Origin: a virus
Virus record (IMG/VR): IMGVR_UViG_3300044618_002782
Coordinates: 64,001 to 128,000 of that record
Strand: one strand, 5' to 3'
Length of the DNA: 64,000 nucleotides
Below the pieces are notes generated by a model that saw only the letters and a list, made by a program, of their open reading frames with translations, ran no database searches and had not been told where the DNA came from. Below are positions 1 to 64,000 of the stretch, piece by piece; within the stretch, counting starts at the first letter, position 1, and the number at the start of each line of letters is the position of its first letter. Position numbers and translations under genes: made by a program.

Positions 1-1358
1 GCCACTGCTTTACTTTTGATAATGTTGTTGTATCGAGTAAAAGGAAAGTTGTTGTAATCTTCGCCGTTGACCATGCGATTTTGTGTGTAGTATCTGGCTG
101 GAGCACGTTGTTTAATTTCTTCGATGGTTTCACGTGGTTGTGCGTTGGATACTGGCTGTGTAATTCCACAGTTGAAAGTGATGGTTTCTAAACGTCCAAA
201 GCGACTGATATAGCTAATGGGTATCAGAATGCTTTGCATTTCTTCTGGATTGATTATGTATTGTAATCCGTTAGATGAACGCACGTAGCTGCGGAACAGG
301 CCAACTGGCACTTCGGCAAACACGCCATCACCAAATGTCAGGGTAATCTGATCATTGGCACGACTGGTGATACTGTAAATCTTTCGTTGCTCTGGGGTTA
401 GTTGCTCAACTGCAGCGGCATATATGCTTTCTTCATACAACCATTCGCTTGCAATCGAACCAACGTTGTCCAGCTTGTATAGCCAGTAGTCTTCGTTGTT
501 GACGCCTTCAATGTTGATGTTGACCGTACGGTTAGGAATAGCTTCTGCCAGGTTAAAATCTTGGTTGAGCAAAATGCCTTGTTTGAAAAGAAAGAAGTAA
601 CCGGTGTTGTCGCTGCCAAATCCCAAAGAATCGTTGCGGTACAGCACATTAAAAATACCACTGGGTCTGGGAGCAGGTTCATACACATAGTCACGACCTT
701 GGCTGGTGCTACTGACTGCTTCAAATGGCATACTGACGCCATCGACTGTGCTGTTGTAAGAAACAATGGGCAGAAATCCTGGGACCAAATTCAATGAGTA
801 CTCTTCGGTACGTACACCTAAGATATTTTGTGTGTTGCCGGGACGGCCAAACTTCTGACTGTCAACCATAGCAGCATTGGTAATGTAGGTAAATTGCTCA
901 AACCAGTTGGGGTTGGTAGGATCATTCCAGTTGACAGTGACATTAGACAAGTTGATGCCGTTGAAATCTGTAATATCTTCAGTTGTGGTAACCGAAAATA
1001 CTTTTAAAAATCCCTGTGCTGCTTGATTACGCTTGGGTGTATAACTGACCAAGTTGGCTAAACGCACCACTGAATCGCGCCTTTCTGCAGTGTCTAAAAA
1101 GTTTTCACGTGCATTTAGATCATTGCGAAATGCCAAGGCCTGACCCATAAACGCCATAACGTCTAGTAAAGCAATAAATTCTGAGCTTTCGATGTAGTCG
1201 TTGAATGTTTCTGGGTAATACAAGCGCAGATAATCTACAAAACTCTTGCGTAAAGTTTCAAAATCGTAGCTTTGAAAGTCAGCTTCTCGGTAGGTCTGAT
1301 ACAGACGCTTCCAATCTTCAACTCCAAATATTGCGGTTTGCCGGGTAGTCTTGGCCAT
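1..1358 (-). CDS. 6: Baseplate wedge protein gp6 (3' part missing)
   Basis: This is T4 gp6, the protein whose dimers join baseplate wedges into the inner ring around the hub. I translated the minus strand from the ATG at 1358; the reading frame stays open to the window edge (about 452 codons), so the C-terminus is cut off. The N-terminal 120 residues carry the family signature: YYPETFNDYIESSEFIALLD, then a run containing LNARENFLDTAERRDS and LVSYTPKRNQAAQG, nearly as in T4 gp6. It is the last visible gene of a minus-strand baseplate block (gp48-like, gp53, unknown, gp5, gp25, gp6), the order seen in T4 relatives of aquatic bacteria. A late-promoter motif lies at 1377-1384. Confidence 0.93.
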   Translation of the reverse strand, partial: MAKTTRQTAIFGVEDWKRLYQTYREADFQSYDFETLRKSFVDYLRLYYPETFNDYIESSEFIALLDVMAFMGQALAFRNDLNARENFLDTAERRDSVVRLANLVSYTPKRNQAAQGFLKVFSVTTTEDITDFNGINLSNVTVNWNDPTNPNWFEQFTYITNAAMVDSQKFGRPGNTQNILGVRTEEYSLNLVPGFLPIVSYNSTVDGVSMPFEAVSSTSQGRDYVYEPAPRPSGIFNVLYRNDSLGFGSDNTGYFFLFKQGILLNQDFNLAEAIPNRTVNINIEGVNNEDYWLYKLDNVGSIASEWLYEESIYAAAVEQLTPEQRKIYSITSRANDQITLTFGDGVFAEVPVGLFRSYVRSSNGLQYIINPEEMQSILIPISYISRFGRLETITFNCGITQPVSNAQPRETIEEIKQRAPARYYTQNRMVNGEDYNNFPFTRYNNIIKSKAV

Positions 1359-1376
1359 AATATCTCACTGTTGTGT

Positions 1377-1384
1377 TATTTATC
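1377..1384 (-). promoter_or_regulatory. Late promoter motif before gp6
   Basis: On the minus strand this reads GATAAATA, matching the T4 late -10 element TATAAATA at 7 of 8 positions. It lies 18 nt upstream of the gp6 start. Confidence 0.7.
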
Positions 1385-1405
1385 GATAGAAATAACGTGG
1401 TAGTT

Positions 1406-1780
1406 TTAGATATAACCGGCTCGTTGAGATTGTTGGTCTAAAAACAGCACAAGCAATTGGTTAACTGAACTGGGTACTACCTGCACCAGCATTTCTATTC
1501 GTATGCCGTTGTTTTGCGGATATACTTCGGCACTGGCAAGATACAGCCGTGGATCTTGTGCTGCTACACGTTGTAATTCAGCCAGGATTGCATTTTCAGT
1601 GTCTGGACTTTGATTTTCAAACACAAAGCTCCACAATGTGGTGCCGTAGCCAGGCAAGCCCGGTACCTCACCTTGTCTGATGTTGAGAGCGTTTGCAAAG
1701 TCGCGTTTAACCAACTCAAAATCTATCAAGGTAAATTTTTTAAATTGATTGATTGTATTGAATCCAACAAAAGTAGTCAT
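1406..1780 (-). CDS. 25: Baseplate wedge protein gp25 (gp25/lysozyme-like fold)
   Basis: gp25 is a small baseplate wedge subunit that caps the inner core and nucleates sheath polymerisation. The 124-residue product begins MTTFVGFNTINQFKKFTLID and has the typical gp25 pattern of an N-terminal arm followed by a compact domain (FANALNIRQGEVPGLPGYGT, then the WSFVFENQ segment). An in-frame start at 1831 would overlap the upstream gp5-like gene and run through a late promoter, so I chose the ATG at 1780. There is no Shine-Dalgarno sequence; the late motif ATTAAATA ends only 5 nt before the ATG, suggesting a leaderless late mRNA or translation following gp5 (16-nt gap). Confidence 0.85.
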   Translation of the reverse strand: MTTFVGFNTINQFKKFTLIDFELVKRDFANALNIRQGEVPGLPGYGTTLWSFVFENQSPDTENAILAELQRVAAQDPRLYLASAEVYPQNNGIRIEMLVQVVPSSVNQLLVLFLDQQSQRAGYI

Positions 1781-1785
1781 GTGCG

Positions 1786-1793
1786 TATTTAAT
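1786..1793 (-). promoter_or_regulatory. Late promoter motif fused to the gp25 start
   Basis: On the minus strand this reads ATTAAATA, with 5 nt between it and the gp25 ATG. A T4-like +1 about six bases after the motif would fall on the start codon. Confidence 0.6.
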
Positions 1794-1796
1794 CCA

Positions 1797-4196
1797 TTAT
1801 ACAATATTAATTCTGCTGAGCGCGGCAGCACCTACTTCGTTGCCAACTCTCGCAGAAATATTTTGTGCTTCAGCTTCTGATTTGCCTTCTCGTTTGGCCT
1901 GTTCGTAAGCAGCTACTCTGGCGTCCTGCTGCTCAGCTCTAATATCAAATGTTTGTGTTCGATCTTTGGGTTTAAATTCTGGAGGCGGAACCTTGGGATT
2001 GCCAATTACTGAAACTACAGCAGAGTTGATTCCGTTTCGGCTGACAGTTTGAGTAGCTCCAAAAATAGCTGCAATGATTCCACCAAAATTTCCCAGTCCT
2101 AACTTGCTGGTAACCAAGCTGACAGCCTGTTGCGCATTCTTAGACAAGCTGTTGATTTGATTTACAATCTTTTGGTTGGCATTGCCTTTAACCCACTCAG
2201 TAACTGCCCCTGGTCCAAATTTAACAGTGGACTGTATCAGCGGCGCCAACTGTAATGGTTTTTCTAGTCCTTTTAGCACCCCTGATGCTCGCAGTTGAGC
2301 AGCACCGCGACGCATGAGATCCTGTTGCATTAGACCCTGTAAATTTACATTGCCGAGTATTCCGTTGATGCCGTTGACATTGTTTTTACCAGTCCAAATA
2401 GTAGGACTTGTCAGCAATGCATTCAAACTTGACGAATTTCCAAGATACTGCGAAACTGTGCCAGGTTTGACAAATCCCAGCTGTTCCAGCTGTATTGGCG
2501 AAATCCCATACTTGCCAATTCCTTTTTCGACGCTGAATATATTGAACGGTTGATTCACACTGGCTGCTGCACTGCTCATCATGCCAGTGAGTTCCTTAGA
2601 GTTCAAGCCAGGAATATCGACAGTGGCCGGTGGTTCTTTTAGTACTTGTGCAGCGTTGACCGGCACAGTAACCGGTTCATCAGCCAACTGTGCCACAGCT
2701 TCGGTACTGGGAGGCGGTGGAGCTGCTGCGGCTGCTGCTGCTTCTGCTGGTCCGCCTTGATCCAACGCAACTTTGACTTCAACACCACGATTGTGATAAG
2801 GATACGGCTCGTGTGTAGGAGCACGGGTCACAATAGTTTTTAGTTTGCCTTCTTCTACTTTCCACCCCACATTAGTTTCAAATATGGTATCCGGCAATTC
2901 TAAATCTTCTATCACTGTTGGCTTGCTAACTGATCCTGGACTGGCGCCACCGTTGAGATCGATGGTTCCGGCTTTGAGAGCCATGCTGCCCCCGGCATCC
3001 CAGCCGCCACCTGAACTTTTCATGTTCAAAGCACCGTCGCTGAGTACGCCAAAGTTGCCTTTGCTGTAAGCTGCTAGTGTGCCTTCGGCTGCTAACTCAA
3101 GATTTTTTGTGCTGTTGATTTTTACACTTTTGCTTTTGATATTGATACTTTCACCGGCAAACATGTTGATGTTTTTGTCGGCATGTAAGTTAATATCTCC
3201 TTCGGTTCTCACGTTGACTGAGTTGGTAGAATACACATCTAAGGTGCCTTCTGTTCCTAATTCGATCCAACTTTGCCCGTTGGCATGTATGATATAAAAG
3301 CAGTCGCCGTCATCACTCATAGTGATTTGATGACCCTTGCTGGTGCGTATGCGTATTAGATTGTCAAATCCTTGCAGATCTCCGTCATCCATCACAATGC
3401 TGTGTCCGCCACGTCGACTAATAATCTTGACATCTTCCAATCGCTTGGCGCTGGAATTGGTCTTGTCGACAATGTTTTCTTTGTTTTCGTTTAGACCAGC
3501 TTGATAAACTGGTCGTCCTGGAGTACTGATACCGTAGACAGAACTGGGACTTTCTCGTTGACTATTGCTGGTGATAGGGCCACGTACAGTGTCGTCAATT
3601 AGTCCTTGCTGCAGCATGATGCCAGCCACATATGAATGCACTGGTTTCTTCTGATCGTAAAATCTGGGATTCTCATCAATTTCTTCGTTTTCTACGTTGA
3701 TTTCAGTGACTGGTAGCTGTTTGGCCTTGCTGAAATAATTTTTATCTTTGCTGTCGCCTAGATCAAAATTCTTGCTAGCGCCGATGGCCGGTATCATATG
3801 ATTAACAGCTGGATCTGGAATACATCCTATGTAGTACCCTTGGTTGGGATCACCTGCAACAAAAAAGCAAATTACTTGGGTACCAAGATCTGGTGGAGTA
3901 AACCACATGCCGTAACTTTGAGTATTGCCAACGTAATCGCCTGTACCAGTATCAGTGCCTGACTGTGCTACTGAACCATAAAAAGGCGGCACATAACTAA
4001 CTGTACGCCATAGACTTGTGTCATCTGGATCCTCGCCACCAAACTGTTCAATGTAAACTTGTAAACGACCAGATCTATTGCTGTCCACATTGTTTTTTAC
4101 TTCGCCGATAAACGGACCAAATTCTGCGGGGTTACCGCCGCGGTCAAACTTATAACCTTGACCACGGCCACGACTGCGTTGAATATTATCTGACAT
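1797..4196 (-). CDS. 5: gp5-like baseplate hub / tail needle protein
   Basis: This is the central spike of the baseplate, corresponding to T4 gp5. Residues about 25-140 form the gp5/VgrG-type OB-fold region (GPFIGEVKNNVD, GRLQVYIEQFGGEDPDDTS, WRTVSYVPPFYG, and GYYIGCIPDP). Residues about 280-420 are a repetitive beta-prism/needle region (KGHQITMSDDGDCFYII, then repeated INxxADKNINM/ESINIKSKSVKI patterns). T4 gp5 carries a lysozyme domain between these parts; I see no such domain here. The C-terminal 370 residues are Pro/Ala-rich and then unrecognised. The start shares one base with the stop of the upstream 903-aa gene (TAATG), so translation is coupled. Confidence 0.85.
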   Translation of the reverse strand: MSDNIQRSRGRGQGYKFDRGGNPAEFGPFIGEVKNNVDSNRSGRLQVYIEQFGGEDPDDTSLWRTVSYVPPFYGSVAQSGTDTGTGDYVGNTQSYGMWFTPPDLGTQVICFFVAGDPNQGYYIGCIPDPAVNHMIPAIGASKNFDLGDSKDKNYFSKAKQLPVTEINVENEEIDENPRFYDQKKPVHSYVAGIMLQQGLIDDTVRGPITSNSQRESPSSVYGISTPGRPVYQAGLNENKENIVDKTNSSAKRLEDVKIISRRGGHSIVMDDGDLQGFDNLIRIRTSKGHQITMSDDGDCFYIIHANGQSWIELGTEGTLDVYSTNSVNVRTEGDINLHADKNINMFAGESINIKSKSVKINSTKNLELAAEGTLAAYSKGNFGVLSDGALNMKSSGGGWDAGGSMALKAGTIDLNGGASPGSVSKPTVIEDLELPDTIFETNVGWKVEEGKLKTIVTRAPTHEPYPYHNRGVEVKVALDQGGPAEAAAAAAAPPPPSTEAVAQLADEPVTVPVNAAQVLKEPPATVDIPGLNSKELTGMMSSAAASVNQPFNIFSVEKGIGKYGISPIQLEQLGFVKPGTVSQYLGNSSSLNALLTSPTIWTGKNNVNGINGILGNVNLQGLMQQDLMRRGAAQLRASGVLKGLEKPLQLAPLIQSTVKFGPGAVTEWVKGNANQKIVNQINSLSKNAQQAVSLVTSKLGLGNFGGIIAAIFGATQTVSRNGINSAVVSVIGNPKVPPPEFKPKDRTQTFDIRAEQQDARVAAYEQAKREGKSEAEAQNISARVGNEVGAAALSRINIV

Positions 4197-6907
4197 TAAG
4201 GTTCCCTGCTGCTAATTTGTGGTGTTCGAGGTATAGCAGCACCCGGCTGCGTCCCGCGACTAATTGGGACTCCCGGAAAGCTAATTGCTCCAGCTGCTTG
4301 AATCTGCGGTAAAAATTTTTCTACTGCAAGATCTTGACTCAGTCGACGGGCTGTGGTTAAAGCTTGCTGATCTATAAGTTCTCGCTCACGAGGTGTTACT
4401 GTACCGTTATTGTTTCTTTGAGCCTGTGCTGTTAACCTTGCGACCTCGGTGGCAAAAATTTCGTTTTCTTTTTGTTTTTGAAAATCGCTGTAGGCTTTGG
4501 CACCTGCAGGATCCTTTTGTCTAAAAGTTGTCTCACTAAATGTATATCCTCTTGACAAGTCGCCAGGCGGTTGAGTAGTTCCGCCTGGGCCTACTGGTTG
4601 TCCGCCACTGGTAGGTGGCGTTGGCGGTGCTGCAGGAGCTGGTGTAGAAGGATTTGCTGGAGCAGGTGGTGTGGTTGGCGACGAAGGTTGACCTGGATTA
4701 GTGGTACCCGCACCGGTTTCTGTGTTTTGCGAGTCAACAGCAGGATCACCAGTATTGTCTTTGATAGCACTGGGAGGAAATGTTATCAATACACCTTCAA
4801 GATCCTGAGTAAATCTACCGTTGGCAAATGTACTGACAACACTGACTGCTCGATAAATGAAGCTGTAGGTGGCCAACCCATTGCCAATGGCACCATTGAC
4901 ATACCGGTTAGCTCCGAGATCAGTGCTGCCAACTTCCATTCGACCTGATTGTAAATCGTAGTCTACTGGACTATTAAATCCAATTTCAAACAAAGGTTCC
5001 TGCACTTCGGTGTTGATACTACCGTCAGGGAAAAATGGTTCTTGAATTCCTGTGCCTTCAGTTGAACCAAACCAAAATTCACCTTGGTGTATCCATGCAG
5101 GATCTCCCAAGATTGATAGTTTGGTCTTGGCCAGATCGCTCGGGCTGTATAACTGTTGGGCTGCGTTTGCCCCGCCTTCGTTGGTTTTTCCTGCCAATCC
5201 CTGATCACTTTCGTTGCTGCGAGGCTGGTAAACGTACTTGGCTTCTTCCCGAAAGTTCAAAGTGGTACTCGGTGTTGATTGTCCAATGTTGATTACAACA
5301 TTATAGAGATAATTAAAATCTTGTTCAAAACTAAGTATCTCTGTATTAAGACCAGTAAACCAGTATAGATATTTTTTATGTGTTCCTTTGAACTTGGTTG
5401 AAGGAAAATAAGGACCTTTGATTTCGTTCACACGATACGGGCCCACAACATAGGTTATCTTGTAAGCATAATCTCTACGCTTGGCATCATACTGAATAGG
5501 TTCGACTTTAACGCCTATCCGAAACCAATCCACACCTTGCCCATTATCAGTATTTCGTTCTTCTTCTTCTCCATCAATAGTGATAATTTTCAACTGTTGA
5601 TTATAGATATAGTCGCTGTTGCGTATGGTTTGATCTAAAAATTGAATTATGCTGGTACCGGCTGTGGCGCTGGTAGTTTTAGAGTTGGCAGCACCGGTTT
5701 GTACAGCGCCATTGACTTGTTGGTTGGCGTTTTGTGGCTGCACAGTTGCACCTTGTGGTTTAGGTGCAGGACCAGGTGGCAGCACCGACGCATTTTCTAA
5801 AGCAGGATCAGTAAAAACAATATCATACACATCGGCAACTTCGAATACACCCGGACCGGCTGCATCTTCAGAAGTGCCAGTTAGAAGTTCCTGATATTGA
5901 TTCAGTGCTTCGATCAGCCCAGATACAATAGTAGGCTTAGGTGCAGCGGTGGCTTTTGGTGGCGGTTTTGGGGTTGCACCAGCAGTGGGTGTAGGTGCAG
6001 GGGCTGGAGGTGCCACTGTAGTACTATAGCTGGCGTTGCCACTTAGAATTTCTTTCAAAGTTGGTGCATTAATTTCTACGTTGTAAGGAATTGTACCACG
6101 CATTTGACCAGTTGCTATAGTGTTAGAGACGCAGGCTGCGGAACAATCGTATTCTGTTAATTTGTTAGCAATGCGAAACTTGATTGAACTAAATTGAAAA
6201 GGGATCCATTTTTCAATTACTGCAGTTGCGCCAGAGCCAGTTTTGAGACCTTGTGCTTGAACCATTTTGCCTGTGTCGTCGTATCCGTAGAATTTGATCA
6301 CCATGCAATAATTTTGTGAACCATAACTTTGGTCTTTACCTATGTAGGCTTGCGTGGCTGCAAGTAAGTTAGGTATCAGACTGATGCCATTGGGTTCGAT
6401 GATTTTAAAATTAAGAGATGAGTTGGAGTGCGGGCTCCTAGTTCCTTTCCCAGGTTGTTGCGTAGTCAATTTCACATCGTTGATGTAAAAATCCAAAGGA
6501 AAAAATTGATTGCGCCCGGCTGTGGCATCAGCTTGAGCAGTTGTAGATACGCCAGTTACTCCAGTGTTGCCACCGGGTGTACCTGTACCTGCTGTGGACG
6601 AGTTGGGTGCTCCACCGCTGCTCATCAACAGTTGCGCACCGGGAATTTTAAATCGTTTGGTGCGGACTATTTCATTATAGTCCTTGGGCGACAATATGTA
6701 AATGCTGATATTGTAGGTATAAGAGGCATATTGACTGAGAATATTGTCTTGAGGAATAATTCTTTCTGAATTGCTGTCTCGTACGGCACGAGCTGCCTGA
6801 GATGGTACTGTGTTGTCGTCTCTGGCAACGTTGGTGTTATTTCTAATAGGGGCATTGGTGCCTGTGTTGGCATTGGGAGTAAATGGAACAGGTTGCGATG
6901 TAGCCAT
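4196..6907 (-). CDS. Large baseplate-block structural protein, function unknown
   Basis: A 903-aa protein between gp53 and gp5. I cannot assign it to a T4 gene with confidence; its place beside the gp5 spike makes a hub/gp27-like or peripheral baseplate role plausible (inference only). A globular part (about residues 50-260, beginning near NILSQYASYTYNISIYILSP) and a middle part (about 440-720, with IKGPYFPSTKFKGTHKKYLY and YWFTGLNTEILSFEQDFNYL) are separated by Pro/Thr/Ala-rich linkers at about 300-330, 375-420 and 725-790. The C-terminus is Gln/Arg-rich. A GGAT ribosome site lies inside the end of gp53, and the gene is followed directly by gp5. Confidence 0.75.
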   Translation of the reverse strand: MATSQPVPFTPNANTGTNAPIRNNTNVARDDNTVPSQAARAVRDSNSERIIPQDNILSQYASYTYNISIYILSPKDYNEIVRTKRFKIPGAQLLMSSGGAPNSSTAGTGTPGGNTGVTGVSTTAQADATAGRNQFFPLDFYINDVKLTTQQPGKGTRSPHSNSSLNFKIIEPNGISLIPNLLAATQAYIGKDQSYGSQNYCMVIKFYGYDDTGKMVQAQGLKTGSGATAVIEKWIPFQFSSIKFRIANKLTEYDCSAACVSNTIATGQMRGTIPYNVEINAPTLKEILSGNASYSTTVAPPAPAPTPTAGATPKPPPKATAAPKPTIVSGLIEALNQYQELLTGTSEDAAGPGVFEVADVYDIVFTDPALENASVLPPGPAPKPQGATVQPQNANQQVNGAVQTGAANSKTTSATAGTSIIQFLDQTIRNSDYIYNQQLKIITIDGEEEERNTDNGQGVDWFRIGVKVEPIQYDAKRRDYAYKITYVVGPYRVNEIKGPYFPSTKFKGTHKKYLYWFTGLNTEILSFEQDFNYLYNVVINIGQSTPSTTLNFREEAKYVYQPRSNESDQGLAGKTNEGGANAAQQLYSPSDLAKTKLSILGDPAWIHQGEFWFGSTEGTGIQEPFFPDGSINTEVQEPLFEIGFNSPVDYDLQSGRMEVGSTDLGANRYVNGAIGNGLATYSFIYRAVSVVSTFANGRFTQDLEGVLITFPPSAIKDNTGDPAVDSQNTETGAGTTNPGQPSSPTTPPAPANPSTPAPAAPPTPPTSGGQPVGPGGTTQPPGDLSRGYTFSETTFRQKDPAGAKAYSDFQKQKENEIFATEVARLTAQAQRNNNGTVTPRERELIDQQALTTARRLSQDLAVEKFLPQIQAAGAISFPGVPISRGTQPGAAIPRTPQISSREP

Positions 6908-6911
6908 GTTA

Positions 6912-7211
6912 CTAGAATCCTAGAACAGTTTGTAAAGTGTTTATTTTGGGAAGATAAATTGTGGTTCCTGCGGCAAAATCCCACGGTGGTGCAGTCAAGG
7001 TATTGGGATTGCGTTGATAAAATACCCACCATAGGCCGGGCTGTTGATACAGGTCGTAGGCCAGTAGGTCGGGACGATACTGATAGGTTTGATTTATTTC
7101 AAACACTGTATCGTCTACCTCTTTGGGGAAGTTACGGTCAGTCATGACATCCAGATAAAACTGCACATAATTTGTCAGGAAGTAGGGGCTTGTGGGGTTA
7201 TAGGTGGCCAT
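6912..7211 (-). CDS. 53: Baseplate wedge protein gp53
   Basis: gp53 clamps neighbouring wedges together in the T4 inner baseplate. The 99-residue product shows the conserved centre of that family: VQFYLDVMTDRNFPKEVDDT, then YQYRPDLLAYDLYQQPGLWW, a LysM-like fold in T4 gp53. Two in-frame ATGs exist, six bases apart (7217 and 7211). I chose 7211 because it shares a base with the upstream stop (TAATG), the same coupling seen at 4196. It sits between the gp48-like gene and the 903-aa structural gene. Confidence 0.87.
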   Translation of the reverse strand: MATYNPTSPYFLTNYVQFYLDVMTDRNFPKEVDDTVFEINQTYQYRPDLLAYDLYQQPGLWWVFYQRNPNTLTAPPWDFAAGTTIYLPKINTLQTVLGF

Positions 7212-9226
7212 TACCAAAATCCTCGTTGAACCAATGAACCATTGGCAAATCTTTCCAAGCTGAACTCTCGACTCACTTGCGAACGTGTCTGCATGGGCAA
7301 CAGTACCAGCGTAATCTCCATTTTGGTTGGTACATAGGTTGGTTGCGCACGACCTAATGTCACAGGCGGTGGTGTGGGTCTCATTCCACCAGAGTTTAAT
7401 CCAGACGCAATCATACGCCCATTCGATGGATTACTGCCACCGACTGTAGTGGTCTGACGATCTCGGCGTTTCAACAGGCTGGTACCATCAATGTTGGGTG
7501 CGCCAGCACGAATATAGTCAACATCAGCCGGCAGATTGTAGTTAAATGTCTGCACCACGCAAGGGTTTAGATTAAATTGAAAATCGCCATAACCCTGCAA
7601 GAATACCAAGGGCGGAGGACTGCCTCTAAAAGCATCTTGTTGTCCGTAAAACATTTTGGTCACACTGCGGAAAAATTGTATCACTGCCAACAGATAAGCA
7701 GCTTCATTTGAATCCTGTGCTGTAAATGTAGCGGTTATATTCAGCTCGCCCACATGACTGCCTTGATAAAAGTATCCACGATAATTGCTATGTGTTAAAT
7801 CATAACTGTTGTACTGAGCTGTGTAGGTGGTAGTGATTGAGGGAGTGTAGGGGAATATTACTCCGTCTGTGACTTGCAAAGGTTGTAAAATGCCAGGCTC
7901 GGCAGCGTTGTAAAGATAATCGCTGCCGGGTGCTAGTCGTAATTTTAGTCGCCAATCGCCAGCGGCTGCTTGTGCTCGCTGTGCTTGTAACTGTGCTTGA
8001 GCACGAGCATTGTCTCTTGCGTTTTGTTGCTCTGCAGCTAGTGCTATTTCTGCTGCAGTTTTTGCAGTGGTTGTTACTGTGGCTGGTCTTGCCGGCGGTG
8101 GCGGTGGCGGTGGCGGCACCTGCGGATTGGTAGCTGGAGAAACTGGGTTGGGTAAAGCAGCGCCTGGGGGTGTGGGCACAAATGCAGTTTCGTCACCGGT
8201 GATGCTGGGAGGATCTGCTGGTGTTACCTGTGGATTGGCAGCAGGTGCCACAGGTGGCGGCGCTGCTGTACGAGCGCGGGCTATTGCAGCATTACGAAAA
8301 CGGTCGTAGCTTGCTTCCTCTCTGATCAGGCGCTCCCGTAGTTCATTTACTCGCGCAATGACTGCAGGGTTTCTTGGACTGATAAGCTCAGTCCTGAACA
8401 GATTGTCCCGCGTCACAAAGACGTCATTACCCAGACGTGCCAAGGTATCTAGATCTGTTTGATTAGTAATGACCACGCCGCCAAGGAGAACCTGCAGCGG
8501 AGAGTCGCTGATGACGGCGTCGGCAGGTACTTGCGGATTGGTAGCAGGATTTACTGTAGGTGCCGCTGCCACCTGCGTCTGCGCAGGTGTAGTTGCAGCA
8601 GGTACTTGTGGATTGGCTGTCGGGCTAACTGCACTATTAGTAGCTGATGCATTTATAACAAAAACTGGAGTACCGTTATCAAGAAATTGAGTTAGTACAG
8701 CCCCGTCTTCTCTAACATCACCAATCTGGCGATTAAAGCTACCACCGTCATCCCTTAGTGGTAGTAGAGGGCGGCCAGGCGGCGGTGTCGGAGCAGCAGC
8801 AGGTGCCTGCGGATTGGCAGCAGGATTAACTGGGGCAGTATTGGATGATATTGGCGGAATAGGTTGTGTTGCTAACGGGGTTGGTGCTGGGCTGTTCGTT
8901 AGTTGACCTGCACCTGCATTGGCAATTTGCACAGCAAATTTTTGGTTTGCAGCAAGTGTAGCGTTATCTCTTGCTGCAAAGACAATCTGATTAAACTGGG
9001 CCTGAGTTACATTATCTGGTCCGCCAGCTGCTACAGCAGCTTCGTTAAAATATTTGTTAGCTAATGCATTTCGTCCTTGTGCTATATCTCCTTCGTATTC
9101 TCTAAATGCTGCAGCATTGTTTTTTCTGAATTCATCGCGATCAACCGGACCGATAATATCTCGCACCAGAGCCGGGACCTGTGGATTGGGTGGGTTAGCA
9201 ACTGTAGTAGGTGGATTGGTGGCCAT
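7211..9226 (-). CDS. 48: gp48-like baseplate tail-tube cap protein with long Ala/Pro N-terminal half
   Basis: The C-terminal about 270 residues (DWRLKLRLAPGSDYLYNAAE, TPSITTTYTAQYNSYDLTHS, EAAYLLAVIQFFRSVTKMFY, PLVFLQGYGDFQFNLNP) are a conserved tail-tube-cap-like domain of T4-type phages, most likely gp48, which caps the hub and starts the tube; gp54 is the alternative. The first about 400 residues are unusual: low-complexity Ala/Pro/Asn/Gln sequence in which a short motif of the type xNPQVPA recurs seven or more times (for example ANPQVPAATT, TNPQVPADAV). This half is likely disordered or extended. A late promoter (9248-9255) and an AGGAT ribosome site precede the ATG. Confidence 0.68.
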   Translation of the reverse strand: MATNPPTTVANPPNPQVPALVRDIIGPVDRDEFRKNNAAAFREYEGDIAQGRNALANKYFNEAAVAAGGPDNVTQAQFNQIVFAARDNATLAANQKFAVQIANAGAGQLTNSPAPTPLATQPIPPISSNTAPVNPAANPQAPAAAPTPPPGRPLLPLRDDGGSFNRQIGDVREDGAVLTQFLDNGTPVFVINASATNSAVSPTANPQVPAATTPAQTQVAAAPTVNPATNPQVPADAVISDSPLQVLLGGVVITNQTDLDTLARLGNDVFVTRDNLFRTELISPRNPAVIARVNELRERLIREEASYDRFRNAAIARARTAAPPPVAPAANPQVTPADPPSITGDETAFVPTPPGAALPNPVSPATNPQVPPPPPPPPARPATVTTTAKTAAEIALAAEQQNARDNARAQAQLQAQRAQAAAGDWRLKLRLAPGSDYLYNAAEPGILQPLQVTDGVIFPYTPSITTTYTAQYNSYDLTHSNYRGYFYQGSHVGELNITATFTAQDSNEAAYLLAVIQFFRSVTKMFYGQQDAFRGSPPPLVFLQGYGDFQFNLNPCVVQTFNYNLPADVDYIRAGAPNIDGTSLLKRRDRQTTTVGGSNPSNGRMIASGLNSGGMRPTPPPVTLGRAQPTYVPTKMEITLVLLPMQTRSQVSREFSLERFANGSLVQRGFW

Positions 9227-9247
9227 AAGTATCGTTATCCTATGTGT

Positions 9248-9255
9248 TATTTATC
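9248..9255 (-). promoter_or_regulatory. Late promoter motif for the baseplate block
   Basis: On the minus strand this reads GATAAATA, 21 nt upstream of the gp48-like ATG, with an AGGAT ribosome site in between. It could drive the whole minus-strand baseplate operon. Confidence 0.72.
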
Positions 9256-9290
9256 GAGATCAAAAACGGCTAAGTTTATAAAAATACCTG

Positions 9291-9318
9291 TTGTTTTTTG
9301 GCAACATTGTGTTATAAT
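9291..9318 (+). promoter_or_regulatory. Early sigma70-type promoter for gp55
   Basis: A -35-like TTGTTT and a perfect -10 TATAAT (9313-9318) are separated by 16 nt. The predicted start point near 9325 leaves room for the AGGAGA ribosome site at 9331. Confidence 0.65.
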
Positions 9319-9342
9319 AAGTAATCCATTAGGAGAAGCAAG

Positions 9343-10287
9343 TTGTCATCAACAACTCCCATAACAACAATCGTAATTAAAAAACCCGGCAGAGTCAATT
9401 ATCTCAACAACAGAGATTTGCTGAAACAGATTCACCTCAGCAAGAACACCTACTGCGCCTATCGTGACCCTGTAACAGATCATCAGTATGATATCATTTT
9501 GCCCAGCCTTGATCGAATCAATCAGCGCACTGTGGCTGAAGCCAGACGCAACCGTGCTGATCGTATCAAACGAGAAACAGGCGAAATTGTCAATGACAAG
9601 AAAATACCCAACACAGATCTAGTGTTTAGAATCACCTGCTGGGAACACATACCGTGGGCACCCAAAAAAGAACCCAAACCGGTGGGCAAAAAGAAACAAC
9701 TCAAAGACATGCTGGAACTAGAAGATCCGGTAGAAGATCCCTTAGCCGATATTGTAGACGAAATTGTACTAGACCCCACTCATGTGCGTGTAAACTTTCC
9801 TCCGTTTTATCATTATCGTATTACAGAAGATAAAGACCCGTATCTTGTGGGTAAAAGCCATTGGCGCGGTGATTTAGAAACAGGCGAATACTGCCGCGAC
9901 CACGGAGACATGACAGCCGAACTGGCCAGAATGTTTTTGAAACTATGTGAACGTTATGCCACACGTAGCAATTGGCGTGGCTACACTTACAACGAAGAAA
10001 TGCGTGGTCAAGCCCTGTTACAGTTAAGTCAAATTGGTCTGCAGTTTGACGAAAGCAAAAGCCAGAACCCGTTTGCCTACTATACTGCTGCTATCACCAA
10101 TTCGTTTACTCGTATCTTAAATATTGAAAAGAAAATGCAAAACATTCGTGATGATATACTAGAAATGAACGGGCTTAATCCTAGCTGGACTCGACAGAAT
10201 TCAGGAAAACCGCATCAACAGCCGGGACCGGTCACTGTGCTTGATCCAGCTGATTTCCAAGCCCAAGAAGACGCTCGACAGCAATAA
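9343..10287 (+). CDS. 55: Late transcription sigma factor gp55, with extended N-terminal half
   Basis: gp55 redirects host RNA polymerase to TATAAATA late promoters. The C-terminal third carries the diagnostic region: TYNEEMRGQALLQLSQIGLQ, then DESKSQNPFAYYTAAITNSF and a DDILEMNGLNPSWTRQN tail, as in T4 gp55 and its cyanophage relatives. T4 gp55 is about 185 residues; this one is 314, with an extra N-terminal part containing a charged Lys/Glu-rich linker (about residues 105-140). The start codon is TTG with a good AGGAGA ribosome site; no ATG is available nearby. An early promoter precedes it, and the many late motifs in the window are its expected targets. Confidence 0.92.
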   Translation: MSSTTPITTIVIKKPGRVNYLNNRDLLKQIHLSKNTYCAYRDPVTDHQYDIILPSLDRINQRTVAEARRNRADRIKRETGEIVNDKKIPNTDLVFRITCWEHIPWAPKKEPKPVGKKKQLKDMLELEDPVEDPLADIVDEIVLDPTHVRVNFPPFYHYRITEDKDPYLVGKSHWRGDLETGEYCRDHGDMTAELARMFLKLCERYATRSNWRGYTYNEEMRGQALLQLSQIGLQFDESKSQNPFAYYTAAITNSFTRILNIEKKMQNIRDDILEMNGLNPSWTRQNSGKPHQQPGPVTVLDPADFQAQEDARQQ

Positions 10288-10298
10288 GCTCTAACTGC

Positions 10299-10328
10299 TT
10301 GACTATCAGGGTGTACAATTGTTACAAT
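10299..10328 (+). promoter_or_regulatory. Probable early promoter for gp47, overlapped by a palindrome
   Basis: TTGACT (10299-10304) and TACAAT (10323-10328) are 18 nt apart, a reasonable sigma70 promoter. The -10 lies inside the right half of a perfect palindrome (10312-10334), so a bound protein would block it. Confidence 0.55.
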
Positions 10329-10334
10329 TGTACA
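10312..10334 (+). promoter_or_regulatory. Perfect 23-nt palindrome, candidate operator
   Basis: Half-sites TGTACAATTGT and ACAATTGTACA flank a single central T, giving 11 paired positions without mismatch. It lies between the predicted -35 and the start point of the gp47 promoter. A hairpin in RNA is less likely to matter, because transcription would begin at or after its end. Confidence 0.6.
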
Positions 10335-10362
10335 ATTCCTGGCATCCGTCATCAAGGACACA

Positions 10363-11379
10363 ATGAGTAATCTATTTCGAAAAGTAGCAGTTTGCACCGA
10401 CATACACTTTGGTCTCAAGAGCAACAGTCTACTGCACAATCAAGACTGCGAACAATTCATCGATTGGTTTATTGCCACTGCTCGAGCAAACGGTTGCGAA
10501 ACTGGCATGTTTCTGGGCGACTGGCATCACCATCGAGCCAGTATCAATCTGCAGACCCTGAACTTCAGCTTGCGAGCTTTAGAAAAGCTGTCGGCTGCAT
10601 TCGATCAATTTTATTTTATCCCGGGCAATCACGATCTCTACTACCGAGATCGGCGTGACATACACGGTGCCGAATGGGCTAGACACTTGCCCAATATACA
10701 AATTGTCAACGACTGGTTTCAATCGGGAGATGTTGTAATTGCTCCGTGGTTAGTGGGCGACGATTACAAGCGTATACCAAAATTATCATCCAAATATGTG
10801 TTTGGGCACTTTGAGTTGCCGCACTTCAAGATGAATGCCATGGTGGAAATGCCCGATCACGGCGAAGTCAAGGTTGACAGCTTCAGCGGCATTGAGTCTG
10901 TGTTCAGTGGACATTTTCATCTTCGCCAGCAAAAGAAAAACATCAACTATATCGGTAACTGTTTTCCCCACAACTTTGCCGACGCCGGCGATGATGCACG
11001 TGGCATGATGGTGCTGGACTGGGGTTCGGAGCCGGTTTATCATGCTTGGCCTGGACAACCGTTATATCGAGTGTACGGCTTGAGTCAGGTGATTGATAAT
11101 GCAGACAATCTGTTATCACCTGGCATGCATGTGCGTGTTCAACTGGACATTGAGATCAGTTACGAAGAAGCTAATTTTATCAAGGAAACATTTGTCAAGG
11201 ACTACCATCTGAGAGAAATGGCCCTGATACCCAGCAAGAGTGCTGCTGTTGACACCGACATGGCTCCAGGCGAGGTCAAATTTGAAAGCGTGGACCAAAT
11301 TGTTACAGATCAGATCACTGCCATCGAAAGTGAGTTCTATGATCCTAAACTACTACTAAAAATATATCAAAACTTATGA
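10363..11379 (+). CDS. 47: gp47-like recombination endonuclease, Mre11/SbcD subunit
   Basis: This is the metallophosphoesterase subunit of the gp46-gp47 complex, which resects DNA ends for recombination-dependent replication. Motifs are in order: DIH at 13-15, GDWHH at 52-56, GNHD at 88-91, a histidine at 149 (FGHFE) and GHFH at 183-186. These are the metal ligands of the Mre11 family. Length (338 aa) matches T4 gp47. Unlike in T4, the gp46 gene does not follow directly; a radical-SAM gene starts in the ATGA overlap at its end. A palindrome-covered promoter precedes it. Confidence 0.93.
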   Translation: MSNLFRKVAVCTDIHFGLKSNSLLHNQDCEQFIDWFIATARANGCETGMFLGDWHHHRASINLQTLNFSLRALEKLSAAFDQFYFIPGNHDLYYRDRRDIHGAEWARHLPNIQIVNDWFQSGDVVIAPWLVGDDYKRIPKLSSKYVFGHFELPHFKMNAMVEMPDHGEVKVDSFSGIESVFSGHFHLRQQKKNINYIGNCFPHNFADAGDDARGMMVLDWGSEPVYHAWPGQPLYRVYGLSQVIDNADNLLSPGMHVRVQLDIEISYEEANFIKETFVKDYHLREMALIPSKSAAVDTDMAPGEVKFESVDQIVTDQITAIESEFYDPKLLLKIYQNL

Positions 11380-12515
11380 ACCTTGATACTTTTTGTGTTA
11401 ATCCGTGGATTACATTACATGCTAAGTTCAACGAAGGAATGAATCCGTGTTGCTTGTTTAAAAATGTATTCAAATATAACACCGTTGATGAATATGTAAA
11501 CAGCGAAGAGTTAAAGTCAATTAAGAAAAGTATTGTCGATGGGGAAAAAATACCCGAATGCAGTGTTTGTTGGAGGCAAGAGCAGAGTGGTCATGTCAGC
11601 AAACGACAACGCGACAATAAAACTTATGACAAAATTTTTAAAATTTTAAACAAAGATTTAATCAAGCCGGCTAATAAATTTGTCGAATATTATCTACGAC
11701 TAGGAAATCATTGTAATCTTAGGTGTACCAGCTGCAACGATCAATATAGCACGGGTTGGGCAAGTGAAAATAAAAAATTTAATCTGCCGGTCATGCCTGC
11801 TGTGTTGCTGTCAGAGGACTCCGATGTCTGGCAGAATCTCAGAGATCATGCCAGTACAGTAGGTGCAATTGAATTCATTGGCGGCGAACCTTTTATGATG
11901 TGCATAGATCAGCAAGCCGAGTTATTAGAATGGTTGGTTGACAACAACCATGCACAACATATTAGAATCAAGTACAACACAAACGGAACACGATTACCAA
12001 CCGAACAGCTATTGTTTTGGCACAAATTTAAAGCTGTCGAATTAAACATCAGCGTCGACGGTGTTGGTAAACAATTTGAATATCTAAGATTTCCTGCCAA
12101 GTGGGATGAGTTAAATTCAAATGTTAGATTTTATCAAAATCTAAGAAACAGTGTGCCTAATTTAGAATTGACAATCATCACTACAGTTAGTATACTAAAC
12201 ATTGGGTACATAGAAGAAATTTTAGATTATTGTCAATCTTATGATTTAAAATTATTTTTTAACATGCTCGATCAACCTGCTGTTCTAAACTTGTACAATT
12301 TTGATGCCAGCGTTAAATCTTGGATTTTAAGCAGAATACAGCACATAAATCATCCGGTTATTAAAAACATTGTTGAGAATTTGAATCAGCGAGTATCAAC
12401 AGTCAATGGTCGATCACTATTGAATTTTCTCGGGCCCTTGGATGAGAGAAGAAATTTAAATATGTCTGACACGTTTCCTGAATTAATAAAATTTTTACAT
12501 GATAACTCGAATTAA
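11376..12515 (+). CDS. Radical SAM protein with N-terminal twitch-type cysteine domain
   Basis: A 379-aa radical-SAM enzyme. The [4Fe-4S] motif CNLRCTSC (C113, C117, C120) follows RLGNH, and a glycine-rich SAM-binding motif IGGEP follows near 170. Before the core is a cysteine domain of the twitch type: FCVNPW (C7), PCC (C25, C26) and ECSVCW (C62, C65), able to hold an auxiliary cluster. Enzymes of this layout often modify peptides or proteins, but the substrate here is unknown and no precursor peptide is visible nearby. Its ATG overlaps the gp47 stop (ATGA), so it is co-translated with gp47. The codon composition is A/T-richer than in gp47, which fits acquisition by transfer. Confidence 0.88.
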   Translation: MNLDTFCVNPWITLHAKFNEGMNPCCLFKNVFKYNTVDEYVNSEELKSIKKSIVDGEKIPECSVCWRQEQSGHVSKRQRDNKTYDKIFKILNKDLIKPANKFVEYYLRLGNHCNLRCTSCNDQYSTGWASENKKFNLPVMPAVLLSEDSDVWQNLRDHASTVGAIEFIGGEPFMMCIDQQAELLEWLVDNNHAQHIRIKYNTNGTRLPTEQLLFWHKFKAVELNISVDGVGKQFEYLRFPAKWDELNSNVRFYQNLRNSVPNLELTIITTVSILNIGYIEEILDYCQSYDLKLFFNMLDQPAVLNLYNFDASVKSWILSRIQHINHPVIKNIVENLNQRVSTVNGRSLLNFLGPLDERRNLNMSDTFPELIKFLHDNSN

Positions 12516-12543
12516 AAATTTAACTATACATAAGTCTTCTGAA

Positions 12544-12572
12544 TTGATGCAGTTAAAAACATGTTGCATCAA
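12544..12572. promoter_or_regulatory. Inverted repeat between radical SAM gene and gp46
   Basis: TTGATGCA and TGCATCAA, perfect 8-bp arms around a 13-nt spacer, in the 85-nt gap before gp46. No T-run follows, so it is not an ordinary terminator; operator or RNA processing site are possibilities. Confidence 0.45.
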
Positions 12573-12600
12573 CATTACAAAATAGCCTTAGAAAAAGACC

Positions 12601-14364
12601 ATGATCAAAATTAAAAATTTAACTGTTAAGAATTTTATGAGTGTAGGTAATGCTACACAAGGCGTTAACTTTGATCGGCGCGATCTTACTCTGGTGTTAG
12701 GTGAAAATCTAGATCTTGGTGGCGACGGTAGTAGAAACGGCACCGGCAAGACCACAATCATCAATGCTTTAAGTTATGCCTTGTATGGCACTGCCCTTAG
12801 TAACATTCGCAAAGACAACTTAGTCAACAAGACCAACGGCAAGAACATGCTGGTCAGTTTGGACTTTGCAGTCAGAGGCCAGGAGTATCGAATCGAACGC
12901 GGTCGTAAACCCAATGTATTGAAGTTCTATGTGGATCATAAAGAGCAAGCGATCACCGATAACTCACAGGGCGACAGTCGAGAAACACAAGATGCTATCG
13001 AACACACACTGGGTCTTAGCCACGACATGTTCAAGCACATCCTGGCTCTCAACACTTATACAGAACCGTTTCTCAGTTTAAAAGCCAACGAACAACGTAC
13101 TCTAATTGAGCAACTGCTGGGCATTACCTTGTTAAGCGAACGTGCTGATCGTATCAAGGAACTAAACAAAGCCACCAAGGACGGAATCCAGCAAGAAGAA
13201 TTTCGTATACGTGCTGTACAAGAAGCCAACAAGCGCATCGAAGAACAGATCGAAAGCTTGTACAAGCGGCAGCGTATGTGGACTGCTAAACGCAACGAAG
13301 ATGTTGAAAAACTGAACTTGGGCATTTCTAGTTTAGAGCACATCGACATTGACGCCGAAGTTGCAGCACACCGCGATCTAGAACAATTTCATGCCAAGAA
13401 AAAATCTATCGATGAACACTCTCGCTGGATCAGAAGTATACAAAGCGACGATGCCAAGTTGGAAAAGTTGGTTGCCAAACTCAAAGCAGAGATTGCTGCG
13501 CTAGATGCCCATCGTTGCTATGCGTGTGGACAAGACATTCACGACCACAAGCAAGACGAAATTCGCAACAGCAAGCAGGCTTCGTTGCAAGAAACTGCCT
13601 TGCAATTGCTGGCCAATAATACACAACAGATGGAGCACGAAAACGAACTGGAAGATCTTGGTGAACTAGGAACAGCACCACGTGTGTTTTATGACACATT
13701 GGAAGATGCACTCAACCATCGCAACAGCTTGGAAAGTTTGAAAAAAGAACTGGCCACTAGAAGTCAAGATTCAGATCCCTATGCCGAACAGATCCAAGAC
13801 ATGCAGCAACAGGCCCTGCAGGAAGTCAGCTACGATCACATGAACGACTTGACAAGGCTGCAAGAACATCAAGAGTTCCTGCTCAAATTATTGACCAGCA
13901 AGGATTCTTTTATACGTAAAAAAATCATTGAACAAAATCTCAGTTATCTCAACTCAAGACTCACACACTATCTGGATCGCATCGGCTTGCCGCATACAGT
14001 GGTATTTCAAAACGATCTTACAGTCAGCATCGAAGAGCTGGGCAGAGAACTGGATTTTGATAATCTCAGCCGAGGCGAACGCAATCGCCTGATCTTGAGC
14101 ATGAGCTGGGCATTCAGAGATGTGTTTGAAAGTCTATATCAACCTATCAACTTGTTGTTTATTGACGAAATGATCGACAACGGACTAGACACACAAGGTG
14201 TCGAAAACAGTTTAGGCTTGTTAAAACAAATGAGCAGAGAACGCCACAAGAGTATTTGGCTAGTCAGTCACAGAGACGAATTGGCTGGACGTGTGGAGAA
14301 TATTTTAAAAGTCATTAAAGAAAATGGATTTACCAGTTACAACACCGATATCGATGTTGCGTGA
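12601..14364 (+). CDS. 46: gp46-like recombination endonuclease, Rad50/SbcC subunit
   Basis: The ATPase partner of gp47. Walker A lies at about 43-52 (GSRNGTGKTT), the zinc-hook motif CYACGQ at about 305-310 in the middle of two long coiled-coil arms, the ABC signature NLSRGERNRL near 488 and Walker B LLFIDEMIDNGLD near 518. The 587-aa length fits T4 gp46 (560 aa). The gene is separated from gp47 by a radical-SAM gene and its 3' end overlaps the second radical-SAM gene, so the nuclease and the enzymes are transcribed together. Confidence 0.94.
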   Translation: MIKIKNLTVKNFMSVGNATQGVNFDRRDLTLVLGENLDLGGDGSRNGTGKTTIINALSYALYGTALSNIRKDNLVNKTNGKNMLVSLDFAVRGQEYRIERGRKPNVLKFYVDHKEQAITDNSQGDSRETQDAIEHTLGLSHDMFKHILALNTYTEPFLSLKANEQRTLIEQLLGITLLSERADRIKELNKATKDGIQQEEFRIRAVQEANKRIEEQIESLYKRQRMWTAKRNEDVEKLNLGISSLEHIDIDAEVAAHRDLEQFHAKKKSIDEHSRWIRSIQSDDAKLEKLVAKLKAEIAALDAHRCYACGQDIHDHKQDEIRNSKQASLQETALQLLANNTQQMEHENELEDLGELGTAPRVFYDTLEDALNHRNSLESLKKELATRSQDSDPYAEQIQDMQQQALQEVSYDHMNDLTRLQEHQEFLLKLLTSKDSFIRKKIIEQNLSYLNSRLTHYLDRIGLPHTVVFQNDLTVSIEELGRELDFDNLSRGERNRLILSMSWAFRDVFESLYQPINLLFIDEMIDNGLDTQGVENSLGLLKQMSRERHKSIWLVSHRDELAGRVENILKVIKENGFTSYNTDIDVA

Positions 14365-15217
14365 CATAAGAGTCTTGCATGTAGAGCCAACAGATGTTTG
14401 TCAAGCATCGTGCCCTTTGTGCAGTCGTGTTACTGACCCGGCGTTTGATGCTAGTGATCAACGTCATTTAACTGTAGAACAATTATCTACTGCGATCGAT
14501 CCTGCTGTCTTGTTGAATCTCGACAAGATGTTTACATGTGGTAACTACGGAGATCCTGCTGCAGGACAACACACACTGGAGTTGTATCGTTACCTACGTT
14601 CTATCAATCCTGCCGTTACTCTGGGCATGAACACCAATGGCGGTCTTCGCAATCGAGATTGGTGGCAAGAATTGGCCGTCATACTCAACCAATCGCGTGA
14701 CTATGTTGTGTTCAGCATCGACGGATTAGCCGATACTAATCACATTTACCGTCGTGGCGTTGTCTGGGACAAAGTTGTGGAAAATGCACAGACATTCATC
14801 GACGCCGGAGGTTCTGCGCATTGGGATATGTTGGTATATCAGCACAATCAACATCAAGTAGATCAAGCACAAAAATTGGCCAAGGAAATGGGATTCAGTT
14901 GGTTTCGTGCCAAAATATCCAAAAGACCGTTGGCTAACGGATTAGCACTGCCAGATCAATGGCAATCAGTCGACCAGTTATCTGGAACTATAAAGTGTCA
15001 TGCTCTAACAGAACGCAGCATTTATATAGATGCCAGAGGAGTAGTTAATCCTTGTTGCTGGTTAGGCAATACAAAAATACACACGGAATTAGATTTTAAT
15101 GACATACAAAAATCGTGGCAATCAGTGCCTCATCCAGTGTGTCAATCTGCATGTTCTAGTAGGAACAACTCAACAAACTTTTCTAATCAATGGCAAAAGG
15201 AAGTGCAACTATGCTAG
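14354..15217 (+). CDS. Second radical SAM protein (SPASM-like C-terminus)
   Basis: The cluster motif VCQASCPLC (C16, C20, C23) stands near the N-terminus after HVEPTD. A GNYGDP motif about 50 residues later is the SAM-binding loop, and FSIDGL marks a later strand of the barrel. The C-terminal cysteines (KCHAL, NPCCW, VCQSAC) look like a SPASM/twitch auxiliary-cluster domain. Two starts are possible: ATG 14324, 41 nt inside gp46, or ATG 14354, 11 nt inside gp46; I chose 14354 because the protein then begins MLRDIRVLHVEPT, right at the first barrel strand. Neither has a clear ribosome site, so it probably depends on gp46 translation. Substrate unknown. Confidence 0.85.
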   Translation: MLRDIRVLHVEPTDVCQASCPLCSRVTDPAFDASDQRHLTVEQLSTAIDPAVLLNLDKMFTCGNYGDPAAGQHTLELYRYLRSINPAVTLGMNTNGGLRNRDWWQELAVILNQSRDYVVFSIDGLADTNHIYRRGVVWDKVVENAQTFIDAGGSAHWDMLVYQHNQHQVDQAQKLAKEMGFSWFRAKISKRPLANGLALPDQWQSVDQLSGTIKCHALTERSIYIDARGVVNPCCWLGNTKIHTELDFNDIQKSWQSVPHPVCQSACSSRNNSTNFSNQWQKEVQLC

Positions 15218-16239
15218 CATGGGATCACTGGCATATTGAGGCCAGTAGTATTTGTGCATTGAAATGTCCGCGATGTCCCAGAGCAGAAGCAGCAGAATCT
15301 TTGTTGAATCAACAGTTATCATTGGAATTCTTCAAAACACAAATTGGCAGTGAAACTATAAAACAAATTCGGAAAATAACATTTTGCGGTAATGACGGCG
15401 ATCCTGTATACTGTAAAGACTTTGTAGATATATGCCAGTGGATTAAAGAAATTAATCCTGCTATGAACTTAGTTATTGTAACTAACGGAAGTTACAAATC
15501 CGCAGAATGGTGGACTAAGTTAGCTGGTGTGTTAAATGAGCGTGACGAGATTAACTGGAGTATCGATGGTTGGGATCAACTCAGTAACGAAAAGTATCGA
15601 ATTAATTCTGATTGGCTCAGTATCGAGCAAGGCATAAAGACTTTCTTTGCTCACAACTGTAGCACTTATCGAACTTGGGCTTCTATAGCATTTAGATTCA
15701 ATCAGAATCAAATTCTTCATCAACAGCAGGTTGCCGGTGATCTTGGATTTGATTTGTATCAGCTGACAAAAAGCACTAAGTTCGGCAGTAAATACCCAGT
15801 TGCCTATGGCAGCAATGATTTGCTGGAACCCACTGATGCTTCCTTGGTAGCAGCAGGACACAGATTTGAACGTCAATTAATATCCTTGAGCAGCAAAATA
15901 CGTCCTGGAAAAGAACTAAAAGTATTATTTTTACAGAGAGCAACACAATTACAACAGGCAGCACAGTTTTCAGGCATTTGTTTGATAGGAAATAAAGGAG
16001 TATTTTTAAACAGTCGCGGCGAGTTTTTTCCTTGCTGCTGGACTGCTAACAGATACGAACATAACAGCAACTGGTTACAACAAGCAAAAGAAAAATTCAA
16101 TCTCAATACAAAAACATTTTCTGAAATTATCAATGACTCTTTTTGGACTACAGAATTTTTAAAATTTGACAGCATGGAGTGTACTACTAAATGCACAGCA
16201 TCACGTTTATCTGACTTGGATCACACAACCGAGTGGTAA
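15211..16239 (+). CDS. Third radical SAM protein (SPASM-like C-terminus)
   Basis: A paralogue of the preceding enzyme: ICALKCPRC (C15, C19, C22), then CGNDGDP and WSIDGW in the same order. The C-terminal half holds CLIGNKGVFLNSRGEFFPCC and ECTTKC, a SPASM-like cysteine set. An upstream in-frame ATG at 15190 exists, but AAGGA lies 9 nt before the ATG at 15211, which also overlaps the previous stop by a few bases; 15211 is the better start (342 aa). The shared architecture suggests that the second and third enzymes arose by duplication and work together or on related substrates. Substrate unknown. Confidence 0.86.
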   Translation: MLAWDHWHIEASSICALKCPRCPRAEAAESLLNQQLSLEFFKTQIGSETIKQIRKITFCGNDGDPVYCKDFVDICQWIKEINPAMNLVIVTNGSYKSAEWWTKLAGVLNERDEINWSIDGWDQLSNEKYRINSDWLSIEQGIKTFFAHNCSTYRTWASIAFRFNQNQILHQQQVAGDLGFDLYQLTKSTKFGSKYPVAYGSNDLLEPTDASLVAAGHRFERQLISLSSKIRPGKELKVLFLQRATQLQQAAQFSGICLIGNKGVFLNSRGEFFPCCWTANRYEHNSNWLQQAKEKFNLNTKTFSEIINDSFWTTEFLKFDSMECTTKCTASRLSDLDHTTEW

Positions 16240-16277
16240 TTTTATTTGGACAATAGATGTATTGCATAACTATACGC

Positions 16278-16706
16278 ATGACATGGTACCACAATGGACA
16301 AGAAGTAGTCGAACTGCCCGAGGATTGCGTTGGATTTGTTTATCTTATTACCAATGTTGTTACCGGGCGCATGTATGTGGGGAAAAAATTAGCAAAGTTT
16401 TCAAAAACAACTTATAAAACTGTAAAACTCAAGAATGGCAACAAGAAGCGTAAAAAAATTCGAAGTAAAATAGATTCTGACTGGCAACAATACTACGGCA
16501 GCTCCCCAAATCTCACAGAAGATATCACACAGCAAGGCACAGACAATTTCCGACGCGAAATATTATACTACTGTCGATCACGATCCGAATGCTCGTACAT
16601 AGAAGCCAGAGAACAGTTCTCCAGGCGGGTACTGGAATCAGATGACTACTACAATGGTCACATTCAAGTGCGTGTGCATGGATCACACATAAAAAACAAA
16701 CTTTAA
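16278..16706 (+). CDS. GIY-YIG-like nuclease-family protein
   Basis: A 142-aa protein whose first half reads VGFVYLITNVVTGRMYVGKK, the GIY-YIG core with FVY and YVG in the key positions. It continues with a basic stretch (KNGNKKRKKIRSKIDSDWQQ), YYGSS, and an FRREILYYCRSRSECSYIEA segment. This gene family is common in T4-like phages of aquatic bacteria and differs from the homing endonucleases elsewhere in the window: it has no NUMOD repeats. I chose ATG 16278 over 16257 because family members start just before the W-Y-N-G motif. Role unproven: a DNA-processing enzyme is likely. Confidence 0.72.
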   Translation: MTWYHNGQEVVELPEDCVGFVYLITNVVTGRMYVGKKLAKFSKTTYKTVKLKNGNKKRKKIRSKIDSDWQQYYGSSPNLTEDITQQGTDNFRREILYYCRSRSECSYIEAREQFSRRVLESDDYYNGHIQVRVHGSHIKNKL

Positions 16707-16729
16707 CAGGCAACGTACGGCAGTAACGA

Positions 16730-17115
16730 CTAGCACCGGTCTACATCGGGTGCCCTAGACCTGGACGCGAGTCGCAGGGATGGAAGTCTTCTCGCTGCAA
16801 GAAGCACTCAATCACTATCCTTAACAGGACGACGATCGCTTTGTAAGACCTGCGATTTGATTGTTTGAAGATGAAAACAGGCAAAAAGAGGGGAGAAAAA
16901 CCCCGGGTTTGTGCGCACGACTGCGTGTGTGGCACAGACTACCGTTGTATATTAAGACGGAGCGAACAGGTACCGGACAACCGCCTGTGCGATGTAGAAG
17001 TTTTACATCATAGTTCTAACGCTAGTGTGGCTGGGCTACTCAGATGAGGTACCAGTTTTTTCTTAACCCTTTGGTGGGTTAAGTGTGGCCAGTTAATCTA
17101 GATGAGATACTAGCA
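16730..17115 (+). ncRNA. Candidate structured noncoding RNA
   Basis: The 490 nt between 16706 and 17199 hold no convincing gene but a chain of compact stem-loops: 16733-16753 (GCACC/GGTGC), 16767-16795 (GCGAG/CTCGC), 16835-16856 (ATCGC/GCGAT), 16890-16904 (GGGG/CCCC), 16913-16930 (7 bp), 16966-16988 (ACAGG/CCTGT plus inner CGG/CCG), 16991-17009 (GATGTA/TACATC) and 17062-17083 (CTTAACCC/GGGTTAAG). The 16913 stem needs two G-U pairs that exist only in plus-strand RNA, which favours that strand. Base composition is more GC-rich than the flanks. It is not a tRNA, and I do not recognise a known class. A near-repeat (17042-17055 and 17100-17113) sits at its 3' end. Confidence 0.5.
17042..17113 (+). 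repeat. Pair of 14-nt near-repeats
   Basis: AGATGAGGTACCAG at 17042 and AGATGAGATACTAG at 17100 differ at two positions, both transitions, and flank the strong CTTAACCC hairpin. They may be paired elements of the candidate RNA. Confidence 0.5.
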
Positions 17116-17149
17116 CTTCACTTCGTTTCGTTTGTAAAACAATTAAAAT

Positions 17150-17199
17150 AAAAACATGTTACGAGCGAAAGCGAAGTAACAGATGTTCGCAGAACATCT
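17150..17199 (-). terminator. Tandem hairpin terminator for the minus-strand operon
   Basis: Read on the minus strand, an 8-bp stem with a 3-nt loop (17181-17199, AGATGTTC/GAACATCT) is followed by a second stem (17158-17180, GTTAC/GTAAC) and then a T-rich tract (ATGTTTTTATTTT). It directly follows the stop codon of the gene ending at 17199. Confidence 0.6.
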
Positions 17200-17534
17200 T
17201 ATAATGTATCAGGCCAATCACGAAACAGTGCATGTTGAATATCACCTGCAACAAACTGATTGAATGATTGATGTTTCTGTTCCAATTCGCCTTCCAATGG
17301 AGCTACCCGAGCAAAAGCAGCATCCATCTGTGCCATGTTAACAAACTCCATCATGATGTGCCATTCGGGCATGTCAGCGATTGATCTGAATCCCATCTTG
17401 CATCGGGTTATTCTAAACGATTCCATTTTCTTTTCGTCGACTAGGTGCTGCAAGAATCTGCGCATATTGGTTACCCAATCTATGTCTGTAATGTCGCCTG
17501 CTTTGTTTGCCCAAATATGATATATGTCTGCCAT
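17199..17534 (-). CDS. Small conserved protein, DUF6614-like
   Basis: A 111-aa protein that opens IYHIWANKAGDITDIDWVTN and contains FRITRCKMGFRSI, PEWHIMMEFVNMAQMDAAFA and a final FRDWPD. The order of these blocks resembles DUF6614, a small family with a ferredoxin-like (dimeric alpha/beta barrel) look found in cyanobacteria and proteobacteria; this is recognition from memory, not a search. The role is unknown. It is the last gene of a three-gene minus-strand run and ends in a hairpin terminator. A ribosome site (AGAGGAAAAC) precedes its ATG. Confidence 0.62.
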   Translation of the reverse strand: MADIYHIWANKAGDITDIDWVTNMRRFLQHLVDEKKMESFRITRCKMGFRSIADMPEWHIMMEFVNMAQMDAAFARVAPLEGELEQKHQSFNQFVAGDIQHALFRDWPDTL

Positions 17535-17543
17535 TGTTTTCCT

Positions 17544-17978
17544 CTAAGGGTGTGGTCCTAATATTTCAAAGCCGTCGAAGCTTTGTTTGTACAAGTGTAC
17601 TTGATCCAAATACAGGTATTTGAAACCGCGCTGCTGATATATTGCGCATTCTGTACGCAAACTTTCTATGCCCAGGCGTGTTTTGGGATTGCGATATGTC
17701 CAGGCAAATTGACTGGCCAGCACATTGTGATCGTCATAGCGTTTCATCAAACTAAATGCAACCAACTCACCGGCATCTCTGTAGCCAATGATGTCTGTGG
17801 TGGGATCCAGATACTGGCTATCAAAAATTGGCATTACACTGGCAAAGTGCTTGTAGATACAGTAGGTTCTGTAGATATTGTTTAACTGTGTAATGTCTGG
17901 CTCGGTGATGTAGTACCAGTCTGTTGTGGGTCGATACTGTGTTTCTTCCAGCCGTATTCTGGCAAATTGATAACTCAC
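17544..17978 (-). CDS. Possible GNAT-fold acyl/aminoacyl-transferase-like protein
   Basis: A 144-aa protein. The second half (GELVAFSLMKRYDDHNVLAS, then NPKTRLGIESLRTECAIYQQ, then RGFKYLYLDQVHLYKQSFDG) has the strand-helix rhythm of a GNAT domain, with some similarity in wording to the C-terminal half of arginyl/leucyl-tRNA-protein transferases (L-G-I-x-S-L plus a Y-L-Y-L strand). That would make it an enzyme adding an acyl or aminoacyl group to a protein or peptide, but the match is weak. Its start overlaps the preceding stop by four bases (ATGA), so it is made together with the 17975-18472 protein. Confidence 0.5.
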   Translation of the reverse strand: MSYQFARIRLEETQYRPTTDWYYITEPDITQLNNIYRTYCIYKHFASVMPIFDSQYLDPTTDIIGYRDAGELVAFSLMKRYDDHNVLASQFAWTYRNPKTRLGIESLRTECAIYQQRGFKYLYLDQVHLYKQSFDGFEILGPHP

Positions 17979-18472
17979 GATCTGGGATCCTCTCTGCCAG
18001 AAAACAGCACCGTCAAGTACTGGTCAGGCCATGAATCATAAAAGCCGCGATCAGCCAGCATGCGAGCATGTGAATTCAGTTTGTTTAGGTCCTGTAAGAA
18101 ACAAATAGCCCAGGTACCCTGATTCATTACAACACCGTTGACTGTTTCTACATCGCCGGGATGATCAGCCAAGGCAAACATACCGCGACTTTGCAAGTGC
18201 CATACATTTAAATTATCAACCATTTGGTTGAATTCCGCAGCTGAAAAACGATCAGCTGCGTACACATAAGCAATAACATCATAGTTTTCCATATGCTGAA
18301 ACGCACCATCTGATATGGGATTGATTTGCCCGGGTCTGATGTCAAATTGATTTTCTACTCTGGCCCGTCTGGCATACGGACACGGTGCCCACCCGTTCAA
18401 TAATGAATTAGGCTTTTCTACAAAATCAATAACCCACTGAGTGATGTCTTGTTTGGCTTGTTCAAAGTTCAT
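17975..18472 (-). CDS. Conserved protein of unknown function
   Basis: A 165-aa protein. Near the N-terminus it has GWAPCPYARRARVENQF, a Cys-Pro motif in a region that looks catalytic or metal-binding. The middle (MENYDVIAYVYAADRFSAAE) and the end (FLQDLNKLNSHARMLADRGF) look like an alpha/beta fold. I do not recognise the family. It begins three bases after the stop of a GIY-YIG homing endonuclease gene, so that element has inserted just upstream of a small co-translated group (this gene, the GNAT-like gene, the DUF6614-like gene). Confidence 0.6.
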   Translation of the reverse strand: MNFEQAKQDITQWVIDFVEKPNSLLNGWAPCPYARRARVENQFDIRPGQINPISDGAFQHMENYDVIAYVYAADRFSAAEFNQMVDNLNVWHLQSRGMFALADHPGDVETVNGVVMNQGTWAICFLQDLNKLNSHARMLADRGFYDSWPDQYLTVLFSGREDPRS

Positions 18473-18474
18473 GT

Positions 18475-19089
18475 TTACTTTTGTTCTCGTAATGCCGCAT
18501 ACTTGGCTTTTCTACCTTCTGAAATAGCTTTTCGGTGTGCATCAGATTTTGGCTTACGCATTTTTTGTTTAGTTTCTTCTGACCTAGGACCGTTAGACTT
18601 GCCTGTAAAGTGTTCTGATAATTTTTTCTTATGCTCGTCTGACTTTGTTTTACCTTTTAATGAATCAGATATCTTTTTTGATATTTCGTATTTTTTCTCG
18701 TCTGTATATTCTGTTGGTTTTCTACCCTTTTGTGCTTGGCTCATTCGAAGTTTTTGATCAACTGTACGCTTTTTACCTGTATTTTTTGCTACTCTTTTTT
18801 CTATAGTTTCGGTAGTAGCTATTCTTCCAGATACACCTTCACCGCCATCAGTTAGATTTCTAAGTATACCAGTTCCTAAGTCTTTTCTTCCGTGGCATGC
18901 AATAAGCTCAATTTCTAACCTAAATGCATCCTCTTCAGATAGATTTTTTTTAATCAGTTGTATTCTATTATTATCAGCAGGCTTGGGTGTGGTTCTATTA
19001 TTGATATAGGCCCTATTACCTTTTCCTTTGCCGATGTAATACGGAGTTCCGTCTTCCCTAAGATATTGATAAACATAATAATTATTCAT
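18475..19089 (-). CDS. GIY-YIG homing endonuclease with NUMOD3 repeats
   Basis: The 204-aa product starts with a GIY-YIG domain ([20 protein letters not shown]; later [20 protein letters not shown] with the conserved Arg and Glu region and NLTDGGEG). The basic C-terminal half repeats short DNA-binding NUMOD3 units (EEKYEISKKISDSLKGKTKS-like, SEETKQKMRKPKSDAHRKAI). Such genes spread by cutting phage genomes that lack them. The late motif CATAAATA lies 5 nt before the ATG and no Shine-Dalgarno is present. It is closely related in its core to the gene at 49331-49966 (shared [17 protein letters not shown]). Confidence 0.88.
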   Translation of the reverse strand: MNNYYVYQYLREDGTPYYIGKGKGNRAYINNRTTPKPADNNRIQLIKKNLSEEDAFRLEIELIACHGRKDLGTGILRNLTDGGEGVSGRIATTETIEKRVAKNTGKKRTVDQKLRMSQAQKGRKPTEYTDEKKYEISKKISDSLKGKTKSDEHKKKLSEHFTGKSNGPRSEETKQKMRKPKSDAHRKAISEGRKAKYAALREQK

Positions 19090-19094
19090 AAATT

Positions 19095-19102
19095 TATTTA
19101 TG
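19095..19102 (-). promoter_or_regulatory. Late promoter motif fused to a GIY-YIG start
   Basis: Minus strand CATAAATA, 5 nt before the ATG at 19089; predicts a leaderless mRNA. Confidence 0.6.
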
Positions 19103-19117
19103 TGGTTTACCTTTTTT

Positions 19118-19294
19118 CTAAAAAAAAGGTAATCCCGACTTCTTAGTAGTCTCTAAATTCTCTTTGACAATGTTGTTGACAATTTCTCGTTCGCGACTAC
19201 TCATGTTCATTCCTTCAGAGTAGGACAGACCACCGCGCATGTACCAACACAATTTTAATACTTCGCTGCGTATGCTCATGGCCTCCTTTTCCAT
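19118..19294 (-). CDS. Short hub-associated ORF with unclear start
   Basis: The minus strand downstream of the gp26-like gene encodes 58 residues from the ATG at 19294: MEKEAMSIRSEVLKLCWYMR, then GGLSYSEGMNM and a KENLETTKKSGLPFF end. This type of small protein with a YMRGG motif and a GLPFF end is found next to gp26 genes in T4-like phages of aquatic bacteria. The frame stays open upstream for 14 more codons (LDTEQIVKLIDG precedes the Met), back to a CTG overlapping the gp26 stop, but contains no ATG, GTG or TTG. The true start may be CTG 19336, ATG 19294, or a ribosomal frameshift from gp26. The ATG at 19294 lacks a ribosome site. Confidence 0.7.
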   Translation of the reverse strand: MEKEAMSIRSEVLKLCWYMRGGLSYSEGMNMSSREREIVNNIVKENLETTKKSGLPFF

Positions 19295-19332
19295 GCCGTC
19301 GATCAGTTTGACAATTTGCTCTGTGTCTAATG

Positions 19333-20172
19333 TCAGGAGGCGGCTACGAAAAAATTAGACATGTCCAAGGTAAAAATCTGGCGATACTGATGTGTACACG
19401 ACGGACACGTGATATCCAACGGCTGTATCTCGCTGGATTCCCTCAGTTTGATCACAAAATCTCGTATGCTGTTGAAAACAACACGGTCGCAATTGACAAT
19501 AAATTCTTCAATGTGTTCTTGTTCTGTAACAATGGCAGCAGGGGTTCTGATTTCGGTAATGCTTTGGCTTATGGCCTTGACAGTGACTTCCACCAAGGTT
19601 TTCATCATGGCGTTCATTTTCTCAATCTTGTCTTTTTCTGCAAGTTCGGTACTTTCGTTTACCATCTGCAGTGTCTTTTGCTGCTCAAACTGTTGCAAGC
19701 TGTTGTCAACCATTTCGCGATAATTAAGCGGCCTAAAATGAAATGTAAGATCACCTTGGGTCAACGGTTTATTATAGTCACTAGACTTCAGCCTGTCGAC
19801 AACACCGCGCAAATCTAATCCAAAATCATGTTCTTCGCCGCAGGCTGGACATGTAGAACCAATATCCATGTCGTGACCGTAACTGGCGATACGAATAGCT
19901 ATCAGCAACACATCGACATCGGGCGCAGGAACAGCCCATGCCTGTTTGATATTTGGAACACAACTTTTGATAACTCCCACCACTGCTTCCCCGTTGAACA
20001 AGGCATCTGGTGTGCGATAACTGATTTCGTCGATGGCAGTCATGGGCAACACAGGTATTTCGCCGTTAACCGGGTAATCGAGCGACCCGGGTAGCCAGTG
20101 TTGGCCTTGACTGGGCAATCGAATATAAATTGCCGGTTGGCGAAAAAATTTCGATAAGGGATTTGAATTCAT
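19333..20172 (-). CDS. 26: gp26-like baseplate hub protein, copy A
   Basis: A 279-aa member of the T4 baseplate hub family (gp26/gp51 type). It opens NPLSKFFRQPAIYIRLPSQG, then has IPVLPMTAIDEISYRTPDAL, SCVPNIKQAWAVPAPDVDVL and LLIAIRIASYGHDMDIG, all typical of this family. Two zinc-ribbon halves, CPACGEEH (about 108-115) and CPSCTHQY (about 255-262), bracket the middle. A paralogue lies just upstream (20195-21016). The 3' end overlaps the open frame of a short protein. An AAGGATCGCT ribosome site precedes the ATG. Confidence 0.83.
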   Translation of the reverse strand: MNSNPLSKFFRQPAIYIRLPSQGQHWLPGSLDYPVNGEIPVLPMTAIDEISYRTPDALFNGEAVVGVIKSCVPNIKQAWAVPAPDVDVLLIAIRIASYGHDMDIGSTCPACGEEHDFGLDLRGVVDRLKSSDYNKPLTQGDLTFHFRPLNYREMVDNSLQQFEQQKTLQMVNESTELAEKDKIEKMNAMMKTLVEVTVKAISQSITEIRTPAAIVTEQEHIEEFIVNCDRVVFNSIRDFVIKLRESSEIQPLDITCPSCTHQYRQIFTLDMSNFFVAAS

Positions 20173-20194
20173 AGCGATCCTTTGAGCAACGCAG

Positions 20195-21016
20195 TTACTC
20201 GTTGTTTGATAAATTCAGGCTGTAGGCCTGTGTATATTGGTTAGCACAATTGCTGCAGGTCACTGCAGCAGGTTTGAGTTCTGCTGGGGCACGGCGAGCA
20301 ATAATGTTGTTTTGCAGTTGCATGTAAACCGTACGATCGCAGTTGCGTAACCATTCTGCTATGTGTTCTGGATCGCGAACTTCGGCCTCAGGAGTTTGCA
20401 CCGAGTGTATGTTTTTTGTCAGCACCTGGGTGGACAACGATCTAACTTTGGTCAACAGTTCGTCGATTTTTTCTGCTTGATTGACAGGATCGGCGTTGTC
20501 TTGTAGCAGGCGTTCGGCATCTATATCGCTAAATTGATTTTGATTTATGTCAGTTATTTCGCGATAAGTGATAGGCTTAAAAAATACTTTAAGATCAGCA
20601 ATTTGTTCGGGTATATCGTAGTCAACTGACGAAATCTGGTTAATAGCATCTGATAAATTAACAGATATTTTTTCTTCGTGCTGACAAGCAAGGCATTGTG
20701 CAGCCACAGACAGTTCTGGACCGTGTGTGGCTATCTTGATTGCAGTCAACAGTTTGTCGATGTCAATGACTGGTACTGCCCAGGCATCTTTGATGTCGGG
20801 AACACAACTTTCAATCACAGATACAACAGCAGTACCGGTAGCTTGTCCAACGTCTGACATAAACACCAACTCATCCTGCCTGGTCATGGCCAACACAGGA
20901 TACTGATTATTTTCCGACGGATTGATGGCATTTTTGGAATAGAACTTTCCGCCGCTGGGCAACGACACCTGCAGCACAGAATGTCTAAAGTATTGGTTTA
21001 ACGGGTTTGGAGTCAT
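20195..21016 (-). CDS. 26: gp26-like baseplate hub protein, copy B
   Basis: Same architecture and length as copy A: NPLNQYFRHSVLQVSLPSGG, YPVLAMTRQDELVFMSDVGQ, SCVPDIKDAWAVPVIDIDKL and LLTAIKIATHGPELSVAAQC. Its zinc-ribbon halves are CLACQHEE and CSNCANQY. The two proteins align over their full length, so this is an old tandem duplication with both copies intact; they may form a hetero-oligomer in the hub. The gene starts at 21016, divergent from the tape-measure-like gene at 21064, across a 47-nt gap. Confidence 0.82.
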   Translation of the reverse strand: MTPNPLNQYFRHSVLQVSLPSGGKFYSKNAINPSENNQYPVLAMTRQDELVFMSDVGQATGTAVVSVIESCVPDIKDAWAVPVIDIDKLLTAIKIATHGPELSVAAQCLACQHEEKISVNLSDAINQISSVDYDIPEQIADLKVFFKPITYREITDINQNQFSDIDAERLLQDNADPVNQAEKIDELLTKVRSLSTQVLTKNIHSVQTPEAEVRDPEHIAEWLRNCDRTVYMQLQNNIIARRAPAELKPAAVTCSNCANQYTQAYSLNLSNNE

Positions 21017-21029
21017 GGTTTGTTTGCCA

Positions 21030-21037
21030 GGTAAATA
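21030..21037 (+). promoter_or_regulatory. Late promoter motif before the tape-measure-like gene
   Basis: GGTAAATA, 26 nt upstream of the GTG start at 21064. Confidence 0.55.
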
Positions 21038-21063
21038 TATCTGTATACTTATAGGCTAAAACG

Positions 21064-24000
21064 GTGGACGAACAAAAAATCAATGACCTAATTTACGAGA
21101 TTCAAATTCTTGTCAGTACTCTCAGTAAAGGCAGCACAGCCACTAGCAGTAGCACCACCACCACCAGCAACAAAGGGATGACCGACAAGAGTGCTACTCA
21201 ATTGATTGCGGCGCTGGGAGTCTTGGCTTCTAAATTAGGCGGTGCTGCTCGTAATCGCAAAGAAGAAATTCGAGCAGCTAACGATTTTGCCAACAGTGTA
21301 ACAGTTGCTGCCAATCGCGCAGAAAAAGCAGCAGAAAAGCAAGCAAAAAAATCAGAAGATTTTGCCAACGCTGCTGCTGCAAATGCAGAGCAGCTTAGAC
21401 GTGCTAGTTTGTCTGCAAAACAAATAGCACAAGACCAAGCCAATGCTAATAAACAATCAATAGTAGAAGCAAATAGATTAAAAAACGCAACCGACAATCT
21501 CAAACGGGGCATGGACGACGCCTATAAATCCATTGCTAGTTTAGTAGCAAACACTCAAGCATCTACTCATGACTATGCATCTGCTATGTCAAGCGCAGCT
21601 ACACCAGTATTAAAATTTGCTTCTCTAATGGGTGGCCCAGTTACCAAAGGCTTGAGTTTTTTTGGCCAAGCATTAATTCAATGGGGAGTAGCAGCAGCCA
21701 AGCAAGCTGATCAACAATTTAAGGCATTTGATCGATTAGCTAAAGTTGGCGGTAGCAGTATTGGGAGTCTCCGAGAGCTATACGAGCTGACTAAATCTTT
21801 TAACTACACATCAAACGAATTAGATAAACTTGGTGATGTTTTAGTTGCAAATAGTGACAACATTGCATTGCTTGGCAAAGGATTCACTGATGGCAGCAAA
21901 GGCATTGGCAAAGTTATGTCCCAGTTTAGTGCTGGCGCAGATTCTTTTAGAGAACAATTTCGTGCGCTAGGCATGGCCTATGAATCACAAAACGAAGCTT
22001 TGATGGGATATGCTGCCAACGAAGCCAGGCTGGGCCGAGCACGTCAATTACAAGATAAAAATGCTGGTGCAACATTTGCTGAATATTTAAAAAATGTTGA
22101 AGCTATTACCAGGCTAACTGGTGCCGATCGTGCAAAACAAGAAGCTGCGCAGGCTAAAACACTAGCTAAAGAGCAGTTCAGAGTCAGATTAGAACAAGCC
22201 AAGGCCCCAGGCGGCGATCCAAAAGAACTTGCAAGATTAACTAAAATCCAAGAAGCAATTACATTGGCTAGCGCATCTGGTGCAGAAGACGTGGCAGATC
22301 AGCTTCGTGCCTTAGCCGGCGGATTTATAGGAGCCAAAGGCGGCGAAGGTATTACACAACTGCTGGGCGGCGAAGCGTCGGCAATGCTGGACAGTTTAGA
22401 CGAAAACACAGACGCTTTGGCGTTTGTTAAAAACTTGCTTGCAAAAACTACTCAAGCTCAAATTGGTGCTTTTGGAACACTAGGGCGTGTCGGCGGGCTG
22501 GAATCCCAGACTGGTATTGGTGTAGGACAAACAGCTGACGCAGCCGCACGCCTCGGCGACGAAAAGACTCTTGCAGCAATAAGAGCAAAAATTGAAGAAC
22601 AACTCAGGTCACCTGATCCCATACTCAGAACAAAAGCTGAGACAGACAAAGCTACTTTAGAAAAAGGTCAGAATCTTCAAGATTTTATTCAAGTAGCAAT
22701 TCCTGCTGCAACCACGGCTACTAATATATTTGCTCGGGCATTATCAAACGCAACTGAATTTCTTGCAACTAAAAAAGATTCAGCACTAACAAAATCGTCC
22801 GACGATGCCAACTATAAAGCCATGGGATTAATAGACAAGAGTTTTTCTCTTGTGGCACGCGGCTTAGAAAATGTTGCTGATATAGTTGGGTTAGACTATG
22901 TGGCTAGTCAAGCCCGGGGTAACCGTATTGAAAACGAAGGAAGATATTTTAAAGATTTAGTTTCAAGAAAATCTAAAGCTGCCCAAGAAGCAGGAGTTGA
23001 ATCTGGGCTAACTCAAGAGCAAATTGCAGCAGCCGCAGCTCGATCAGTAATAGAAAACGCACCAAAATACGCCACTGGCGGTATTGCTTCGGGCCCTGGT
23101 AGTGGACACTTGGCCATGCTGCACGGTACAGAAGCTGTTATACCTTTAGCCGGTGGTGGCATACCCGTAAAATTGTCCGGTGGCGGTGGTATAGAGTCAG
23201 GCCCGGTGTTCAATCCACAAACAGAAACCAATTTCTTATTGGAAAAAAACAACGAAGAACTGGTCAAGGCCAACGTGACGCTGAGTCAAATGCTGGAAGC
23301 TATAACTGGCGGCGCTACAGTAACCGGAGGCGGCGGCGGTGGTGGTGGAACCTCCGAAAAAGTTGCTCAAGAAGCATTAGCCGAACATGATCATGCACAC
23401 CCGCATGAACCTGCTGCTGCTGCAGATCCTGAACTGGCTAAACAGATTGGCAAGATTGTAATGCCACTGGAAAAGATGAATGTAACCAGCGGCTTTGGTA
23501 ATCGCACAATGGATGGCAAAGTGCAAGGACACGGTGCCATCGATCTAGCAGGCAAAATTGGTGACAAGGTCATGGCACCAATATCGGGCATAGCCAGAGT
23601 ATTGAGCGAAAAAGAATCTGGTGGCTACGGCAACATGGTTGAAGTCACTGATGAGAAAACAGGTGTCAAGCACATGCTGGCTCACCTGGACAAGAGCATG
23701 GTCAAGACTGGTGAAGTGATCAAGGCTGGCCAACAGATCGGCACCTTGGGCAACACAGGCAAAAGCACAGGGGCTCACCTGCATCACGAAATGCGGGATA
23801 AATTTGGCAAAAAAATAGATCCTACCCAGTTTTATTCAGGTCCTGGATTTGGATCAACAGCAGGCGGAGCTGCTACTGGAAACCCCAACATTGCCAGACA
23901 AGGTCGAAGAGCAGGAGCAACTCAGTACCCTGCTGCACCTGATATGATGTCAGGCGAACTTGGCAAAATGTCTGAGAAATACGAAACCGGCGGTCGCGGA

Positions 24001-25008
24001 AGTGGAACAGTAGGTTGGGACAAAGTAGGCGGCACCAGCTACGGAAAATATCAAATAGCATCCAAAGTGGGTGCCATGAAAGACTTTCTCAAGTTTGCAG
24101 AACAGTCAGGTCGCGGCGATGTTGCTAAGAAATTACGAGATGCAGGCGCAGAATCCGATACAGGCGGAACCAGTGGTAAATCAGTGGACGTTTGGAAACA
24201 AATGGCTGCCAGCGGCGAACTAGGTGATCTAGAATCTCAGTTTATTAAACAAAAAAGTTTTGATCCAGCAATGGCTGGTCTCAAAGACAATGACCTCAGA
24301 AAGAGAATTGAAGGCAACAAAGCCCTTAAAGAAATGATGTTTAGCACCAGTGTGCAGCACGGCGGTGGCGGTGCTGCTGGCATCATGAACAAAGTCTACA
24401 AAAAAGGCATGAGTGACGAAGACCTCATCAAGGCAACTTATGCAGAACGTGGCACCAGATTTGGCGGCAGCACCGCCGAAGTACAAAAAAGTGTTAAAAA
24501 TAGATTTGTAAGCGAAGAAAAAGATGTAATGGCCATGTTGGGCATGCCAGCCGGTAACGGTGTTCCGGGGGCAGCCCCAGGCGCACCAATGGTTGCAGGT
24601 GCACAATCTGGTCCTAGAACCACAGGTTCCTTGAGATCAGCCCTGGGATTACCCGAAGGTAGCGCAGGTGCAGGTGCAGGTACAGGTGGATTGATGGGCA
24701 TGTTGGGCGGCATGTTGGGTCTGGGAGGATCAACTACAGGACAAGCTGGAATCACGGCCGGTGGAGCTCCTGGCGCAATTGGATCTGATATCTCGGCTAT
24801 CACACAGGCTATGGAAGCACAAACAGCAGCAACACAAACAGCTATTACGTCAGGCATGGAAAATCTCACAACACAATTGGTAGATAAACTGGGAGGTGCC
24901 GGTGGCACCAATGATCCTGCAGTGCCAACCTTGTTGGGAGAAATATTGGCTGCACAACGCGATCAAACCACAGCTATCAACAAACTAATTCAAGTTAGTA
25001 CTGCGTAA
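21064..25008 (+). CDS. Giant tape-measure-like virion protein with M23 peptidase domain
   Basis: A 1314-aa protein starting at GTG. Residues 1-200 are Ala/Lys/Gln-rich helices; 190-560 continue helical with a hydrophobic patch (GGPVTKGLSFFGQALIQWGV). Around 800-930 is an M23/LytM endopeptidase domain: NVTSGFGNRTMDG, GHGAIDLA (first metal His-x6-Asp), then GNTGKSTGAHLHHE (the HLH of the active site). Residues about 970-1150 (GTSYGKYQIASKVGAMKDF, FSTSVQHGGGGAAGIMNKVY) look like a second cell-wall enzyme domain of the phage glycosidase type. The C-terminus ends in short helices. It probably spans the tail and opens the cell wall, replacing the lysozyme missing from the gp5-like spike. The gene precedes the portal gene. 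Confidence 0.8.
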   Translation: MDEQKINDLIYEIQILVSTLSKGSTATSSSTTTTSNKGMTDKSATQLIAALGVLASKLGGAARNRKEEIRAANDFANSVTVAANRAEKAAEKQAKKSEDFANAAAANAEQLRRASLSAKQIAQDQANANKQSIVEANRLKNATDNLKRGMDDAYKSIASLVANTQASTHDYASAMSSAATPVLKFASLMGGPVTKGLSFFGQALIQWGVAAAKQADQQFKAFDRLAKVGGSSIGSLRELYELTKSFNYTSNELDKLGDVLVANSDNIALLGKGFTDGSKGIGKVMSQFSAGADSFREQFRALGMAYESQNEALMGYAANEARLGRARQLQDKNAGATFAEYLKNVEAITRLTGADRAKQEAAQAKTLAKEQFRVRLEQAKAPGGDPKELARLTKIQEAITLASASGAEDVADQLRALAGGFIGAKGGEGITQLLGGEASAMLDSLDENTDALAFVKNLLAKTTQAQIGAFGTLGRVGGLESQTGIGVGQTADAAARLGDEKTLAAIRAKIEEQLRSPDPILRTKAETDKATLEKGQNLQDFIQVAIPAATTATNIFARALSNATEFLATKKDSALTKSSDDANYKAMGLIDKSFSLVARGLENVADIVGLDYVASQARGNRIENEGRYFKDLVSRKSKAAQEAGVESGLTQEQIAAAAARSVIENAPKYATGGIASGPGSGHLAMLHGTEAVIPLAGGGIPVKLSGGGGIESGPVFNPQTETNFLLEKNNEELVKANVTLSQMLEAITGGATVTGGGGGGGGTSEKVAQEALAEHDHAHPHEPAAAADPELAKQIGKIVMPLEKMNVTSGFGNRTMDGKVQGHGAIDLAGKIGDKVMAPISGIARVLSEKESGGYGNMVEVTDEKTGVKHMLAHLDKSMVKTGEVIKAGQQIGTLGNTGKSTGAHLHHEMRDKFGKKIDPTQFYSGPGFGSTAGGAATGNPNIARQGRRAGATQYPAAPDMMSGELGKMSEKYETGGRGSGTVGWDKVGGTSYGKYQIASKVGAMKDFLKFAEQSGRGDVAKKLRDAGAESDTGGTSGKSVDVWKQMAASGELGDLESQFIKQKSFDPAMAGLKDNDLRKRIEGNKALKEMMFSTSVQHGGGGAAGIMNKVYKKGMSDEDLIKATYAERGTRFGGSTAEVQKSVKNRFVSEEKDVMAMLGMPAGNGVPGAAPGAPMVAGAQSGPRTTGSLRSALGLPEGSAGAGAGTGGLMGMLGGMLGLGGSTTGQAGITAGGAPGAIGSDISAITQAMEAQTAATQTAITSGMENLTTQLVDKLGGAGGTNDPAVPTLLGEILAAQRDQTTAINKLIQVSTA

Positions 25009-25044
25009 TGAATAAGTATATAATTGTAAATTACGGATTAATAA

Positions 25045-26856
25045 ATGGCAGACTCGCAAAAAAACAGTAAAGGCGGCTGGCGCAAGTACTTCAAAGTAGC
25101 CAACGTAGGCGGAGAACTCAGTCCTCTCAGCGGCAAAGGTTCTGATGGCTTGCCTGGATACGGGCGTCAAGATGGACGTGATCCCTTGCGCGGCCATGCT
25201 GATGTGGTTTATCGCAACTATGCAAGTCGTTTGCCCGAAGTGTATTCTGGTCACCCAAATCGTATCGAACGTTATAATCAATACGAAAACATGGACAGTG
25301 ACAGTGAAATCAATGCTTGTCTGGACATTTTGGCAGAGTTTTGTACTCAAACCACCAACGGCGAAGCAGTACCGTTTCAAGTAAACTATTCTGACAAGCC
25401 CACAGCCCACGAAATTGAAATTATTAAAAAACAATTGCAGCAATGGGTCAAGTTGAATAAACTGGATCAACGCCTGTTTCGTATTTTCCGCAACACACTC
25501 AAGTACGGAGATCAAGTGTTTGTGCGTGATCCTGAAACATTTGAAATGTACTGGGTTGACATGACCAAAGTTGCTCGAGTGATCGTAAACGAAAGCGAAG
25601 GCAAACAGCCTGAGCAGTATGTGATTCGTGACATCAATCCCAACTTTCAAAATTTAAGCATTGCTGTAAAAACTACCACTGATTTTCAATCTACACCACC
25701 GTCGGGTGCGTATGTAGCACCTTTCAACTATACAGCACCCAACGCCGGTGCTGGCGGCCAAGGCAGCGGCGGCAGTAGATTTTCAGCAGCCATGAACGAA
25801 ACTGTAGTAGATGCTAAACACGTGATTCATCTAGGACTAAGCGAAGGTTTAGACTTTTACTGGCCGTTTAGTATGAGTGTGTTGGAAACAATTTACCGAG
25901 TGTTCAAGCAGAAAGAACTGCTGGAAGATGCAGTGTTGATTTATCGTGTGAGTCGTGCACCTGAACGTAGAATTTTTAAAATTGACGTAGGCAACATGCC
26001 CAGTCACATGGCTATGGCCTTTGTGGAACGTGTCAAAAACGAAATACATCAGCGCAGAATTCCCAGTCACACCGGTGGCAGCAGCGGTCAAAACATTATG
26101 GACAGCAGCTATAATCCACTCAGCATCAACGAAGACTATTACTTTCCACAAACTGCAGATGGCCGAGGTAGCAGTGTTGAAACCTTGCCAGGCGGTAGTA
26201 ATCTAGGCGAGATTGATGACTTAAAGTATTTCAACAACAAGATGTGCCGTGGTTTGCGTGTGCCCAGTAGTTATTTGCCAACTGGGCCTGACGATTCAGA
26301 TCGCCCTATGAATGACGGACGAGTAGGAACTGCATTAATTCAAGAGTATCGTTTTAATCAGTATTGCGAACGTTTACAACGACTAATCATCAACAAACTA
26401 GATGACGAATTCAAGATGTTTATGCGCTGGAGAGGCTTTAACATAGACAGCAGTCTGTTTAGCATTGCATTTAATCCACCGCAGAACTTTGCCAGCTATA
26501 GAGAAGCAGAACTGGACACCACCCGTGTTTCTACGTTCCAAGCTCTAGAGCAAATTCCTTATATGAGCAAGCGTTTCTTGCTCAAACGTTACTTAGGGTT
26601 AACCGAAGAAGAAATTCAGGAAAACGAAACGTTATGGAATGAAGAAAGAACAGATGCTGAGTTGCCACCCACTAGTGGTCAGGATCTGCGTGGTGTTGGA
26701 GTGACCCCAGCTGACTTCGAGGCTGATATTACCACCGGTGAAGAAATGAATACCATGGGTGCTCCAGGATCAGAAGCAACTGGTGGTGCTCCTGCACCAG
26801 GAAGTCAGCCAGGAGCAGCAGTGGCTCCCGGTGCAACAACTCCAGCTCCGGGCTAA
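25045..26856 (+). CDS. 20: Portal protein gp20
   Basis: The dodecameric vertex through which DNA enters and leaves the head and on which the prohead core is built. The 603-aa sequence carries family blocks in order: ENMDSDSEINACLDILAEFC, FRIFRNTLKYGDQVFVRDPE, KHVIHLGLSEGLDFYWPFSM, AVLIYRVSRAPERRIFKIDV, NKMCRGLRVPSSYLPTGPDD and the EEEIQENETLWNEE end. The C-terminal 50 residues are Pro/Gly/Ala-rich. It begins the classic gene order 20, small core genes, 21, 22, 23. Confidence 0.96.
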   Translation: MADSQKNSKGGWRKYFKVANVGGELSPLSGKGSDGLPGYGRQDGRDPLRGHADVVYRNYASRLPEVYSGHPNRIERYNQYENMDSDSEINACLDILAEFCTQTTNGEAVPFQVNYSDKPTAHEIEIIKKQLQQWVKLNKLDQRLFRIFRNTLKYGDQVFVRDPETFEMYWVDMTKVARVIVNESEGKQPEQYVIRDINPNFQNLSIAVKTTTDFQSTPPSGAYVAPFNYTAPNAGAGGQGSGGSRFSAAMNETVVDAKHVIHLGLSEGLDFYWPFSMSVLETIYRVFKQKELLEDAVLIYRVSRAPERRIFKIDVGNMPSHMAMAFVERVKNEIHQRRIPSHTGGSSGQNIMDSSYNPLSINEDYYFPQTADGRGSSVETLPGGSNLGEIDDLKYFNNKMCRGLRVPSSYLPTGPDDSDRPMNDGRVGTALIQEYRFNQYCERLQRLIINKLDDEFKMFMRWRGFNIDSSLFSIAFNPPQNFASYREAELDTTRVSTFQALEQIPYMSKRFLLKRYLGLTEEEIQENETLWNEERTDAELPPTSGQDLRGVGVTPADFEADITTGEEMNTMGAPGSEATGGAPAPGSQPGAAVAPGATTPAPG

Positions 26857-26859
26857 ATA
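26852..26859 (+). promoter_or_regulatory. Late promoter motif overlapping the portal stop
   Basis: GCTAAATA contains the TAA stop of gp20 and lies 5 nt before the next ATG (26865), which has no Shine-Dalgarno. Confidence 0.6.
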
Positions 26860-26864
26860 TCATT

Positions 26865-27083
26865 ATGATACTGACAGAATTATATCAACGCTCGCCTGAA
26901 GCTTACCAAGACGTAGCACAAGACAACACTCAGCCCAGTCTGGGTGCATTGCGCAAGACCAAGCTGACTCTGCGTCAAATCAACAAGCTGCGTAGAATGA
27001 ACGACGTTAGGTCGTACGAATTCAAAGAAAAATTAAAAAAAGTCAAACAGCAGTATGCGCCTCCGGCACAGCCCATGGTCTAG
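26865..27083 (+). CDS. Small prohead-region protein (72 aa)
   Basis: A basic 72-aa protein with the conserved centre LRKTKLTLRQINKLRRMNDV. It occupies the position of T4 gp67/gp68-type core genes between portal and protease, but its sequence is closer to the small protein found there in cyanophage-like genomes, whose role is not established. Strong positive charge would suit binding to the acidic core protein encoded next (inference). The start lies 5 nt after a late promoter motif, so the transcript is predicted to be leaderless. Confidence 0.75.
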   Translation: MILTELYQRSPEAYQDVAQDNTQPSLGALRKTKLTLRQINKLRRMNDVRSYEFKEKLKKVKQQYAPPAQPMV

Positions 27084-27112
27084 CAATTTTTTAAAATACT
27101 AAGAAACATTAT

Positions 27113-27158
27113 AAAAAGGCATAAAATATACCTGTTATCTGGTATGTTTATGCCTTTT
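27113..27158 (+). promoter_or_regulatory. Long hairpin between small core gene and acidic core gene
   Basis: AAAAGGCATAAA pairs with TTTATGCCTTTT around an inner ATACC/GGTAT stem. It resembles a terminator but its T residues lie inside the stem; a late promoter follows at once. Confidence 0.55.
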
Positions 27159-27160
27159 GG

Positions 27161-27168
27161 TGTAAATA
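27161..27168 (+). promoter_or_regulatory. Late promoter motif for the prohead operon
   Basis: TGTAAATA, followed by a 30-nt leader with a GGAGG ribosome site before the ATG at 27199. Confidence 0.62.
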
Positions 27169-27198
27169 TACAACAGAGCCATTACATCGGAGGTCCTC

Positions 27199-27963
27199 AT
27201 GAATAAGTTTGAACAACTCATTGAATACGTAATCAATGACGACGAAGCCAAAGCACGTGAACTGTTTCACGACATCGTAGTTGAAAAAAGTCGTGCCATC
27301 TACGAAGAAATGATGCAGGAAGAAGAAGAACAAATTGAAGAAGACATGGACGAAGAACTCGACGAAGAAGTTGAGGAAGTTGAAGAAGGCATGGGCGGCG
27401 ATCAAGCCGGCGACCTGATTGACGATATCGAAGTAGAAGAAGAAGGCATTTCCATGGAAGGCGATGACGACATGGACAGCGAAGACCACCACGATGACAT
27501 GGGTGGCGACGAAGAATTAGAAGATCGTGTGGTTGATCTGGAAGACAAACTGGACGAACTCATGGCTGAATTTGAATCTCTCATGGGCGGTGATGACATG
27601 GGCGGTGACGAAGAAATGGACGTTGAAGTCAGCGATGAATTTGACACTCCCGACATGGACAGCGAAGAAGTTGTTGACGACGAACTCGAAACAGAAGGCA
27701 TGTACGAAAACGTCAGTTTGAAGGCTGTATCAAAGCCAACACACGGCGACAACGGTGCCAATACAAAAAGCCCAGTAGCTGCTAACAGCGGTGCTAAGGG
27801 CATGGCTGCCAAGCCAGTTCGCGCAGGCGGCGACGGCGGCAACGGACGTCCTGCTCCTACAGCCAAAGACATGGGCAGTACAACACAGCCCAACGTAAAA
27901 CCTGCTCCCAAGCCACACCTGGCTCAGGCCGCAGGTGTCAATACTAAATCTGTAACCAACTAA
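27199..27963 (+). CDS. Acidic prohead core protein
   Basis: A 254-aa protein. The first 30 residues (FEQLIEYVINDDEAKARELF) form a conserved N-terminal helix common to small prohead core proteins of these phages. Residues 35-170 are extremely acidic (runs of Glu and Asp with MGGDD and MDMEE-like repeats), then a low-complexity Gly/Ala/Pro/Lys tail. Location between portal and protease, high acidity and helical N-terminus suggest an internal scaffold component like T4 gp67, removed or cut by gp21 during maturation. Good GGAGG ribosome site. Confidence 0.75.
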   Translation: MNKFEQLIEYVINDDEAKARELFHDIVVEKSRAIYEEMMQEEEEQIEEDMDEELDEEVEEVEEGMGGDQAGDLIDDIEVEEEGISMEGDDDMDSEDHHDDMGGDEELEDRVVDLEDKLDELMAEFESLMGGDDMGGDEEMDVEVSDEFDTPDMDSEEVVDDELETEGMYENVSLKAVSKPTHGDNGANTKSPVAANSGAKGMAAKPVRAGGDGGNGRPAPTAKDMGSTTQPNVKPAPKPHLAQAAGVNTKSVTN

Positions 27964-27975
27964 GGAACCAGGTAA

Positions 27976-28599
27976 ATGGCTCTTTACCTTAGAGAAAACT
28001 TGACTTTCGACGCTGCCCGCATGGTTGTGGAAGGCGCCGAAGGCAAGGATCTTTACATGAAAGGTATTTGCATTCAAGGTGGTGTCAAAAACGCCAATGA
28101 GCGTGTGTACCCAGTGAGCGAAATTGAGCGAGCTGTTGGTACCCTTATGGAACAGATCAAGGCTGGCAGTTCAGTTCTAGGCGAACTGGATCACCCAGAT
28201 GATTTAAAAATTAACTTGGACCGCGTTTGTATCAACATGATAGAAATGTGGATGGACGGGCCCAACGGTTTTGGCAAAATGAAAATATTGCCAACACCCA
28301 TGGGAAATCTCGTCCGCACACTGCTGGAAAGCGGTGTGAAATTGGGAGTTTCGAGCCGAGGTAGCGGTAACGTTAACGAAGCGAACGGACATGTCAGTGA
28401 CTTTGAAATAGTCACTGTGGATGTGGTTGCCCAACCATCAGCGCCTAATGCTTATCCAAAAGCCATCTACGAAGGCTTGTTGAATATGCGCCACGGGCAT
28501 CGCCTGCTAGAAATGTCACGCGAAGCTGGGTCGGACAACAAGGTACAGAGATTTTTGAAAGAGGAATTAAAACGCCTTATCAAAGATCTCAAAATCTAG
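27976..28599 (+). CDS. 21: Prohead core protease gp21
   Basis: The serine protease that cleaves scaffold, capsid and internal proteins during head maturation in T4. The 207-aa sequence shows the herpesvirus-protease-like active-site blocks: GELDHPDD with His73 and GVSSRGSG near 125-131 with the nucleophilic serine, followed by DFEIVTVDVVAQPSAPNA. Length and blocks match T4 gp21 (212 aa). It lies directly upstream of gp22 and gp23. Its T4 homologue cuts after (I/L)xE, and several proteins in this window carry such sites near their N-termini. Confidence 0.95.
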   Translation: MALYLRENLTFDAARMVVEGAEGKDLYMKGICIQGGVKNANERVYPVSEIERAVGTLMEQIKAGSSVLGELDHPDDLKINLDRVCINMIEMWMDGPNGFGKMKILPTPMGNLVRTLLESGVKLGVSSRGSGNVNEANGHVSDFEIVTVDVVAQPSAPNAYPKAIYEGLLNMRHGHRLLEMSREAGSDNKVQRFLKEELKRLIKDLKI

Positions 28600-28608
28600 G
28601 AGAAATAG

Positions 28609-29697
28609 ATGTTTGATGCTATTAAACCACTGCTAGATAGCGGACTCATTAACGAGGACGTGGGACAAGAACTCAACGAAGCTTGGGAATCTAAACTCAC
28701 AGAAGCTCGCGAACAGTTACGTGCAGAACTCCGCGAAGAGTTTGCACAACGCTACGAGCATGACAAGACAGTAATGGTTGAAGCCCTAGATCGCATGGTA
28801 ACAGAAGGTCTTGCACAAGAGATCCAAGGCATTGCTGCTGAAAAGCAACAACTAGCCGAAGATCGTGTCAAGTTCCAAGCCAAAATGAAAGAAAGTTCTG
28901 TAAAGTTCAACGACTTTATGGTTTCCAAATTGGCTGAAGAAATTGGCGAACTGCGCAAAGACCGCCGTGTTCACACCGAAGGTTTCCAGAAATTGGAACG
29001 CTTTGTTGTTGAAGCACTGGCCCAAGAAATCATGGAATTCCAACAAGACAAGCGTGATGTCGTAGAGACAAAAGTGCGTCTGGTTCGTGAAGCCCGTGGT
29101 AAATTGGAAGCTCTCAAGGCTAGATTCGTTACAGAATCTGCTGCCAAAATGAGCCGCGCTGTTGCTGGGCATCTTAAAGCTGAAATGAGTCAGTTGCACG
29201 AAGACATCAAGGTTGCTCGCGAGAACAATTTTGGACGTCGTATTTTTGAAGCGTATGCTGCAGAGTTTGGTTCAACATATCTCAACGAGAATGCTGAAAT
29301 TCGAAAACTCAGCCGTGTAGTTGCTCACAAAAATCAGCAACTGGAAGAAGCAACACGAGTCGTCGAGGCAAAACAACGCCTGGTCGATTCCAAAGAGAAA
29401 GAAATTCGTATTATCAAGGAATCCACACAGCGCGAAAGCACCATGGAAGAATTGCTTGCACCTCTCAACGAAGAGAAGCAGGAAGTAATGCGCAATTTGT
29501 TAGAAAGCGTTCAAACAAGTCGTTTGAAAGGCGCTTTCGAGAAGTATCTACCAGCTGTGCTGAACGATGCAAGCAGCAAGAACCGCAAGGTCATTGCTGA
29601 AAGTGTTCGCGAAGTAACTGGTGATAAAACCGTCAAGGCCGCAAAAGAAGAAGACCGTTCCAACGTGATCGACATCAAGCGCCTGGCAGGTCTTTAA
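28609..29697 (+). CDS. 22: Prohead scaffold protein gp22
   Basis: The main core protein around which the T4 capsid assembles. The 362-aa sequence is almost wholly helical, charged and coiled-coil-like (ESKLTEAREQLRAELREEFA; LAQEIMEFQQDKRDVVETKV). It starts MFDAIKPLLDSGLINEDVGQ, which contains an INE site of the gp21-cleavage type. The C-terminal third has MEELLAPLNEEKQEVMRNLL and ASSKNRKVIAESVREVTGDK, blocks conserved in the family. AGGAGAAAT ribosome site 5 bases before the ATG. Confidence 0.94.
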   Translation: MFDAIKPLLDSGLINEDVGQELNEAWESKLTEAREQLRAELREEFAQRYEHDKTVMVEALDRMVTEGLAQEIQGIAAEKQQLAEDRVKFQAKMKESSVKFNDFMVSKLAEEIGELRKDRRVHTEGFQKLERFVVEALAQEIMEFQQDKRDVVETKVRLVREARGKLEALKARFVTESAAKMSRAVAGHLKAEMSQLHEDIKVARENNFGRRIFEAYAAEFGSTYLNENAEIRKLSRVVAHKNQQLEEATRVVEAKQRLVDSKEKEIRIIKESTQRESTMEELLAPLNEEKQEVMRNLLESVQTSRLKGAFEKYLPAVLNDASSKNRKVIAESVREVTGDKTVKAAKEEDRSNVIDIKRLAGL

Positions 29698-29712
29698 TTA
29701 GAGGAGACTTAA

Positions 29713-30930
29713 ATGTCACAAGAACTGTTAGAAAGCCGTTGGGACGAGACCAAAGAAGCCCTTATGGAAGGCCTCAAAGGTAGCCGTCGTAACACAATGG
29801 GCGTTATCTTAGAAAACACCCGCAAGTACCTAAAAGAAAACGCAAGTGCAGGTTCAACTGTATCAGGCAACATCGCCACACTAAACCGTGTGATTCTGCC
29901 TGTTATCCGTCGAGTCATGCCAACTGTTATCGCTAACGAGTTGGTTGGCGTTCAGCCAATGACTGGTCCTGTTGGCCAAATTCACACATTGCGTGTGCGT
30001 TATGCCAGCACAATGACAGACCAAACAGCAGCAGCAACATCAGTTGTAGCTGGTGAAGAAGCACTGTCACCTTTCAAGATCGCTGTTGCTTACTCAGCAG
30101 GCGCTCGTGGTGCTGACAACGCTGCAACAACACAAACTGCTGCACAAGGTTATTCTGGTGCACAGACAGCAACACTTGAAGGCAATGGCGGACGTCAAAT
30201 CTCTGTACAGATCCTCAAGCAAGCTGTTGAAGCTAAAACACGTAAGCTACAAGCTCGTTGGACTTTTGAAGCTGCTCAAGACGCACAAGCAATGCATGGT
30301 ATCGACGTAGAAGCCGAAATCATGGCAGCTTTGGCTCAAGAAATTACAGCTGAAATTGACCAAGAGATCCTGTTGAGCCTGCGTTCGTTGGCCACAACTG
30401 AGTTTACATACAACCAAGCTACTGTTTCTGGTACTGCTACATTCGTTGGTGACGAACATGCTGCTCTAGCTGTTCTGATCAACCGTGTTGCTAACCTGAT
30501 CGCACAACGCACACGTCGTGGTGCAGGTAACTGGGCTGTTGTGTCACCTGCTAGCTTGACTGTTCTTCAGTCAGCAACAACATCAGCATTTGCACGTACC
30601 ACAGAAGGTACATTCGAAGCACCTACAAACACCAAGTTTGTTGGTACATTGAACGGCGCAATGCGTGTGTTCGTTGACAGCTACGCTAGTGATAGCACAC
30701 CTGTGTTAGTTGGTTATAAGGGTTCGAGCGAAGCTGATGCAGCAGCGTTCTATTGCCCATATATCCCCCTAATGAGCAGCGGTGTTGTTCTGGATCCGTC
30801 AACATTCGAACCAGTCGTAAGCTTTATGACGAGATACGGATATATCGAATTGACAAACACAGCATCAAGCTTCGGCAATGCTGGAGATTATGTCGGCGAG
30901 ATAGCCGTTTCGAATTTGAGCTTCAGCTAA
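29713..30930 (+). CDS. 23: Major capsid protein gp23
   Basis: The main shell protein. The first 42 residues form the prepiece; YLKE at 39-42 followed by NASAG is the expected gp21 cut site. The mature part has GNIATLNRVILPVIRRVMPT, NELVGVQPMTGPVGQIHTLR, EAKTRKLQARWTFEAAQDAQ, IMAALAQEITAEIDQEILLS and AGNWAVVSPASLTVLQSATT, all diagnostic for T4-like gp23. Length 405 aa, short for the family (T4 521), as in other T4 relatives that lack the insertion domain. AGGAGACTTAA before the ATG; a UUCG-loop terminator follows. Confidence 0.97.
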   Translation: MSQELLESRWDETKEALMEGLKGSRRNTMGVILENTRKYLKENASAGSTVSGNIATLNRVILPVIRRVMPTVIANELVGVQPMTGPVGQIHTLRVRYASTMTDQTAAATSVVAGEEALSPFKIAVAYSAGARGADNAATTQTAAQGYSGAQTATLEGNGGRQISVQILKQAVEAKTRKLQARWTFEAAQDAQAMHGIDVEAEIMAALAQEITAEIDQEILLSLRSLATTEFTYNQATVSGTATFVGDEHAALAVLINRVANLIAQRTRRGAGNWAVVSPASLTVLQSATTSAFARTTEGTFEAPTNTKFVGTLNGAMRVFVDSYASDSTPVLVGYKGSSEADAAAFYCPYIPLMSSGVVLDPSTFEPVVSFMTRYGYIELTNTASSFGNAGDYVGEIAVSNLSFS

Positions 30931-30958
30931 TCCATTTAGTTGTTATTCAAAAAGCAAG

Positions 30959-30982
30959 AAACCCACTTCGGTGGGTTTTTTG
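30959..30982 (+). terminator. Terminator after gp23
   Basis: AACCCAC-TTCG-GTGGGTT followed by six T residues: a UUCG tetraloop terminator closing the capsid operon. Confidence 0.9.
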
Positions 30983-30986
30983 TTGG

Positions 30987-31015
30987 TTGACAAATATATA
31001 GAACTCACTTATACT
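30987..31015 (+). promoter_or_regulatory. Early sigma70-type promoter for the HNH gene
   Basis: TTGACA (30987-30992) and TATACT (31010-31015) with a 17-bp spacer. A late motif ACTAAATA overlaps the -10. Confidence 0.72.
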
Positions 31016-31020
31016 AAATA
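31013..31020 (+). promoter_or_regulatory. Late promoter motif fused to the HNH gene start
   Basis: ACTAAATA ends 5 nt before the ATG at 31026; no Shine-Dalgarno is present. Confidence 0.6.
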
Positions 31021-31025
31021 ACAAT

Positions 31026-31766
31026 ATGAACAAATACGAAAAATGGTATAATCAAATCACTGTTCGCGGTCAAACCCGTGTCACAGATCAACGTACAGAA
31101 TCGCACCACATTATACCTAAATGCTTAGGTGGCAGTGACGATGCTAGTAATCTAACCAATATCACATTACGAGAACATTTTATATGTCATTGGTTGCTGA
31201 CAAAAATACATCAAGGTAAGCACCGTCATCAGCTACTTAAAGCATTATGGATGATGAGAGCCGAGAATCAAAATCAAAAACGATACAATACTAAAATAAC
31301 ATCAAGAGTATATGCCACTCTCAAAGAAGAATATAGCATGTTGCAAAGTCAAAGAGTAACAGGTGAAAACAATCCTATGTGGGGGAAAACACAAAGTGAA
31401 AAAGCTCGAGCACTAATTAGCCAAAAGAATACAGGGAAAAAGTTAACAGAAGAACAAATAGCAAAACAAATAGCTGCTCAGACTGGCCGTAAGAGAAAAA
31501 CATTTTCAGATGAATGGCTTGATAATATGTCAAAGAATCATAAAAGTAAACAGCCAGATTTTGATGGATCGTTAAAGGAAGAAACTAAGAAAAAAATTGG
31601 CGACAAGATTCGAGGACGCAAGCAAACAGATGAAGAAAAAGCAAGGCGCAGTGCTGCAAACTTGGGAAAAGTTAGACTTAAAAAACTGTGCCCACATTGC
31701 GATCAACAGATAGCTGTAAACACCTATCCCAGATTCCACGGAGACCTTTGCCGCCACCGTACATAA
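31026..31766 (+). CDS. HNH homing endonuclease, free-standing
   Basis: A 246-aa endonuclease. The HNH core is SHHIIPKCLGGSDDASNLTN followed by ITLREHFICHWLL, with the paired His and Asn residues. The C-terminal half is basic with NUMOD3-like repeats (GENNPMWGKTQSEKARALIS, then TGKKLTEEQIAKQI), and ends in a small zinc-finger-like CPHC motif with a late Cys-x2-His. It stands directly after the gp23 terminator, a typical insertion spot beside an essential conserved gene. It carries its own early promoter and a late motif, both overlapping. Confidence 0.88.
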   Translation: MNKYEKWYNQITVRGQTRVTDQRTESHHIIPKCLGGSDDASNLTNITLREHFICHWLLTKIHQGKHRHQLLKALWMMRAENQNQKRYNTKITSRVYATLKEEYSMLQSQRVTGENNPMWGKTQSEKARALISQKNTGKKLTEEQIAKQIAAQTGRKRKTFSDEWLDNMSKNHKSKQPDFDGSLKEETKKKIGDKIRGRKQTDEEKARRSAANLGKVRLKKLCPHCDQQIAVNTYPRFHGDLCRHRT

Positions 31767-31769
31767 ATA
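31762..31769 (+). promoter_or_regulatory. Late promoter motif fused to the YadA-like fibre start
   Basis: CATAAATA, overlapping the end of the HNH gene, ends 4 nt before the ATG at 31774; no Shine-Dalgarno. Confidence 0.62.
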
Positions 31770-31773
31770 CAGT

Positions 31774-32856
31774 ATGGCCAATTCACCCCCACCCTACAGC
31801 AACATAACCGGCATTAGTCGTGCCGCAATGAAAGACAATGCCCAGATCACCTTGGCCAACTACGACGGCAACGCCAGACCTGGCGAACTGGTGGTGGATC
31901 AGACCACCACTGTGTTGTACATAGGCAATGCAGCAGGTGAACTCACAGCAGTGGCCACACCCGGCGGCGCAACAACCTGGGCCTTGCTGGACGACAAAAC
32001 AGGTGCTGCAGGTCCCACTATCATAGCCCTGGGGCAAAATGCTGGATTTGATGGCCAGGACTCGGGAGCAGTAGCCATTGGATCAACTGCTGGACAAGGT
32101 GGCCAACAGTCAGCAGCCGTTGCAATTGGTCAAAATTCTGGTGGCAACACCACTCAAGGCTCAGGTGCTGTGGCCATTGGTATCTCAACTGGATTTGATG
32201 CTCAAGGCCAGTACGGAGTGGCCATTGGTGCTTTTACTGCAATGACTTTGCAAGGTGCTCGATCAGTGGCCATTGGACTCAGCAGCGGCCAAAGCAGCCA
32301 AGGTGCCAATTCTGTGGCCATGGGTCAATATGCCGGCAACGAAACACAAGGTGTCAGTTCTGTGGCCATTGGCAACAATGCTGGTTATACTGGTCAAGGC
32401 ATCAGTTCTGTGGCCATTGGCGACGGTGCTGGCGAGACCAATCAAGGCAATCAAAGTGTTGCCATTGGACAAAATGCCGGTGCTGCTCAGGGATCAACAG
32501 CAGTGGCCATTGGACAAAATGCTGGTGGCGGCGTTGCCTTGCAAAATGATGACGCAGTGGCCATTGGGCACGGTGCAGGCGAAAATGGTCAAGGCACACA
32601 GGCCATTGCTCATGGATTATATGCTGGACAGGTCACACAAGGTATCAACGCAGTGGCCATTGGTGCATACGCCGGGCAAACTGCGCAGGGCAACAATTCA
32701 ATCATTATGAATGCCACAGGTGCTGCCCTAAATCAAACCACAGCCAACACATTCACTGTGAAACCTGTGCGCAACGGCGGATCCAGTGGATTACCTGCAG
32801 GATTTTTTCAAATGGCATACAATCCCACAACAGGTGAGATTGTTTACTACACCTGA
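31774..32856 (+). CDS. YadA-head-like repeat fibre protein
   Basis: A 360-aa surface fibre. Residues 1-60 are an attachment module (PPPYSNITGISRAAMKDNAQ and LVVDQTTTVLYIGNAAGEL) that recurs in the gene at 63560. Residues about 85-320 contain roughly fifteen 14-16-residue repeats of the form SVAIGxxAGxxxQG (also AVAIGQNAG), the left-handed beta-roll repeat of YadA-type trimeric adhesins. The end (FFQMAYNPTTGEIVYYT) is a short cap. It probably trimerises and binds host surface. At DNA level the repeats are near-identical (GTGGCCATTGG recurs), so copy number may change by recombination. Confidence 0.8.
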   Translation: MANSPPPYSNITGISRAAMKDNAQITLANYDGNARPGELVVDQTTTVLYIGNAAGELTAVATPGGATTWALLDDKTGAAGPTIIALGQNAGFDGQDSGAVAIGSTAGQGGQQSAAVAIGQNSGGNTTQGSGAVAIGISTGFDAQGQYGVAIGAFTAMTLQGARSVAIGLSSGQSSQGANSVAMGQYAGNETQGVSSVAIGNNAGYTGQGISSVAIGDGAGETNQGNQSVAIGQNAGAAQGSTAVAIGQNAGGGVALQNDDAVAIGHGAGENGQGTQAIAHGLYAGQVTQGINAVAIGAYAGQTAQGNNSIIMNATGAALNQTTANTFTVKPVRNGGSSGLPAGFFQMAYNPTTGEIVYYT

Positions 32857-32861
32857 GTTAA

Positions 32862-32869
32862 AATAAATA
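32862..32869 (+). promoter_or_regulatory. Late promoter motif before the kinase-like gene
   Basis: AATAAATA, 7 nt upstream of the ATG at 32877; no clear Shine-Dalgarno. Confidence 0.55.
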
Positions 32870-32876
32870 CCCCACA

Positions 32877-33524
32877 ATGAAAATCAATCAAATTGTCAAC
32901 GAGGAAAGTCACATAGATCCAGATATCATTGCTGCTCTCAAGAAAAAAGGTTACAAACCAAAAGGTCGTGGGGATGATGCAGTTGCATTTGTAGAACCCG
33001 GCACAGGACAAATTCTCAAAATATTTGGAACTGGCGACGGAGCAGATGTTACAAAAAAAGCTGGCCAGCAACAGACCAATTTTAATGAACATCAAAAGAT
33101 GGCAATTTACTGGGCCAAGTATTGCGCCGCAAATTCTGGTAATAAATTTCTACCAAAGTTTTCAGGGATTGAGAGCTTTCATTGGGGCAGTGCTGTGTAT
33201 CTACAGATTCGTCAAGAAAGATTATATGACTTGGAAAAAGATCAAAAAAGAACGATAGAATCCATGGCCATGCAGGCCCGGCGCAAAGTTCCGTTTGACA
33301 CCATGGATCAAAAGTACACCAATAATCATTATGCTGACACCAGAGCAGCATGGAAACAAATAAAAGACAAAATAGACAACAAAGATCTCAGATTGTTCTA
33401 TCAGACCATGATAGATATTGCCAATATCGGGGATCAAAAAAACTGGGCCTACGATCTTCACGGTGACAACATAATGATGCGTCGAGATGGCACACCAGTT
33501 ATACTTGATCCCTGGGCTCTGTAA
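32877..33524 (+). CDS. Kinase-fold (APH/protein-kinase-like) protein, possibly packaged
   Basis: A 215-aa protein with the outline of a protein/aminoglycoside kinase fold. GRGDDAVAFVEPGTG and ILKIFG (Lys48) fit the nucleotide loop and beta-3 lysine. DLHGDN (His195, Asp197, Asn198) followed by VILDPW (Asp211) fit the catalytic loop and metal-binding Asp. It is compact for a kinase, and activity is unproven. The N-terminus MKINQIVNE resembles the capsid-targeting peptides of T4 internal proteins, so the enzyme may be packaged and injected. It sits between a fibre gene and a modular protein with a similar cleavage site, all under late motifs. Confidence 0.68.
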   Translation: MKINQIVNEESHIDPDIIAALKKKGYKPKGRGDDAVAFVEPGTGQILKIFGTGDGADVTKKAGQQQTNFNEHQKMAIYWAKYCAANSGNKFLPKFSGIESFHWGSAVYLQIRQERLYDLEKDQKRTIESMAMQARRKVPFDTMDQKYTNNHYADTRAAWKQIKDKIDNKDLRLFYQTMIDIANIGDQKNWAYDLHGDNIMMRRDGTPVILDPWAL

Positions 33525-33539
33525 ACAAGCAGTATCAGT

Positions 33540-33547
33540 GATAAATA
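33540..33547 (+). promoter_or_regulatory. Late promoter motif before the modular protein
   Basis: GATAAATA, followed by an AAGGAT ribosome site before the ATG at 33573. Confidence 0.68.
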
Positions 33548-33572
33548 AACAAACCGATCAAGGATCTTTCCA

Positions 33573-35336
33573 ATGACTATCAAACCTGTGCTAGTGCCCG
33601 ACCATAACGCAGCTGACCTGCGTGACCTAATGAACCGATTCAGCACAGCAGCCCAATCAGCCACGCCGGCTGCACAAGCCAACCGAATAAGACAACAGCT
33701 AACTGAAAGCGCAGAACCGGGTGTGGCGGAAGCTCGTCCAGATGTCATGCGACATCGGGGTGATAAGACTGTGAAAATAGTCAAACGTGCGGGTAAACCC
33801 ATTGGCGAGATTGGTACGGATGCAGAAGCCAGTCCCGGCAATGGTCAGTACTATGTCAAACTGTACGACGGCAGCTACGATGCTGTGGGATACGACACAG
33901 CTGAAGAAGCCTTAGCAGAATTAAAGGCAGCCATTAAACAAGGTGTGGCGGAAGGTGGGCGTCTGGACATGAGCAGCCCAGAAGAGAAAGCAGCCCGTAA
34001 AGCATACATCAAGGCACACGGACATCCCCCACCGCTGACTCCAGACAGCGTGGTGGCCAAATATAACCCTGAGAATGATAAAAAAGTCAGAGACTATTAT
34101 CTCAGAAGAAAAGGAATTCCACAAGACAAGCTGGACAAGATGAAGGAAGATGGTGTGGCTGAAGGCGAAAAGCCAGAGTATCAAAAACTATTAAAACAAA
34201 TAAAACAAAACGCTAAGAATGACCCAAATAGAATTCCTAGAGGTTATGAACTGACTGACCACGGCATGCTAGTAAAAAAACATAAGACCGAAAAGTCAAA
34301 CGATGGTGTAGGCGGATTAGGGGAAGGCATGGTGGAAGGGACATTTCAAGATGATGGCAAGATGGATTGGAATGCATGGAAACAGAAAGCAAAAAAACAC
34401 GGTGCAGTAAAGTTTACTGATACTGATAATAAGACTATTGCTTATGATAAAGATGGCAAAGTAGTCAGTTCTATAACCTGGTCGCAAAAGAAGTCAGGTA
34501 TGGCGGAAGCAACTGGTGACACATCATTTGATTCAATGATGGGAAACATAGTCAAAGGTGCTAGATACAAGGGTGCCGCAGCTGATCAACGTGCCGATGC
34601 AGCATACAGTGGCATGATGAACAATATTACTAAAAATGCTGCTGATGTTGCAAAACCATCTGCTGACTCTAAGTTTGAACAAGTGTATAGCGCAGTAGAG
34701 AGAATACTTTTATCTAATAATGTTCATTGGGATATAGATGACGACATTTCGGACGCTCTTAAAAAGTTAAAAATCAAAGCATCGGACGCTCTCATGCAAA
34801 AACTTGAGAGAGAACTTATTAATCGTGTATCGGATGCGCTACAATATTATGATGATGGTGATTTAGCAGAGTCAGGTGTGGCGGAAGGATCAGAAAACAA
34901 TCCAGTGGTCAATGCCATCACACGCAGAATTATGATGCAACGTTCAGACTTGTTGAGCAAGTACGGTCCAGAAAAGGTTGGGCAAGCTGTCGATGAAGTT
35001 GCTGACTTTGTGGGCAATGTGGAAGAAATTGGATCCAGCGATGTATCAGGTTGGGTTCGTCATGTGGAACAAATGTTGGGCAACATGGAGCAAGATGTAG
35101 CAGAAGAAGCAGCAGCGCCAACATTCAAGCCCGGAGATCGTGTGATGTATGCTGGTAAATTTGCCACTGTTGTTGCACAAGATGGTGATGCGTATGGTAT
35201 TCGTGTTGACGCACAACCAGGAACAATGAAGGTTCTGGCTAGCCAAATCAAGAAACCCAGCTACGACGAAAGTGTTGCCGAGTCAATTGACCCTATAGAA
35301 CAGCTTCGTGCAGATATTCGACGTTTTGCACTGTAA
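33573..35336 (+). CDS. Modular protein with repeated G-V-A-E linkers, probably packaged
   Basis: A 587-aa protein made of unrelated-looking modules separated by a short linker of the form G-[VM]-[AV]-E. Linkers end at about residues 53, 127, 197, 255, 312 and 438, with related DVAE at 511 and SVAE at 570. LTES at 43-46 is a perfect gp21-type cleavage site, and the linkers themselves resemble such sites. Recognisable pieces include VKIVKRAGKPIGEI (beta-rich, near 67-80), a helical module (439-507) and an SH3/KOW-like end (TFKPGDRVMYAGKFATVV). The linker is conserved even in DNA (GGTGTGGCGGAAG). Function unknown; a cut-to-pieces internal head protein is my inference. Confidence 0.72.
   Translation: MTIKPVLVPDHNAADLRDLMNRFSTAAQSATPAAQANRIRQQLTESAEPGVAEARPDVMRHRGDKTVKIVKRAGKPIGEIGTDAEASPGNGQYYVKLYDGSYDAVGYDTAEEALAELKAAIKQGVAEGGRLDMSSPEEKAARKAYIKAHGHPPPLTPDSVVAKYNPENDKKVRDYYLRRKGIPQDKLDKMKEDGVAEGEKPEYQKLLKQIKQNAKNDPNRIPRGYELTDHGMLVKKHKTEKSNDGVGGLGEGMVEGTFQDDGKMDWNAWKQKAKKHGAVKFTDTDNKTIAYDKDGKVVSSITWSQKKSGMAEATGDTSFDSMMGNIVKGARYKGAAADQRADAAYSGMMNNITKNAADVAKPSADSKFEQVYSAVERILLSNNVHWDIDDDISDALKKLKIKASDALMQKLERELINRVSDALQYYDDGDLAESGVAEGSENNPVVNAITRRIMMQRSDLLSKYGPEKVGQAVDEVADFVGNVEEIGSSDVSGWVRHVEQMLGNMEQDVAEEAAAPTFKPGDRVMYAGKFATVVAQDGDAYGIRVDAQPGTMKVLASQIKKPSYDESVAESIDPIEQLRADIRRFAL
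33720..34887 (+). repeat. 13-bp DNA repeat at module borders
   Basis: GGTGTGGCGGAAG or close variants at 33720, 33942, 34152 (one change), 34325 (three changes), 34497 (one change) and 34875, always in the same reading frame and always at a module border of the 33573 protein. A low codon-level variety suggests recent copying or exchange of modules rather than protein selection alone. Confidence 0.75.
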
Positions 35337-35343
35337 GAAAACG

Positions 35344-35362
35344 GCCCCGCAAGGGGCTTTTT
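35344..35362 (+). terminator. Terminator after the modular protein
   Basis: GCCCC-GCAA-GGGGC followed by five T residues, a GNRA-loop terminator 8 nt after the stop. Confidence 0.9.
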
Positions 35363-35368
35363 GTTCTC

Positions 35369-35376
35369 TATAAATA
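35369..35376 (+). promoter_or_regulatory. Consensus late promoter TATAAATA
   Basis: An exact match to the T4 late -10 element, ending 4 nt before the ATG at 35381. It is the best late promoter in the window and predicts a leaderless transcript. Confidence 0.78.
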
Positions 35377-35380
35377 AAGC

Positions 35381-35986
35381 ATGCCCACATTCGTCACACC
35401 CTACTCTGGTTCAGCAGAACTCACAGCCAACACTGGATTAACAGTTGTCGACGCTGGCCTCTGGCGATACAGTCAAGCCGGTTACAACGACGGTGCTACT
35501 TTTGGACTCAGCTTAGGTCATCCCAATCCTTTATCTGGTGGTCTCTTGCACTTACGAGCAATAAATTGGACAATAGCAGTGATTGGAAATCAACTCACTG
35601 CTTACACTGATCCCGACACTGGTCAAACATATCCGTCAGCTGCTTGTAGAATTACCGTGGCCGGATCTTGGTCAGTGATTCGACAGCCCAACAGCAACAG
35701 CTACAATAGTTTTGGTGTCAGCTGGGTGGGAACAACTGAAACAGATCTGGGCGGTCGAGAAATGAACCCTTACTTGTTAAGCTACAACAGTCCTGTAGCA
35801 CAGTACGTGATACAAGGGTCAGCAGTGTCAGGCGGTGCGCAAAATACATTTAGCAGTCGTGTGTTTGAATGTAGAGCCACAGAATCTGCCACCAGCGACA
35901 ACAGCAATCGTGAGTTCCAAAGCAATACCATTACAAGACCAGTTTGGATTTATAACTATTCCAAGAGTTGGCAAACAGCAGCTTAA
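35381..35986 (+). CDS. Structural-type protein of unknown function (201 aa)
   Basis: A beta-rich protein with many Ser, Thr, Asn and Gly residues (VTPYSGSAELTANTGLTVVD, LLHLRAINWTIAVIGNQLTA, NPYLLSYNSPVAQYVIQGSA) and few charged residues, like a virion surface or fibre component. It ends NTITRPVWIYNYSKSWQTAA. I do not recognise a family. An exact TATAAATA promoter and an upstream terminator give it its own late transcript; the ATG lacks a ribosome site. Confidence 0.6.
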   Translation: MPTFVTPYSGSAELTANTGLTVVDAGLWRYSQAGYNDGATFGLSLGHPNPLSGGLLHLRAINWTIAVIGNQLTAYTDPDTGQTYPSAACRITVAGSWSVIRQPNSNSYNSFGVSWVGTTETDLGGREMNPYLLSYNSPVAQYVIQGSAVSGGAQNTFSSRVFECRATESATSDNSNREFQSNTITRPVWIYNYSKSWQTAA

Positions 35987-36014
35987 ACTGCTGGTATATA
36001 ATAACAAGATTGCA

Positions 36015-36022
36015 ACTAAATA
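36015..36022 (+). promoter_or_regulatory. Late promoter motif with structured leader
   Basis: ACTAAATA; predicted start near 36028, giving an 80-nt leader for the gene at 36108. Confidence 0.65.
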
Positions 36023-36030
36023 AATCATAC

Positions 36031-36085
36031 AACGCAAATGGTTGCGTTTTATGCGGTACCCCACCGCGTAAGGCCTAGAACGCCT
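36031..36085 (+). promoter_or_regulatory. Three consecutive hairpins in the 36108 leader
   Basis: 36031-36048 (AACGCAA-ATGG-TTGCGTT), 36051-36069 (ATGCGGT/ACCGCGT, loop ACCCC) and 36071-36085 (AGGC/GCCT). The first is followed by a short T-run and could also end transcription from the previous gene; the ribosome site AAAGGAAAAG stays unpaired after the last stem. Confidence 0.6.
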
Positions 36086-36107
36086 AACTTTTAAAGGAAA
36101 AGAAAAA

Positions 36108-36710
36108 ATGGGTCGCCCACTAAAAATTAAAAAGAGTACAACCAAAGACATTGGTTTCAATGCTTGGGATCAGCTGACTAATCCAGTATATCCTGCTACA
36201 TTCAACACAGACCAGTATCTTGGTGTGGTTGGTGGTGAAGGCAACGGCGGTGGTGTTGCTACTGCAGCATATCCTGTTGTCAAGTGCAGAGTTTTCATCA
36301 CAGGACAAAGTGAAGAAGATGGTTGGATCGTTCGCCAAAAAGGCACAAGAAAGTATCTGGTTGAAGGTGCCAGTTCAGGTGCACAAGGCGTTTGCGTTTT
36401 GGCCAACGAAGCACAAGGCGTAATAACAGAAGGCAACATGAACATCAGCTTTGCCTTAGACGCAGACAGTTCCGAAGTTCTGATCAGCAAACTCACAAAC
36501 AAGTATGCATATGACTTTACCGGCGGTGAAGTTGGTGGTGCAGCCGCTGGTGGCTTTGCGCAGAACCTGGTACAGCAGAACATTCGTTATGCAGCCAACT
36601 TCTTCACAGACGAAGGCACAGAAATCAAGTCCGGTACTACAGGACAAGACAATACTGCTACACAGCAGAACCTGTTGAGCCTGGTAATTGTAGAAAACTA
36701 CACTTCGTAA
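36108..36710 (+). CDS. Conserved structural protein of unknown function (200 aa)
   Basis: It starts GRPLKIKKSTTKDIGFNAWD, an opening I recognise from structural proteins of T4-like phages of aquatic bacteria, continues with a beta-rich region (AAYPVVKCRVFITGQSEEDG, RKYLVEGASSGAQGVCVLAN) and ends in DNTATQQNLLSLVIVENYTS. No enzymatic motif is visible. The strong leader (late promoter, three hairpins, AAAGGA site) and following perfect terminator suggest a very abundant product, perhaps a capsid decoration or fibre protein (inference). Confidence 0.7.
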   Translation: MGRPLKIKKSTTKDIGFNAWDQLTNPVYPATFNTDQYLGVVGGEGNGGGVATAAYPVVKCRVFITGQSEEDGWIVRQKGTRKYLVEGASSGAQGVCVLANEAQGVITEGNMNISFALDADSSEVLISKLTNKYAYDFTGGEVGGAAAGGFAQNLVQQNIRYAANFFTDEGTEIKSGTTGQDNTATQQNLLSLVIVENYTS

Positions 36711-36729
36711 TTTTTATATTACCTAGGAA

Positions 36730-36760
36730 CCCCTCAGCTACATACTGAGGGGATTTTTTT
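36730..36760 (+). terminator. Terminator whose 3' arm is the next gene's ribosome site
   Basis: CCCCTCAG (36730-36737) pairs with CTGAGGGG (36745-36752), then ATTTTTTT up to the ATG at 36761. GAGGGG is the only Shine-Dalgarno-like sequence for that ATG and is buried in the stem. Confidence 0.88.
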
Positions 36761-37345
36761 ATGGCTGCTTTTGTATTAGGGAACGGTGTAAGCCGTAGTC
36801 ACATTGACGTAGATCAGTTGTTGCGTGTTGGACCTGTATACGGGTGTAATGCTCTGTATCGAACACACACGCCCACTGTTTTGGTCAGCACAGATCGGCC
36901 CATCAGTGCGGCTATTCAAGCAGCAGGCTACCCATCTAGAAATAGATTTTATACTCGTCGTCCAGAAAATGGCACCGGAGCACAACCTGTTCCGCAAAAG
37001 TATCGAGGATTCAGTAGTGGTCCCATTGCTGCTGGCATTGCAGCCGAGGATGGCAACACCATAATTTATCTGCTGGGGTTTGATTTAGGCCCCAACTCCA
37101 CTGGAAATTTCAACAATGTGTATGCCGGCACAGAATTTTATAAACCCACCACAGCTCTGCCAACTTACACAGGAAACTGGATCCGTCAGTTGATAACAGT
37201 CACAACTGACTATCCAAATCGGCAATTTATACGGGTACATGGCGACACAACTGCATCTATTGCAGAATTTTCCAAAATCAACAACCTCAGCAGTGTCACA
37301 ATTGCAGACTTTGTTGACCGCATAAATACTCCAAAGGATTTATAA
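36761..37345 (+). CDS. Rossmann-like protein with GNGVSR motif
   Basis: A 194-aa protein that opens AFVLGNGVSRSHIDVDQLLR, then GPVYGCNALYRTHTPTVLVS. A glycine-rich GNGxSR followed by YGCNALYR is known from phage proteins and bacterial relatives of glycosyltransferase or DUF115-like Rossmann folds, where it binds a nucleotide sugar; that is a weak inference here. Later parts (IIYLLGFDLGPNSTGNFNNV) agree with an alpha/beta fold. Its only ribosome site lies in the stem of the preceding terminator. Surroundings are fibre genes, so a role in fibre or surface modification would fit. Confidence 0.6.
   Translation: MAAFVLGNGVSRSHIDVDQLLRVGPVYGCNALYRTHTPTVLVSTDRPISAAIQAAGYPSRNRFYTRRPENGTGAQPVPQKYRGFSSGPIAAGIAAEDGNTIIYLLGFDLGPNSTGNFNNVYAGTEFYKPTTALPTYTGNWIRQLITVTTDYPNRQFIRVHGDTTASIAEFSKINNLSSVTIADFVDRINTPKDL
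37321..37328 (+). promoter_or_regulatory. Late promoter motif inside the 3' end of the GNGVSR gene
   Basis: CATAAATA, upstream of the short ORF at 37349. Confidence 0.5.
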
Positions 37346-37348
37346 CTC

Positions 37349-37444
37349 ATGCCCAACTGCATATTTGAAACAGTCAACCAAGGCAATCAGCTGACGCTTT
37401 CGTGCACCGTGTTTTTATTGCTAAATAAGGAACGAGGGCAATAG
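37349..37444 (+). CDS. Possible 31-aa peptide
   Basis: A short open frame in the gap between two genes: MPNCIFETVNQGNQLTLSCT, then a hydrophobic stretch and NKERGQ. It ends at the base before the ATG of the next gene, so it could act in translational coupling, but no ribosome site is seen and a late promoter lies inside it. It may be chance. Confidence 0.25.
   Translation: MPNCIFETVNQGNQLTLSCTVFLLLNKERGQ
37420..37427 (+). promoter_or_regulatory. Late promoter motif before the fibre operon
   Basis: GCTAAATA, 17 nt upstream of the ATG at 37445, with GGAACGAGGG between. Confidence 0.62.
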
Positions 37445-37924
37445 ATGGCAACCTATAAGAGAATCAAAGGCAATTATACAATATCAACGCTGGATCCCGG
37501 CGATAAAATCATTCTGGATTCTGATGTTGAAATTACCGGCAACGTAACTGGCAATATCACAGCTGGTAATATCACAGCTGACGTTATCACTGCCACCTAC
37601 TACCTCGGCGACGGGCAATTTTTAAGCAACGTCACTGCCAATGTTGGTGCAGCCACAATATTACAAAACGGAACTTCAAACGTTTCTATTCCTCAACTCA
37701 ACGGAAATGTTCTAGTAGGAGTCAACGGACTGGGTAATACAGTGGTGTTTTCTACAACAGGAGCCAATATTACAGTGGGAACTGTATCTACCAGCAACAT
37801 TACTGGTGCATTGATTATCGATGGTGGCGCCGGAGTGGCAGGAAATATCTATGCTGATGCAATGTATGCTAACAATTTAGCAGTGTTAGATGTGGAATCT
37901 GTCATTGACGGCGGAACCTACTAG
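37445..37924 (+). CDS. Small fibre-like protein (159 aa)
   Basis: A beta-structured, Asn/Gly/Thr/Val-rich protein (ISTLDPGDKIILDSDVEITG, then NVTGNITAGNITADVITATY, a repeat of G-N-I-T-A units). These short repeats are typical of trimeric fibre shafts. The end GGAGVAGNIYADAMYANNLA resembles the segment that precedes a head domain in phage tail fibres. It heads a run of four fibre-type genes and is followed after 14 nt by the 552-aa protein. Confidence 0.65.
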   Translation: MATYKRIKGNYTISTLDPGDKIILDSDVEITGNVTGNITAGNITADVITATYYLGDGQFLSNVTANVGAATILQNGTSNVSIPQLNGNVLVGVNGLGNTVVFSTTGANITVGTVSTSNITGALIIDGGAGVAGNIYADAMYANNLAVLDVESVIDGGTY

Positions 37925-37938
37925 AGAAAAGGCAAGAT

Positions 37939-39597
37939 ATGGCAAATACGATTTTACTTAAACAAAGTGCTGTAGGTAACGCTGTTCCTGAACTTGCTGA
38001 TCTCCAGTTAGGCGAAGTAGCAATCAACACCTATGACGCTAGACTGTACGCTATACAACAACAAGGCGCATCCGAAGAAGTTGTTGACTTAACAGCAGCC
38101 ACTCCCATCACCAACACACTGTTTGTACAAACAACCGGAAACAACGACAACCTGGGCACAAGCTGGGCAGAATCGTTTGCCACTATTGAACGAGCAGTCG
38201 AAGTTGCCGAAGAAAGACGAGTAGCTGGTGCCACAATCACTTTGATCGAAGTGGGTGCCGGAGTATATGTTACAGAAGGGCATATAGATTTCCCAGACAA
38301 CACAGTTATTAGATGTGCGCATAGAAGTGTTGCTATTCGTCCTGCAGCAGGATACGAAGAACGAAATGTGTTTCGAATAGGATCGGGTTGTTTTGTTGAA
38401 GGTTTTTTGTTTGAAAACTGGAGATTAGACAGTTTAACCGATCCATCAGAGGGATTTGCTATATCATTCAGACCAGGTGCTATAATTAATCGTGTACCAT
38501 ATGCTCATAAAATTGCTGTTAGAACAAATCCCTACTGGACAACTGTTCCTCCGCCGCTGGACAGAGATGCAGAGCCAGAACCCAACCCCCTGGTTGGTAT
38601 AGGAGCCGGTGTTGCACTAGCAGACGGTAACGTGTGTTCACAATACAGTGTTTTCCCCAACATAATGACATGGGGTGCAACCCCAGTGTCGCAAAACGGC
38701 ATAGGATATTGCGCCAAAAAAGGTGGGCTGATCAACGCAGTTAACGCAGTCAGTTTATGGGCTCACAAGCATTTTCTTGCCTTAGACGGCGGACAAATTG
38801 TTCTTTCTGCTTGTAGCACACAGTTTGGTGATTACACCATGTGGGCAGAAGGATCACGACCAATTGTTGACCCAACAGAAACAACAGGTGTAACTTTAGT
38901 GATAGATCTCACAGCCGAAGCAGCAATTGAAGCAGCACAAACCACAATAATCAACAACATGTGGACGGCATTAAGCACCACAGTTGATCCGGCCACGGGC
39001 CAGGTCTATACCTTTGGATGGGATGCCGAGGACGAAGCTTACACACGTCTAGATGCTGCTAATTTTTTGCAGTGTATAAGATGGGTTCTGGAGTCAGCTG
39101 ATGAGCTGCCCATGTTGAATTTTGCTGAAGGTCTTTTCAATGTCGAAGGCAACAAAGTATATTCTCCCGATAAAGAAGATGCTTTTATATTTTCTTTCGA
39201 CAACATGCGCGATCAAATGACAGCACTGGCAGGTGTCGGCACACAGTCTGATTTGATTATCACGGCGCTGGTCACTGCCTTGGAAGAAACATTAACCAAC
39301 ACAGTTTTTCAAACTCAACCATCCACTATCACTGCAATTGGACACACCTGGACTGGTGTTTTGTCTGGTGTGGCATTGACCAAAATTCCGCCTGTCAGAA
39401 ACGAAGGCCTCATTGAAGAAAGTATTGTGGAACTTGATGATGGCGTAGTTATTGCCAGCGGGCAGGATGATCAAGGCAACGCTATATTTGTCGGCGGCAT
39501 GAAGATCAGTGCCGACACAGGCGAATTGTCTGGACCACCGTTTGAACAAGCAGTTAACCGTATTGCCACTAAAGCAGCTATTGCAAGGAGCTTTTAA
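37939..39597 (+). CDS. Fibre or baseplate-attached protein with right-handed beta-helix region
   Basis: A 552-aa protein. The N-terminus (ANTILLKQSAVGNAVPELAD, LQLGEVAINTYDARLYAIQQ) is a common fibre attachment module of marine T4-like phages. Residues about 60-320 (GTSWAESFATIERAVEVAEE, ATITLIEVGAGVYVTEGHID, DNTVIRCAHRSVAIRPAAGY) look like a pectate-lyase-type beta-helix, as in adhesins and polysaccharide depolymerases. The C-terminal part ends VDTGELSGPPFEQAVNRIAT-like and is conserved in related fibres. Whether it has enzyme activity cannot be said. AAAAGGCAAG ribosome site. Confidence 0.7.
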   Translation: MANTILLKQSAVGNAVPELADLQLGEVAINTYDARLYAIQQQGASEEVVDLTAATPITNTLFVQTTGNNDNLGTSWAESFATIERAVEVAEERRVAGATITLIEVGAGVYVTEGHIDFPDNTVIRCAHRSVAIRPAAGYEERNVFRIGSGCFVEGFLFENWRLDSLTDPSEGFAISFRPGAIINRVPYAHKIAVRTNPYWTTVPPPLDRDAEPEPNPLVGIGAGVALADGNVCSQYSVFPNIMTWGATPVSQNGIGYCAKKGGLINAVNAVSLWAHKHFLALDGGQIVLSACSTQFGDYTMWAEGSRPIVDPTETTGVTLVIDLTAEAAIEAAQTTIINNMWTALSTTVDPATGQVYTFGWDAEDEAYTRLDAANFLQCIRWVLESADELPMLNFAEGLFNVEGNKVYSPDKEDAFIFSFDNMRDQMTALAGVGTQSDLIITALVTALEETLTNTVFQTQPSTITAIGHTWTGVLSGVALTKIPPVRNEGLIEESIVELDDGVVIASGQDDQGNAIFVGGMKISADTGELSGPPFEQAVNRIATKAAIARSF

Positions 39598-39599
39598 TA

Positions 39600-40088
39600 A
39601 TGCCTAGAATATATTGTCGTACACCGTCTACTGGAAAACCGTTGAATCTCATTTATCCAAATGTAACAACTTCCTATGCAACTATTCCTCTTGCAAATGC
39701 TCCGGATTATTCGGTGCCAGATCCTTCTGAAGTTTATTCCGAAAGAGATCCTGACTTTCCCAGCAGAGCAATAATACCAGGAGAAATATTTTTCCTTACT
39801 CCGCTGTCGGCAGTTAACAAAAGTGATGCAGAACAATGGGTAGAAGTAATTCTTCTTACACAGGATGGCACGACTGTTGCTGTTGGACGAGCTGTTATTC
39901 CTGCAAGAGACACTGCATATATTCCCTTGCAGGGTCGTAGCTTGCTCAAAACTGCCACTGAGGAACCTGCTGATGGCGACAGATTGCGAGTTCGTGCCAG
40001 TGCTGTTGATGTGATTGATGTATGGGTTGCAGCAGATGAATCACCTGCCAGCCAGAACATAGGTGTCTTTACACCGGTGGTGCCATAA
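39600..40088 (+). CDS. Fibre-operon protein of unknown function (162 aa)
   Basis: A beta-rich protein: [60 protein letters not shown] and [20 protein letters not shown]. These segments read like an Ig-like or beta-sandwich domain of a fibre-associated protein. Its stop shares a base with the start of the collagen-like gene (TAATG), so the two are co-translated, and it may be a connector or chaperone for that fibre (inference). Confidence 0.65.
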
Positions 40089-43000
40089 TGGCTAAACTGT
40101 TATCAAACCGAGTCCAAACAACTCCACCCGCTGATGCTGAACCAGATCGCACAGACTGGCTGGCACCGCAGGATGCAGAACCCAACTTAGGTGTTCCTGG
40201 AGCCAGCGGGCAAATTTTAGCATCGGGTGCTGATGGTTCTCGTTACTGGGTAGATCCAGGCGCAGGTGCAACTGGACCACAGGGCCCACAAGGACCGCGT
40301 GGACCACAAGGTCCCACAGGATCAACAGGTGCAACTGGACTCACTGGAGCAACAGGGTTTGAAGGGGCAACAGGATTTAGTGGGGCAACAGGATTCGAGG
40401 GGGCAACTGGAGCAACAGGATTTGAGGGGGCAACTGGATTCAGTGGTGCTACCGGACTAAATGGTTCTACTGGTGCAACCGGAACGGGTGGTGCCACCGG
40501 CGCCACCGGACTTCAAGGTGCAACTGGAATAGCTGGTTCAAATGGACTCGACGGAGCCACCGGAATTACCGGGGCAACTGGTGATATTGGCCAAACTGGA
40601 GCTACTGGGTTAGATGGAGCTACCGGAGCAGGTGCCACTGGAGCTACTGGGTTAGATGGAGCAACTGGAGCAGGCGCCACTGGCGCCACCGGTCCACAAG
40701 GCCCACAAGGCCCAGCAGGCTCAGGAGCTACTGGTTTTGATGGAGCTACAGGTGCAACTGGAGCAGGTGCCACAGGTGCCACAGGACCACAAGGACCACG
40801 CGGGCCACAAGGAGTAAATGGATTTGTTGGAACTACTGGAGCTACAGGATCAGAAGGACCACAAGGACCCACTGGACCCACAGGACCACAAGGACCCACA
40901 GGACCCACAGGACCACAAGGACCTGCTGGAACTTCTGTGACCATTATCGGATCAGTACCTGATGTTAATGTAGTACCACCTGGTAATCCTCAGACCACAC
41001 TAAATGCTGCTTTTCCTGGTGCAATAGCCGGGAATGGTGTTATTGATACAGCCACTGGTAATTTATGGGTATACGACGGAGCTCTTTGGGAAAATGTGGG
41101 TCAAATCACAGGTCCGCAAGGAGCTACTGGTGTTAACGGTCTTACAGGTGCAACTGGCCTAACTGGTACTACTGGACTAGAAGGATCAACGGGCCCACAA
41201 GGACCACGCGGTCCTCAGGGATTCTTCGGATCTACCGGACCAGATGGAGCCACTGGAGCTACTGGTTTTGATGGATCTACAGGTGCAACTGGAGCAGGTG
41301 CCACTGGTGCTACAGGACCACAAGGACCACAAGGACCAGCAGGTGCAGGTAGTACAGTACCGGGACCACAAGGACCACAAGGACCACAAGGACCCATTGG
41401 ACCGCAAGGACCCACAGGACCCATCGGACCCATTGGACCACAAGGACCACGTGGACCACAAGGACCACAAGGACCACAAGGACCACAAGGACCCATTGGA
41501 CCACAAGGACCACAAGGACCCATTGGACTAACAGGTGCAGGTGCTACCGGAGCAACCGGACCACAAGGACCACAAGGATCAGAAGGACCACAAGGACCCA
41601 CAGGACCACAAGGACCACGTGGACCACAAGGACCCATTGGGTTAACTGGACCACAAGGACCCACAGGACCGCAAGGACCCACAGGACCACAAGGACCACA
41701 AGGACCACAAGGACCACAAGGTTCTACAGGCTCAGGAGCTACTGGAGCAACAGGACCACAAGGACCACGCGGACCACAAGGTGAAGGTGCTACCGGAGCA
41801 ACTGGACCACAAGGACCACAAGGACCACAAGGACCCATTGGACTAACAGGTGCAGGTGCCACTGGAGCAACAGGACCACAAGGACCACAAGGACCACGTG
41901 GACCACAAGGTGAAGGTGCCACCGGAGCAACAGGACCACAAGGACCACAAGGACCCATTGGACCAACAGGTGCAGGAGCCACTGGAGCAACAGGACCACA
42001 AGGACCACAAGGACCACAAGGTTCTACAGGTGCAGGAGCCACTGGAGCAACAGGACCACAAGGACCACAAGGACCACAAGGACCCATTGGCCCAACAGGT
42101 GCAGGAGCTACCGGAGCAACTGGTTTAACAGGATCCACTGGACCACGTGGACCACAAGGACCACAAGGACCCATTGGACCCATTGGACCACAAGGACCAC
42201 AAGGACCAACAGGTGCAGGAGCCACTGGAGCAACAGGACCACAGGGACCGCAAGGACCACAAGGACCACAAGGTGCAGGTAGTACAGTACCAGGACCACA
42301 AGGACCACAAGGACCACAAGGACCCATTGGACCACAAGGACCACAAGGACCAACAGGTGCAGGAGCCACTGGAGCAACAGGACCACAGGGACCGCAAGGA
42401 CCGCAAGGACCCATTGGACCAACAGGTGCAGGTGCTACTGGAGCAACCGGACCACAAGGCCCACAAGGACCCATTGGACCAACAGGTGCAGGAGCCACTG
42501 GAGCAACCGGACCACAAGGACCACAAGGCCCCAATGGAGCAACAGGATTAGGATCAACGGGTGCAACTGGACTAACAGGATCAACTGGGCCATCTGGAGG
42601 ACCAGTAGGCTCAACCGGAGCAACCGGACCACAAGGACCCACAGGACCACAAGGACCACAAGGACCCACTGGACCACAAGGACCCACAGGACCACAAGGA
42701 CCACAAGGACCACTGGGATCAACGGGTGCAACTGGACTAACAGGATCAACTGGGCCATCTGGAGGACCAGTAGGCTCAACCGGTGCAACTGGACCACAAG
42801 GACCACAAGGACCCATCGGACCACAAGGACCACAAGGACCGCGTGGACCACAAGGACCACAAGGACCCATTGGAGCAACAGGATCCGGTGCAACGGGTGC
42901 AACCGGACTAACAGGATCAACTGGGCCATCTGGAGGACCAGTAGGCTCAACCGGTGCAACTGGACCACAAGGACCACAAGGACCGCGTGGACCACAAGGG

Positions 43001-44074
43001 CCTACAGGATCAACTGGGCCATCTGGAGGACCAGTAGGCTCAACCGGTGCAACTGGACCACAAGGACCACAAGGACCAGCAGGTGCAGGTGCCACTGGAG
43101 CTAGTGGTGCTACAGGACCACAAGGAGCAACTGGTGCAGGTAGTGCAGTACCTGGACCACAAGGACCCACAGGACCACGTGGACCACAAGGACCACAAGG
43201 ACCAGCAGGCTCAGGTGCCACTGGAGCTAGTGGTGCTACAGGACCACAAGGAGCAACCGGTGCAGGTAGTGCAGTACCTGGTCCACAAGGACCACAAGGA
43301 CCCATTGGACCACAAGGACCAACAGGACCACAAGGCCCACAAGGACCAGGCGGCATTGGACCACAAGGACCACAAGGACCCATTGGACCACAAGGACCAC
43401 AAGGACCAGCAGGTGCAGGTGCAACTGGTGCTGCAGGACCACAAGGACCACAGGGACCACAAGGACCCATTGGACCACAAGGACCACAAGGACCGTCGGG
43501 TGATCCAGGCAGCGACACTAATATAAATGCTGTAGATACCGAAACCAACGCAAGTTATTATCCTGTGTTCGTATCTGCTACTGGGGAAAGTGTACTTGCT
43601 CGTGCCGACAATGCTGGTCTGACCTACAATCCCTTTACCAAGACCATGACAACAACCAATTTTGCTGGTACTGCTACTACAGCACTATACGCCGACTTGG
43701 CAGAACGATACTTGGCAGATGCAGAATATTCTCCAGGTACCTTGTTGGAGTTTGGTGGTGATCAAGAAGTTACACGCACAGCTACCAGTCACAGTGTACG
43801 TATAGCTGGAGTGGTATCAACTGATCCTGCTTACCTGATGAACTCTGGTTTGGAAGGAACTTTTGTAACCAGTGTAGCATTGACAGGTCGAGTGCCGTGC
43901 AGTGTGGTTGGTACAATTAGTAAAGGTGATCGATTGGTAGCAAGTGATATTCCGGGTGTGGCCACAGTGATGGATACTGCTCGATATCAGCCAGGATCAA
44001 TTGTGGGTAAAGCTCTCGAGGATTACAATTCTGAAGATGTGGGAATTATAACAGTAGTAGTAGGAAGATTGTAA
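40088..44074 (+). CDS. Collagen-like fibre protein (1328 aa)
   Basis: The first 55 residues are an attachment domain ending in [11 protein letters not shown]. From about residue 60 to 1140 the sequence is almost unbroken Gly-X-Y triplets ([30 protein letters not shown]), interrupted once near 285-345 by a globular module ([40 protein letters not shown]). The C-terminal 190 residues ([20 protein letters not shown] and [20 protein letters not shown]) are a fibre-tip domain seen in many phage tail fibres. It should form a long collagen triple helix, very probably a tail or head fibre. A perfect bidirectional terminator follows. Confidence 0.92.
40266..43500 (+). repeat. Tandem 9-bp repeat coding collagen triplets
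   Basis: Dominated by GGACCACAAGGACCA-type units (Gly-Pro-Gln) and GGAGCAACAGG-type units (Gly-Ala-Thr). Blocks of 50-150 bp recur almost identically, for example TTAACAGGATCAACTGGG with CCATCTGGAGGACCAGTA near 42580, 42750, 42910 and 43010. Length change by slippage or recombination is likely. Long open frames on the other strand are by-products. Confidence 0.9.
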
Positions 44075-44077
44075 TAG

Positions 44078-44113
44078 TAAAAATAAACGGGCAATTTGCC
44101 CGTTTATTTTATT
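44078..44113. terminator. Bidirectional terminator between convergent genes
   Basis: AAATAAACGGGCAA and TTGCCCGTTTATTT form a near-perfect palindrome between the collagen-like gene (plus) and the Nudix gene (minus). Confidence 0.9.
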
Positions 44114-44549
44114 GTGCTGGGTGAACTACATCTTTCAATGTGGCAATTTTCTGTTTGACAACATCAAAATTTACAGTATTCCACAGCCCAGGATGCATGG
44201 GTTTTGGCAATACTGAACTGTCCATCCAAGCATACCCTAGATGTTCTTCGTTGAGTTTGGGTCGGAATTCACTGGCCACACAGCAAAAAAATGTATGATA
44301 AACAAATACATTATCAGTGCTGGTAAATTTTTCTAGCGGGACCAATCTCAAGTAATCGGGCATGAATCCCAACTCTTCAGTGCATTCTCTTGTAATGGTG
44401 TCCATGAGGGTTTCTGCAGATTCGACCTTGCCACCGGGCAATCCCCATGTGTTTGGGTTTTTAGGATCGTTACGCATGAGATATAGATATCGTTGTGTAT
44501 CAAAACTATAAAACCAAACCCCAACTGCATTTACAGAACTATGCTCCAT
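44109..44549 (-). CDS. Nudix hydrolase
   Basis: A 146-aa Nudix enzyme; these hydrolyse nucleoside diphosphates linked to another group. The Nudix box is complete: GKVESAETLMDTITRECTEE followed by LGF, with the catalytic RE..EE residues. The rest has typical strands (VWFYSFDTQRYLYLMRNDP, WGLPGG, VFVYHTFFCC). The substrate cannot be told from sequence; T4 has its own Nudix gene (NudE). The start lies inside the last 19 bases of gp15, so it is co-translated with that neck gene in a structural operon. Confidence 0.9.
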   Translation of the reverse strand: MEHSSVNAVGVWFYSFDTQRYLYLMRNDPKNPNTWGLPGGKVESAETLMDTITRECTEELGFMPDYLRLVPLEKFTSTDNVFVYHTFFCCVASEFRPKLNEEHLGYAWMDSSVLPKPMHPGLWNTVNFDVVKQKIATLKDVVHPAQ

Positions 44550-45910
44550 TCGCCACCCGGATAAAGACCTTCGTAACTTTTAACCCATTCACTACCAGTC
44601 CAAAGATATTGTAATCCTGTGGTAATGTTTGTAGTGTATTGTATATTAGTTCCTGTGGTGCTGTCAAATGCAACTAACCAATCTTGCCCGTCGTATTCAA
44701 TAATGTCATTGGCTTGAGCCACTACAGCACCCCACGCTACAGATGGTGTTGTATTATCAGCATTACCGATACTGTTTAGAATAAGATATCGTTGCCCAAT
44801 TGCAGAAACAGGTAGTCCGGCTCCAGGACCACTTAGTAGTGGATCAATCACAGCATCTATTGCCGGCAATGTATTCTGTGGAACAGTGTCAGTGTCGACA
44901 TCAAACAACAGGAATCTCTGATCAGTTGGATCATAACTTACTGTTCCAATAATGTCGGCGGTTTCGTCCCAGGGATTGGTCAGTCGTATCTGTGTAATAC
45001 CGGGTCTAAAATTTCCATACAGGTTCATCACTGTGGGCCAGTACTCGTTGCTGGGTGGCGAATCTGGCAACACAGGAGATGAGTTGGGTTCGTCAACTAC
45101 AGCACTGAGTTTTAAAATTTGTAATTTATTACCAATTAACAAAACTTGGTACATGTATGGAGTAAATTTTTGCCTTGTGCCTAATAACAGATCACTGTTC
45201 TGAATGGCTTCTACCGCATCTCCTTGATCATCGAATGCAGAGGCAATGATTTTTTCAATCACACCCAACTTTTTGACCTTGGCTGGACTAGATATCCAAA
45301 TTGGAATTGAAAATTTCATAGTCATGATATCTATGGGATTTTCTGTTCCTTGCGGTATTGTACGACTAGACCATATAGTATCATCTAAATCCACAACGCT
45401 TAGGCTGGTCCAATCCAAATAGTTGTCGGTGCTTTGAATTTCCAGACTGGGATTGAACAACGTAGAAATTTGCTCAAATATCTGCAATTTTTGATTGGTG
45501 TTTGATGTCCAAATGTCCAAGCTCAAGGACATTTTGTAAGGCACTGGCATCAAGCGTTCGATTGTGAATGCATTACCTTGTGTGGTTTCATAACTTTCGG
45601 ATTGAGTATCATAAAATCGTTGACGCACCTGCTGGTTGCTGACAAAATAAGGATCCTGTAGTCGCTCACGTGCATAGTTCATACCGGTAATGTAAAAAGT
45701 CATCAAAGGAGTCGAAGGCAATGCACTTGATGAGTTTTCTTGCAACACTGTTTGAGCCAGTCGTGTCCAGTCACCATAGCGAACTGGCACCCGTATCAGC
45801 GCAGCTTCGTTAGAATTGGTACGTCCGTATTCAACTTGAAAGTTACTAAACATTCTAGTAAACTGCAAGAGAAAACGACGTATTTGAGCATCATAAAAAA
45901 ATTGTTGCAT
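44531..45910 (-). CDS. 15: Tail terminator / proximal sheath stabiliser gp15
   Basis: gp15 caps the T4 tail and joins it to the head neck. The N-terminal about 240 residues are the gp15 domain: QFFYDAQIRRFLLQFTRMFS, NFQVEYGRT, LIRVPVRYGDWTRLAQTVLQ, ERLMPVPYKMSLSLDIWTSN and IEKIIASAF. The family in T4 has 272 residues; here the protein is 459 aa, with an extra C-terminal half (LRLTNPWDETADIIGTVSY-like, then QRYLILNSIGNADNTTPSVA and WTGSEWVKSYEGLYPGGEWS) that reads like a beta-rich decoration. Gene order gp14, gp15, Nudix on the minus strand. Confidence 0.85.
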   Translation of the reverse strand: MQQFFYDAQIRRFLLQFTRMFSNFQVEYGRTNSNEAALIRVPVRYGDWTRLAQTVLQENSSSALPSTPLMTFYITGMNYARERLQDPYFVSNQQVRQRFYDTQSESYETTQGNAFTIERLMPVPYKMSLSLDIWTSNTNQKLQIFEQISTLFNPSLEIQSTDNYLDWTSLSVVDLDDTIWSSRTIPQGTENPIDIMTMKFSIPIWISSPAKVKKLGVIEKIIASAFDDQGDAVEAIQNSDLLLGTRQKFTPYMYQVLLIGNKLQILKLSAVVDEPNSSPVLPDSPPSNEYWPTVMNLYGNFRPGITQIRLTNPWDETADIIGTVSYDPTDQRFLLFDVDTDTVPQNTLPAIDAVIDPLLSGPGAGLPVSAIGQRYLILNSIGNADNTTPSVAWGAVVAQANDIIEYDGQDWLVAFDSTTGTNIQYTTNITTGLQYLWTGSEWVKSYEGLYPGGEWSIVL

Positions 45911-45913
45911 ATT

Positions 45914-47284
45914 TTAACTCGATCTTTGTCCAGGTTGTGTACCGGGATAAGGGTTAGCCGGTTTGTTGCCGCCTTGATTACCGTTGTCAGCTTGAGGTTT
46001 CAAAATCTCACTCAGACTCTGACGACTTGGTATATTACCCTGATCCGTAGTGGATGTAGTATATGTATTGTTAACAAACGTACTGCGTAAAGTATTGTTC
46101 TGTGGACCGTTAGTTAGATTAGTTCTAACATTCTCTTCAATCTTGACCCAAGTACGCCCATTGTATCGAAACAATCGATTTGGAAAGTAGTCTAGTCGCA
46201 ACGCATACTGTCCGTCTTGCGGATTGATCGGAAATGACACGCCCGGAGTAACAGGCAACCCATTGGGTGCAATACCGTCGCCAGTTAGGTAGCCCATGGT
46301 CCATCCGTCGGACCGTGGAGATACCGATGCTTCGTCGGCATTGACTCCAGTCTGACTAGCATTAATATAGGTGCTGTCAATAGTTGGTCCTTGCGGATTG
46401 CCTGGTGTGCCAGTAGGATTGGTTGAGAATATGTAAAAGCTCGTTGTGTCGTAACCCGATAATGGAAGCTCGGCTTCGGCTTGATTCAAGATAGCATCGT
46501 TAATTTCCAGATCTTTGGGTCTGGTACTGGCTTCAGTTTCGACTGTATCGCACTCTTTGCTGATCCAGAAGTTGGTGTCGGTGATGTCTGTTCCAACAGG
46601 AACACCTTGTAGAGCACGATAGTGCTGATCTCCTGCCAACACAACTGACCCCACAGGATAGTAATTGCCTGAATCCCAAATGGCATTGTTGTCCAAACAG
46701 GCATTGACAATGTCTTGGTACTCTTGACTATTGGTCATAGGAGTGGCTTTGACACGCCACAAGTGCGGCAACCAGGTTTGGCTAAATCCTTCGCTGGCAA
46801 AGCTGGCATCTTGTATTACATAAAATCTTGGCAAGGGTGGCGTAGCTGGATTCAGTGGATTCCAGTCTTTGAGATTGGGAAATTCCAAAACATCGCCACT
46901 CATTAACTTGCGTTGAAACGTATCAATCATGTCATTGTAGTGAAATGTAATAAACAAGGTATCGTTGTTTAAAAACAGTCCAAACTGTGTCAAGTCAAAA
47001 TCAATATCCTGTTGACGATAAACTCCGCGCATGCGATAAATGTCAGCATCGTATTTTCGGTCCCGTATTTCGCCCAACAACAAGTCTTCGATGAACAAGG
47101 GACTGCTCTCAGCGTAGTTGGGCTGAGTGGCATCACCATTTACTCCGGTGGTTGTAGAATTGTCAGCAGTGGGTTTTGGCCCCATGTACTTGTGAACAAA
47201 AATGTCAAGCCCGCCCACAGTGAACATTTCACTTATGGTGCGATCAAAATATCGATAATCGGCCGTTTTATTGGGCCGGTACAT
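45914..47284 (-). CDS. 14: Neck protein gp14
   Basis: gp14 and gp13 form the neck complex that seals the filled head in T4. The N-terminal part YRPNKTADYRYFDRTISEMF, then TVGGLDIFVHKYMGPKP, and FIEDLLLGEIRDRKYDADIY, are characteristic. The middle has long insertions (QGVPVGTDITDTNFWISKEC, RPKDLEINDAILNQAEAELP) and the end is Asn/Gln/Gly-rich (DNGNQGGNKPANPYPGTQPG), larger than T4 gp14. The first ATG in a plausible place is 47284, but the ribosome site AAGGAG lies 17 nt upstream of it, 7 nt before an in-frame ATT at 47299 (ATT CCA CGT CTC AGC ATG), so a rare ATT start is possible. gp13 lies 1.3 kb away on the other strand. Confidence 0.83.
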   Translation of the reverse strand: MYRPNKTADYRYFDRTISEMFTVGGLDIFVHKYMGPKPTADNSTTTGVNGDATQPNYAESSPLFIEDLLLGEIRDRKYDADIYRMRGVYRQQDIDFDLTQFGLFLNNDTLFITFHYNDMIDTFQRKLMSGDVLEFPNLKDWNPLNPATPPLPRFYVIQDASFASEGFSQTWLPHLWRVKATPMTNSQEYQDIVNACLDNNAIWDSGNYYPVGSVVLAGDQHYRALQGVPVGTDITDTNFWISKECDTVETEASTRPKDLEINDAILNQAEAELPLSGYDTTSFYIFSTNPTGTPGNPQGPTIDSTYINASQTGVNADEASVSPRSDGWTMGYLTGDGIAPNGLPVTPGVSFPINPQDGQYALRLDYFPNRLFRYNGRTWVKIEENVRTNLTNGPQNNTLRSTFVNNTYTTSTTDQGNIPSRQSLSEILKPQADNGNQGGNKPANPYPGTQPGQRSS

Positions 47285-47316
47285 GCTGAGACGTGGAATT
47301 TTGGTTCTCCTTGCAG

Positions 47317-47324
47317 TATTTAGT
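47317..47324 (-). promoter_or_regulatory. Late promoter motif before gp14
   Basis: Minus strand ACTAAATA, just upstream of the AAGGAG ribosome site; drives gp14-gp15-Nudix. Confidence 0.65.
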
Positions 47325-47339
47325 TGTATCTTGCAACGG

Positions 47340-47368
47340 TTGACCGCTATCGGAACAGGTGCTATAAT
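47340..47368 (+). promoter_or_regulatory. Early sigma70-type promoter
   Basis: TTGACC (47340-47345) and perfect TATAAT (47363-47368), 17-bp spacer, divergent from the gp14 late promoter. It leads to the gene at 47402. Confidence 0.82.
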
Positions 47369-47401
47369 GCTATATACTTGGAAATTCCCAATAGGAACAC
47401 A

Positions 47402-48547
47402 ATGAAATCCGTAGCCCAAAAACCCATTAAGTCAATGACCCCGCGCAGCTTAGATGTTGGTACAGGTCCAGAACCTGATTGGAAACAGCAGCCCGAGGAC
47501 GACTACAGAAAAAGCCGTTTGACAACCATGTTCAACTGGTATAACTATTACTACGGCAAAAAAGAAGCTAGAGATTGCATCATTGATTGGTTGAGCCGTA
47601 CCGGTCGTGCTACAGAAGCCAAGGACTTTGCTCGGGTGCCCGAAAATGCTGTGACACGAATGGGAATCGGTTGGCTATGCCGTGCCAACCTGTTGGGATT
47701 GCAGTTGTCTGAATCTGAATTGGCCACAATCAATGCTGCCATAGCCGATTATATCGAAGCACATCGTCGTGTCAAAGCAGTGGTTGAAACTGCAGAGGCA
47801 GCAGTGATACGACCCAATATTCAAGATCGTTTGCGTGAAAAACTGGTAGAAGCAGCCGGCGAACTAGAGGGCATGTACGACGAGATGATTCAGTCTGGTG
47901 CCAAGATGTCAGCCAATTACAAGCCTGTGAGCCTGTTCCGCAGCATGAATGTAGCACCGCAAATGATCAACGAAATTGCCACTCAGTGGAAAACACGACT
48001 GGATGAATTGGAAGAAGTTGCCAAAGGCAAAGACGCTGACCTAGTTGAAGGCTATAGCCAATTTGGCAAGCTGCAAATTCGTAATCTCATTAAATTTGCT
48101 GAAACAGTAATCAACGACTGCGGTGCGTACATTCAGATCAAGAAAGTTGAACGCAAGCCACGTGCCAAAAAAGCAGTACCGGTTGAAAAGATTGTGTCCA
48201 AATTCAAACATCTAAGAGCCTTAACTGATCCAAAACTGCAGGGCGAACCAGCTACCAAGCTGGTTGGAGCCAGCGAGGCTTGGCTATATGATACTGCTAA
48301 ACGCAAATTGATTTATGTGGTAGCAGACACTCATGTGGGCAGTCTCACTGTCAAGGGATCCAGTGTTATTGGTTTTGATCCTGCAACAACAGTACAAAAA
48401 ACTCTGCGTAAACCGGCAGAGCAACTCAAAAGTATTACCAGTGTGGGAAAACCAGCTGCACGTAAAGCTTTCAAAGAAATCAAAGCCACCGAAGTTAAAT
48501 GGAATGGCCGCAGCAATGAGCATTTGCTGATACTAAAGGTTTACTAA
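47402..48547 (+). CDS. Early-promoter protein of unknown function between the neck genes
   Basis: A 381-aa Lys-rich protein. It opens KSVAQKPIKSMTPRSLDVGT, then FNWYNYYYGKKEARDCIIDW and LLGLQLSESELATINAAIAD; the middle is helical (VIRPNIQDRLREKLVEAAGE), followed by a basic RKPRAKKAVPVEKIV stretch and a beta-rich C-terminal domain (SEAWLYDTAKRKLIYVVADT, SSVIGFDPATTVQKTLRKPA). I do not recognise the family, though proteins of this type are found in T4-like phages of aquatic bacteria. It has a sigma70-type promoter, so it should be made early, unlike its structural neighbours. The ATG at 47402 has AGGAAC before it; an upstream in-frame TTG (47324) lies before the promoter and is rejected. Confidence 0.72.
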   Translation: MKSVAQKPIKSMTPRSLDVGTGPEPDWKQQPEDDYRKSRLTTMFNWYNYYYGKKEARDCIIDWLSRTGRATEAKDFARVPENAVTRMGIGWLCRANLLGLQLSESELATINAAIADYIEAHRRVKAVVETAEAAVIRPNIQDRLREKLVEAAGELEGMYDEMIQSGAKMSANYKPVSLFRSMNVAPQMINEIATQWKTRLDELEEVAKGKDADLVEGYSQFGKLQIRNLIKFAETVINDCGAYIQIKKVERKPRAKKAVPVEKIVSKFKHLRALTDPKLQGEPATKLVGASEAWLYDTAKRKLIYVVADTHVGSLTVKGSSVIGFDPATTVQKTLRKPAEQLKSITSVGKPAARKAFKEIKATEVKWNGRSNEHLLILKVY

Positions 48548-48550
48548 ATA
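48543..48550 (+). promoter_or_regulatory. Late promoter motif before gp13
   Basis: ACTAAATA, overlapping the preceding stop codon; a GTAAGGAGCC ribosome site follows. Confidence 0.66.
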
Positions 48551-48569
48551 CTAGGGTAAGGAGCCCCAA

Positions 48570-49334
48570 ATGGCAGACCAAACCCTAGATCCACTAAAAA
48601 AACAACTGATTGATTATGTACAACTACAGTTAGGCAGTCAAATTGTAGACGTTGAATTAGATCCTGCACACTACGAAGCAGCGTATCAGCGCACAATTGG
48701 TACTTACCGTCAGCGTAGTCAAAATGCCTACGAAGAAAGCTATAGTTTTATGCAGTTGTTGGACAATGTAAACGAATACACTTTGCCACAAGAAGTCACA
48801 CAAGTACGGCAAATTTTTCGACGCACAATTGGATTGAGCACCGGTGGCAGTGCCAGCAGCTTTGATCCATTTGGCGCAGCAACATTAAACGTGTATCTGC
48901 TGAACTTTAACCAGTCGGGCGGCAGCCTGGCTACTTACGACTTTTATCAACAATATGTGGAGCTTGCTGCCAGAATGTTCGGCGGATACATCAACTACAC
49001 ATTCAATCCTGTTACCAAAAAACTACAGCTGATTCGTGACCCTAAAGGCACTGGAGAAGTTGTCCTGCTGTGGACTTATAATCTGCGTCCAGAAATTGTA
49101 TTACTGAGCGACTTTCAGATCAGTCAATGGATTCGTGACTACATGGTGGGTGCTTGTAAGTACATCATTGGTGAAGCTAGAGAAAAATTTGGTACTATTG
49201 CTGGTCCACAAGGCGGCGGAACCTTAAACGGTGCTGCTATGAAGTCGGAAGGTCAAGCTATGATGGACAAATGCATAGAAGACCTCAAGTTGTATGTAGA
49301 CGGTTCGCAACCATTGACCTTGGTAATCGGCTAA
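48570..49334 (+). CDS. 13: Neck protein gp13
   Basis: The head-closure partner of gp14. The 254-aa sequence has [80 protein letters not shown] and [20 protein letters not shown], a clear gp13 pattern. A late promoter and a good AAGGAG site give it a separate late transcript. A homing endonuclease gene on the other strand overlaps its stop codon by four bases, a sign of recent insertion at this spot. Confidence 0.92.
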
Positions 49335-49966
49335 TTGTTTTTGCGAGCAGCATCACGTGCTCGCTTTTTAGCGCCAATGATTGCTCGAGTTGCGGCTGTT
49401 TGGATTCTTCCTTCTTGATTACTAGTGGCACCTCTGCCAATTTGCCATCCGTTGTTTAAGAAATTATTAACTTCTGTTAAATTGACTCGCATTGAATCTG
49501 TACTATTATGGATCCATTTTTGATTTTTAGTGGTACCTTTTTTTGCATTAACTTGTGGCGAGTATGTTTTGCCTAAATTAATTTGCATTAGAGTTTTTTT
49601 AGTAGAGTTTGTGTGTTTAAATCCTGCATTTGATGCAATTCTTTTTGCAATAGTTTTAGGGCTTTGTTTGACTCCTGCTGCCCCATCGCCACCATCTGTT
49701 AAATTTCTAAGTATTCCTGTGCCTAAATCTTTTCGACCGTACCATCTTATTAGCCTACGTTCGATTGCTAATGCACCGATGTTAGTTAAGTTTGATTCTA
49801 CAATAACGATACGATGATAATCTGTTGGGACAATAACATTATGTTCTTTTTCCCACGCCCTGTATCGTTGTCCTTTACCGATATAATACGGTGTTAGATT
49901 ACCTTTGCGTAGATATACGTAAACATAGAAACCGGGCGGATAAGTAGACAGGCTGATGCTCCTCAA
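49331..49966 (-). CDS. GIY-YIG homing endonuclease
   Basis: A GIY-YIG endonuclease of up to 211 aa: [20 protein letters not shown] with the core tyrosines, then [20 protein letters not shown] and NLTDGGDG. The C-terminal half is basic with NUMOD-type pieces ([40 protein letters not shown]). No ATG is available: 49966 is a TTG; an in-frame CTG (about 15 nt further in) has GAGGAG 7 nt before it and may be the real start. It is related to the gene at 18475-19089 and abuts gp13, a typical homing target neighbourhood. A late motif is at 50013-50020. Confidence 0.82.
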
Positions 49967-50012
49967 AAGCGTTAGAACGGGTGGATGTTGGTAGCATCGC
50001 GATCCGTGCTAT

Positions 50013-50020
50013 TATTTATT
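50013..50020 (-). promoter_or_regulatory. Late promoter motif before the GIY-YIG gene
   Basis: Minus strand AATAAATA, about 46 nt upstream of the start region of the gene at 49331-49966. Confidence 0.5.
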
Positions 50021-50029
50021 CTGATTTCA

Positions 50030-50058
50030 TTGACAATTGCATAGTATTGTCTTATAAT
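50030..50058 (+). promoter_or_regulatory. Consensus early sigma70 promoter
   Basis: Perfect TTGACA (50030-50035) and TATAAT (50053-50058) with a 17-bp spacer. The predicted start point (about 50065) falls on or next to the ATG of the exonuclease gene. Confidence 0.9.
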
Positions 50059-50064
50059 AATGGT

Positions 50065-50589
50065 ATGAGCTCCCTTATGATCGATATCGAAACCATTGGA
50101 GTAGCACCTGCTGCTACTATTCTAACCATTGCTGCCCAATCTTTTGATCCATTGGGTTCCGGGTACTACAAACAACATTACTATGCTAGAATTGATTTAG
50201 ACAGCCAAGAAAATCGTACCATTGACGAAAGCACATTAAACTGGTGGGCTACTCAACCTGCAGTAGCCCGTGACGAAGCATTTGCTGAAGATAATCGAGT
50301 ACCTCTTGACCAAGCCTTAGATGAGTTAGGTAAGCTTATTTGGACTAGCAATTTTTTATGGTGTCAAGGCCCTACATTTGACTGCACTATTCTAGAACAT
50401 GCCTACAAGAGCTACAATAAACCTATACCTTGGCAATATTTCAAAGTTAGGGACAGCCGAACACTTTGTAGTGTATGGCCCAACCGCCCCAAACCACCCA
50501 CAACACACCATGCATTAGAAGATTGTCGCAAGCAGATTGATCTAGTGCAAGCAACACTTAGACATTTGAACGTTAAGGAATTATCATGA
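50065..50589 (+). CDS. dexA: DexA-like 3'-5' exonuclease (DEDD family)
   Basis: A 174-aa exonuclease with the three DEDDh motifs: MIDIETIG (Asp7, Glu9), LWCQGPTFDCTILEHAY (second Asp) and HHALEDCRKQ (His and last Asp). T4 DexA is of this type and degrades host DNA or trims ends. I reject a start at 49981, which lies upstream of the promoter. The promoter's predicted +1 coincides with the ATG at 50065, so translation may be leaderless; the ATG at 50077 (MIDIET) would keep all motifs and is the alternative. Its end overlaps gp1 by ATGA. Confidence 0.85.
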   Translation: MSSLMIDIETIGVAPAATILTIAAQSFDPLGSGYYKQHYYARIDLDSQENRTIDESTLNWWATQPAVARDEAFAEDNRVPLDQALDELGKLIWTSNFLWCQGPTFDCTILEHAYKSYNKPIPWQYFKVRDSRTLCSVWPNRPKPPTTHHALEDCRKQIDLVQATLRHLNVKELS

Positions 50590-51224
50590 TTATTGGAATT
50601 TGCGGCCTGATTGGGTCCGGCAAAGACACTGTAGCTGACTACTTGGTAAACGTACACGGGTTTAGGCGTGAAAGCTTTGCAGGCACTTTAAAAGATGCTG
50701 TGGCTGCTGTGTTTGACTGGGATCGTACCTTGTTGGAAGGACGTACCAGAGCCTCCAGAGAGTGGCGCGAGCAACGCGATGAATGGTGGAGCCGCCGTTT
50801 AGGACAAGACATTACACCACGCTGGGTGCTGCAATACTGGGGCACAGAAGTCATGCGCCGCGGATTTCACGACGATATTTGGATTGCTAGCATTGAAAAC
50901 AAAATACGCAACAGCAGCGACAACGTGGTCTTAAGTGATTGCCGTTTCCCCAATGAAATTGCCAGTATTCGCAACGCTGGTGGGCGTATTGTGCGCACTT
51001 GTCGTGGACCAGATCCCGAATGGTTTCATGCTGCCGAAGTGGTAAATCGTGGTCCTACACTGAATTTGTCCTGGGCCAGTAATCGATCTGTACTAGACAC
51101 ATTCAAGGTGCATGCCAGCGAAACTGCCTGGGTAGGAACTGATTTTGACCATGTGCTTGACAATAATCATTCAATGGATGACTTGTATGCTCAAGTAGAT
51201 CGCATTGTCAAAAATCAGGAGTAA
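50586..51224 (+). CDS. 1: Deoxynucleoside monophosphate kinase gp1
   Basis: gp1 phosphorylates dNMPs to dNDPs for phage DNA synthesis. The P-loop GLIGSGKDT lies at 7-15 (ICGLIGSGKDTVADYL), followed by RRESFAGTLKDAVAAVFDWD, the lid-type region WVLQYWGTEVMRRGFHDDIW and DCRFPNEIASIRNAGGRIVR. These blocks and the 212-aa length fit T4 gp1 (241 aa). It is co-translated with the exonuclease (ATGA overlap) from a strong early promoter, and its 3' end overlaps a convergent zinc-finger gene by 17 nt. Confidence 0.9.
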   Translation: MIIGICGLIGSGKDTVADYLVNVHGFRRESFAGTLKDAVAAVFDWDRTLLEGRTRASREWREQRDEWWSRRLGQDITPRWVLQYWGTEVMRRGFHDDIWIASIENKIRNSSDNVVLSDCRFPNEIASIRNAGGRIVRTCRGPDPEWFHAAEVVNRGPTLNLSWASNRSVLDTFKVHASETAWVGTDFDHVLDNNHSMDDLYAQVDRIVKNQE

Positions 51225-51552
51225 TATCACCTGCACGCCAGGGTAGTTCCAATCTGACAATTTCAGCAATACAGTTCAAGCACACTGTTTTTAAGTTTCG
51301 TGTTTCGCAGTTATTTAGATCCCCGTCTACATGATACACAGTCAACTGAGTATGGTGTCTAGCCCGAAACCCACATCTATCACATGTGGGTTTTTTCTTG
51401 TAACCGGCTGTCAGCCATCTGGGTCTGGCTGGTTTGATCTTTTTGTCTTGCCTAATACACACGTTACAACGACTGCGATAGTACAGTTTTTCACGGTGAT
51501 AGCCATTTATAGCAGCGGGATTTTTGTTGCAAACCTTGCATAGCGGTCTCAT
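51208..51552 (-). CDS. Zinc-binding HNH-like protein
   Basis: A 114-aa basic protein with two cysteine pairs (LCKVCNKN and RCNVCIRQ near the N-terminus; TCDRCGFRA and VCLNCIAEI later) and an HNH-like centre, HHTQLTVYHVDGDLNNCETR, followed by NLKTVC. This matches the small HNH/zinc-ribbon proteins scattered in T4-like cyanophages. It could be a nuclease or DNA-binding protein; the active-site His-Asn-His arrangement is only partly present. A late motif ends 5 nt before its ATG, with no ribosome site. It is convergent to gp1 and divergent from gp18. Confidence 0.68.
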   Translation of the reverse strand: MRPLCKVCNKNPAAINGYHREKLYYRSRCNVCIRQDKKIKPARPRWLTAGYKKKPTCDRCGFRARHHTQLTVYHVDGDLNNCETRNLKTVCLNCIAEIVRLELPWRAGDITPDF

Positions 51553-51557
51553 ACGAC

Positions 51558-51565
51558 TATTTATT
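51558..51565 (-). promoter_or_regulatory. Late promoter motif fused to the zinc-binding gene start
   Basis: Minus strand AATAAATA, 5 nt before the ATG at 51552; predicts a leaderless mRNA. Confidence 0.6.
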
Positions 51566-51615
51566 GATTAGACCTTAATCAAGGTATACATAATCACCTG
51601 ATTTTTGGTCGATGC

Positions 51616-51623
51616 AATAAATA
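51616..51623 (+). promoter_or_regulatory. Late promoter motif before gp18
   Basis: AATAAATA, followed by an AAAAGGAT ribosome site before the ATG at 51652. Confidence 0.7.
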
Positions 51624-51651
51624 TCATTAACCCATTTAAAAGGATAACATT

Positions 51652-54600
51652 ATGGCACTAGTATCCCCCGGCGTAGAAGTAACCATCATTGATGAGTCCA
51701 GCTATCTACCAGCAGGTACCAATTCGGTACCTTATATTTTGCTGGCAACAGCACAAGACAAAATTTCTGGTACAGGTGTCACTGTTGCTCCTGGCACCAC
51801 TGAAGCAAACGCTGACAAAGTGTATTTAATTACTAGTCAACGCGATCTTGCTGCAACATTTGGTAACCCTTTCTTTTACAAGACAACCAACGGTACACCA
51901 ATCAATGGATATGAACTCAATGAATACGGACTGCTTGCTGCACACAGTGTATTGGGTATCAGCAATCGTGCATATATCCAACGTGCAAACGTAGACTTGG
52001 CAGAATTAACAGCCACTTTGGTACGTCCCACAGGTGCACCTGACAATGGAACCACATGGCTAGACACAACACTTACGCTGTGGGGTATCAATCAGTGGAA
52101 TCAAACAACAGGTGAATTTACTGTAGCAACTCCGTTGGTTATTACTGATACCACACAACTAGAGTCCGGAATTCCTGCTGCCAGCTTCGGATCAATCGGG
52201 CAATATGCAGTTGTTGCAACCAACACTGCTAACCCTGTATACTACAAAAACACAGCCAACGACTGGGTACTGGTTGGATCCGACGACTGGAAACTGTCGT
52301 GGCCCACAGTGCAAGGTACAGAAAGTGTCACTGGCGCAGTATTGCCTGTTGGTGCTGTATTAATTATTAATGGGCAAACTGCAACTGTGCCTGGCGCAGC
52401 CACTTTGGCTGGACTAGTTACTGCCATTAACAACCTTAGCATTGACGGTGTCACAGCCGAAGCTGATTCCAGTAATCGCCTGATTCTTCTTGCTGATAGT
52501 TCGGCCGAAGCCGACGGTTCAACTGCCGACGGCGGTGCTGTCAACATTGAACTAGCAAGCACAGCTGGCCTGCTGACTGCTTTGGGAATCACAGCTGGCA
52601 CTTACTATGCACCAGCTCTACAACAAAGTCCTAACTATACTGTGCCACGTTGGAGAACAACTGATACATCGCCGCGTCCAACTGGTTCTGTGTGGAATAA
52701 AACCACTGACCCTAACTTGGGAGCTAAAATTGTTGTCAAAGAATACAGCACAGTGTTTGGTACTTTTACTACTAAAGCAGCTCCAATATACCAAACTGAT
52801 CGTGACGCAAATGCTGCGCTAGATCCTGCAGGAGGTGGCAAGAACATCTCAGCTGGTACATTGTACACTCAATATGATGTGAGTCCAGAAGTAGTACCAT
52901 CCGGCTACAACGACACATTTACGTTGAAGATTTTTGAACGACTGACTACTGGTCCCACAATTATCACTGGTAACACAGTTGATCCAGTGTTTATCAACGG
53001 TAACCAATTTACCATTCGGACCAGTCAAGCAAACAGTACAGTATATACACCATTTGTTACTGTCACTATAAACGGAACAACAGCAGCTGATTTTGTTGCT
53101 GCAGTTTCGGCTGCTGGCGTTCCCAACGTTAGTGCATCGGTATCGTCAACTGGTCAGATTGTGTTTACACAAAGTATAGGTGGCGTAATTTCTGTTGTGA
53201 ATACAACAGGAACACCTATAACTACAGCTGGTTTCACCACTGCTGTAACAGGAGTGCGCGATGGTACAACAACAGGAACACTGTTGTTGTCAAACTGGGT
53301 GCCGTTAGAATATACAGCCAGTGCCACTGCACCTGATCAAGATCCTGACAACGGTCGTTACTGGTATTACTCTGCTACAAACCAAGTTGACATCATGATC
53401 AACACAGGTTCAGCCTGGGTAGGTTACCAGAATGTATCAAACGATGCACGTGGCTTTAATTTAACACTGACCAATCCAACAGGTCCTATTATCAGTGCAA
53501 CAGAACCCTTGTTGCAGACAGACGGGACACCGTTGGTATACGGTGACTTGTGGATTAACACCAGCAATCTTGAGATTTATCCGGTTATCAACCGTTGGCA
53601 AATTGTGGAAGGTGTGGATCAGTGGGTTGTGGTAGACAACACTGATCAAACAACTTCCAATGGTATCTTGTTTGAAGATGCACGCTGGGCACCCAATGGT
53701 ACTACAGATCCAATTGTTGCTGCAATACCATCAATTACTAGTTTGCTGACCAGTAATTATCTTGACATTGATGCTCCTTCTGCAACAATTTATGCAGCAG
53801 GCACACTGTTGTTTAACACACGTCGCAGCGGATTTAATGTCAAAGAATTCCGCACAAATTACTTCAACGCTTTGAGCTTTGATGTTGATCCGTACAATAA
53901 CACAGTTGAGTATGTTGTGGGCAACAAGGTACTTTACAACGGTTCTATATACGTAGCGATATTGGGTGGACAAGGCAATCTTCCATCCAATGTCACTTAC
54001 TGGTCGCCGTTGGAAACCAATGCATGGGTAACTGCCAGCGGTAACCGTGCAGACGGTTCGCCTAACATGGGTCGTTTGGCAGTTCGTGCAATTATAGTAG
54101 CTGCACTTAAATCTGCTATTGACAGCCAGGAAACCTTGCGCGAAGAGCAAAATGTGTTCAACTTGATTGCTTGCCCGCAGTATCCAGAACTGATCCCCAA
54201 CATGATCGCACTCAACAACGAGCGCAGTAACACTGCATTTATTGTAGGTGACACTCCATTGCGCCTTGGACCTGATGGAAATTCCTTAGTGGCATGGGCC
54301 AACAACAACGGCGGTCTTGGTGTATTTGCTGGCGACAGCATACCTCTAGGTGACCCATATGTTGGTGTGTTCTATCCCAGCTGTCAGACAACTGACTTGT
54401 CTGGAAGCGTAGTAGTTCAGCCTCCAAGTCACATGATGTTGCGTACAATTGTTCGCAGCGACGAAATTGCGTATCCGTGGTTAGCTCCAGCAGGTACACG
54501 TCGTGGTCTAATTGACAATGCTGCGCAGATTGGTTATGTCAACGCACAAACAGGTGAATTTGTATCTATCGCCACAGGCCAGGGTGTACGTGATGTGTTG

Positions 54601-55035
54601 TACGAAAATCGTATCAATCCAATCACATTCATTCCTGGCACAGGTATTACCAACTACGGTAACAAGACTGTGGCTGCCAGCCCAAGTGCGCTGGATCGCA
54701 TCAACGTGGCACGTTTGGTAGCATTTATTCGCGCACGTTTGAACCAAATTGGCAAGAGCTTTGTGTTCGAGCCAAACGATCAGATCACACGCAACGAACT
54801 CACCAATGCTATTACCGGCTTGATGACAGACTTGGTGGCCAAACGCGGTATCTATGACTACCTGGTTGTTTGCGACTTGAGCAACAACACACCTGCACGT
54901 ATTGATCGCAATGAGCTGTATGTTGATATTGCGATTGAGCCTGTTAAGGCGGTTGAATTTATCTACATTCCGGTTCGTCTCAAGAACACTGGCGAAATTG
55001 CTGCAGGGAATGTATCAAGTTCTGCTTCTGTTTAA
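51652..55035 (+). CDS. 18: Tail sheath protein gp18 with large insertions
   Basis: The contractile sheath subunit. The N-terminus ALVSPGVEVTIIDESSYLPA and the C-terminal half (YPELIPNMIALNNERSNTAF, VFYPSCQTTDLSGSVVVQPP, YPWLAPAGTRRGLIDNAAQI, NPITFIPGTGITNYGNKTVA, INVARLVAFIRARLNQIGKS) are clear gp18. T4 gp18 has 659 residues; this has 1127. The extra middle part includes two similar beta-alpha modules, near 225-325 (VGAVLIINGQTATVPGAATL, AGLVTAINNLSIDGVTAEAD) and near 440-540 (INGNQFTIRTSQANSTVYTP, DFVAAVSAAGVPNVSASVSS), which resemble hook-type insertion domains of flagellar proteins. These would project from the sheath surface. Confidence 0.94.
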   Translation: MALVSPGVEVTIIDESSYLPAGTNSVPYILLATAQDKISGTGVTVAPGTTEANADKVYLITSQRDLAATFGNPFFYKTTNGTPINGYELNEYGLLAAHSVLGISNRAYIQRANVDLAELTATLVRPTGAPDNGTTWLDTTLTLWGINQWNQTTGEFTVATPLVITDTTQLESGIPAASFGSIGQYAVVATNTANPVYYKNTANDWVLVGSDDWKLSWPTVQGTESVTGAVLPVGAVLIINGQTATVPGAATLAGLVTAINNLSIDGVTAEADSSNRLILLADSSAEADGSTADGGAVNIELASTAGLLTALGITAGTYYAPALQQSPNYTVPRWRTTDTSPRPTGSVWNKTTDPNLGAKIVVKEYSTVFGTFTTKAAPIYQTDRDANAALDPAGGGKNISAGTLYTQYDVSPEVVPSGYNDTFTLKIFERLTTGPTIITGNTVDPVFINGNQFTIRTSQANSTVYTPFVTVTINGTTAADFVAAVSAAGVPNVSASVSSTGQIVFTQSIGGVISVVNTTGTPITTAGFTTAVTGVRDGTTTGTLLLSNWVPLEYTASATAPDQDPDNGRYWYYSATNQVDIMINTGSAWVGYQNVSNDARGFNLTLTNPTGPIISATEPLLQTDGTPLVYGDLWINTSNLEIYPVINRWQIVEGVDQWVVVDNTDQTTSNGILFEDARWAPNGTTDPIVAAIPSITSLLTSNYLDIDAPSATIYAAGTLLFNTRRSGFNVKEFRTNYFNALSFDVDPYNNTVEYVVGNKVLYNGSIYVAILGGQGNLPSNVTYWSPLETNAWVTASGNRADGSPNMGRLAVRAIIVAALKSAIDSQETLREEQNVFNLIACPQYPELIPNMIALNNERSNTAFIVGDTPLRLGPDGNSLVAWANNNGGLGVFAGDSIPLGDPYVGVFYPSCQTTDLSGSVVVQPPSHMMLRTIVRSDEIAYPWLAPAGTRRGLIDNAAQIGYVNAQTGEFVSIATGQGVRDVLYENRINPITFIPGTGITNYGNKTVAASPSALDRINVARLVAFIRARLNQIGKSFVFEPNDQITRNELTNAITGLMTDLVAKRGIYDYLVVCDLSNNTPARIDRNELYVDIAIEPVKAVEFIYIPVRLKNTGEIAAGNVSSSASV

Positions 55036-55050
55036 TGTAGTAGCAACACA

Positions 55051-55079
55051 AAAATGGGGCTTTATGCCCCATTTTTTTT
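55051..55079 (+). terminator. Terminator after gp18
   Basis: AAAATGGGGC-TTTAT-GCCCCATTTT with eight T residues: a 10-bp stem terminator. Confidence 0.92.
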
Positions 55080-55091
55080 GATCATCAAGAT

Positions 55092-55099
55092 CATAAATA
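55092..55099 (+). promoter_or_regulatory. Late promoter motif before gp19
   Basis: CATAAATA, followed by a TAGGAGATAT ribosome site and the ATG at 55122. Confidence 0.72.
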
Positions 55100-55121
55100 A
55101 TTGCATATAGGAGATATACTC

Positions 55122-55766
55122 ATGTCCGTTTCATCACTCTCAAGAATGACGGTGCCGTTGGCAAGCGATCAATCCAGCCCAACCCAAGGCCTGCTCATGC
55201 CCAAGCTCAAGTATCGCTTTCGAGTGACACTTGAAAACTTTGGCGTAAGTACACCCAGAACAGAATTAACCAAACAAGTTATGGACTTCACAAGACCGTC
55301 GGTTTCGTTTGAAGACATCACAATCGATCTGTACAATTCCAAATTGAAATTGGCAGGCAAGAGCTCGTGGGAAGACACTACTCTCAACCTGCGTGATGAT
55401 GCCAGCGGACAAGTTCAGCGCCTAGTTGGCGAACAATTGCAAAAGCAAATGGACTTTTATGAACAGGCCTCAGCACGCTCTGGCGGTGACTACAAGTTCC
55501 TGACACGTTGCGAAATTCTCGACGGCGGCAATGGAAACTTGGTTCCCACTGTGTTAGAAACTTGGGAATTGTATGGGTGCTTCTTGCAAGCAGCTAACTA
55601 CGGCGACTTAAACTATGCCACCAGCGAGCCAGTTACTATTGCACTGACCATTAGATTTGACAATGCATTACAGACTCCGCTTGGTACTGGGGTGGGTATA
55701 TTTATTACTCGTGGTACTAACGGCACGGTAACATCGACTGGTGCTGGAATACCCGGCGACGAATAA
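55122..55766 (+). CDS. 19: Tail tube protein gp19
   Basis: The tube subunit stacked inside the sheath. The sequence has MPKLKYRFRVTLENFGVSTP, ELTKQVMDFTRPSVSFEDIT, SSWEDTTLNLRDDASGQVQR and ILDGGNGNLVPTVLETWELY, a good gp19 match in a 214-aa protein (T4: 163). The start is the ATG at 55122, behind AGGAGATAT; an upstream in-frame TTG (55101) lies inside the ribosome site region and is rejected. The C-terminal 35 residues are Gly/Thr-rich and unlike T4. Own terminator-promoter unit after gp18. Confidence 0.9.
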   Translation: MSVSSLSRMTVPLASDQSSPTQGLLMPKLKYRFRVTLENFGVSTPRTELTKQVMDFTRPSVSFEDITIDLYNSKLKLAGKSSWEDTTLNLRDDASGQVQRLVGEQLQKQMDFYEQASARSGGDYKFLTRCEILDGGNGNLVPTVLETWELYGCFLQAANYGDLNYATSEPVTIALTIRFDNALQTPLGTGVGIFITRGTNGTVTSTGAGIPGDE

Positions 55767-55775
55767 GGCTAACCT

Positions 55776-56669
55776 GTGTCATCATTCGGCCAGCAGTATA
55801 TCACCAATACTTACGGTACAGAAACTCTTAGGGACTATGCACATGCTCCTAAGTTTTTCCGTGCCAATAGTCTTGAGTATGTACCGCGGGTCAAGTTTCT
55901 ATTTCATGTTTACTTTAATCTCAACACAGATCCACAAACTGGTATTCCAGCCTTACGTAATGTATTCAGTGAGGATCAAGCTACAATTGGCCTATTGGTC
56001 AAAACTATTCAGTTACCGCAATTTACCATCGCGACAGAAGTACTGAATCAATACAATCGCAAACGAGTAATACAGAAAAAGATAGAATACAATCCTGTGC
56101 AAGTAGAAATGCACGACGACGGCGGCGATCTGATACGTACACTTTGGTATAATTATTTTTCATACTATTACAAAGACCCAAACCAACCTTACAATAATGT
56201 TTCATCTACTAACGGAGCTGCTGGAGTTGACTCATCGCAGGCCGCGGGTTTCAGTTACAACAATCGTGATATCTATGTCAATGACCGAACAGTAAACGAC
56301 TGGGGTTACATTGGCGAAAGTTTCAACGACGGAACCAATGCCGAAAACGGCAAACCAGCCTTTTTCAGAGACATCACAATTTACGGTTTCGACCAGCACA
56401 AGTGGGTGTCGTATGTGCTGGTCAATCCGTTGATCAGCACCTGGAATCACGACACGTACAATTACAGCGAAGATGGCGGCATCATGCAAAATAGCATGAC
56501 TATACAGTACGAAACAGTAAAATACTACTCGGGTACGATCGGAGCAGAACGTCCAGATACTAATGTGGTTGGATTTGCAGATCCCAATGCATATGATCAG
56601 ATTCTCAGCCCTTTGTCAACGCGAGATCAGACATCATTCGTCAACGGACAAGGAGGTAATATACCATGA
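55776..56669 (+). CDS. Second tail-tube-like protein
   Basis: A 297-aa protein that starts with GTG. It has ETLRDYAHAPKFFRANSLEY, PRVKFLFHVYFNLNTDPQTG, LLVKTIQLPQFTIATEVLNQ, YNRKRVIQKKIEYNPVQVEM and WYNYFSYYYKD, and near the end TIQYETVKYYSGTIG. This order of strands (a ring-forming beta barrel with PQF and KYE-type strands) is that of tube and tube-initiator proteins. It directly follows gp19, and related phages have such a gene there; gp54-like initiation of the tube is possible but unproven. The gene ends in an ATGA overlap with the next one. Confidence 0.72.
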   Translation: MSSFGQQYITNTYGTETLRDYAHAPKFFRANSLEYVPRVKFLFHVYFNLNTDPQTGIPALRNVFSEDQATIGLLVKTIQLPQFTIATEVLNQYNRKRVIQKKIEYNPVQVEMHDDGGDLIRTLWYNYFSYYYKDPNQPYNNVSSTNGAAGVDSSQAAGFSYNNRDIYVNDRTVNDWGYIGESFNDGTNAENGKPAFFRDITIYGFDQHKWVSYVLVNPLISTWNHDTYNYSEDGGIMQNSMTIQYETVKYYSGTIGAERPDTNVVGFADPNAYDQILSPLSTRDQTSFVNGQGGNIP

Positions 56670-56974
56670 GTAGGGGTAGTATTTCAGATCTTCAAGCAAC
56701 TGCAACTGCATCGGTACTGGGTAACGTCAAGCGAGCCGACATCAACTACAACTTGAGAATGGCCCCACCTGTGCCCACCAATACTAATCCACGGGCTACT
56801 GCAGGTCGCGTTAATAATTTACGAAATGGTCTTCCAGGCGAGAATAGAGCACAGCCCAATCAAACAGGAATTAGCGCACCGTTGATACCAACGCCACCGT
56901 TACGCAGACAATTTAATTCCACAACTGGCGTAATGGGCGGCGGTGCAGGATCTGACCTACCGATCGCACCATAA
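56666..56974 (+). CDS. Small protein of unknown function (102 aa)
   Basis: Low-complexity Asn/Pro/Gly/Arg-rich protein (RADINYNLRMAPPVPTNTNP, RATAGRVNNLRNGLPGENRA, and a GVMGGGAGSDLPIAP end). No domain is visible and it is probably disordered. It is co-translated with the tube-like gene (ATGA overlap) and followed after 12 nt by the next small gene, so it belongs to the tail/head completion operon. Confidence 0.6.
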   Translation: MSRGSISDLQATATASVLGNVKRADINYNLRMAPPVPTNTNPRATAGRVNNLRNGLPGENRAQPNQTGISAPLIPTPPLRRQFNSTTGVMGGGAGSDLPIAP

Positions 56975-56986
56975 GGACATTTTTAT

Positions 56987-57346
56987 ATGAGTACTGTAAA
57001 TGCTATAAATCCCAATGTCGATTTATCTGCTAGAGTATTTGACACATTTGATGCGCCGCAGATACAACTAGATGCCAACGAGTACGACATAGTCAGTAGT
57101 TTTTTTGAATCAATATTCACTGACCAAACTGCAGCTAGAAATCTAACACTGACATTTTTTACCATTGCAGAACAAACCAAGACACCTGTATTGACCTTGC
57201 TGGATCAAGTTGTAGACCAGGACGCCATACAGCTCACAGCCACCATGGCCTATTATCTCAATGGTCTTCGTAGCCCTAGTACATTGCTGGGCGTCAACAG
57301 CTCAGTGACGCCAAACTTCTATACCGCGCGAAACATAGCAGCATGA
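56987..57346 (+). CDS. Small conserved protein (119 aa) upstream of gp4
   Basis: A mostly helical acidic protein: NPNVDLSARVFDTFDAPQIQ, DANEYDIVSSFFESIFTDQT, ARNLTLTFFTIAEQTKTPVL and LLDQVVDQDAIQLTATMAYY. Similar small genes precede gp4 in T4-like phages of aquatic bacteria; the role is not known. A chaperone or head-completion factor would fit the place and size (inference). It overlaps gp4 by ATGA. Confidence 0.65.
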   Translation: MSTVNAINPNVDLSARVFDTFDAPQIQLDANEYDIVSSFFESIFTDQTAARNLTLTFFTIAEQTKTPVLTLLDQVVDQDAIQLTATMAYYLNGLRSPSTLLGVNSSVTPNFYTARNIAA

Positions 57347-57774
57347 GTAAATTTGCTCAAGGTACCTACCAGCCAGTCAACAAACAAAAATACGCAGGAA
57401 CACGGGATCCAAGATATAGATCCAGTTGGGAATTGGCGTTTATGAACTTTTGCGACCACAACGATCATATACTGCAATGGGCAAGCGAATCAATTTCTAT
57501 TCCTTATCGACATCCGCTCACAGGAAAAATGACCATGTATGTGCCTGATTTTCTAATCACCTACATGAACAAGTCAGGACAGCAGATTGCAGAATTGATA
57601 GAAATTAAACCACGCAAACAAAGTGTGATCGAAGGCAAGATGACCGAAAAAGATCGTATGATTGTGGCAGTGAACTATGCCAAATGGGATTCTGCACAGA
57701 AGTGGGCTCGCCGTAACGGGCTAACATTCAGAGTAATCAACGAAGACAACATCTTTCACAACGGCAGAAGATAG
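57343..57774 (+). CDS. 4: Head completion protein gp4
   Basis: T4 gp4 (also called gp50/gp65) finishes filled heads before tail joining and has the fold of TnsA-type nucleases. The family blocks are GTYQPVNKQKYAGTRDPRYR, SSWELAFMNFCDHNDHILQW, ASESISIPYRHPLTGKMTMY, VPDFLITYMNKSGQQIAELI and EIKPRK, including the D-x-n-ExK-like nuclease pattern (PDF...IEIKP). Length 143 aa, as in T4 (150). It lies just upstream of the small terminase gene. Confidence 0.92.
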   Translation: MSKFAQGTYQPVNKQKYAGTRDPRYRSSWELAFMNFCDHNDHILQWASESISIPYRHPLTGKMTMYVPDFLITYMNKSGQQIAELIEIKPRKQSVIEGKMTEKDRMIVAVNYAKWDSAQKWARRNGLTFRVINEDNIFHNGRR

Positions 57775-57776
57775 TC

Positions 57777-57784
57777 GGTAAATA
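57777..57784 (+). promoter_or_regulatory. Late promoter motif fused to the gp16 start
   Basis: GGTAAATA ends 4 nt before the ATG at 57789; no Shine-Dalgarno. Confidence 0.6.
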
Positions 57785-57788
57785 CGGT

Positions 57789-58277
57789 ATGACCCGTAAA
57801 CTCGAATCCTTGTTTGATCTCCCTTCCTCTGTGTCGGATGAGCTCACTGACCCAACTACCCAAGAACAAACCAGTCTAGAAAATTTACCTGACACCTTGG
57901 CTGCACTCGACAAAATCGAAGCAGCTCTTCCGGCAGTAAAGGGACTGGAATCATCTGATTCTGAAATGGACGAGCTGGCCGGAATGGCAGTGAAAGAATT
58001 TCACAACTTGCTGGACCTAGGCATGAATGTAGATAGCCGGTATGCTAGTGAAATTTTTGGAGTAGCTAGCCAAATGTTAGGGCATGCAATCACAGCCAAA
58101 ACTGCCAAGGTAAACAAAAAACTACGCATGATCGATCTGCAGTTAAAGAAAGCCAAGTTAGATCAAGACACCAACAAAGACGATGCATTGCCGGTTGGGC
58201 AAGGTACAGTGCTGGATCGCAACGAATTGTTGGCCAGTTTGCTAAAGCGCAATGAATCAGATACACCAAAAAAGTAA
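57789..58277 (+). CDS. 16: Small terminase subunit gp16
   Basis: The recognition and regulatory subunit of the DNA-packaging motor. The 162-aa sequence has LAALDKIEAALPAVKGLESS, DELAGMAVKEFHNLLDLGMN, SRYASEIFGVASQMLGHAIT and AKTAKVNKKLRMIDLQLKKA, a helical hairpin pattern like gp16 of T4-like cyanophages. The large subunit gp17 is not in this window, although in T4 it follows gp16 directly. Here capsid-internal type genes follow instead. A late motif lies directly before the ATG. Confidence 0.78.
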   Translation: MTRKLESLFDLPSSVSDELTDPTTQEQTSLENLPDTLAALDKIEAALPAVKGLESSDSEMDELAGMAVKEFHNLLDLGMNVDSRYASEIFGVASQMLGHAITAKTAKVNKKLRMIDLQLKKAKLDQDTNKDDALPVGQGTVLDRNELLASLLKRNESDTPKK

Positions 58278-58281
58278 TTGT

Positions 58282-58289
58282 GCTAAATA
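58282..58289 (+). promoter_or_regulatory. Late promoter motif before the 58308 gene
   Basis: GCTAAATA, followed by a short leader with ATAGGA before the ATG. Confidence 0.65.
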
Positions 58290-58307
58290 TATCCATAGGA
58301 CTATGAC

Positions 58308-58919
58308 ATGAAAACATTTGCACAATACCTGACAGAAAGCGAAAAAACCTTTGATTATCGTATCAAAATCTGCGGAGATGTTGGGGCTGACCTCTTAAAG
58401 ATGTTTAAGGAAAAACTTAAAAAGTTTGATCCTGTAAAGATTTCAGATCCAAAGACCACACCTGTACAGGCCAAGCCTGTAGACTTTCCCGGACAAACTA
58501 ATCAACGAGTGACCATGATTGATGGCAGTTTTAGATACCCAGCAACGCCTCCGCAGATTCAACAGATGGCAGAGCTTTGCGGAGTACCTGCTACTGATAT
58601 TTGTATCAATGACTTGCATTGGTCAGAAGGAATGGATCAAGAGTTACTGGGCATTGAAGAAGAAAATTCTCCTTCCTTGCTGGAAAAAGATTACCCAGCT
58701 AACTCAGCAGAACAGAACAAGCTCAAGAAAGAATACGCCGACAGCAATCAGCAGATAGTAAAAAACTCAGCTGAAAAAGCCACATGGACTGTAGCTGGCG
58801 GCCGTACTCCACCAGCTGTCACAACAAACGATTTGCCACAGGGCGTCAAGAGTCCTATGTCAACAATAAAACGTCCACCACGTCCAGCCACTGGATTTAA
58901 ATCTCAAGGAAAAAAGTAA
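58308..58919 (+). CDS. Probable capsid-targeted internal protein (203 aa)
   Basis: The N-terminus MKTFAQYLTES is very like the capsid-targeting peptides of T4 internal proteins (MKTYQEFIAEA in IPIII) with a perfect LTE cut site for gp21. The next part (FDYRIKICGDVGADLLKMFK, EKLKKFDPVKISDPKTTPVQ) is an alpha/beta domain of unknown function seen in related phages; VPATDICINDLHWSEGMDQE follows and the tail is basic (TIKRPPRPATGFKSQGKK). The packaged-protein role is inference from the N-terminus and place. It overlaps the next start. Confidence 0.7.
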   Translation: MKTFAQYLTESEKTFDYRIKICGDVGADLLKMFKEKLKKFDPVKISDPKTTPVQAKPVDFPGQTNQRVTMIDGSFRYPATPPQIQQMAELCGVPATDICINDLHWSEGMDQELLGIEEENSPSLLEKDYPANSAEQNKLKKEYADSNQQIVKNSAEKATWTVAGGRTPPAVTTNDLPQGVKSPMSTIKRPPRPATGFKSQGKK

Positions 58920-61711
58920 TGGATATCTATCAAATCATGGCTCGACTTGACGCCATTGGCTCAAAGAAAAATCTGACAGAAAGTCAGGATATGATGCAAC
59001 CTGTTGCTGAAGGTCGCTTCAAAGAATTAGATATAATTCTGCAGGATTTTCCTGAGGATGTGGAAGAATTTAAACGCAGTGGCGATTTAGGCAGTAGATT
59101 TTATGAGGCCCTGGTTAACCATTATCTGGATTCGGGCGAAATGCCTTATGGCGTAGCTAAAGCACGCACTGGCGATCCGTATGACTGGGTTGTAAATCGG
59201 TTGGCTAGCGAGTTGGGTCTGGACGAAGCATCTGCAAGAAACCGCGGCGATGTTGCTGAAGCCAAGACTTCTAAGCCTGACTTTTTAGATCTTGACAAAG
59301 ATGGCGACAAGAAAGAGCCAATGAAAAAGGCAGTTGCTGATAAGAAAAAAGGTGCAGTTAAAGAAAGCGAACAGAATATGAGTCGCGCTGCCAAAGGTTA
59401 TGAAAAATATGGCAAACAAGGTATGCAGGCATTAGCCAAGGCTGGTAAAGAAGGTAAAAGTCTTGATCCCGTCAGAAAAAAATACGACAGGTATGACGAA
59501 TCACTTAGTCAAGATGACTTTGACCAAGCCGCAATTGCCCAGGGCAAACGTGGACGTGATGCTCGTGACAATCCTTCAAAAGCAGTAGCGGCAGCTAAAC
59601 GTAGTCCAGCAGCTCAAGATGCACGTGCCAAACTTGACAAAGTACGTCAATCTGAAATCAAAGTCAAAGAGTCAGCAAAACCAGACTTCTTGGACATGGA
59701 CCAAGATGGCAACAAGAAAGAGTCAATGAAGAAAGCTGTCCAAGACAAGAATCGTGTTAAGAAAGTCGACGAAGCCGGCAAAAATCTATTCCCAGGCACA
59801 CCTGAGTACGAATTGCGTTTTGGCAAAGACGATGCTTCTAGTGCGTTTGATAAGAAAAAGATTTCAACAGGTACAGTGTATAGCCGCAAGCATCACGAAG
59901 AGCCTGAAGCAGCCGACAACGATGATACACCAAAGAAAAAAGGCCGCCCAGTTGGCGCCAAACGACGCCTAGGAGCCAAAGGACCCAGTGTTAACAGTTT
60001 ACTGTTAAAAGGCAAAGGCGGTTTGAAAGAACACGATATCGATATTCAAGATAGAGGTGAATACGATCGCGAAGGCGATATGGCCTTGAATCAAGTGCAC
60101 CAAATTGCAGACGCTGCTCGAGAATTGCATGCTATTTTGGCATCAGACGATAATCTGCCGGAATGGGTACAAAGCAAGATCACCAAGGCCTTGGATTACA
60201 TTGACACAGCCAGAGATTATCTAGGTGCCGAAGGCGAAATGGATCGCGAAGAATTACCTGAAATTGCTCCTATCGTTGGGGCTCTTGCCGGTCGTGCATT
60301 GGCTGGAGCAGCTGGCGCAGGATCAACAGGACAAGCAATTGGGAGCCTAGCTGGAAGAGCAGTTGCAGGTGCAATGAACGGCAACGATGAAGTTGAAGAA
60401 GCTGGATATTCAGCCAAATCAGCTCGTGCAGGTAAAGACATTGGCAAGCCCGGCAAGAACTTTAACAAGATTGCCAAAGGTGCTGCTGAACGTTACGGCA
60501 GCAAGGCTGCTGGTGAACGTGTTGCCGGCGCAGTGTTAAACAAACTGCGTGCCAAGGAAGGCGTTGAAGAAGGACCCGACACCGGAATTGGATCTAAACT
60601 ACCAAAAAGCGACATCGAAACTTTTGGATTACAAAAAGGACGACCATACAAAATCAATCCTCCTCAAGATTTCAAACCAGGTGATAGAAAACGTGCTGTT
60701 CAACAACTTATTCCCACTCAAGACAAGAAAGATCACATTCGCAGTCGATTGGGTAAACATGTAGCTCCTGTATTGCCCGAACAAGATGTCGAAGAAGAAT
60801 CTACTAACAAAAAAGATGTACCGTTTGACGGACCATATCGTAAAAAAGGCGATGACAAAGACCAATTCGGCAACAAGATCAAGCATGTTGCTCGTCATGC
60901 CGCACGCCAAGGTTTAGCAGACATGACCACAGCTGAACTCAAGGCTGAACTCAAGCGCAGAAGTCAAGTAGAAGAAGAGTCTACTGATACTCAAGACCAG
61001 CATGCAGAAAAGGCCGGCAAGAAAGTCACCAAAGATCTTGAGTACGACATGAAGCACAAGGGCAAAGACGATGCCAAGGCAGAAAAGGCCGGTAAGAAAG
61101 TCACCAAAGATATCGAGTATGACGACAAGAAAGACAAAGAAAAGAAAGTCGACGAAACCACAGTGTCGGGTTCAGTAGCTACAGGTGGCGATGCTCCTAA
61201 GAAAAGCAAAGGCGGAATGCAGTTTGGTCAAGGTGTCTACGAAGGCGCTATTGCAGAAAGTTTTGACAAGAAGCTGGGCGGAATACTCACCGAAGGCATG
61301 AGTGTCAATGTCAGCACAGACGATACAGGCAAAAAGAGTATCACGGTCAATGCCACAGATGCTGATGCTGATTCCTTGGGCAACATGCTGAAGATGGCAG
61401 GTTTGTTCTCTAGCGAAGGCTACAGCAGAACATGCGAAAGTTGCCACGGCATACACGAAGCAGGTGCTTGTCAAGCAGAGCAAGTTGCTGAAGAATTGGC
61501 CAACAGCCCTGACGAAGTGTATGCTGACAAAGACTACATGACACAAACACTATCGGGTGGATTAAATGGTCCCAAGACAACAGGTCAAACAACAGGGCCT
61601 GTTGTGAATCGTCAAGATAGTCGTCAAGGTGTAATGGCTGAAGCTGAACGAGTTGTTGAGCAATCAGAATCACGCTTGTGGAATCTTTACAAGCAATACG
61701 AGAAAAAATGA
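58919..61711 (+). CDS. Large, charged, probably packaged protein (930 aa)
   Basis: A very charged protein. KNLTES near residues 18-23 is a gp21-type cut site. Two copies of a Lys-rich motif with an EF-hand-like core occur near residues 120 and 260 (KPDFLDLDKDGDKKEPMKK; KPDFLDMDQDGNKKESMKK). A helical domain follows near 380-440 (MALNQVHQIADAARELHAIL, SKITKALDYIDTARDYLGAE), then Gly/Ala repeats, several EKAGKKVTKD repeats, and near the end VNVSTDDTGKKSITVNATDA with CESCHGIHEAGAC, a possible metal site. Short VAE- and VEE-type linkers recur (PVAEG, DVAEA, GVEEG, QVAEE), as in the 33573 protein. DNA binding or host take-over inside the head is possible. Confidence 0.68.
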   Translation: MDIYQIMARLDAIGSKKNLTESQDMMQPVAEGRFKELDIILQDFPEDVEEFKRSGDLGSRFYEALVNHYLDSGEMPYGVAKARTGDPYDWVVNRLASELGLDEASARNRGDVAEAKTSKPDFLDLDKDGDKKEPMKKAVADKKKGAVKESEQNMSRAAKGYEKYGKQGMQALAKAGKEGKSLDPVRKKYDRYDESLSQDDFDQAAIAQGKRGRDARDNPSKAVAAAKRSPAAQDARAKLDKVRQSEIKVKESAKPDFLDMDQDGNKKESMKKAVQDKNRVKKVDEAGKNLFPGTPEYELRFGKDDASSAFDKKKISTGTVYSRKHHEEPEAADNDDTPKKKGRPVGAKRRLGAKGPSVNSLLLKGKGGLKEHDIDIQDRGEYDREGDMALNQVHQIADAARELHAILASDDNLPEWVQSKITKALDYIDTARDYLGAEGEMDREELPEIAPIVGALAGRALAGAAGAGSTGQAIGSLAGRAVAGAMNGNDEVEEAGYSAKSARAGKDIGKPGKNFNKIAKGAAERYGSKAAGERVAGAVLNKLRAKEGVEEGPDTGIGSKLPKSDIETFGLQKGRPYKINPPQDFKPGDRKRAVQQLIPTQDKKDHIRSRLGKHVAPVLPEQDVEEESTNKKDVPFDGPYRKKGDDKDQFGNKIKHVARHAARQGLADMTTAELKAELKRRSQVEEESTDTQDQHAEKAGKKVTKDLEYDMKHKGKDDAKAEKAGKKVTKDIEYDDKKDKEKKVDETTVSGSVATGGDAPKKSKGGMQFGQGVYEGAIAESFDKKLGGILTEGMSVNVSTDDTGKKSITVNATDADADSLGNMLKMAGLFSSEGYSRTCESCHGIHEAGACQAEQVAEELANSPDEVYADKDYMTQTLSGGLNGPKTTGQTTGPVVNRQDSRQGVMAEAERVVEQSESRLWNLYKQYEKK

Positions 61712-62469
61712 AGAAACTAGCAGATTATATCGCTGAATCCGAATCCCCAGTCGCTGGGGATCGATTTGCTATCAATATTCGAGAAGAATGCCTGATTGAA
61801 TCGCATGTGGTTGATGTGGTTGAAGATGGCATTGTGATCGAAGGCGACGAACGCTTGTTGGCCCTGTTGGAAGAATACGGCTTTCAGCTGGAAACTGTTC
61901 GTCGATACGGTGCTGTGGGTTCCAGTGCAGGAATGGGATTTACCACAGCCGAATCAGATGTCAACGATGCTGGTAGCGACAACAGCGACCGAGAGTTACG
62001 CTTGATCCGCAGCCGTGCCGGACTGGCCGAAACAGCACCCGATCAGCCCGAAACTGATGCTGACCATAACGATCCCTTGGCAGCCAAGGCAGCAAACCTT
62101 GCACCAGTGGGTGCCATTGGATCAGAACTTGATGAAGATGGAGTTGATCCAGTAAACGCACAAGGACAAGATGCAGAAGATCTGCATGGCCAAGCCACAT
62201 CAAGTGTTGCCGGTGCTGTAGACGAAGCTGAATACCAAGGTCGTGAAGTCAAGTTAGGCAAGCCTTTTTTAACACCAGGCGGTCCAAAGAAACGTAGCGT
62301 TTATGTAAAAAATCCTAAAGGCAACATAGTCAAGGTCAACTTTGGCGATCCTAACATGCGTATCAAAAAGTCAAATCCGGCACGTAGGAAAAACTTCAGG
62401 GCCAGACATAACTGTGCCAATCCGGGTCCTCGCACATCGGCTCGTTATTGGTCTTGTAGAGCTTGGTAA
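61708..62469 (+). CDS. Probable capsid-targeted internal protein (253 aa)
   Basis: Starting at the ATG that overlaps the previous stop (ATGA), the protein reads MKKLADYIAESESPVAGDRF, with an IAE cut site at the place expected for a capsid-targeting peptide. The next segment (IREECLIESHVVDVVEDGIV, ERLLALLEEYGFQLETVRRY) is a small alpha/beta domain; the middle is acidic and disordered; the end is strongly basic (VYVKNPKGNIVKVNFGDPNM, RIKKSNPARRKNFRARHNCA) and finishes with GPRTSARYWSCRAW. A longer start at 61678 would ignore both the coupling and the peptide. Confidence 0.7.
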   Translation: MKKLADYIAESESPVAGDRFAINIREECLIESHVVDVVEDGIVIEGDERLLALLEEYGFQLETVRRYGAVGSSAGMGFTTAESDVNDAGSDNSDRELRLIRSRAGLAETAPDQPETDADHNDPLAAKAANLAPVGAIGSELDEDGVDPVNAQGQDAEDLHGQATSSVAGAVDEAEYQGREVKLGKPFLTPGGPKKRSVYVKNPKGNIVKVNFGDPNMRIKKSNPARRKNFRARHNCANPGPRTSARYWSCRAW

Positions 62470-62488
62470 TAAAAAAAAGGAATCATAA

Positions 62489-62767
62489 ATGCCACAAGCA
62501 AACGTATATACATCAGTATCAGCACAAGCCTGGTTAACAGACAAATGTAAAATTGCCACAGGAAATACGGCTGTGACTTTTAACGTAGATCTCGTCTATC
62601 CAACTGCCACTGGCAATTTGTACGGTAATTCAGTTTCTATTCCTGCAAACTACACACAAACAGTATTTGTGGGTGTAGGTAATAAACTTACTGTAGCCGG
62701 TGCTAACTTTACAGCACAAGAAATTGGAACAACCAGTTCAGGCAGTTACTCAGTACGACAGGTATAA
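62489..62767 (+). CDS. Small beta-rich protein (92 aa)
   Basis: A neutral protein: QANVYTSVSAQAWLTDKCKI, ATGNTAVTFNVDLVYPTATG, NLYGNSVSIPANYTQTVFVG, VGNKLTVAGANFTAQEIGTT. This is a single beta-sandwich-like domain without charged tails, unlike the neighbours, and looks like a virion surface or decoration protein. AAAGGAATCATAA ribosome site. No family recognised. Confidence 0.6.
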   Translation: MPQANVYTSVSAQAWLTDKCKIATGNTAVTFNVDLVYPTATGNLYGNSVSIPANYTQTVFVGVGNKLTVAGANFTAQEIGTTSSGSYSVRQV

Positions 62768-62775
62768 GGTCGCAC

Positions 62776-63159
62776 ATGCGAGCCAGAGAATTTGTTTCTG
62801 CTAGAATAACCGAAACAGCAGATGCCAAGATTTCCCGCAGGCTGCAAGCGGCCACTCGCGGCCTAAATGTCTATAGTGATGCTGAACGCTGGAACGGTGA
62901 TTATGTATTGAGTCGTTTGGGCCAAGCAGTGGCCTCAACAGATGGTACGTTTGTACCTGATATTGATATGAAATCGTGGATAGGTAAAAACAAAAGTACT
63001 CATCCATACACTCCAGAAGAACAAGCCATGCTGAAAATGGCGTACCGGGCCATTGGTGCTGACTATACGGATCTCAACGGCGGCAACATGAACAGTGAAG
63101 AAATGTCAGAAGTCAATCGAGTTAGCCCAGTGCAGGGATTTAAAGGTTATCCCAGATGA
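62776..63159 (+). CDS. Probable packaged protein, MRAREF twin 1 (127 aa)
   Basis: The N-terminus MRAREFVSARITETADAK contains ITE, a perfect gp21-type site. The end is RVSPVQGFKGYPR. Both ends are shared with the next gene, while the middle (SRRLQAATRGLNVYSDAERW, NGDYVLSRLGQAVASTDGTF, PEEQAMLKMAYRAIGADYTD) is unique. The middle resembles a small helical domain found near head proteins in related phages. It overlaps its twin by ATGA. Confidence 0.66.
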   Translation: MRAREFVSARITETADAKISRRLQAATRGLNVYSDAERWNGDYVLSRLGQAVASTDGTFVPDIDMKSWIGKNKSTHPYTPEEQAMLKMAYRAIGADYTDLNGGNMNSEEMSEVNRVSPVQGFKGYPR

Positions 63160-63560
63160 GAGCCAGAGAATTTATTCGCGAACAACGAGATTTACCCCCT
63201 GAAAGCAAAGGACCCATGCGTTACACTTATGTGATCCCAGGGTTGAGTGCTTCCGACCCTTATGGAAACTATCGTATGGGTGTGGCAATGGCACGTGCCA
63301 GAAGCGATTATGCCAACGAACTCAGCAGTGAAAACGAAGGAATTGATCCCTACAAGCCTGAATGGTCTGCTGAAACTGCGTTTGGTGAACATGCTGTTGT
63401 TGTGGGATCTAGCCCGCACATTGCACAATTGATTGACCGTGCTTTGGCAATGACTGGAACACCCGGCGGCAAGCGATTAGTCAGCAGTGCTGACAGTGAC
63501 GAGCCTGCTTTTGTAGCAAACAAAAGTCCTGTTCGGGCCTTTAAAGGATACCCGAGATAA
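63156..63560 (+). CDS. Probable packaged protein, MRAREF twin 2 (134 aa)
   Basis: Opens MRAREFIREQRDLPPESKG with IRE as possible cut site and ends KSPVRAFKGYPR, like twin 1. The middle (MRYTYVIPGLSASDPYGNYR, MGVAMARARSDYANELSSEN, VVVGSSPHIAQLIDRALAMT) is unrelated to that of twin 1. The conserved borders suggest that the ends carry targeting or assembly information and the centre is an exchangeable cargo. Its stop shares a base with the next start (TAATG). Confidence 0.66.
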   Translation: MRAREFIREQRDLPPESKGPMRYTYVIPGLSASDPYGNYRMGVAMARARSDYANELSSENEGIDPYKPEWSAETAFGEHAVVVGSSPHIAQLIDRALAMTGTPGGKRLVSSADSDEPAFVANKSPVRAFKGYPR

Positions 63561-64000
63561 TGGCCAATAACCCGCCACCATACGACAATATTACTGGCAT
63601 CTCTCGTGCTGTAATGAAAGACAACGCACAAGAAACCATTGGCGCATACAATGGCGTTGCTAGACCCAGCGAATTAGTAGTCAACCAACTCACACAAGAT
63701 ATCTATGTAGGCAACGTCAATGGAAATCTAAATTTGGTCGCATACGGATCTGGTGTTACCAGCACCACAACATTCAACCCGCAGTTCACTGACGGATCAG
63801 GCACATTTGCTGGCGGTACTACCACAGCATCCTATGTGCGTATGGGTCCGCTGATGTATATACATGTGTATGTGGATTTTACAGGGGTTACCAACTTTGG
63901 CAGCACAGGATATCAGATTACACTGCCCACACCCGCAATAAACACATTTAGACTGGCCGGCGGCAGCCTGCATCAAACAGCCGGTGCTGGTTCTCCTGCC
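63560..64000 (+). CDS. Fibre protein sharing its N-terminal module with the 31774 gene (3' end missing)
   Basis: I read this frame by hand from the ATG at 63560 to the window edge (147 codons, no stop). It opens ANNPPPYDNITGISRAVMKD, then NAQETIGAYNGVARPSELVV and TQDIYVGNVNGNLNLVAYG, about two thirds identical to the first 60 residues of the YadA-like fibre. The following part (FTDGSGTFAGGTTTASYVRM, GPLMYIHVYVDFTGVTNFGS) is a different, beta-rich tip-type domain. It is co-translated with the preceding gene and is cut by the window end. Confidence 0.75.
   Translation, partial: MANNPPPYDNITGISRAVMKDNAQETIGAYNGVARPSELVVNQLTQDIYVGNVNGNLNLVAYGSGVTSTTTFNPQFTDGSGTFAGGTTTASYVRMGPLMYIHVYVDFTGVTNFGSTGYQITLPTPAINTFRLAGGSLHQTAGAGSPA

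Follow-up and report, generated by a model that had tools for sequence, protein, structure and literature searches.

A cassette-exchange slot rich in radical-SAM genes around gp46 of uncultured T4-like viruses

Gene order at the locus

The window, a 64,000-base stretch of DNA, covers positions 64001-128000 in a virus record of 160,607 bases. It carries a late sigma factor gene, the recombination nuclease genes gp47 and gp46, and a gene for a SegE-type endonuclease (segE). Three genes for radical-SAM (rSAM) proteins, here called rS1, rS2 and rS3, lie between gp47 and segE (Table 1). The sigma factor gene, which is syntenic with the 'sigma factor for late transcription' of Deifobo, and segE are the borders of what we refer to as the slot. 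PHROG labels the family of the segE gene 'NAD synthetase', apparently in error.

Table 1. Features of the slot, in window coordinates
Feature	Position	Strand	Evidence or remark
Late sigma factor (gp55-like)	9343..10287	+	phrog_12791 E 1.2e-74; upstream slot border
gp47, SbcD/Mre11-like nuclease subunit	10363..11379	+	PF00149, phrog_100 E 6e-60
rS1, N-terminal-twitch radical-SAM protein, between gp47 and gp46	11376..12515	+	NF033640 299.7 bits
16-bp direct repeat copy 1, across rS1 stop	12510..12525	+	Repeat search
gp46, SbcC/Rad50-like ATPase subunit	12601..14364	+	phrog_77 E 1.9e-98, PF13476
16-bp direct repeat copy 2, within gp46 start	12609..12624	+	Repeat search
rS2, radical-SAM protein, C-terminal twitch	14324..15217	+	phrog_21308; alternative ATG 14354
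rS3, radical-SAM protein, C-terminal twitch	15190..16239	+	phrog_21308 E 1.2e-23; alternative ATG 15211
SegE-type GIY-YIG endonuclease, downstream slot border	16257..16706	+	PF19835 113 bits

The start of rS1 lies within the ATGA that ends gp47, a four-base overlap, and 85 bases separate its stop from gp46. rS2 starts inside gp46, the overlap being 11 bp if translation begins at the downstream ATG. The first-pass annotation had described all three genes as overlapping gp47 or gp46 by a few bases. This holds for rS1 with gp47 and for rS2 with gp46, but rS3 overlaps rS2 in the window genome, and it is in many other genomes that rS3 overlaps gp46 directly. As the same annotation had noted, no open reading frame beside the three genes fits a precursor peptide, the gaps being only 85 and 17 bases long. 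A 16-base repeat (AATTAAAAATTTAACT) spans the stop of rS1 and recurs at the gp46 start; it is probably a recombination scar.

Three radical-SAM proteins of two lineages

All three proteins combine a CX3CX2C motif, a partial TIM barrel and a SAM-binding motif, the features by which the radical SAM superfamily is recognised. Pfam PF04055 matches rS1 (E 6.8e-7), rS2 (4.9e-9) and rS3 (1e-3); the last is below the Pfam cut-off, yet the core cysteines of rS3 are invariant in 35 sequences. These cysteines are C113/117/120 in rS1. In rS2 and rS3 they are C26/30/33 and C22/26/29 when counted from the upstream ATGs, or C16/20/23 and C15/19/22 from the downstream ones (14354 and 15211). The SAM loop is IGGEP in rS1, CGNYGDP in rS2 and CGNDGDP in rS3, so that GNxGD replaces GGE in the latter two. 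Together with matches to NF033640 and phrog_21308, this bears out the initial identification of three CX3CX2C proteins with SAM loops, including their cysteines.

Outside the core cluster, which is invariant in alignments of 48 rS2, 35 rS3 and 33 N-terminal-twitch (N-twitch) sequences, each protein has one further set of conserved cysteines. In rS1, C7/C26/C62/C65 lie N-terminal to the barrel and are invariant in the 33 sequences. In rS2, C225/C244/C273/C277 lie C-terminal to it and are invariant in the 48, and rS3 has an equivalent set in its 35 sequences, where C282 is nearly invariant. Each protein thus has one four-cysteine twitch domain. The twitch precedes the barrel in rS1 and follows it in rS2 and rS3, and on this domain order the proteins fall into two lineages, as first proposed.

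Family assignments follow the same division. rS1 belongs to NF033640, a family with the twitch before the barrel (E 3.4e-89, 299.7 bits against a cut-off of 170, residues 4-373); no paper in the literature searched mentions this family. rS2 scores 38.2 bits against it and rS3 is absent from the match list, so neither is a member. Both match phrog_21308 (E 6e-23 and 1.2e-23), and neither reaches the cut-off of any curated family. The N-terminal domain of rS1 matches the twitch profile of BtrN (2-deoxy-scyllo-inosamine dehydrogenase; E 1.2e-5 to 3e-5), which has the same four-cysteine type of twitch. However, the BtrN twitch follows the barrel, and whole-protein similarity to rS1 is low.

For rS2, an AlphaFold2 model (pLDDT 90) was compared with the PDB by Foldseek. 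The best match was BlsE, a cytosylglucuronate decarboxylase (E 3.4e-12, TM 0.61, 19% identity), making this the nearest solved structure to the model, by structural resemblance only. SuiB, SkfB, viperin, anSME and MoaA followed in that order, SuiB and SkfB being only slightly poorer matches; the resemblance is remote in every case. The profile and structure searches that the first-pass annotation had recommended thus placed rS1 in NF033640, rS2 and rS3 in no curated family, and the rS2 fold nearest to BlsE.

Linkage to gp46

For rS2, scans of IMG/VR recovered 463 relatives, and for rS3 they recovered at least 545; the loci of the best 80 per scan were read. Among those selected by rS2 alone, the gene lies directly on gp46 in 116 of the 120 with upstream sequence, and within 2.6 kb in the other four. 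Of 80 loci selected by rS3 alone, 43 abut gp46 (36 by a four-base ATGA overlap), 28 have one rSAM gene between gp46 and rS3, and six have other genes between. Overall, rS3 adjoins gp46 or is one rSAM gene away in 71 of the 80; three lack an upstream gp46, and in one of these three the contig ends there. The linkage to gp46 noticed in the window is therefore real and widespread.

Selection by gp46 itself gives the complementary view. Of 75 such loci, 50 have an rSAM gene between gp46 and segE. The arrangement between gp47 and gp46, for which a survey of T4-like relatives had been suggested, is found in 15 of 74, and the slot holds no rSAM gene anywhere in 21 of 69. The density of rSAM genes is about sevenfold higher in the slot (113 in 499 kb) than in the flanks (15 in 463 kb). 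In the PA5oct-like phages, the isolates closest in gp46 and terminase, sigma factor, gp47 and gp46 follow one another with nothing between.

Cellular genomes were scanned at one genome per species (approximately 85,000 prokaryotic species) with two short patterns, by which only fairly close relatives are detectable. The single rS2 relative found lies on contig NZDU01000042.1, filed under a 'Pacearchaeota' metagenome-assembled genome. This contig lacks gp46; its rS2- and rS3-like genes are separated by about 8 kb, and it looks like a misbinned viral or phage-derived contig. In the data searched, rS2 and rS3 thus represent two large rSAM families that are almost confined to viruses and anchored to gp46. 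No description of them was found in the literature searched, an absence that is not in itself proof.

Gain, loss and exchange of cassettes

The stretch from the sigma factor gene through gp47 and gp46 to segE is a slot for cassette exchange in a large group of uncultured T4-like viruses. This follows from the scattered presence of the rSAM genes, their weak tracking of gp46, and the content of the closest relative. In a phylogeny of 64 gp46 proteins, the presence of rS2 requires 18 changes (shuffled mean 19.0) and that of rS3 requires 14 (16.6). Pairwise distances correlate at r 0.67-0.74 between gp46 and gp47, but only at 0.35-0.45 between gp46 and rS2 and at about 0.3 between gp46 and rS3. 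In the closest relative of the window genome (L015), gp46 and gp47 are 95% and 96% identical at the protein level and are joined by ATGA, with no rS1 and no rS3, and its rS2 is only 54% identical. DNA identity there drops at the end of gp46, from about 0.9 to 0.55-0.75, and rises again in segE.

The linkage of rS1 to rS3 with gp46 is thus positional rather than functional. Functional coupling through co-inheritance with gp46 was not supported, since tree changes resemble those of shuffled data and distances correlate weakly. The earlier proposal that the enzymes are tied to the nuclease also sits poorly with the absence of rS1 and rS3 from L015, with the 21 of 69 loci that lack rSAM genes in the slot, with the bare gene order of the nearest isolates and with the location of most of the genome's rSAM genes outside the slot. 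Its further suggestion that the enzymes may act in sequence was not supported, because rS2 hardly tracks rS3 (r 0.21) and a sign test for their joint presence was not significant.

Cargo other than twitch rSAMs is also found in the slots of other viruses, including B12-type rSAMs, a 2OG oxygenase, a PLP-enzyme-like gene, an amidinotransferase-like gene, glycosyltransferase (GT)-like genes and several unknown families. Accessory cassettes, mostly rSAM genes, enter at two junctions, gp47/gp46 and gp46/segE, and are joined to their neighbours by ATGA-type or short overlaps, so that they can be read from the operon. The viruses acquire, drop and substitute cassettes without displacing gp47 and gp46; rS1, rS2 and rS3 are three such cassettes, whose core and auxiliary cysteines are intact. 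The conserved gp47, gp46 and segE genes probably supply the homology for exchange, and cutting by the SegE-like endonuclease might drive the process. The border gene is a PF19835 member resembling the T4 Seg-type GIY-YIG endonucleases, and its GIY-YIG-type residues are conserved in 138 copies, although cutting and gene conversion by its product are putative here. SegE is evidently unnecessary for the presence of rS2 or rS3, since one or other occurs in 16 of the 19 loci in which no segE could be recognised.

Radical-SAM genes and sugar-related clusters

The window genome has 11 rSAM genes, nine of them NF033640 members (rS1 included), and 19 relatives have between 3 and 21 each. Six of the NF033640 genes form a cluster (C1:26.6-40 kb) that also contains GT-like genes and a carbamoyltransferase and that adjoins further GT-like genes and an amidinotransferase. 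Near this rSAM/GT-like cluster (C1:21.8-40 kb), and outside the window, lies a 4691-codon open reading frame on the minus strand (C1:47819-61894), which probably encodes a very large tail fibre or adhesin.

A similar rSAM/GT-like cluster is present in four other genomes, three of which also have the amidinotransferase. In these four, 19 of 49 rSAM genes adjoin a GT-like gene, compared with 3.6 expected from shifting. This test leaves out the window genome and the carbamoyltransferase, and it is the one to trust because it was partly next to rSAM genes that these gene classes had first been noticed. An association with GDSL/SGNH-like genes, suspected from the neighbours, was dropped, as these are not enriched beside rSAMs (3 of 60 against 2.8 in five genomes).

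The clustered GT-like proteins may be GT10-like glycosyltransferases, the top fold matches of the family being fucosyltransferases, albeit weak ones (E 1e-3, model pLDDT 74.5). A domain of about 120 residues is found alone, at the N-terminus of long N-twitch rSAMs, or at the N-terminus of GT-like proteins (L255:3898-4269, L228:2609-2980, L243:675-1058). The amidinotransferase resembles SxtG and inosamine-phosphate amidinotransferase. Genes for a nucleotide-sugar dehydratase, a sugar C-methyltransferase and methyltransferases also lie beside rSAM genes, and Pelagibacter phage Mosig has an rS3-like gene in the midst of genes annotated as aminotransferase, carbamoyltransferase and methyltransferase. 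Further rSAM neighbours (G000, G001, G002, G003 and G015) include ferritin, rubrerythrin and FeoA domains and two PTPS (QueD-like) matches, the latter a hint of a 7-deazaguanine pathway in some relatives.

Possible functions

We favour the reading that rS1 to rS3 belong to a set of sugar- or glycan-tailoring enzymes for which gp46 and gp47 are a harbour and not a partner, and give it a probability of about 0.5. The set would consist of N-twitch rSAMs, GT10-like transferases, the amidinotransferase and the carbamoyltransferase, encoded near the giant tail-fibre-like gene. By analogy with BtrN and BlsE, the enzymes may act on a sugar or nucleotide-sugar, by oxidation, epimerisation or some other change, and the outcome might be a changed surface glycan of the infected cell or virion. 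Membership of such a toolkit is more likely than a tie to the adjoining nuclease because of the clusters with GT-like, amidinotransferase and carbamoyltransferase genes, the rSAM-GT adjacency, the domain shared by long N-twitch rSAMs and GT-like proteins, the sugar-gene neighbours, the BtrN and BlsE matches and the Mosig context. Counterpoints are the weak fold match behind the GT assignment, the lack of GDSL/SGNH enrichment beside rSAMs, and the presence of rS2 or rS3 in most loci without segE. The rS2 model is also only slightly less like the peptide maturases SuiB and SkfB than BlsE. Furthermore, rS2 and rS3 are not of the same family as the N-twitch rSAMs in the cluster and hardly ever lie apart from gp46; if gp46 is a pure harbour, exchange through flanking homology must account for this.

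A protein or nucleic-acid substrate, as first suggested, is possible. Modification of a virion or host protein encoded elsewhere, such as the 4691-residue tail-fibre-like product, is a rather unlikely alternative that draws on the twitch/SPASM architecture, on the presence of SuiB, SkfB and anSME among the best folds of rS2, and on the rSAM cluster near the giant gene. However, SPASM peptide maturases are recognised by two auxiliary clusters (about seven cysteines) and an adjacent precursor peptide gene, whereas rS1 to rS3 each have only four conserved auxiliary cysteines and no small open reading frame beside them. No maturase family is matched at its cut-off, and the neighbours are GT-like, amidinotransferase and carbamoyltransferase genes, not genes for peptide export or proteases.

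That the enzymes make a small nucleotide or metabolite directed against viruses or the host, in the manner of viperin or of natural-product pathways, is improbable. The BlsE match, the likeness of the amidinotransferase to SxtG and inosamine-phosphate amidinotransferase, and a weak similarity to viperin and its prokaryotic relatives (pVip) are consistent with it. A viperin-like defence identity was nevertheless rejected, since scores against NF038283 were 29.3 and 24.1 bits (cut-off 180), and the twitch domain lies outside the viperin-matching part of the rS proteins.

It is most improbable that the enzymes modify the gp46/gp47 nuclease or the DNA at its ends, for example by a radical-made crosslink or altered residue: near-confinement to the 3' side of gp46, overlaps suggestive of translational coupling, and the single prokaryotic relative on a phage-looking contig speak for a functional linkage, but presence is scattered, co-divergence with gp46 is weak, many viruses with similar gp46 lack rS2 and rS3, and the slot also takes non-rSAM cargo. 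Nor was any thymine hypermodification gene (ThyA-type, HMU DNA kinase by the HMUDK-helical family, or TET/JBP) found in the record, which is possibly incomplete, although no control scored in the searches for the last two families. An elaboration in which rS2 and rS3 are made by translation coupled to gp46, and their allele swapping reflects an arms race over the modification, is equally hard to credit.

Relation to other radical-SAM-rich phages

T4-like phages rich in rSAM genes are already known. A T4-like virus with 12 such genes has been published (Nishimura 2017, PMC5332604), and pelagimyophages carry rSAM cassettes in a hypervariable host-recognition island with LPS-type glycosyltransferases (Zaragoza-Solas 2020, PMC7029224). 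These marine phages resemble the window genome in having many rSAM genes in the company of glycosyltransferases. Pelagimyophages, however, are a different lineage, and the available text of the two papers yielded no description of the gp46-anchored families or the slot. A viral Fe-S A-type carrier, as in the Nishimura virus, is absent from the window's record. What is new is the near-exclusive position of rS2 and rS3 behind gp46 in IMG/VR.

The slot illustrates the exchange of enzyme cassettes inside a T4-like core operon that stays unbroken, and the set of GT-like proteins, amidinotransferase and carbamoyltransferase suggests that these viruses make or decorate unusual sugars. The 3' end of gp46 provides a precise handle for mining hundreds of rSAM enzymes from environmental data. 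Frequent slot genes of other kinds include the families x15, x19 and x31 (L089:4106-4921, L136:2232-3185 and L026:2304-3185), which encode partly related proteins of about 270-320 residues without database matches. Family x15, for which Pfam, PHROG and PDB searches returned nothing, has an invariant glycine-rich N-terminus.

Follow-up and report, generated by a model that had tools for sequence, protein, structure and literature searches.

What does this phage encode in a stretch of its genome that holds no gene? The stretch lies in the 64-kb window that we analysed, part of a 160.6-kb virus record, and is bounded 5′ by a SegE-like GIY-YIG gene (16257-16706, + strand; Pfam PF19835, E 1.4e-32) and 3′ by a convergent ORF (17199-17534, − strand). 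An earlier note on this DNA had proposed a new structured RNA at 16730-17115. The folding energy of the stretch (z of −1.84 on the + strand and −2.66 on the − strand) is weak evidence alone, so stem-loops drawn in a single sequence prove little. Pattern scans of viral contigs returned 56 loci by the 5′ domain of the candidate, at least 120 by a 22-nt middle motif and at least 120 by a looser 5′ pattern, the last of these including a few chance matches unrelated to the RNA. Conservation in the alignment ran to ~17110 and was followed by two further conserved hairpins reaching ~17198, and mutual information among 92 representatives, calculated with no structure supplied, placed helices across the entire span. 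Across 60 diverse phage copies we found 71 pairs in 14 helices, 4 of them pseudoknots, with 93.7% standard pairs in a structure derived from the same alignments that score it. Double changes were seen at 52 of these pairs (629 cells, against a shuffled mean of 166), counts that overstate the independent events because the sequences are related. None of 500 shuffles was as good on any measure, and pairing was 36-42% when partners were moved by 1-3 columns. We also found no conserved reading frame across the RNA in the 60 relatives: the median length of the longest run without a stop, over all frames, was 72.5 codons versus 62 after shuffling, and 1003 of 1128 indel runs were not multiples of 3. 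ARAGORN detected no tRNA and no tmRNA in the window.

Together, these results bear out the proposal of a structured RNA in a gene-free stretch, for which the note had looked to covarying pairs in relatives and to the lack of a conserved protein frame. They also agree with the note in that it saw no fit to a tRNA and recognised no tmRNA, RNase P or group I intron core; none of these was matched by ARAGORN or Rfam. We regard the identity of the RNA and its architecture as close to certain. The proposed boundaries need widening: a pseudoknot strand at 16720-16723 lies upstream of the start given in the note, and the tail hairpins extend to ~17198. The whole conserved body occupies approximately 16715-17110 on the + strand, which gives a size of ~390 nt, or ~490 nt with the tail hairpins.

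The novelty of this RNA is partial, because 16728-16866 on the + strand is already represented in Rfam by RF01718, Polynucleobacter-1 (cmscan 115.6 bits, far above the gathering threshold of 37, over the full model, 1-141). The 2010 description of this family, from Burkholderiales and fresh water, judged it a probable RNA with a probable cis-regulatory role, and its entry in the discovery table reads 'y' for cis-regulation and '?' for switch (PMC2864571). The model stops at 141 positions, whereas conservation and covariation in the phage RNA continue to ~17110, and the middle and 3′ domains, two pseudoknots, a pair of matched repeats and the tail all lie outside it. On these alignments, RF01718 accounts for just the 5′ third of a larger structured RNA that has strong support. 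The model also takes no account of the locus in T4-like phages or of the copies in mobile elements described below. The Rfam search suggested in the note returned nothing else at threshold within the stretch, and only one other family, RF02980, exceeded its threshold in the window. This freshwater-2 RNA (36032-36110, + strand; 63 bits versus a gathering threshold of 49.9) is directly ahead of an ORF at 36108-36710 and gives this phage two RNA elements of freshwater origin.

The RNA has three domains and a tail, all on the + strand, and the helices recovered by mutual information include some outside the Rfam model. At the 5′ end, pseudoknot A joins 16720-16723 to 16795-16798 (4 of 4 pairs double-changed, 83% of cells paired, and also detected by mutual information), with its 5′ strand outside the Rfam model. 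It is followed at 16728-16753 by a hairpin, 16733-16737/16749-16753, with a pseudoknot to its loop, 16728-16730/16739-16741 (97.9% and 91.7% of cells paired, respectively, with double changes), and the 5′ domain is closed by a helix at 16809-16814/16858-16863 (96.7% paired, with double changes). Within the 5′ domain, positions 16818 and 16830 co-vary without forming a standard pair (TATCC..GGACG versus TACCC..GGATG). The middle domain has a long hairpin, 16907-16918/16927-16939, in which all 12 pairs are double-changed. Pseudoknot B pairs 16923-16926 with 17019-17022 (98.3% paired, 4 of 4 pairs double-changed), pseudoknot C pairs 16944-16948 with 16977-16981 (99.3% paired, with GTTGT/ACAAC replaced by GTCAT/ATGAC), and a helix forms between 16960-16963 and 17013-17016 (96.3% paired, 4 of 4 pairs double-changed). 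The invariance of the 22-nt middle motif is partly built in, because this motif served as a search pattern; copies retrieved by the 5′ pattern vary it with compensating changes such as GTTGT/ACAAC to GTTGA/TCAAC, in pseudoknot C, and AGG/CCT to TGG/CCA. One 65-kb viral contig (L112) carries a lone middle motif, AGGTACCGGACAACCGCCTGTG, with flanks unlike the RNA. In the 3′ domain a strong hairpin at 17062-17083 is 95.4% paired. The two tail hairpins, 17157-17181 and 17182-17198, have the same layout in phage and bacterial copies and may perhaps form the 3′ end of the transcript.

Near the RNA, the window holds T4-type genes, one for a gp46-type, SbcC-like exonuclease subunit and one for a T4-type baseplate protein, along with ORFs at 10363 and 9343 that we take to be gp47 and gp55, respectively. 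The interval from gp46 to the SegE-like gene, whose gene content differs in relatives, here holds two adjoining ORFs at 14324-16239 (+ strand), of which the second matches a radical-SAM PHROG. In a set of 167 loci, one of them bacterial, a SegE-like gene of a single cluster was found 5′ of the RNA in 143 and directly adjacent to it in 134, with gp46-type genes further upstream. Genes downstream of the RNA varied and were often convergent; the commonest cluster at the first downstream place occurred in 35 of the 167 loci, in the opposite orientation. The RNA thus occupies a fixed phage locus and does not serve any single gene as its leader. A riboswitch or other cis-regulatory leader controlling the gene that follows would fit the listing as probably cis-regulatory (PMC2864571) and the co-oriented downstream gene of some phage loci. 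We consider it very unlikely, given the lack of any single downstream gene, the convergent orientation of the next gene in the window, and the tail hairpins, which close the RNA; the cis-regulatory proposal of 2010 is thus unsupported by the phage locus. The SegE-like gene immediately upstream in most phage loci could likewise suggest a ribozyme or intron remnant tied to that endonuclease. To this we give almost no credence, as the RNA locus is fixed, the bacterial copies in the loci examined are not beside a GIY-YIG gene, and there is no intron, RNase P or tmRNA match. Moreover, the GIY-YIG family is widespread in the phage collection (396 records), and a nucleotide search of the phage and plasmid collections with the RNA returned no match.

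The 14-nt near-repeats reported in the note, AGATGAGGTACCAG at 17042-17055 and AGATGAGATACTAG at 17100-17113, do lie on either side of the hairpin at 17062-17083, and the alignments revealed a constraint between them. Each belongs to a unit with the layout GTG(A/G)C, spacer, A(CTC or TCT), 7-base core, R. In the window, unit 1 (17038-17049, + strand) reads ACTC, core AGATGAG (17042-17048), G, and unit 2 (17096-17107, + strand) reads ATCT, core AGATGAG (17100-17106), A. The cores vary among phages, with 11 different ones seen, and yet the two within an RNA were identical in 158 of 159 distinct phage 3′ domains, compared with the ~16% matching expected if cores were assigned randomly. This tally leaves out L067, L130 and L174, which are chance matches outside the RNA; the true cores of L234 match, and the one real phage mismatch is L250. 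No mixed combinations occurred at 17042/17100, 17043/17101, 17046/17104 or 17048/17106 among 92 copies. The flanks differ in a fixed manner (ACTC versus ATCT, and mostly G versus A), and the persistence of these differences makes gene conversion across the entire unit an unconvincing explanation. Kinship inflates the counts, but one inherited accident is also unlikely, because many different cores each occur in both repeats.

Mutual information identified no third segment within the RNA complementary to the cores, and flanking DNA was not enriched for cores or their complements. Placement of the cores in local hairpin loops was unsupported (2.92 versus 2.65 shuffled for the first repeat and 3.08 versus 3.18 for the second). 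We judge, with moderate confidence, that the two units are likeliest to be equivalent docking sites for one partner. Another reading is an RNA homo-oligomer or cage in which the matched cores make contacts between copies. GOLLD, ROOL and OLE each self-assemble (PMC12286853), the setting of a large pseudoknotted phage RNA is similar, and paired identical sites would fit a symmetric assembly. The cores, however, are identical and not mutually complementary, so core-to-core pairing fails to explain the constraint, and neither GOLLD nor ROOL was matched, which leaves the oligomer rather unlikely. The likeness to GOLLD and ROOL raised in the note therefore holds only in general terms: these RNAs are also large, pseudoknotted, phage-linked and of unknown role (PMC12286853), whereas neither reached the Rfam threshold in the window, the RNA described here is smaller, and the neighbouring tRNAs that are frequent but not obligatory for them are absent from this 64-kb window.

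We found RF01718 in 20 of 186 genomes of one bacterial genus, that of the MAG in locus L064 and presumably Polynucleobacter, with 24 matches above the cut-off. In 398 genomes sampled from the family of this genus and 398 sampled from its phylum, the only matches were in genomes already found in the genus. The bacterial copies hold the full RNA, including the middle domain, both repeats and the tail, and in the genomes examined they lie in integrated elements of ~7-11 kb. These elements carry a DUF6641 gene pointing away from the RNA, variable cargo, unknown proteins, a short tyrosine recombinase, usually with a long one as well, and an ATPase related to phage clamp loaders. Loci L205, L206, L207, L208, L211 and L213 share DUF6641, two unknown proteins (one with a PYYWWW motif) for which Pfam returned no family, two tyrosine recombinases and the clamp-loader-like ATPase. 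DUF6641 was considered as the RNA partner and set aside, its predicted single-sequence fold being too poor (pLDDT 45). Several elements are bounded by a repeated palindrome of the GTCCTTTTAAAGGAC or GTCGTTTAAAACGAC type, and one is flanked by 62 bp duplicated from a tRNA-Met end; two genomes have two elements each, with their RNAs 18-21 kb apart. Like phage satellites, several are thus small integrated elements with a recombinase and boundary repeats, and a satellite role is plausible. No capsid or packaging genes were recognised in the elements. Searches for element proteins in phages close to the RNA, or in the phage of the window, gave nothing beyond short weak matches, and a scan of viral contigs for the element-type RNA by its middle motif found none. 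Cores were identical in 12 of 15 integrated elements (L194 and L200 are bacterial copies whose cores differ, AACAAAA versus TCCAAAA). Element cores are of the AGCGAAA, ATCAAAA and AACAAAA types and phage cores are mostly xGATRAx, a difference that sits poorly with simple mimicry of a phage site.

The sequence ahead of the bacterial copies points to how they may be expressed. The T4-type late promoter is TATAAATA. In the phage of the window, no 7-mers are more enriched upstream of ORFs than ATAAATA (15 versus 1.1 expected) and the TAAATAC and TAAATAA that overlap it, as expected for such promoters. We found (A/C)TAAATA, in some cases as TATAAATA, directly ahead of the RNA in 24 listed bacterial copies, one of which is below the family cut-off, whereas the motif was present in the 185 nt 5′ of the RNA in 0 of 143 phage copies. 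Its position was constant in the bacterial copies examined while other upstream sequence varied, and it also stands at conserved positions ahead of two genes of the elements, that of the small recombinase and a 260-aa gene. Late transcription in T4 makes use of the sliding clamp, a protein loaded onto DNA by the clamp loader; for this reason, the clamp-loader-like ATPase would suit dependence on late transcription by a helper. It is possible, but in our view doubtful, that these are integrative elements of the usual kind, which acquired a phage RNA but have no relation to a helper, the motif being there by chance or as ancestral baggage. The lack of recognised capsid or packaging genes is compatible with this, as is a motif that is short, A+T rich and found about once per 10 kb of strand in background sequence. 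A motif fixed in place amid varying sequence and recurring ahead of two other element genes argues against it, as does an ATPase that fits T4-type replication and late transcription.

The explanation that we prefer, and to which we assign an even chance of being right, is a trans-acting two-site RNA of freshwater T4-like phages that also occurs in satellite-like elements, with a partner docked twice and the element using late transcription of its helper. Its structure and distribution are those established by the alignments and genome scans above; the partner, the helper dependence and the function would be as follows. The two repeat units would be docking sites, most likely for a dimeric protein or for one nucleic-acid target bound twice, and the remainder of the RNA a scaffold keeping them at a set spacing. 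The phage would produce the RNA during infection; the element would produce its own version once a T4-like helper provides late transcription, and this RNA would draw the partner to the element. An extension that seems to us rather improbable is a reprogrammable two-site scaffold, in which the matched cores set the partner; satellites would have copied and re-set this RNA, and would switch it on with the late promoter of the helper so as to divert its machinery. A resemblance exists to ICP1 and PLE, where a prominent non-coding RNA is made during infection by the phage and another by its satellite; those are different transcripts, however, of ~800 bp in ICP1 and between inverted repeats in PLE (PMC7567579), whereas the RNAs of phages and elements described here are homologous to each other.

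With these results, the orphan 141-nt motif of 2010 grows into a complete RNA whose fold is defined, whose home is in phages and which is tied to satellite-like elements, and the matching of its two short sites provides a handle on function. A homologous structured RNA in phage and integrated element, preceded in the element by a promoter motif of helper type, would represent a testable case of conflict or cooperation between T4-like phages and a parasite at the level of RNA.
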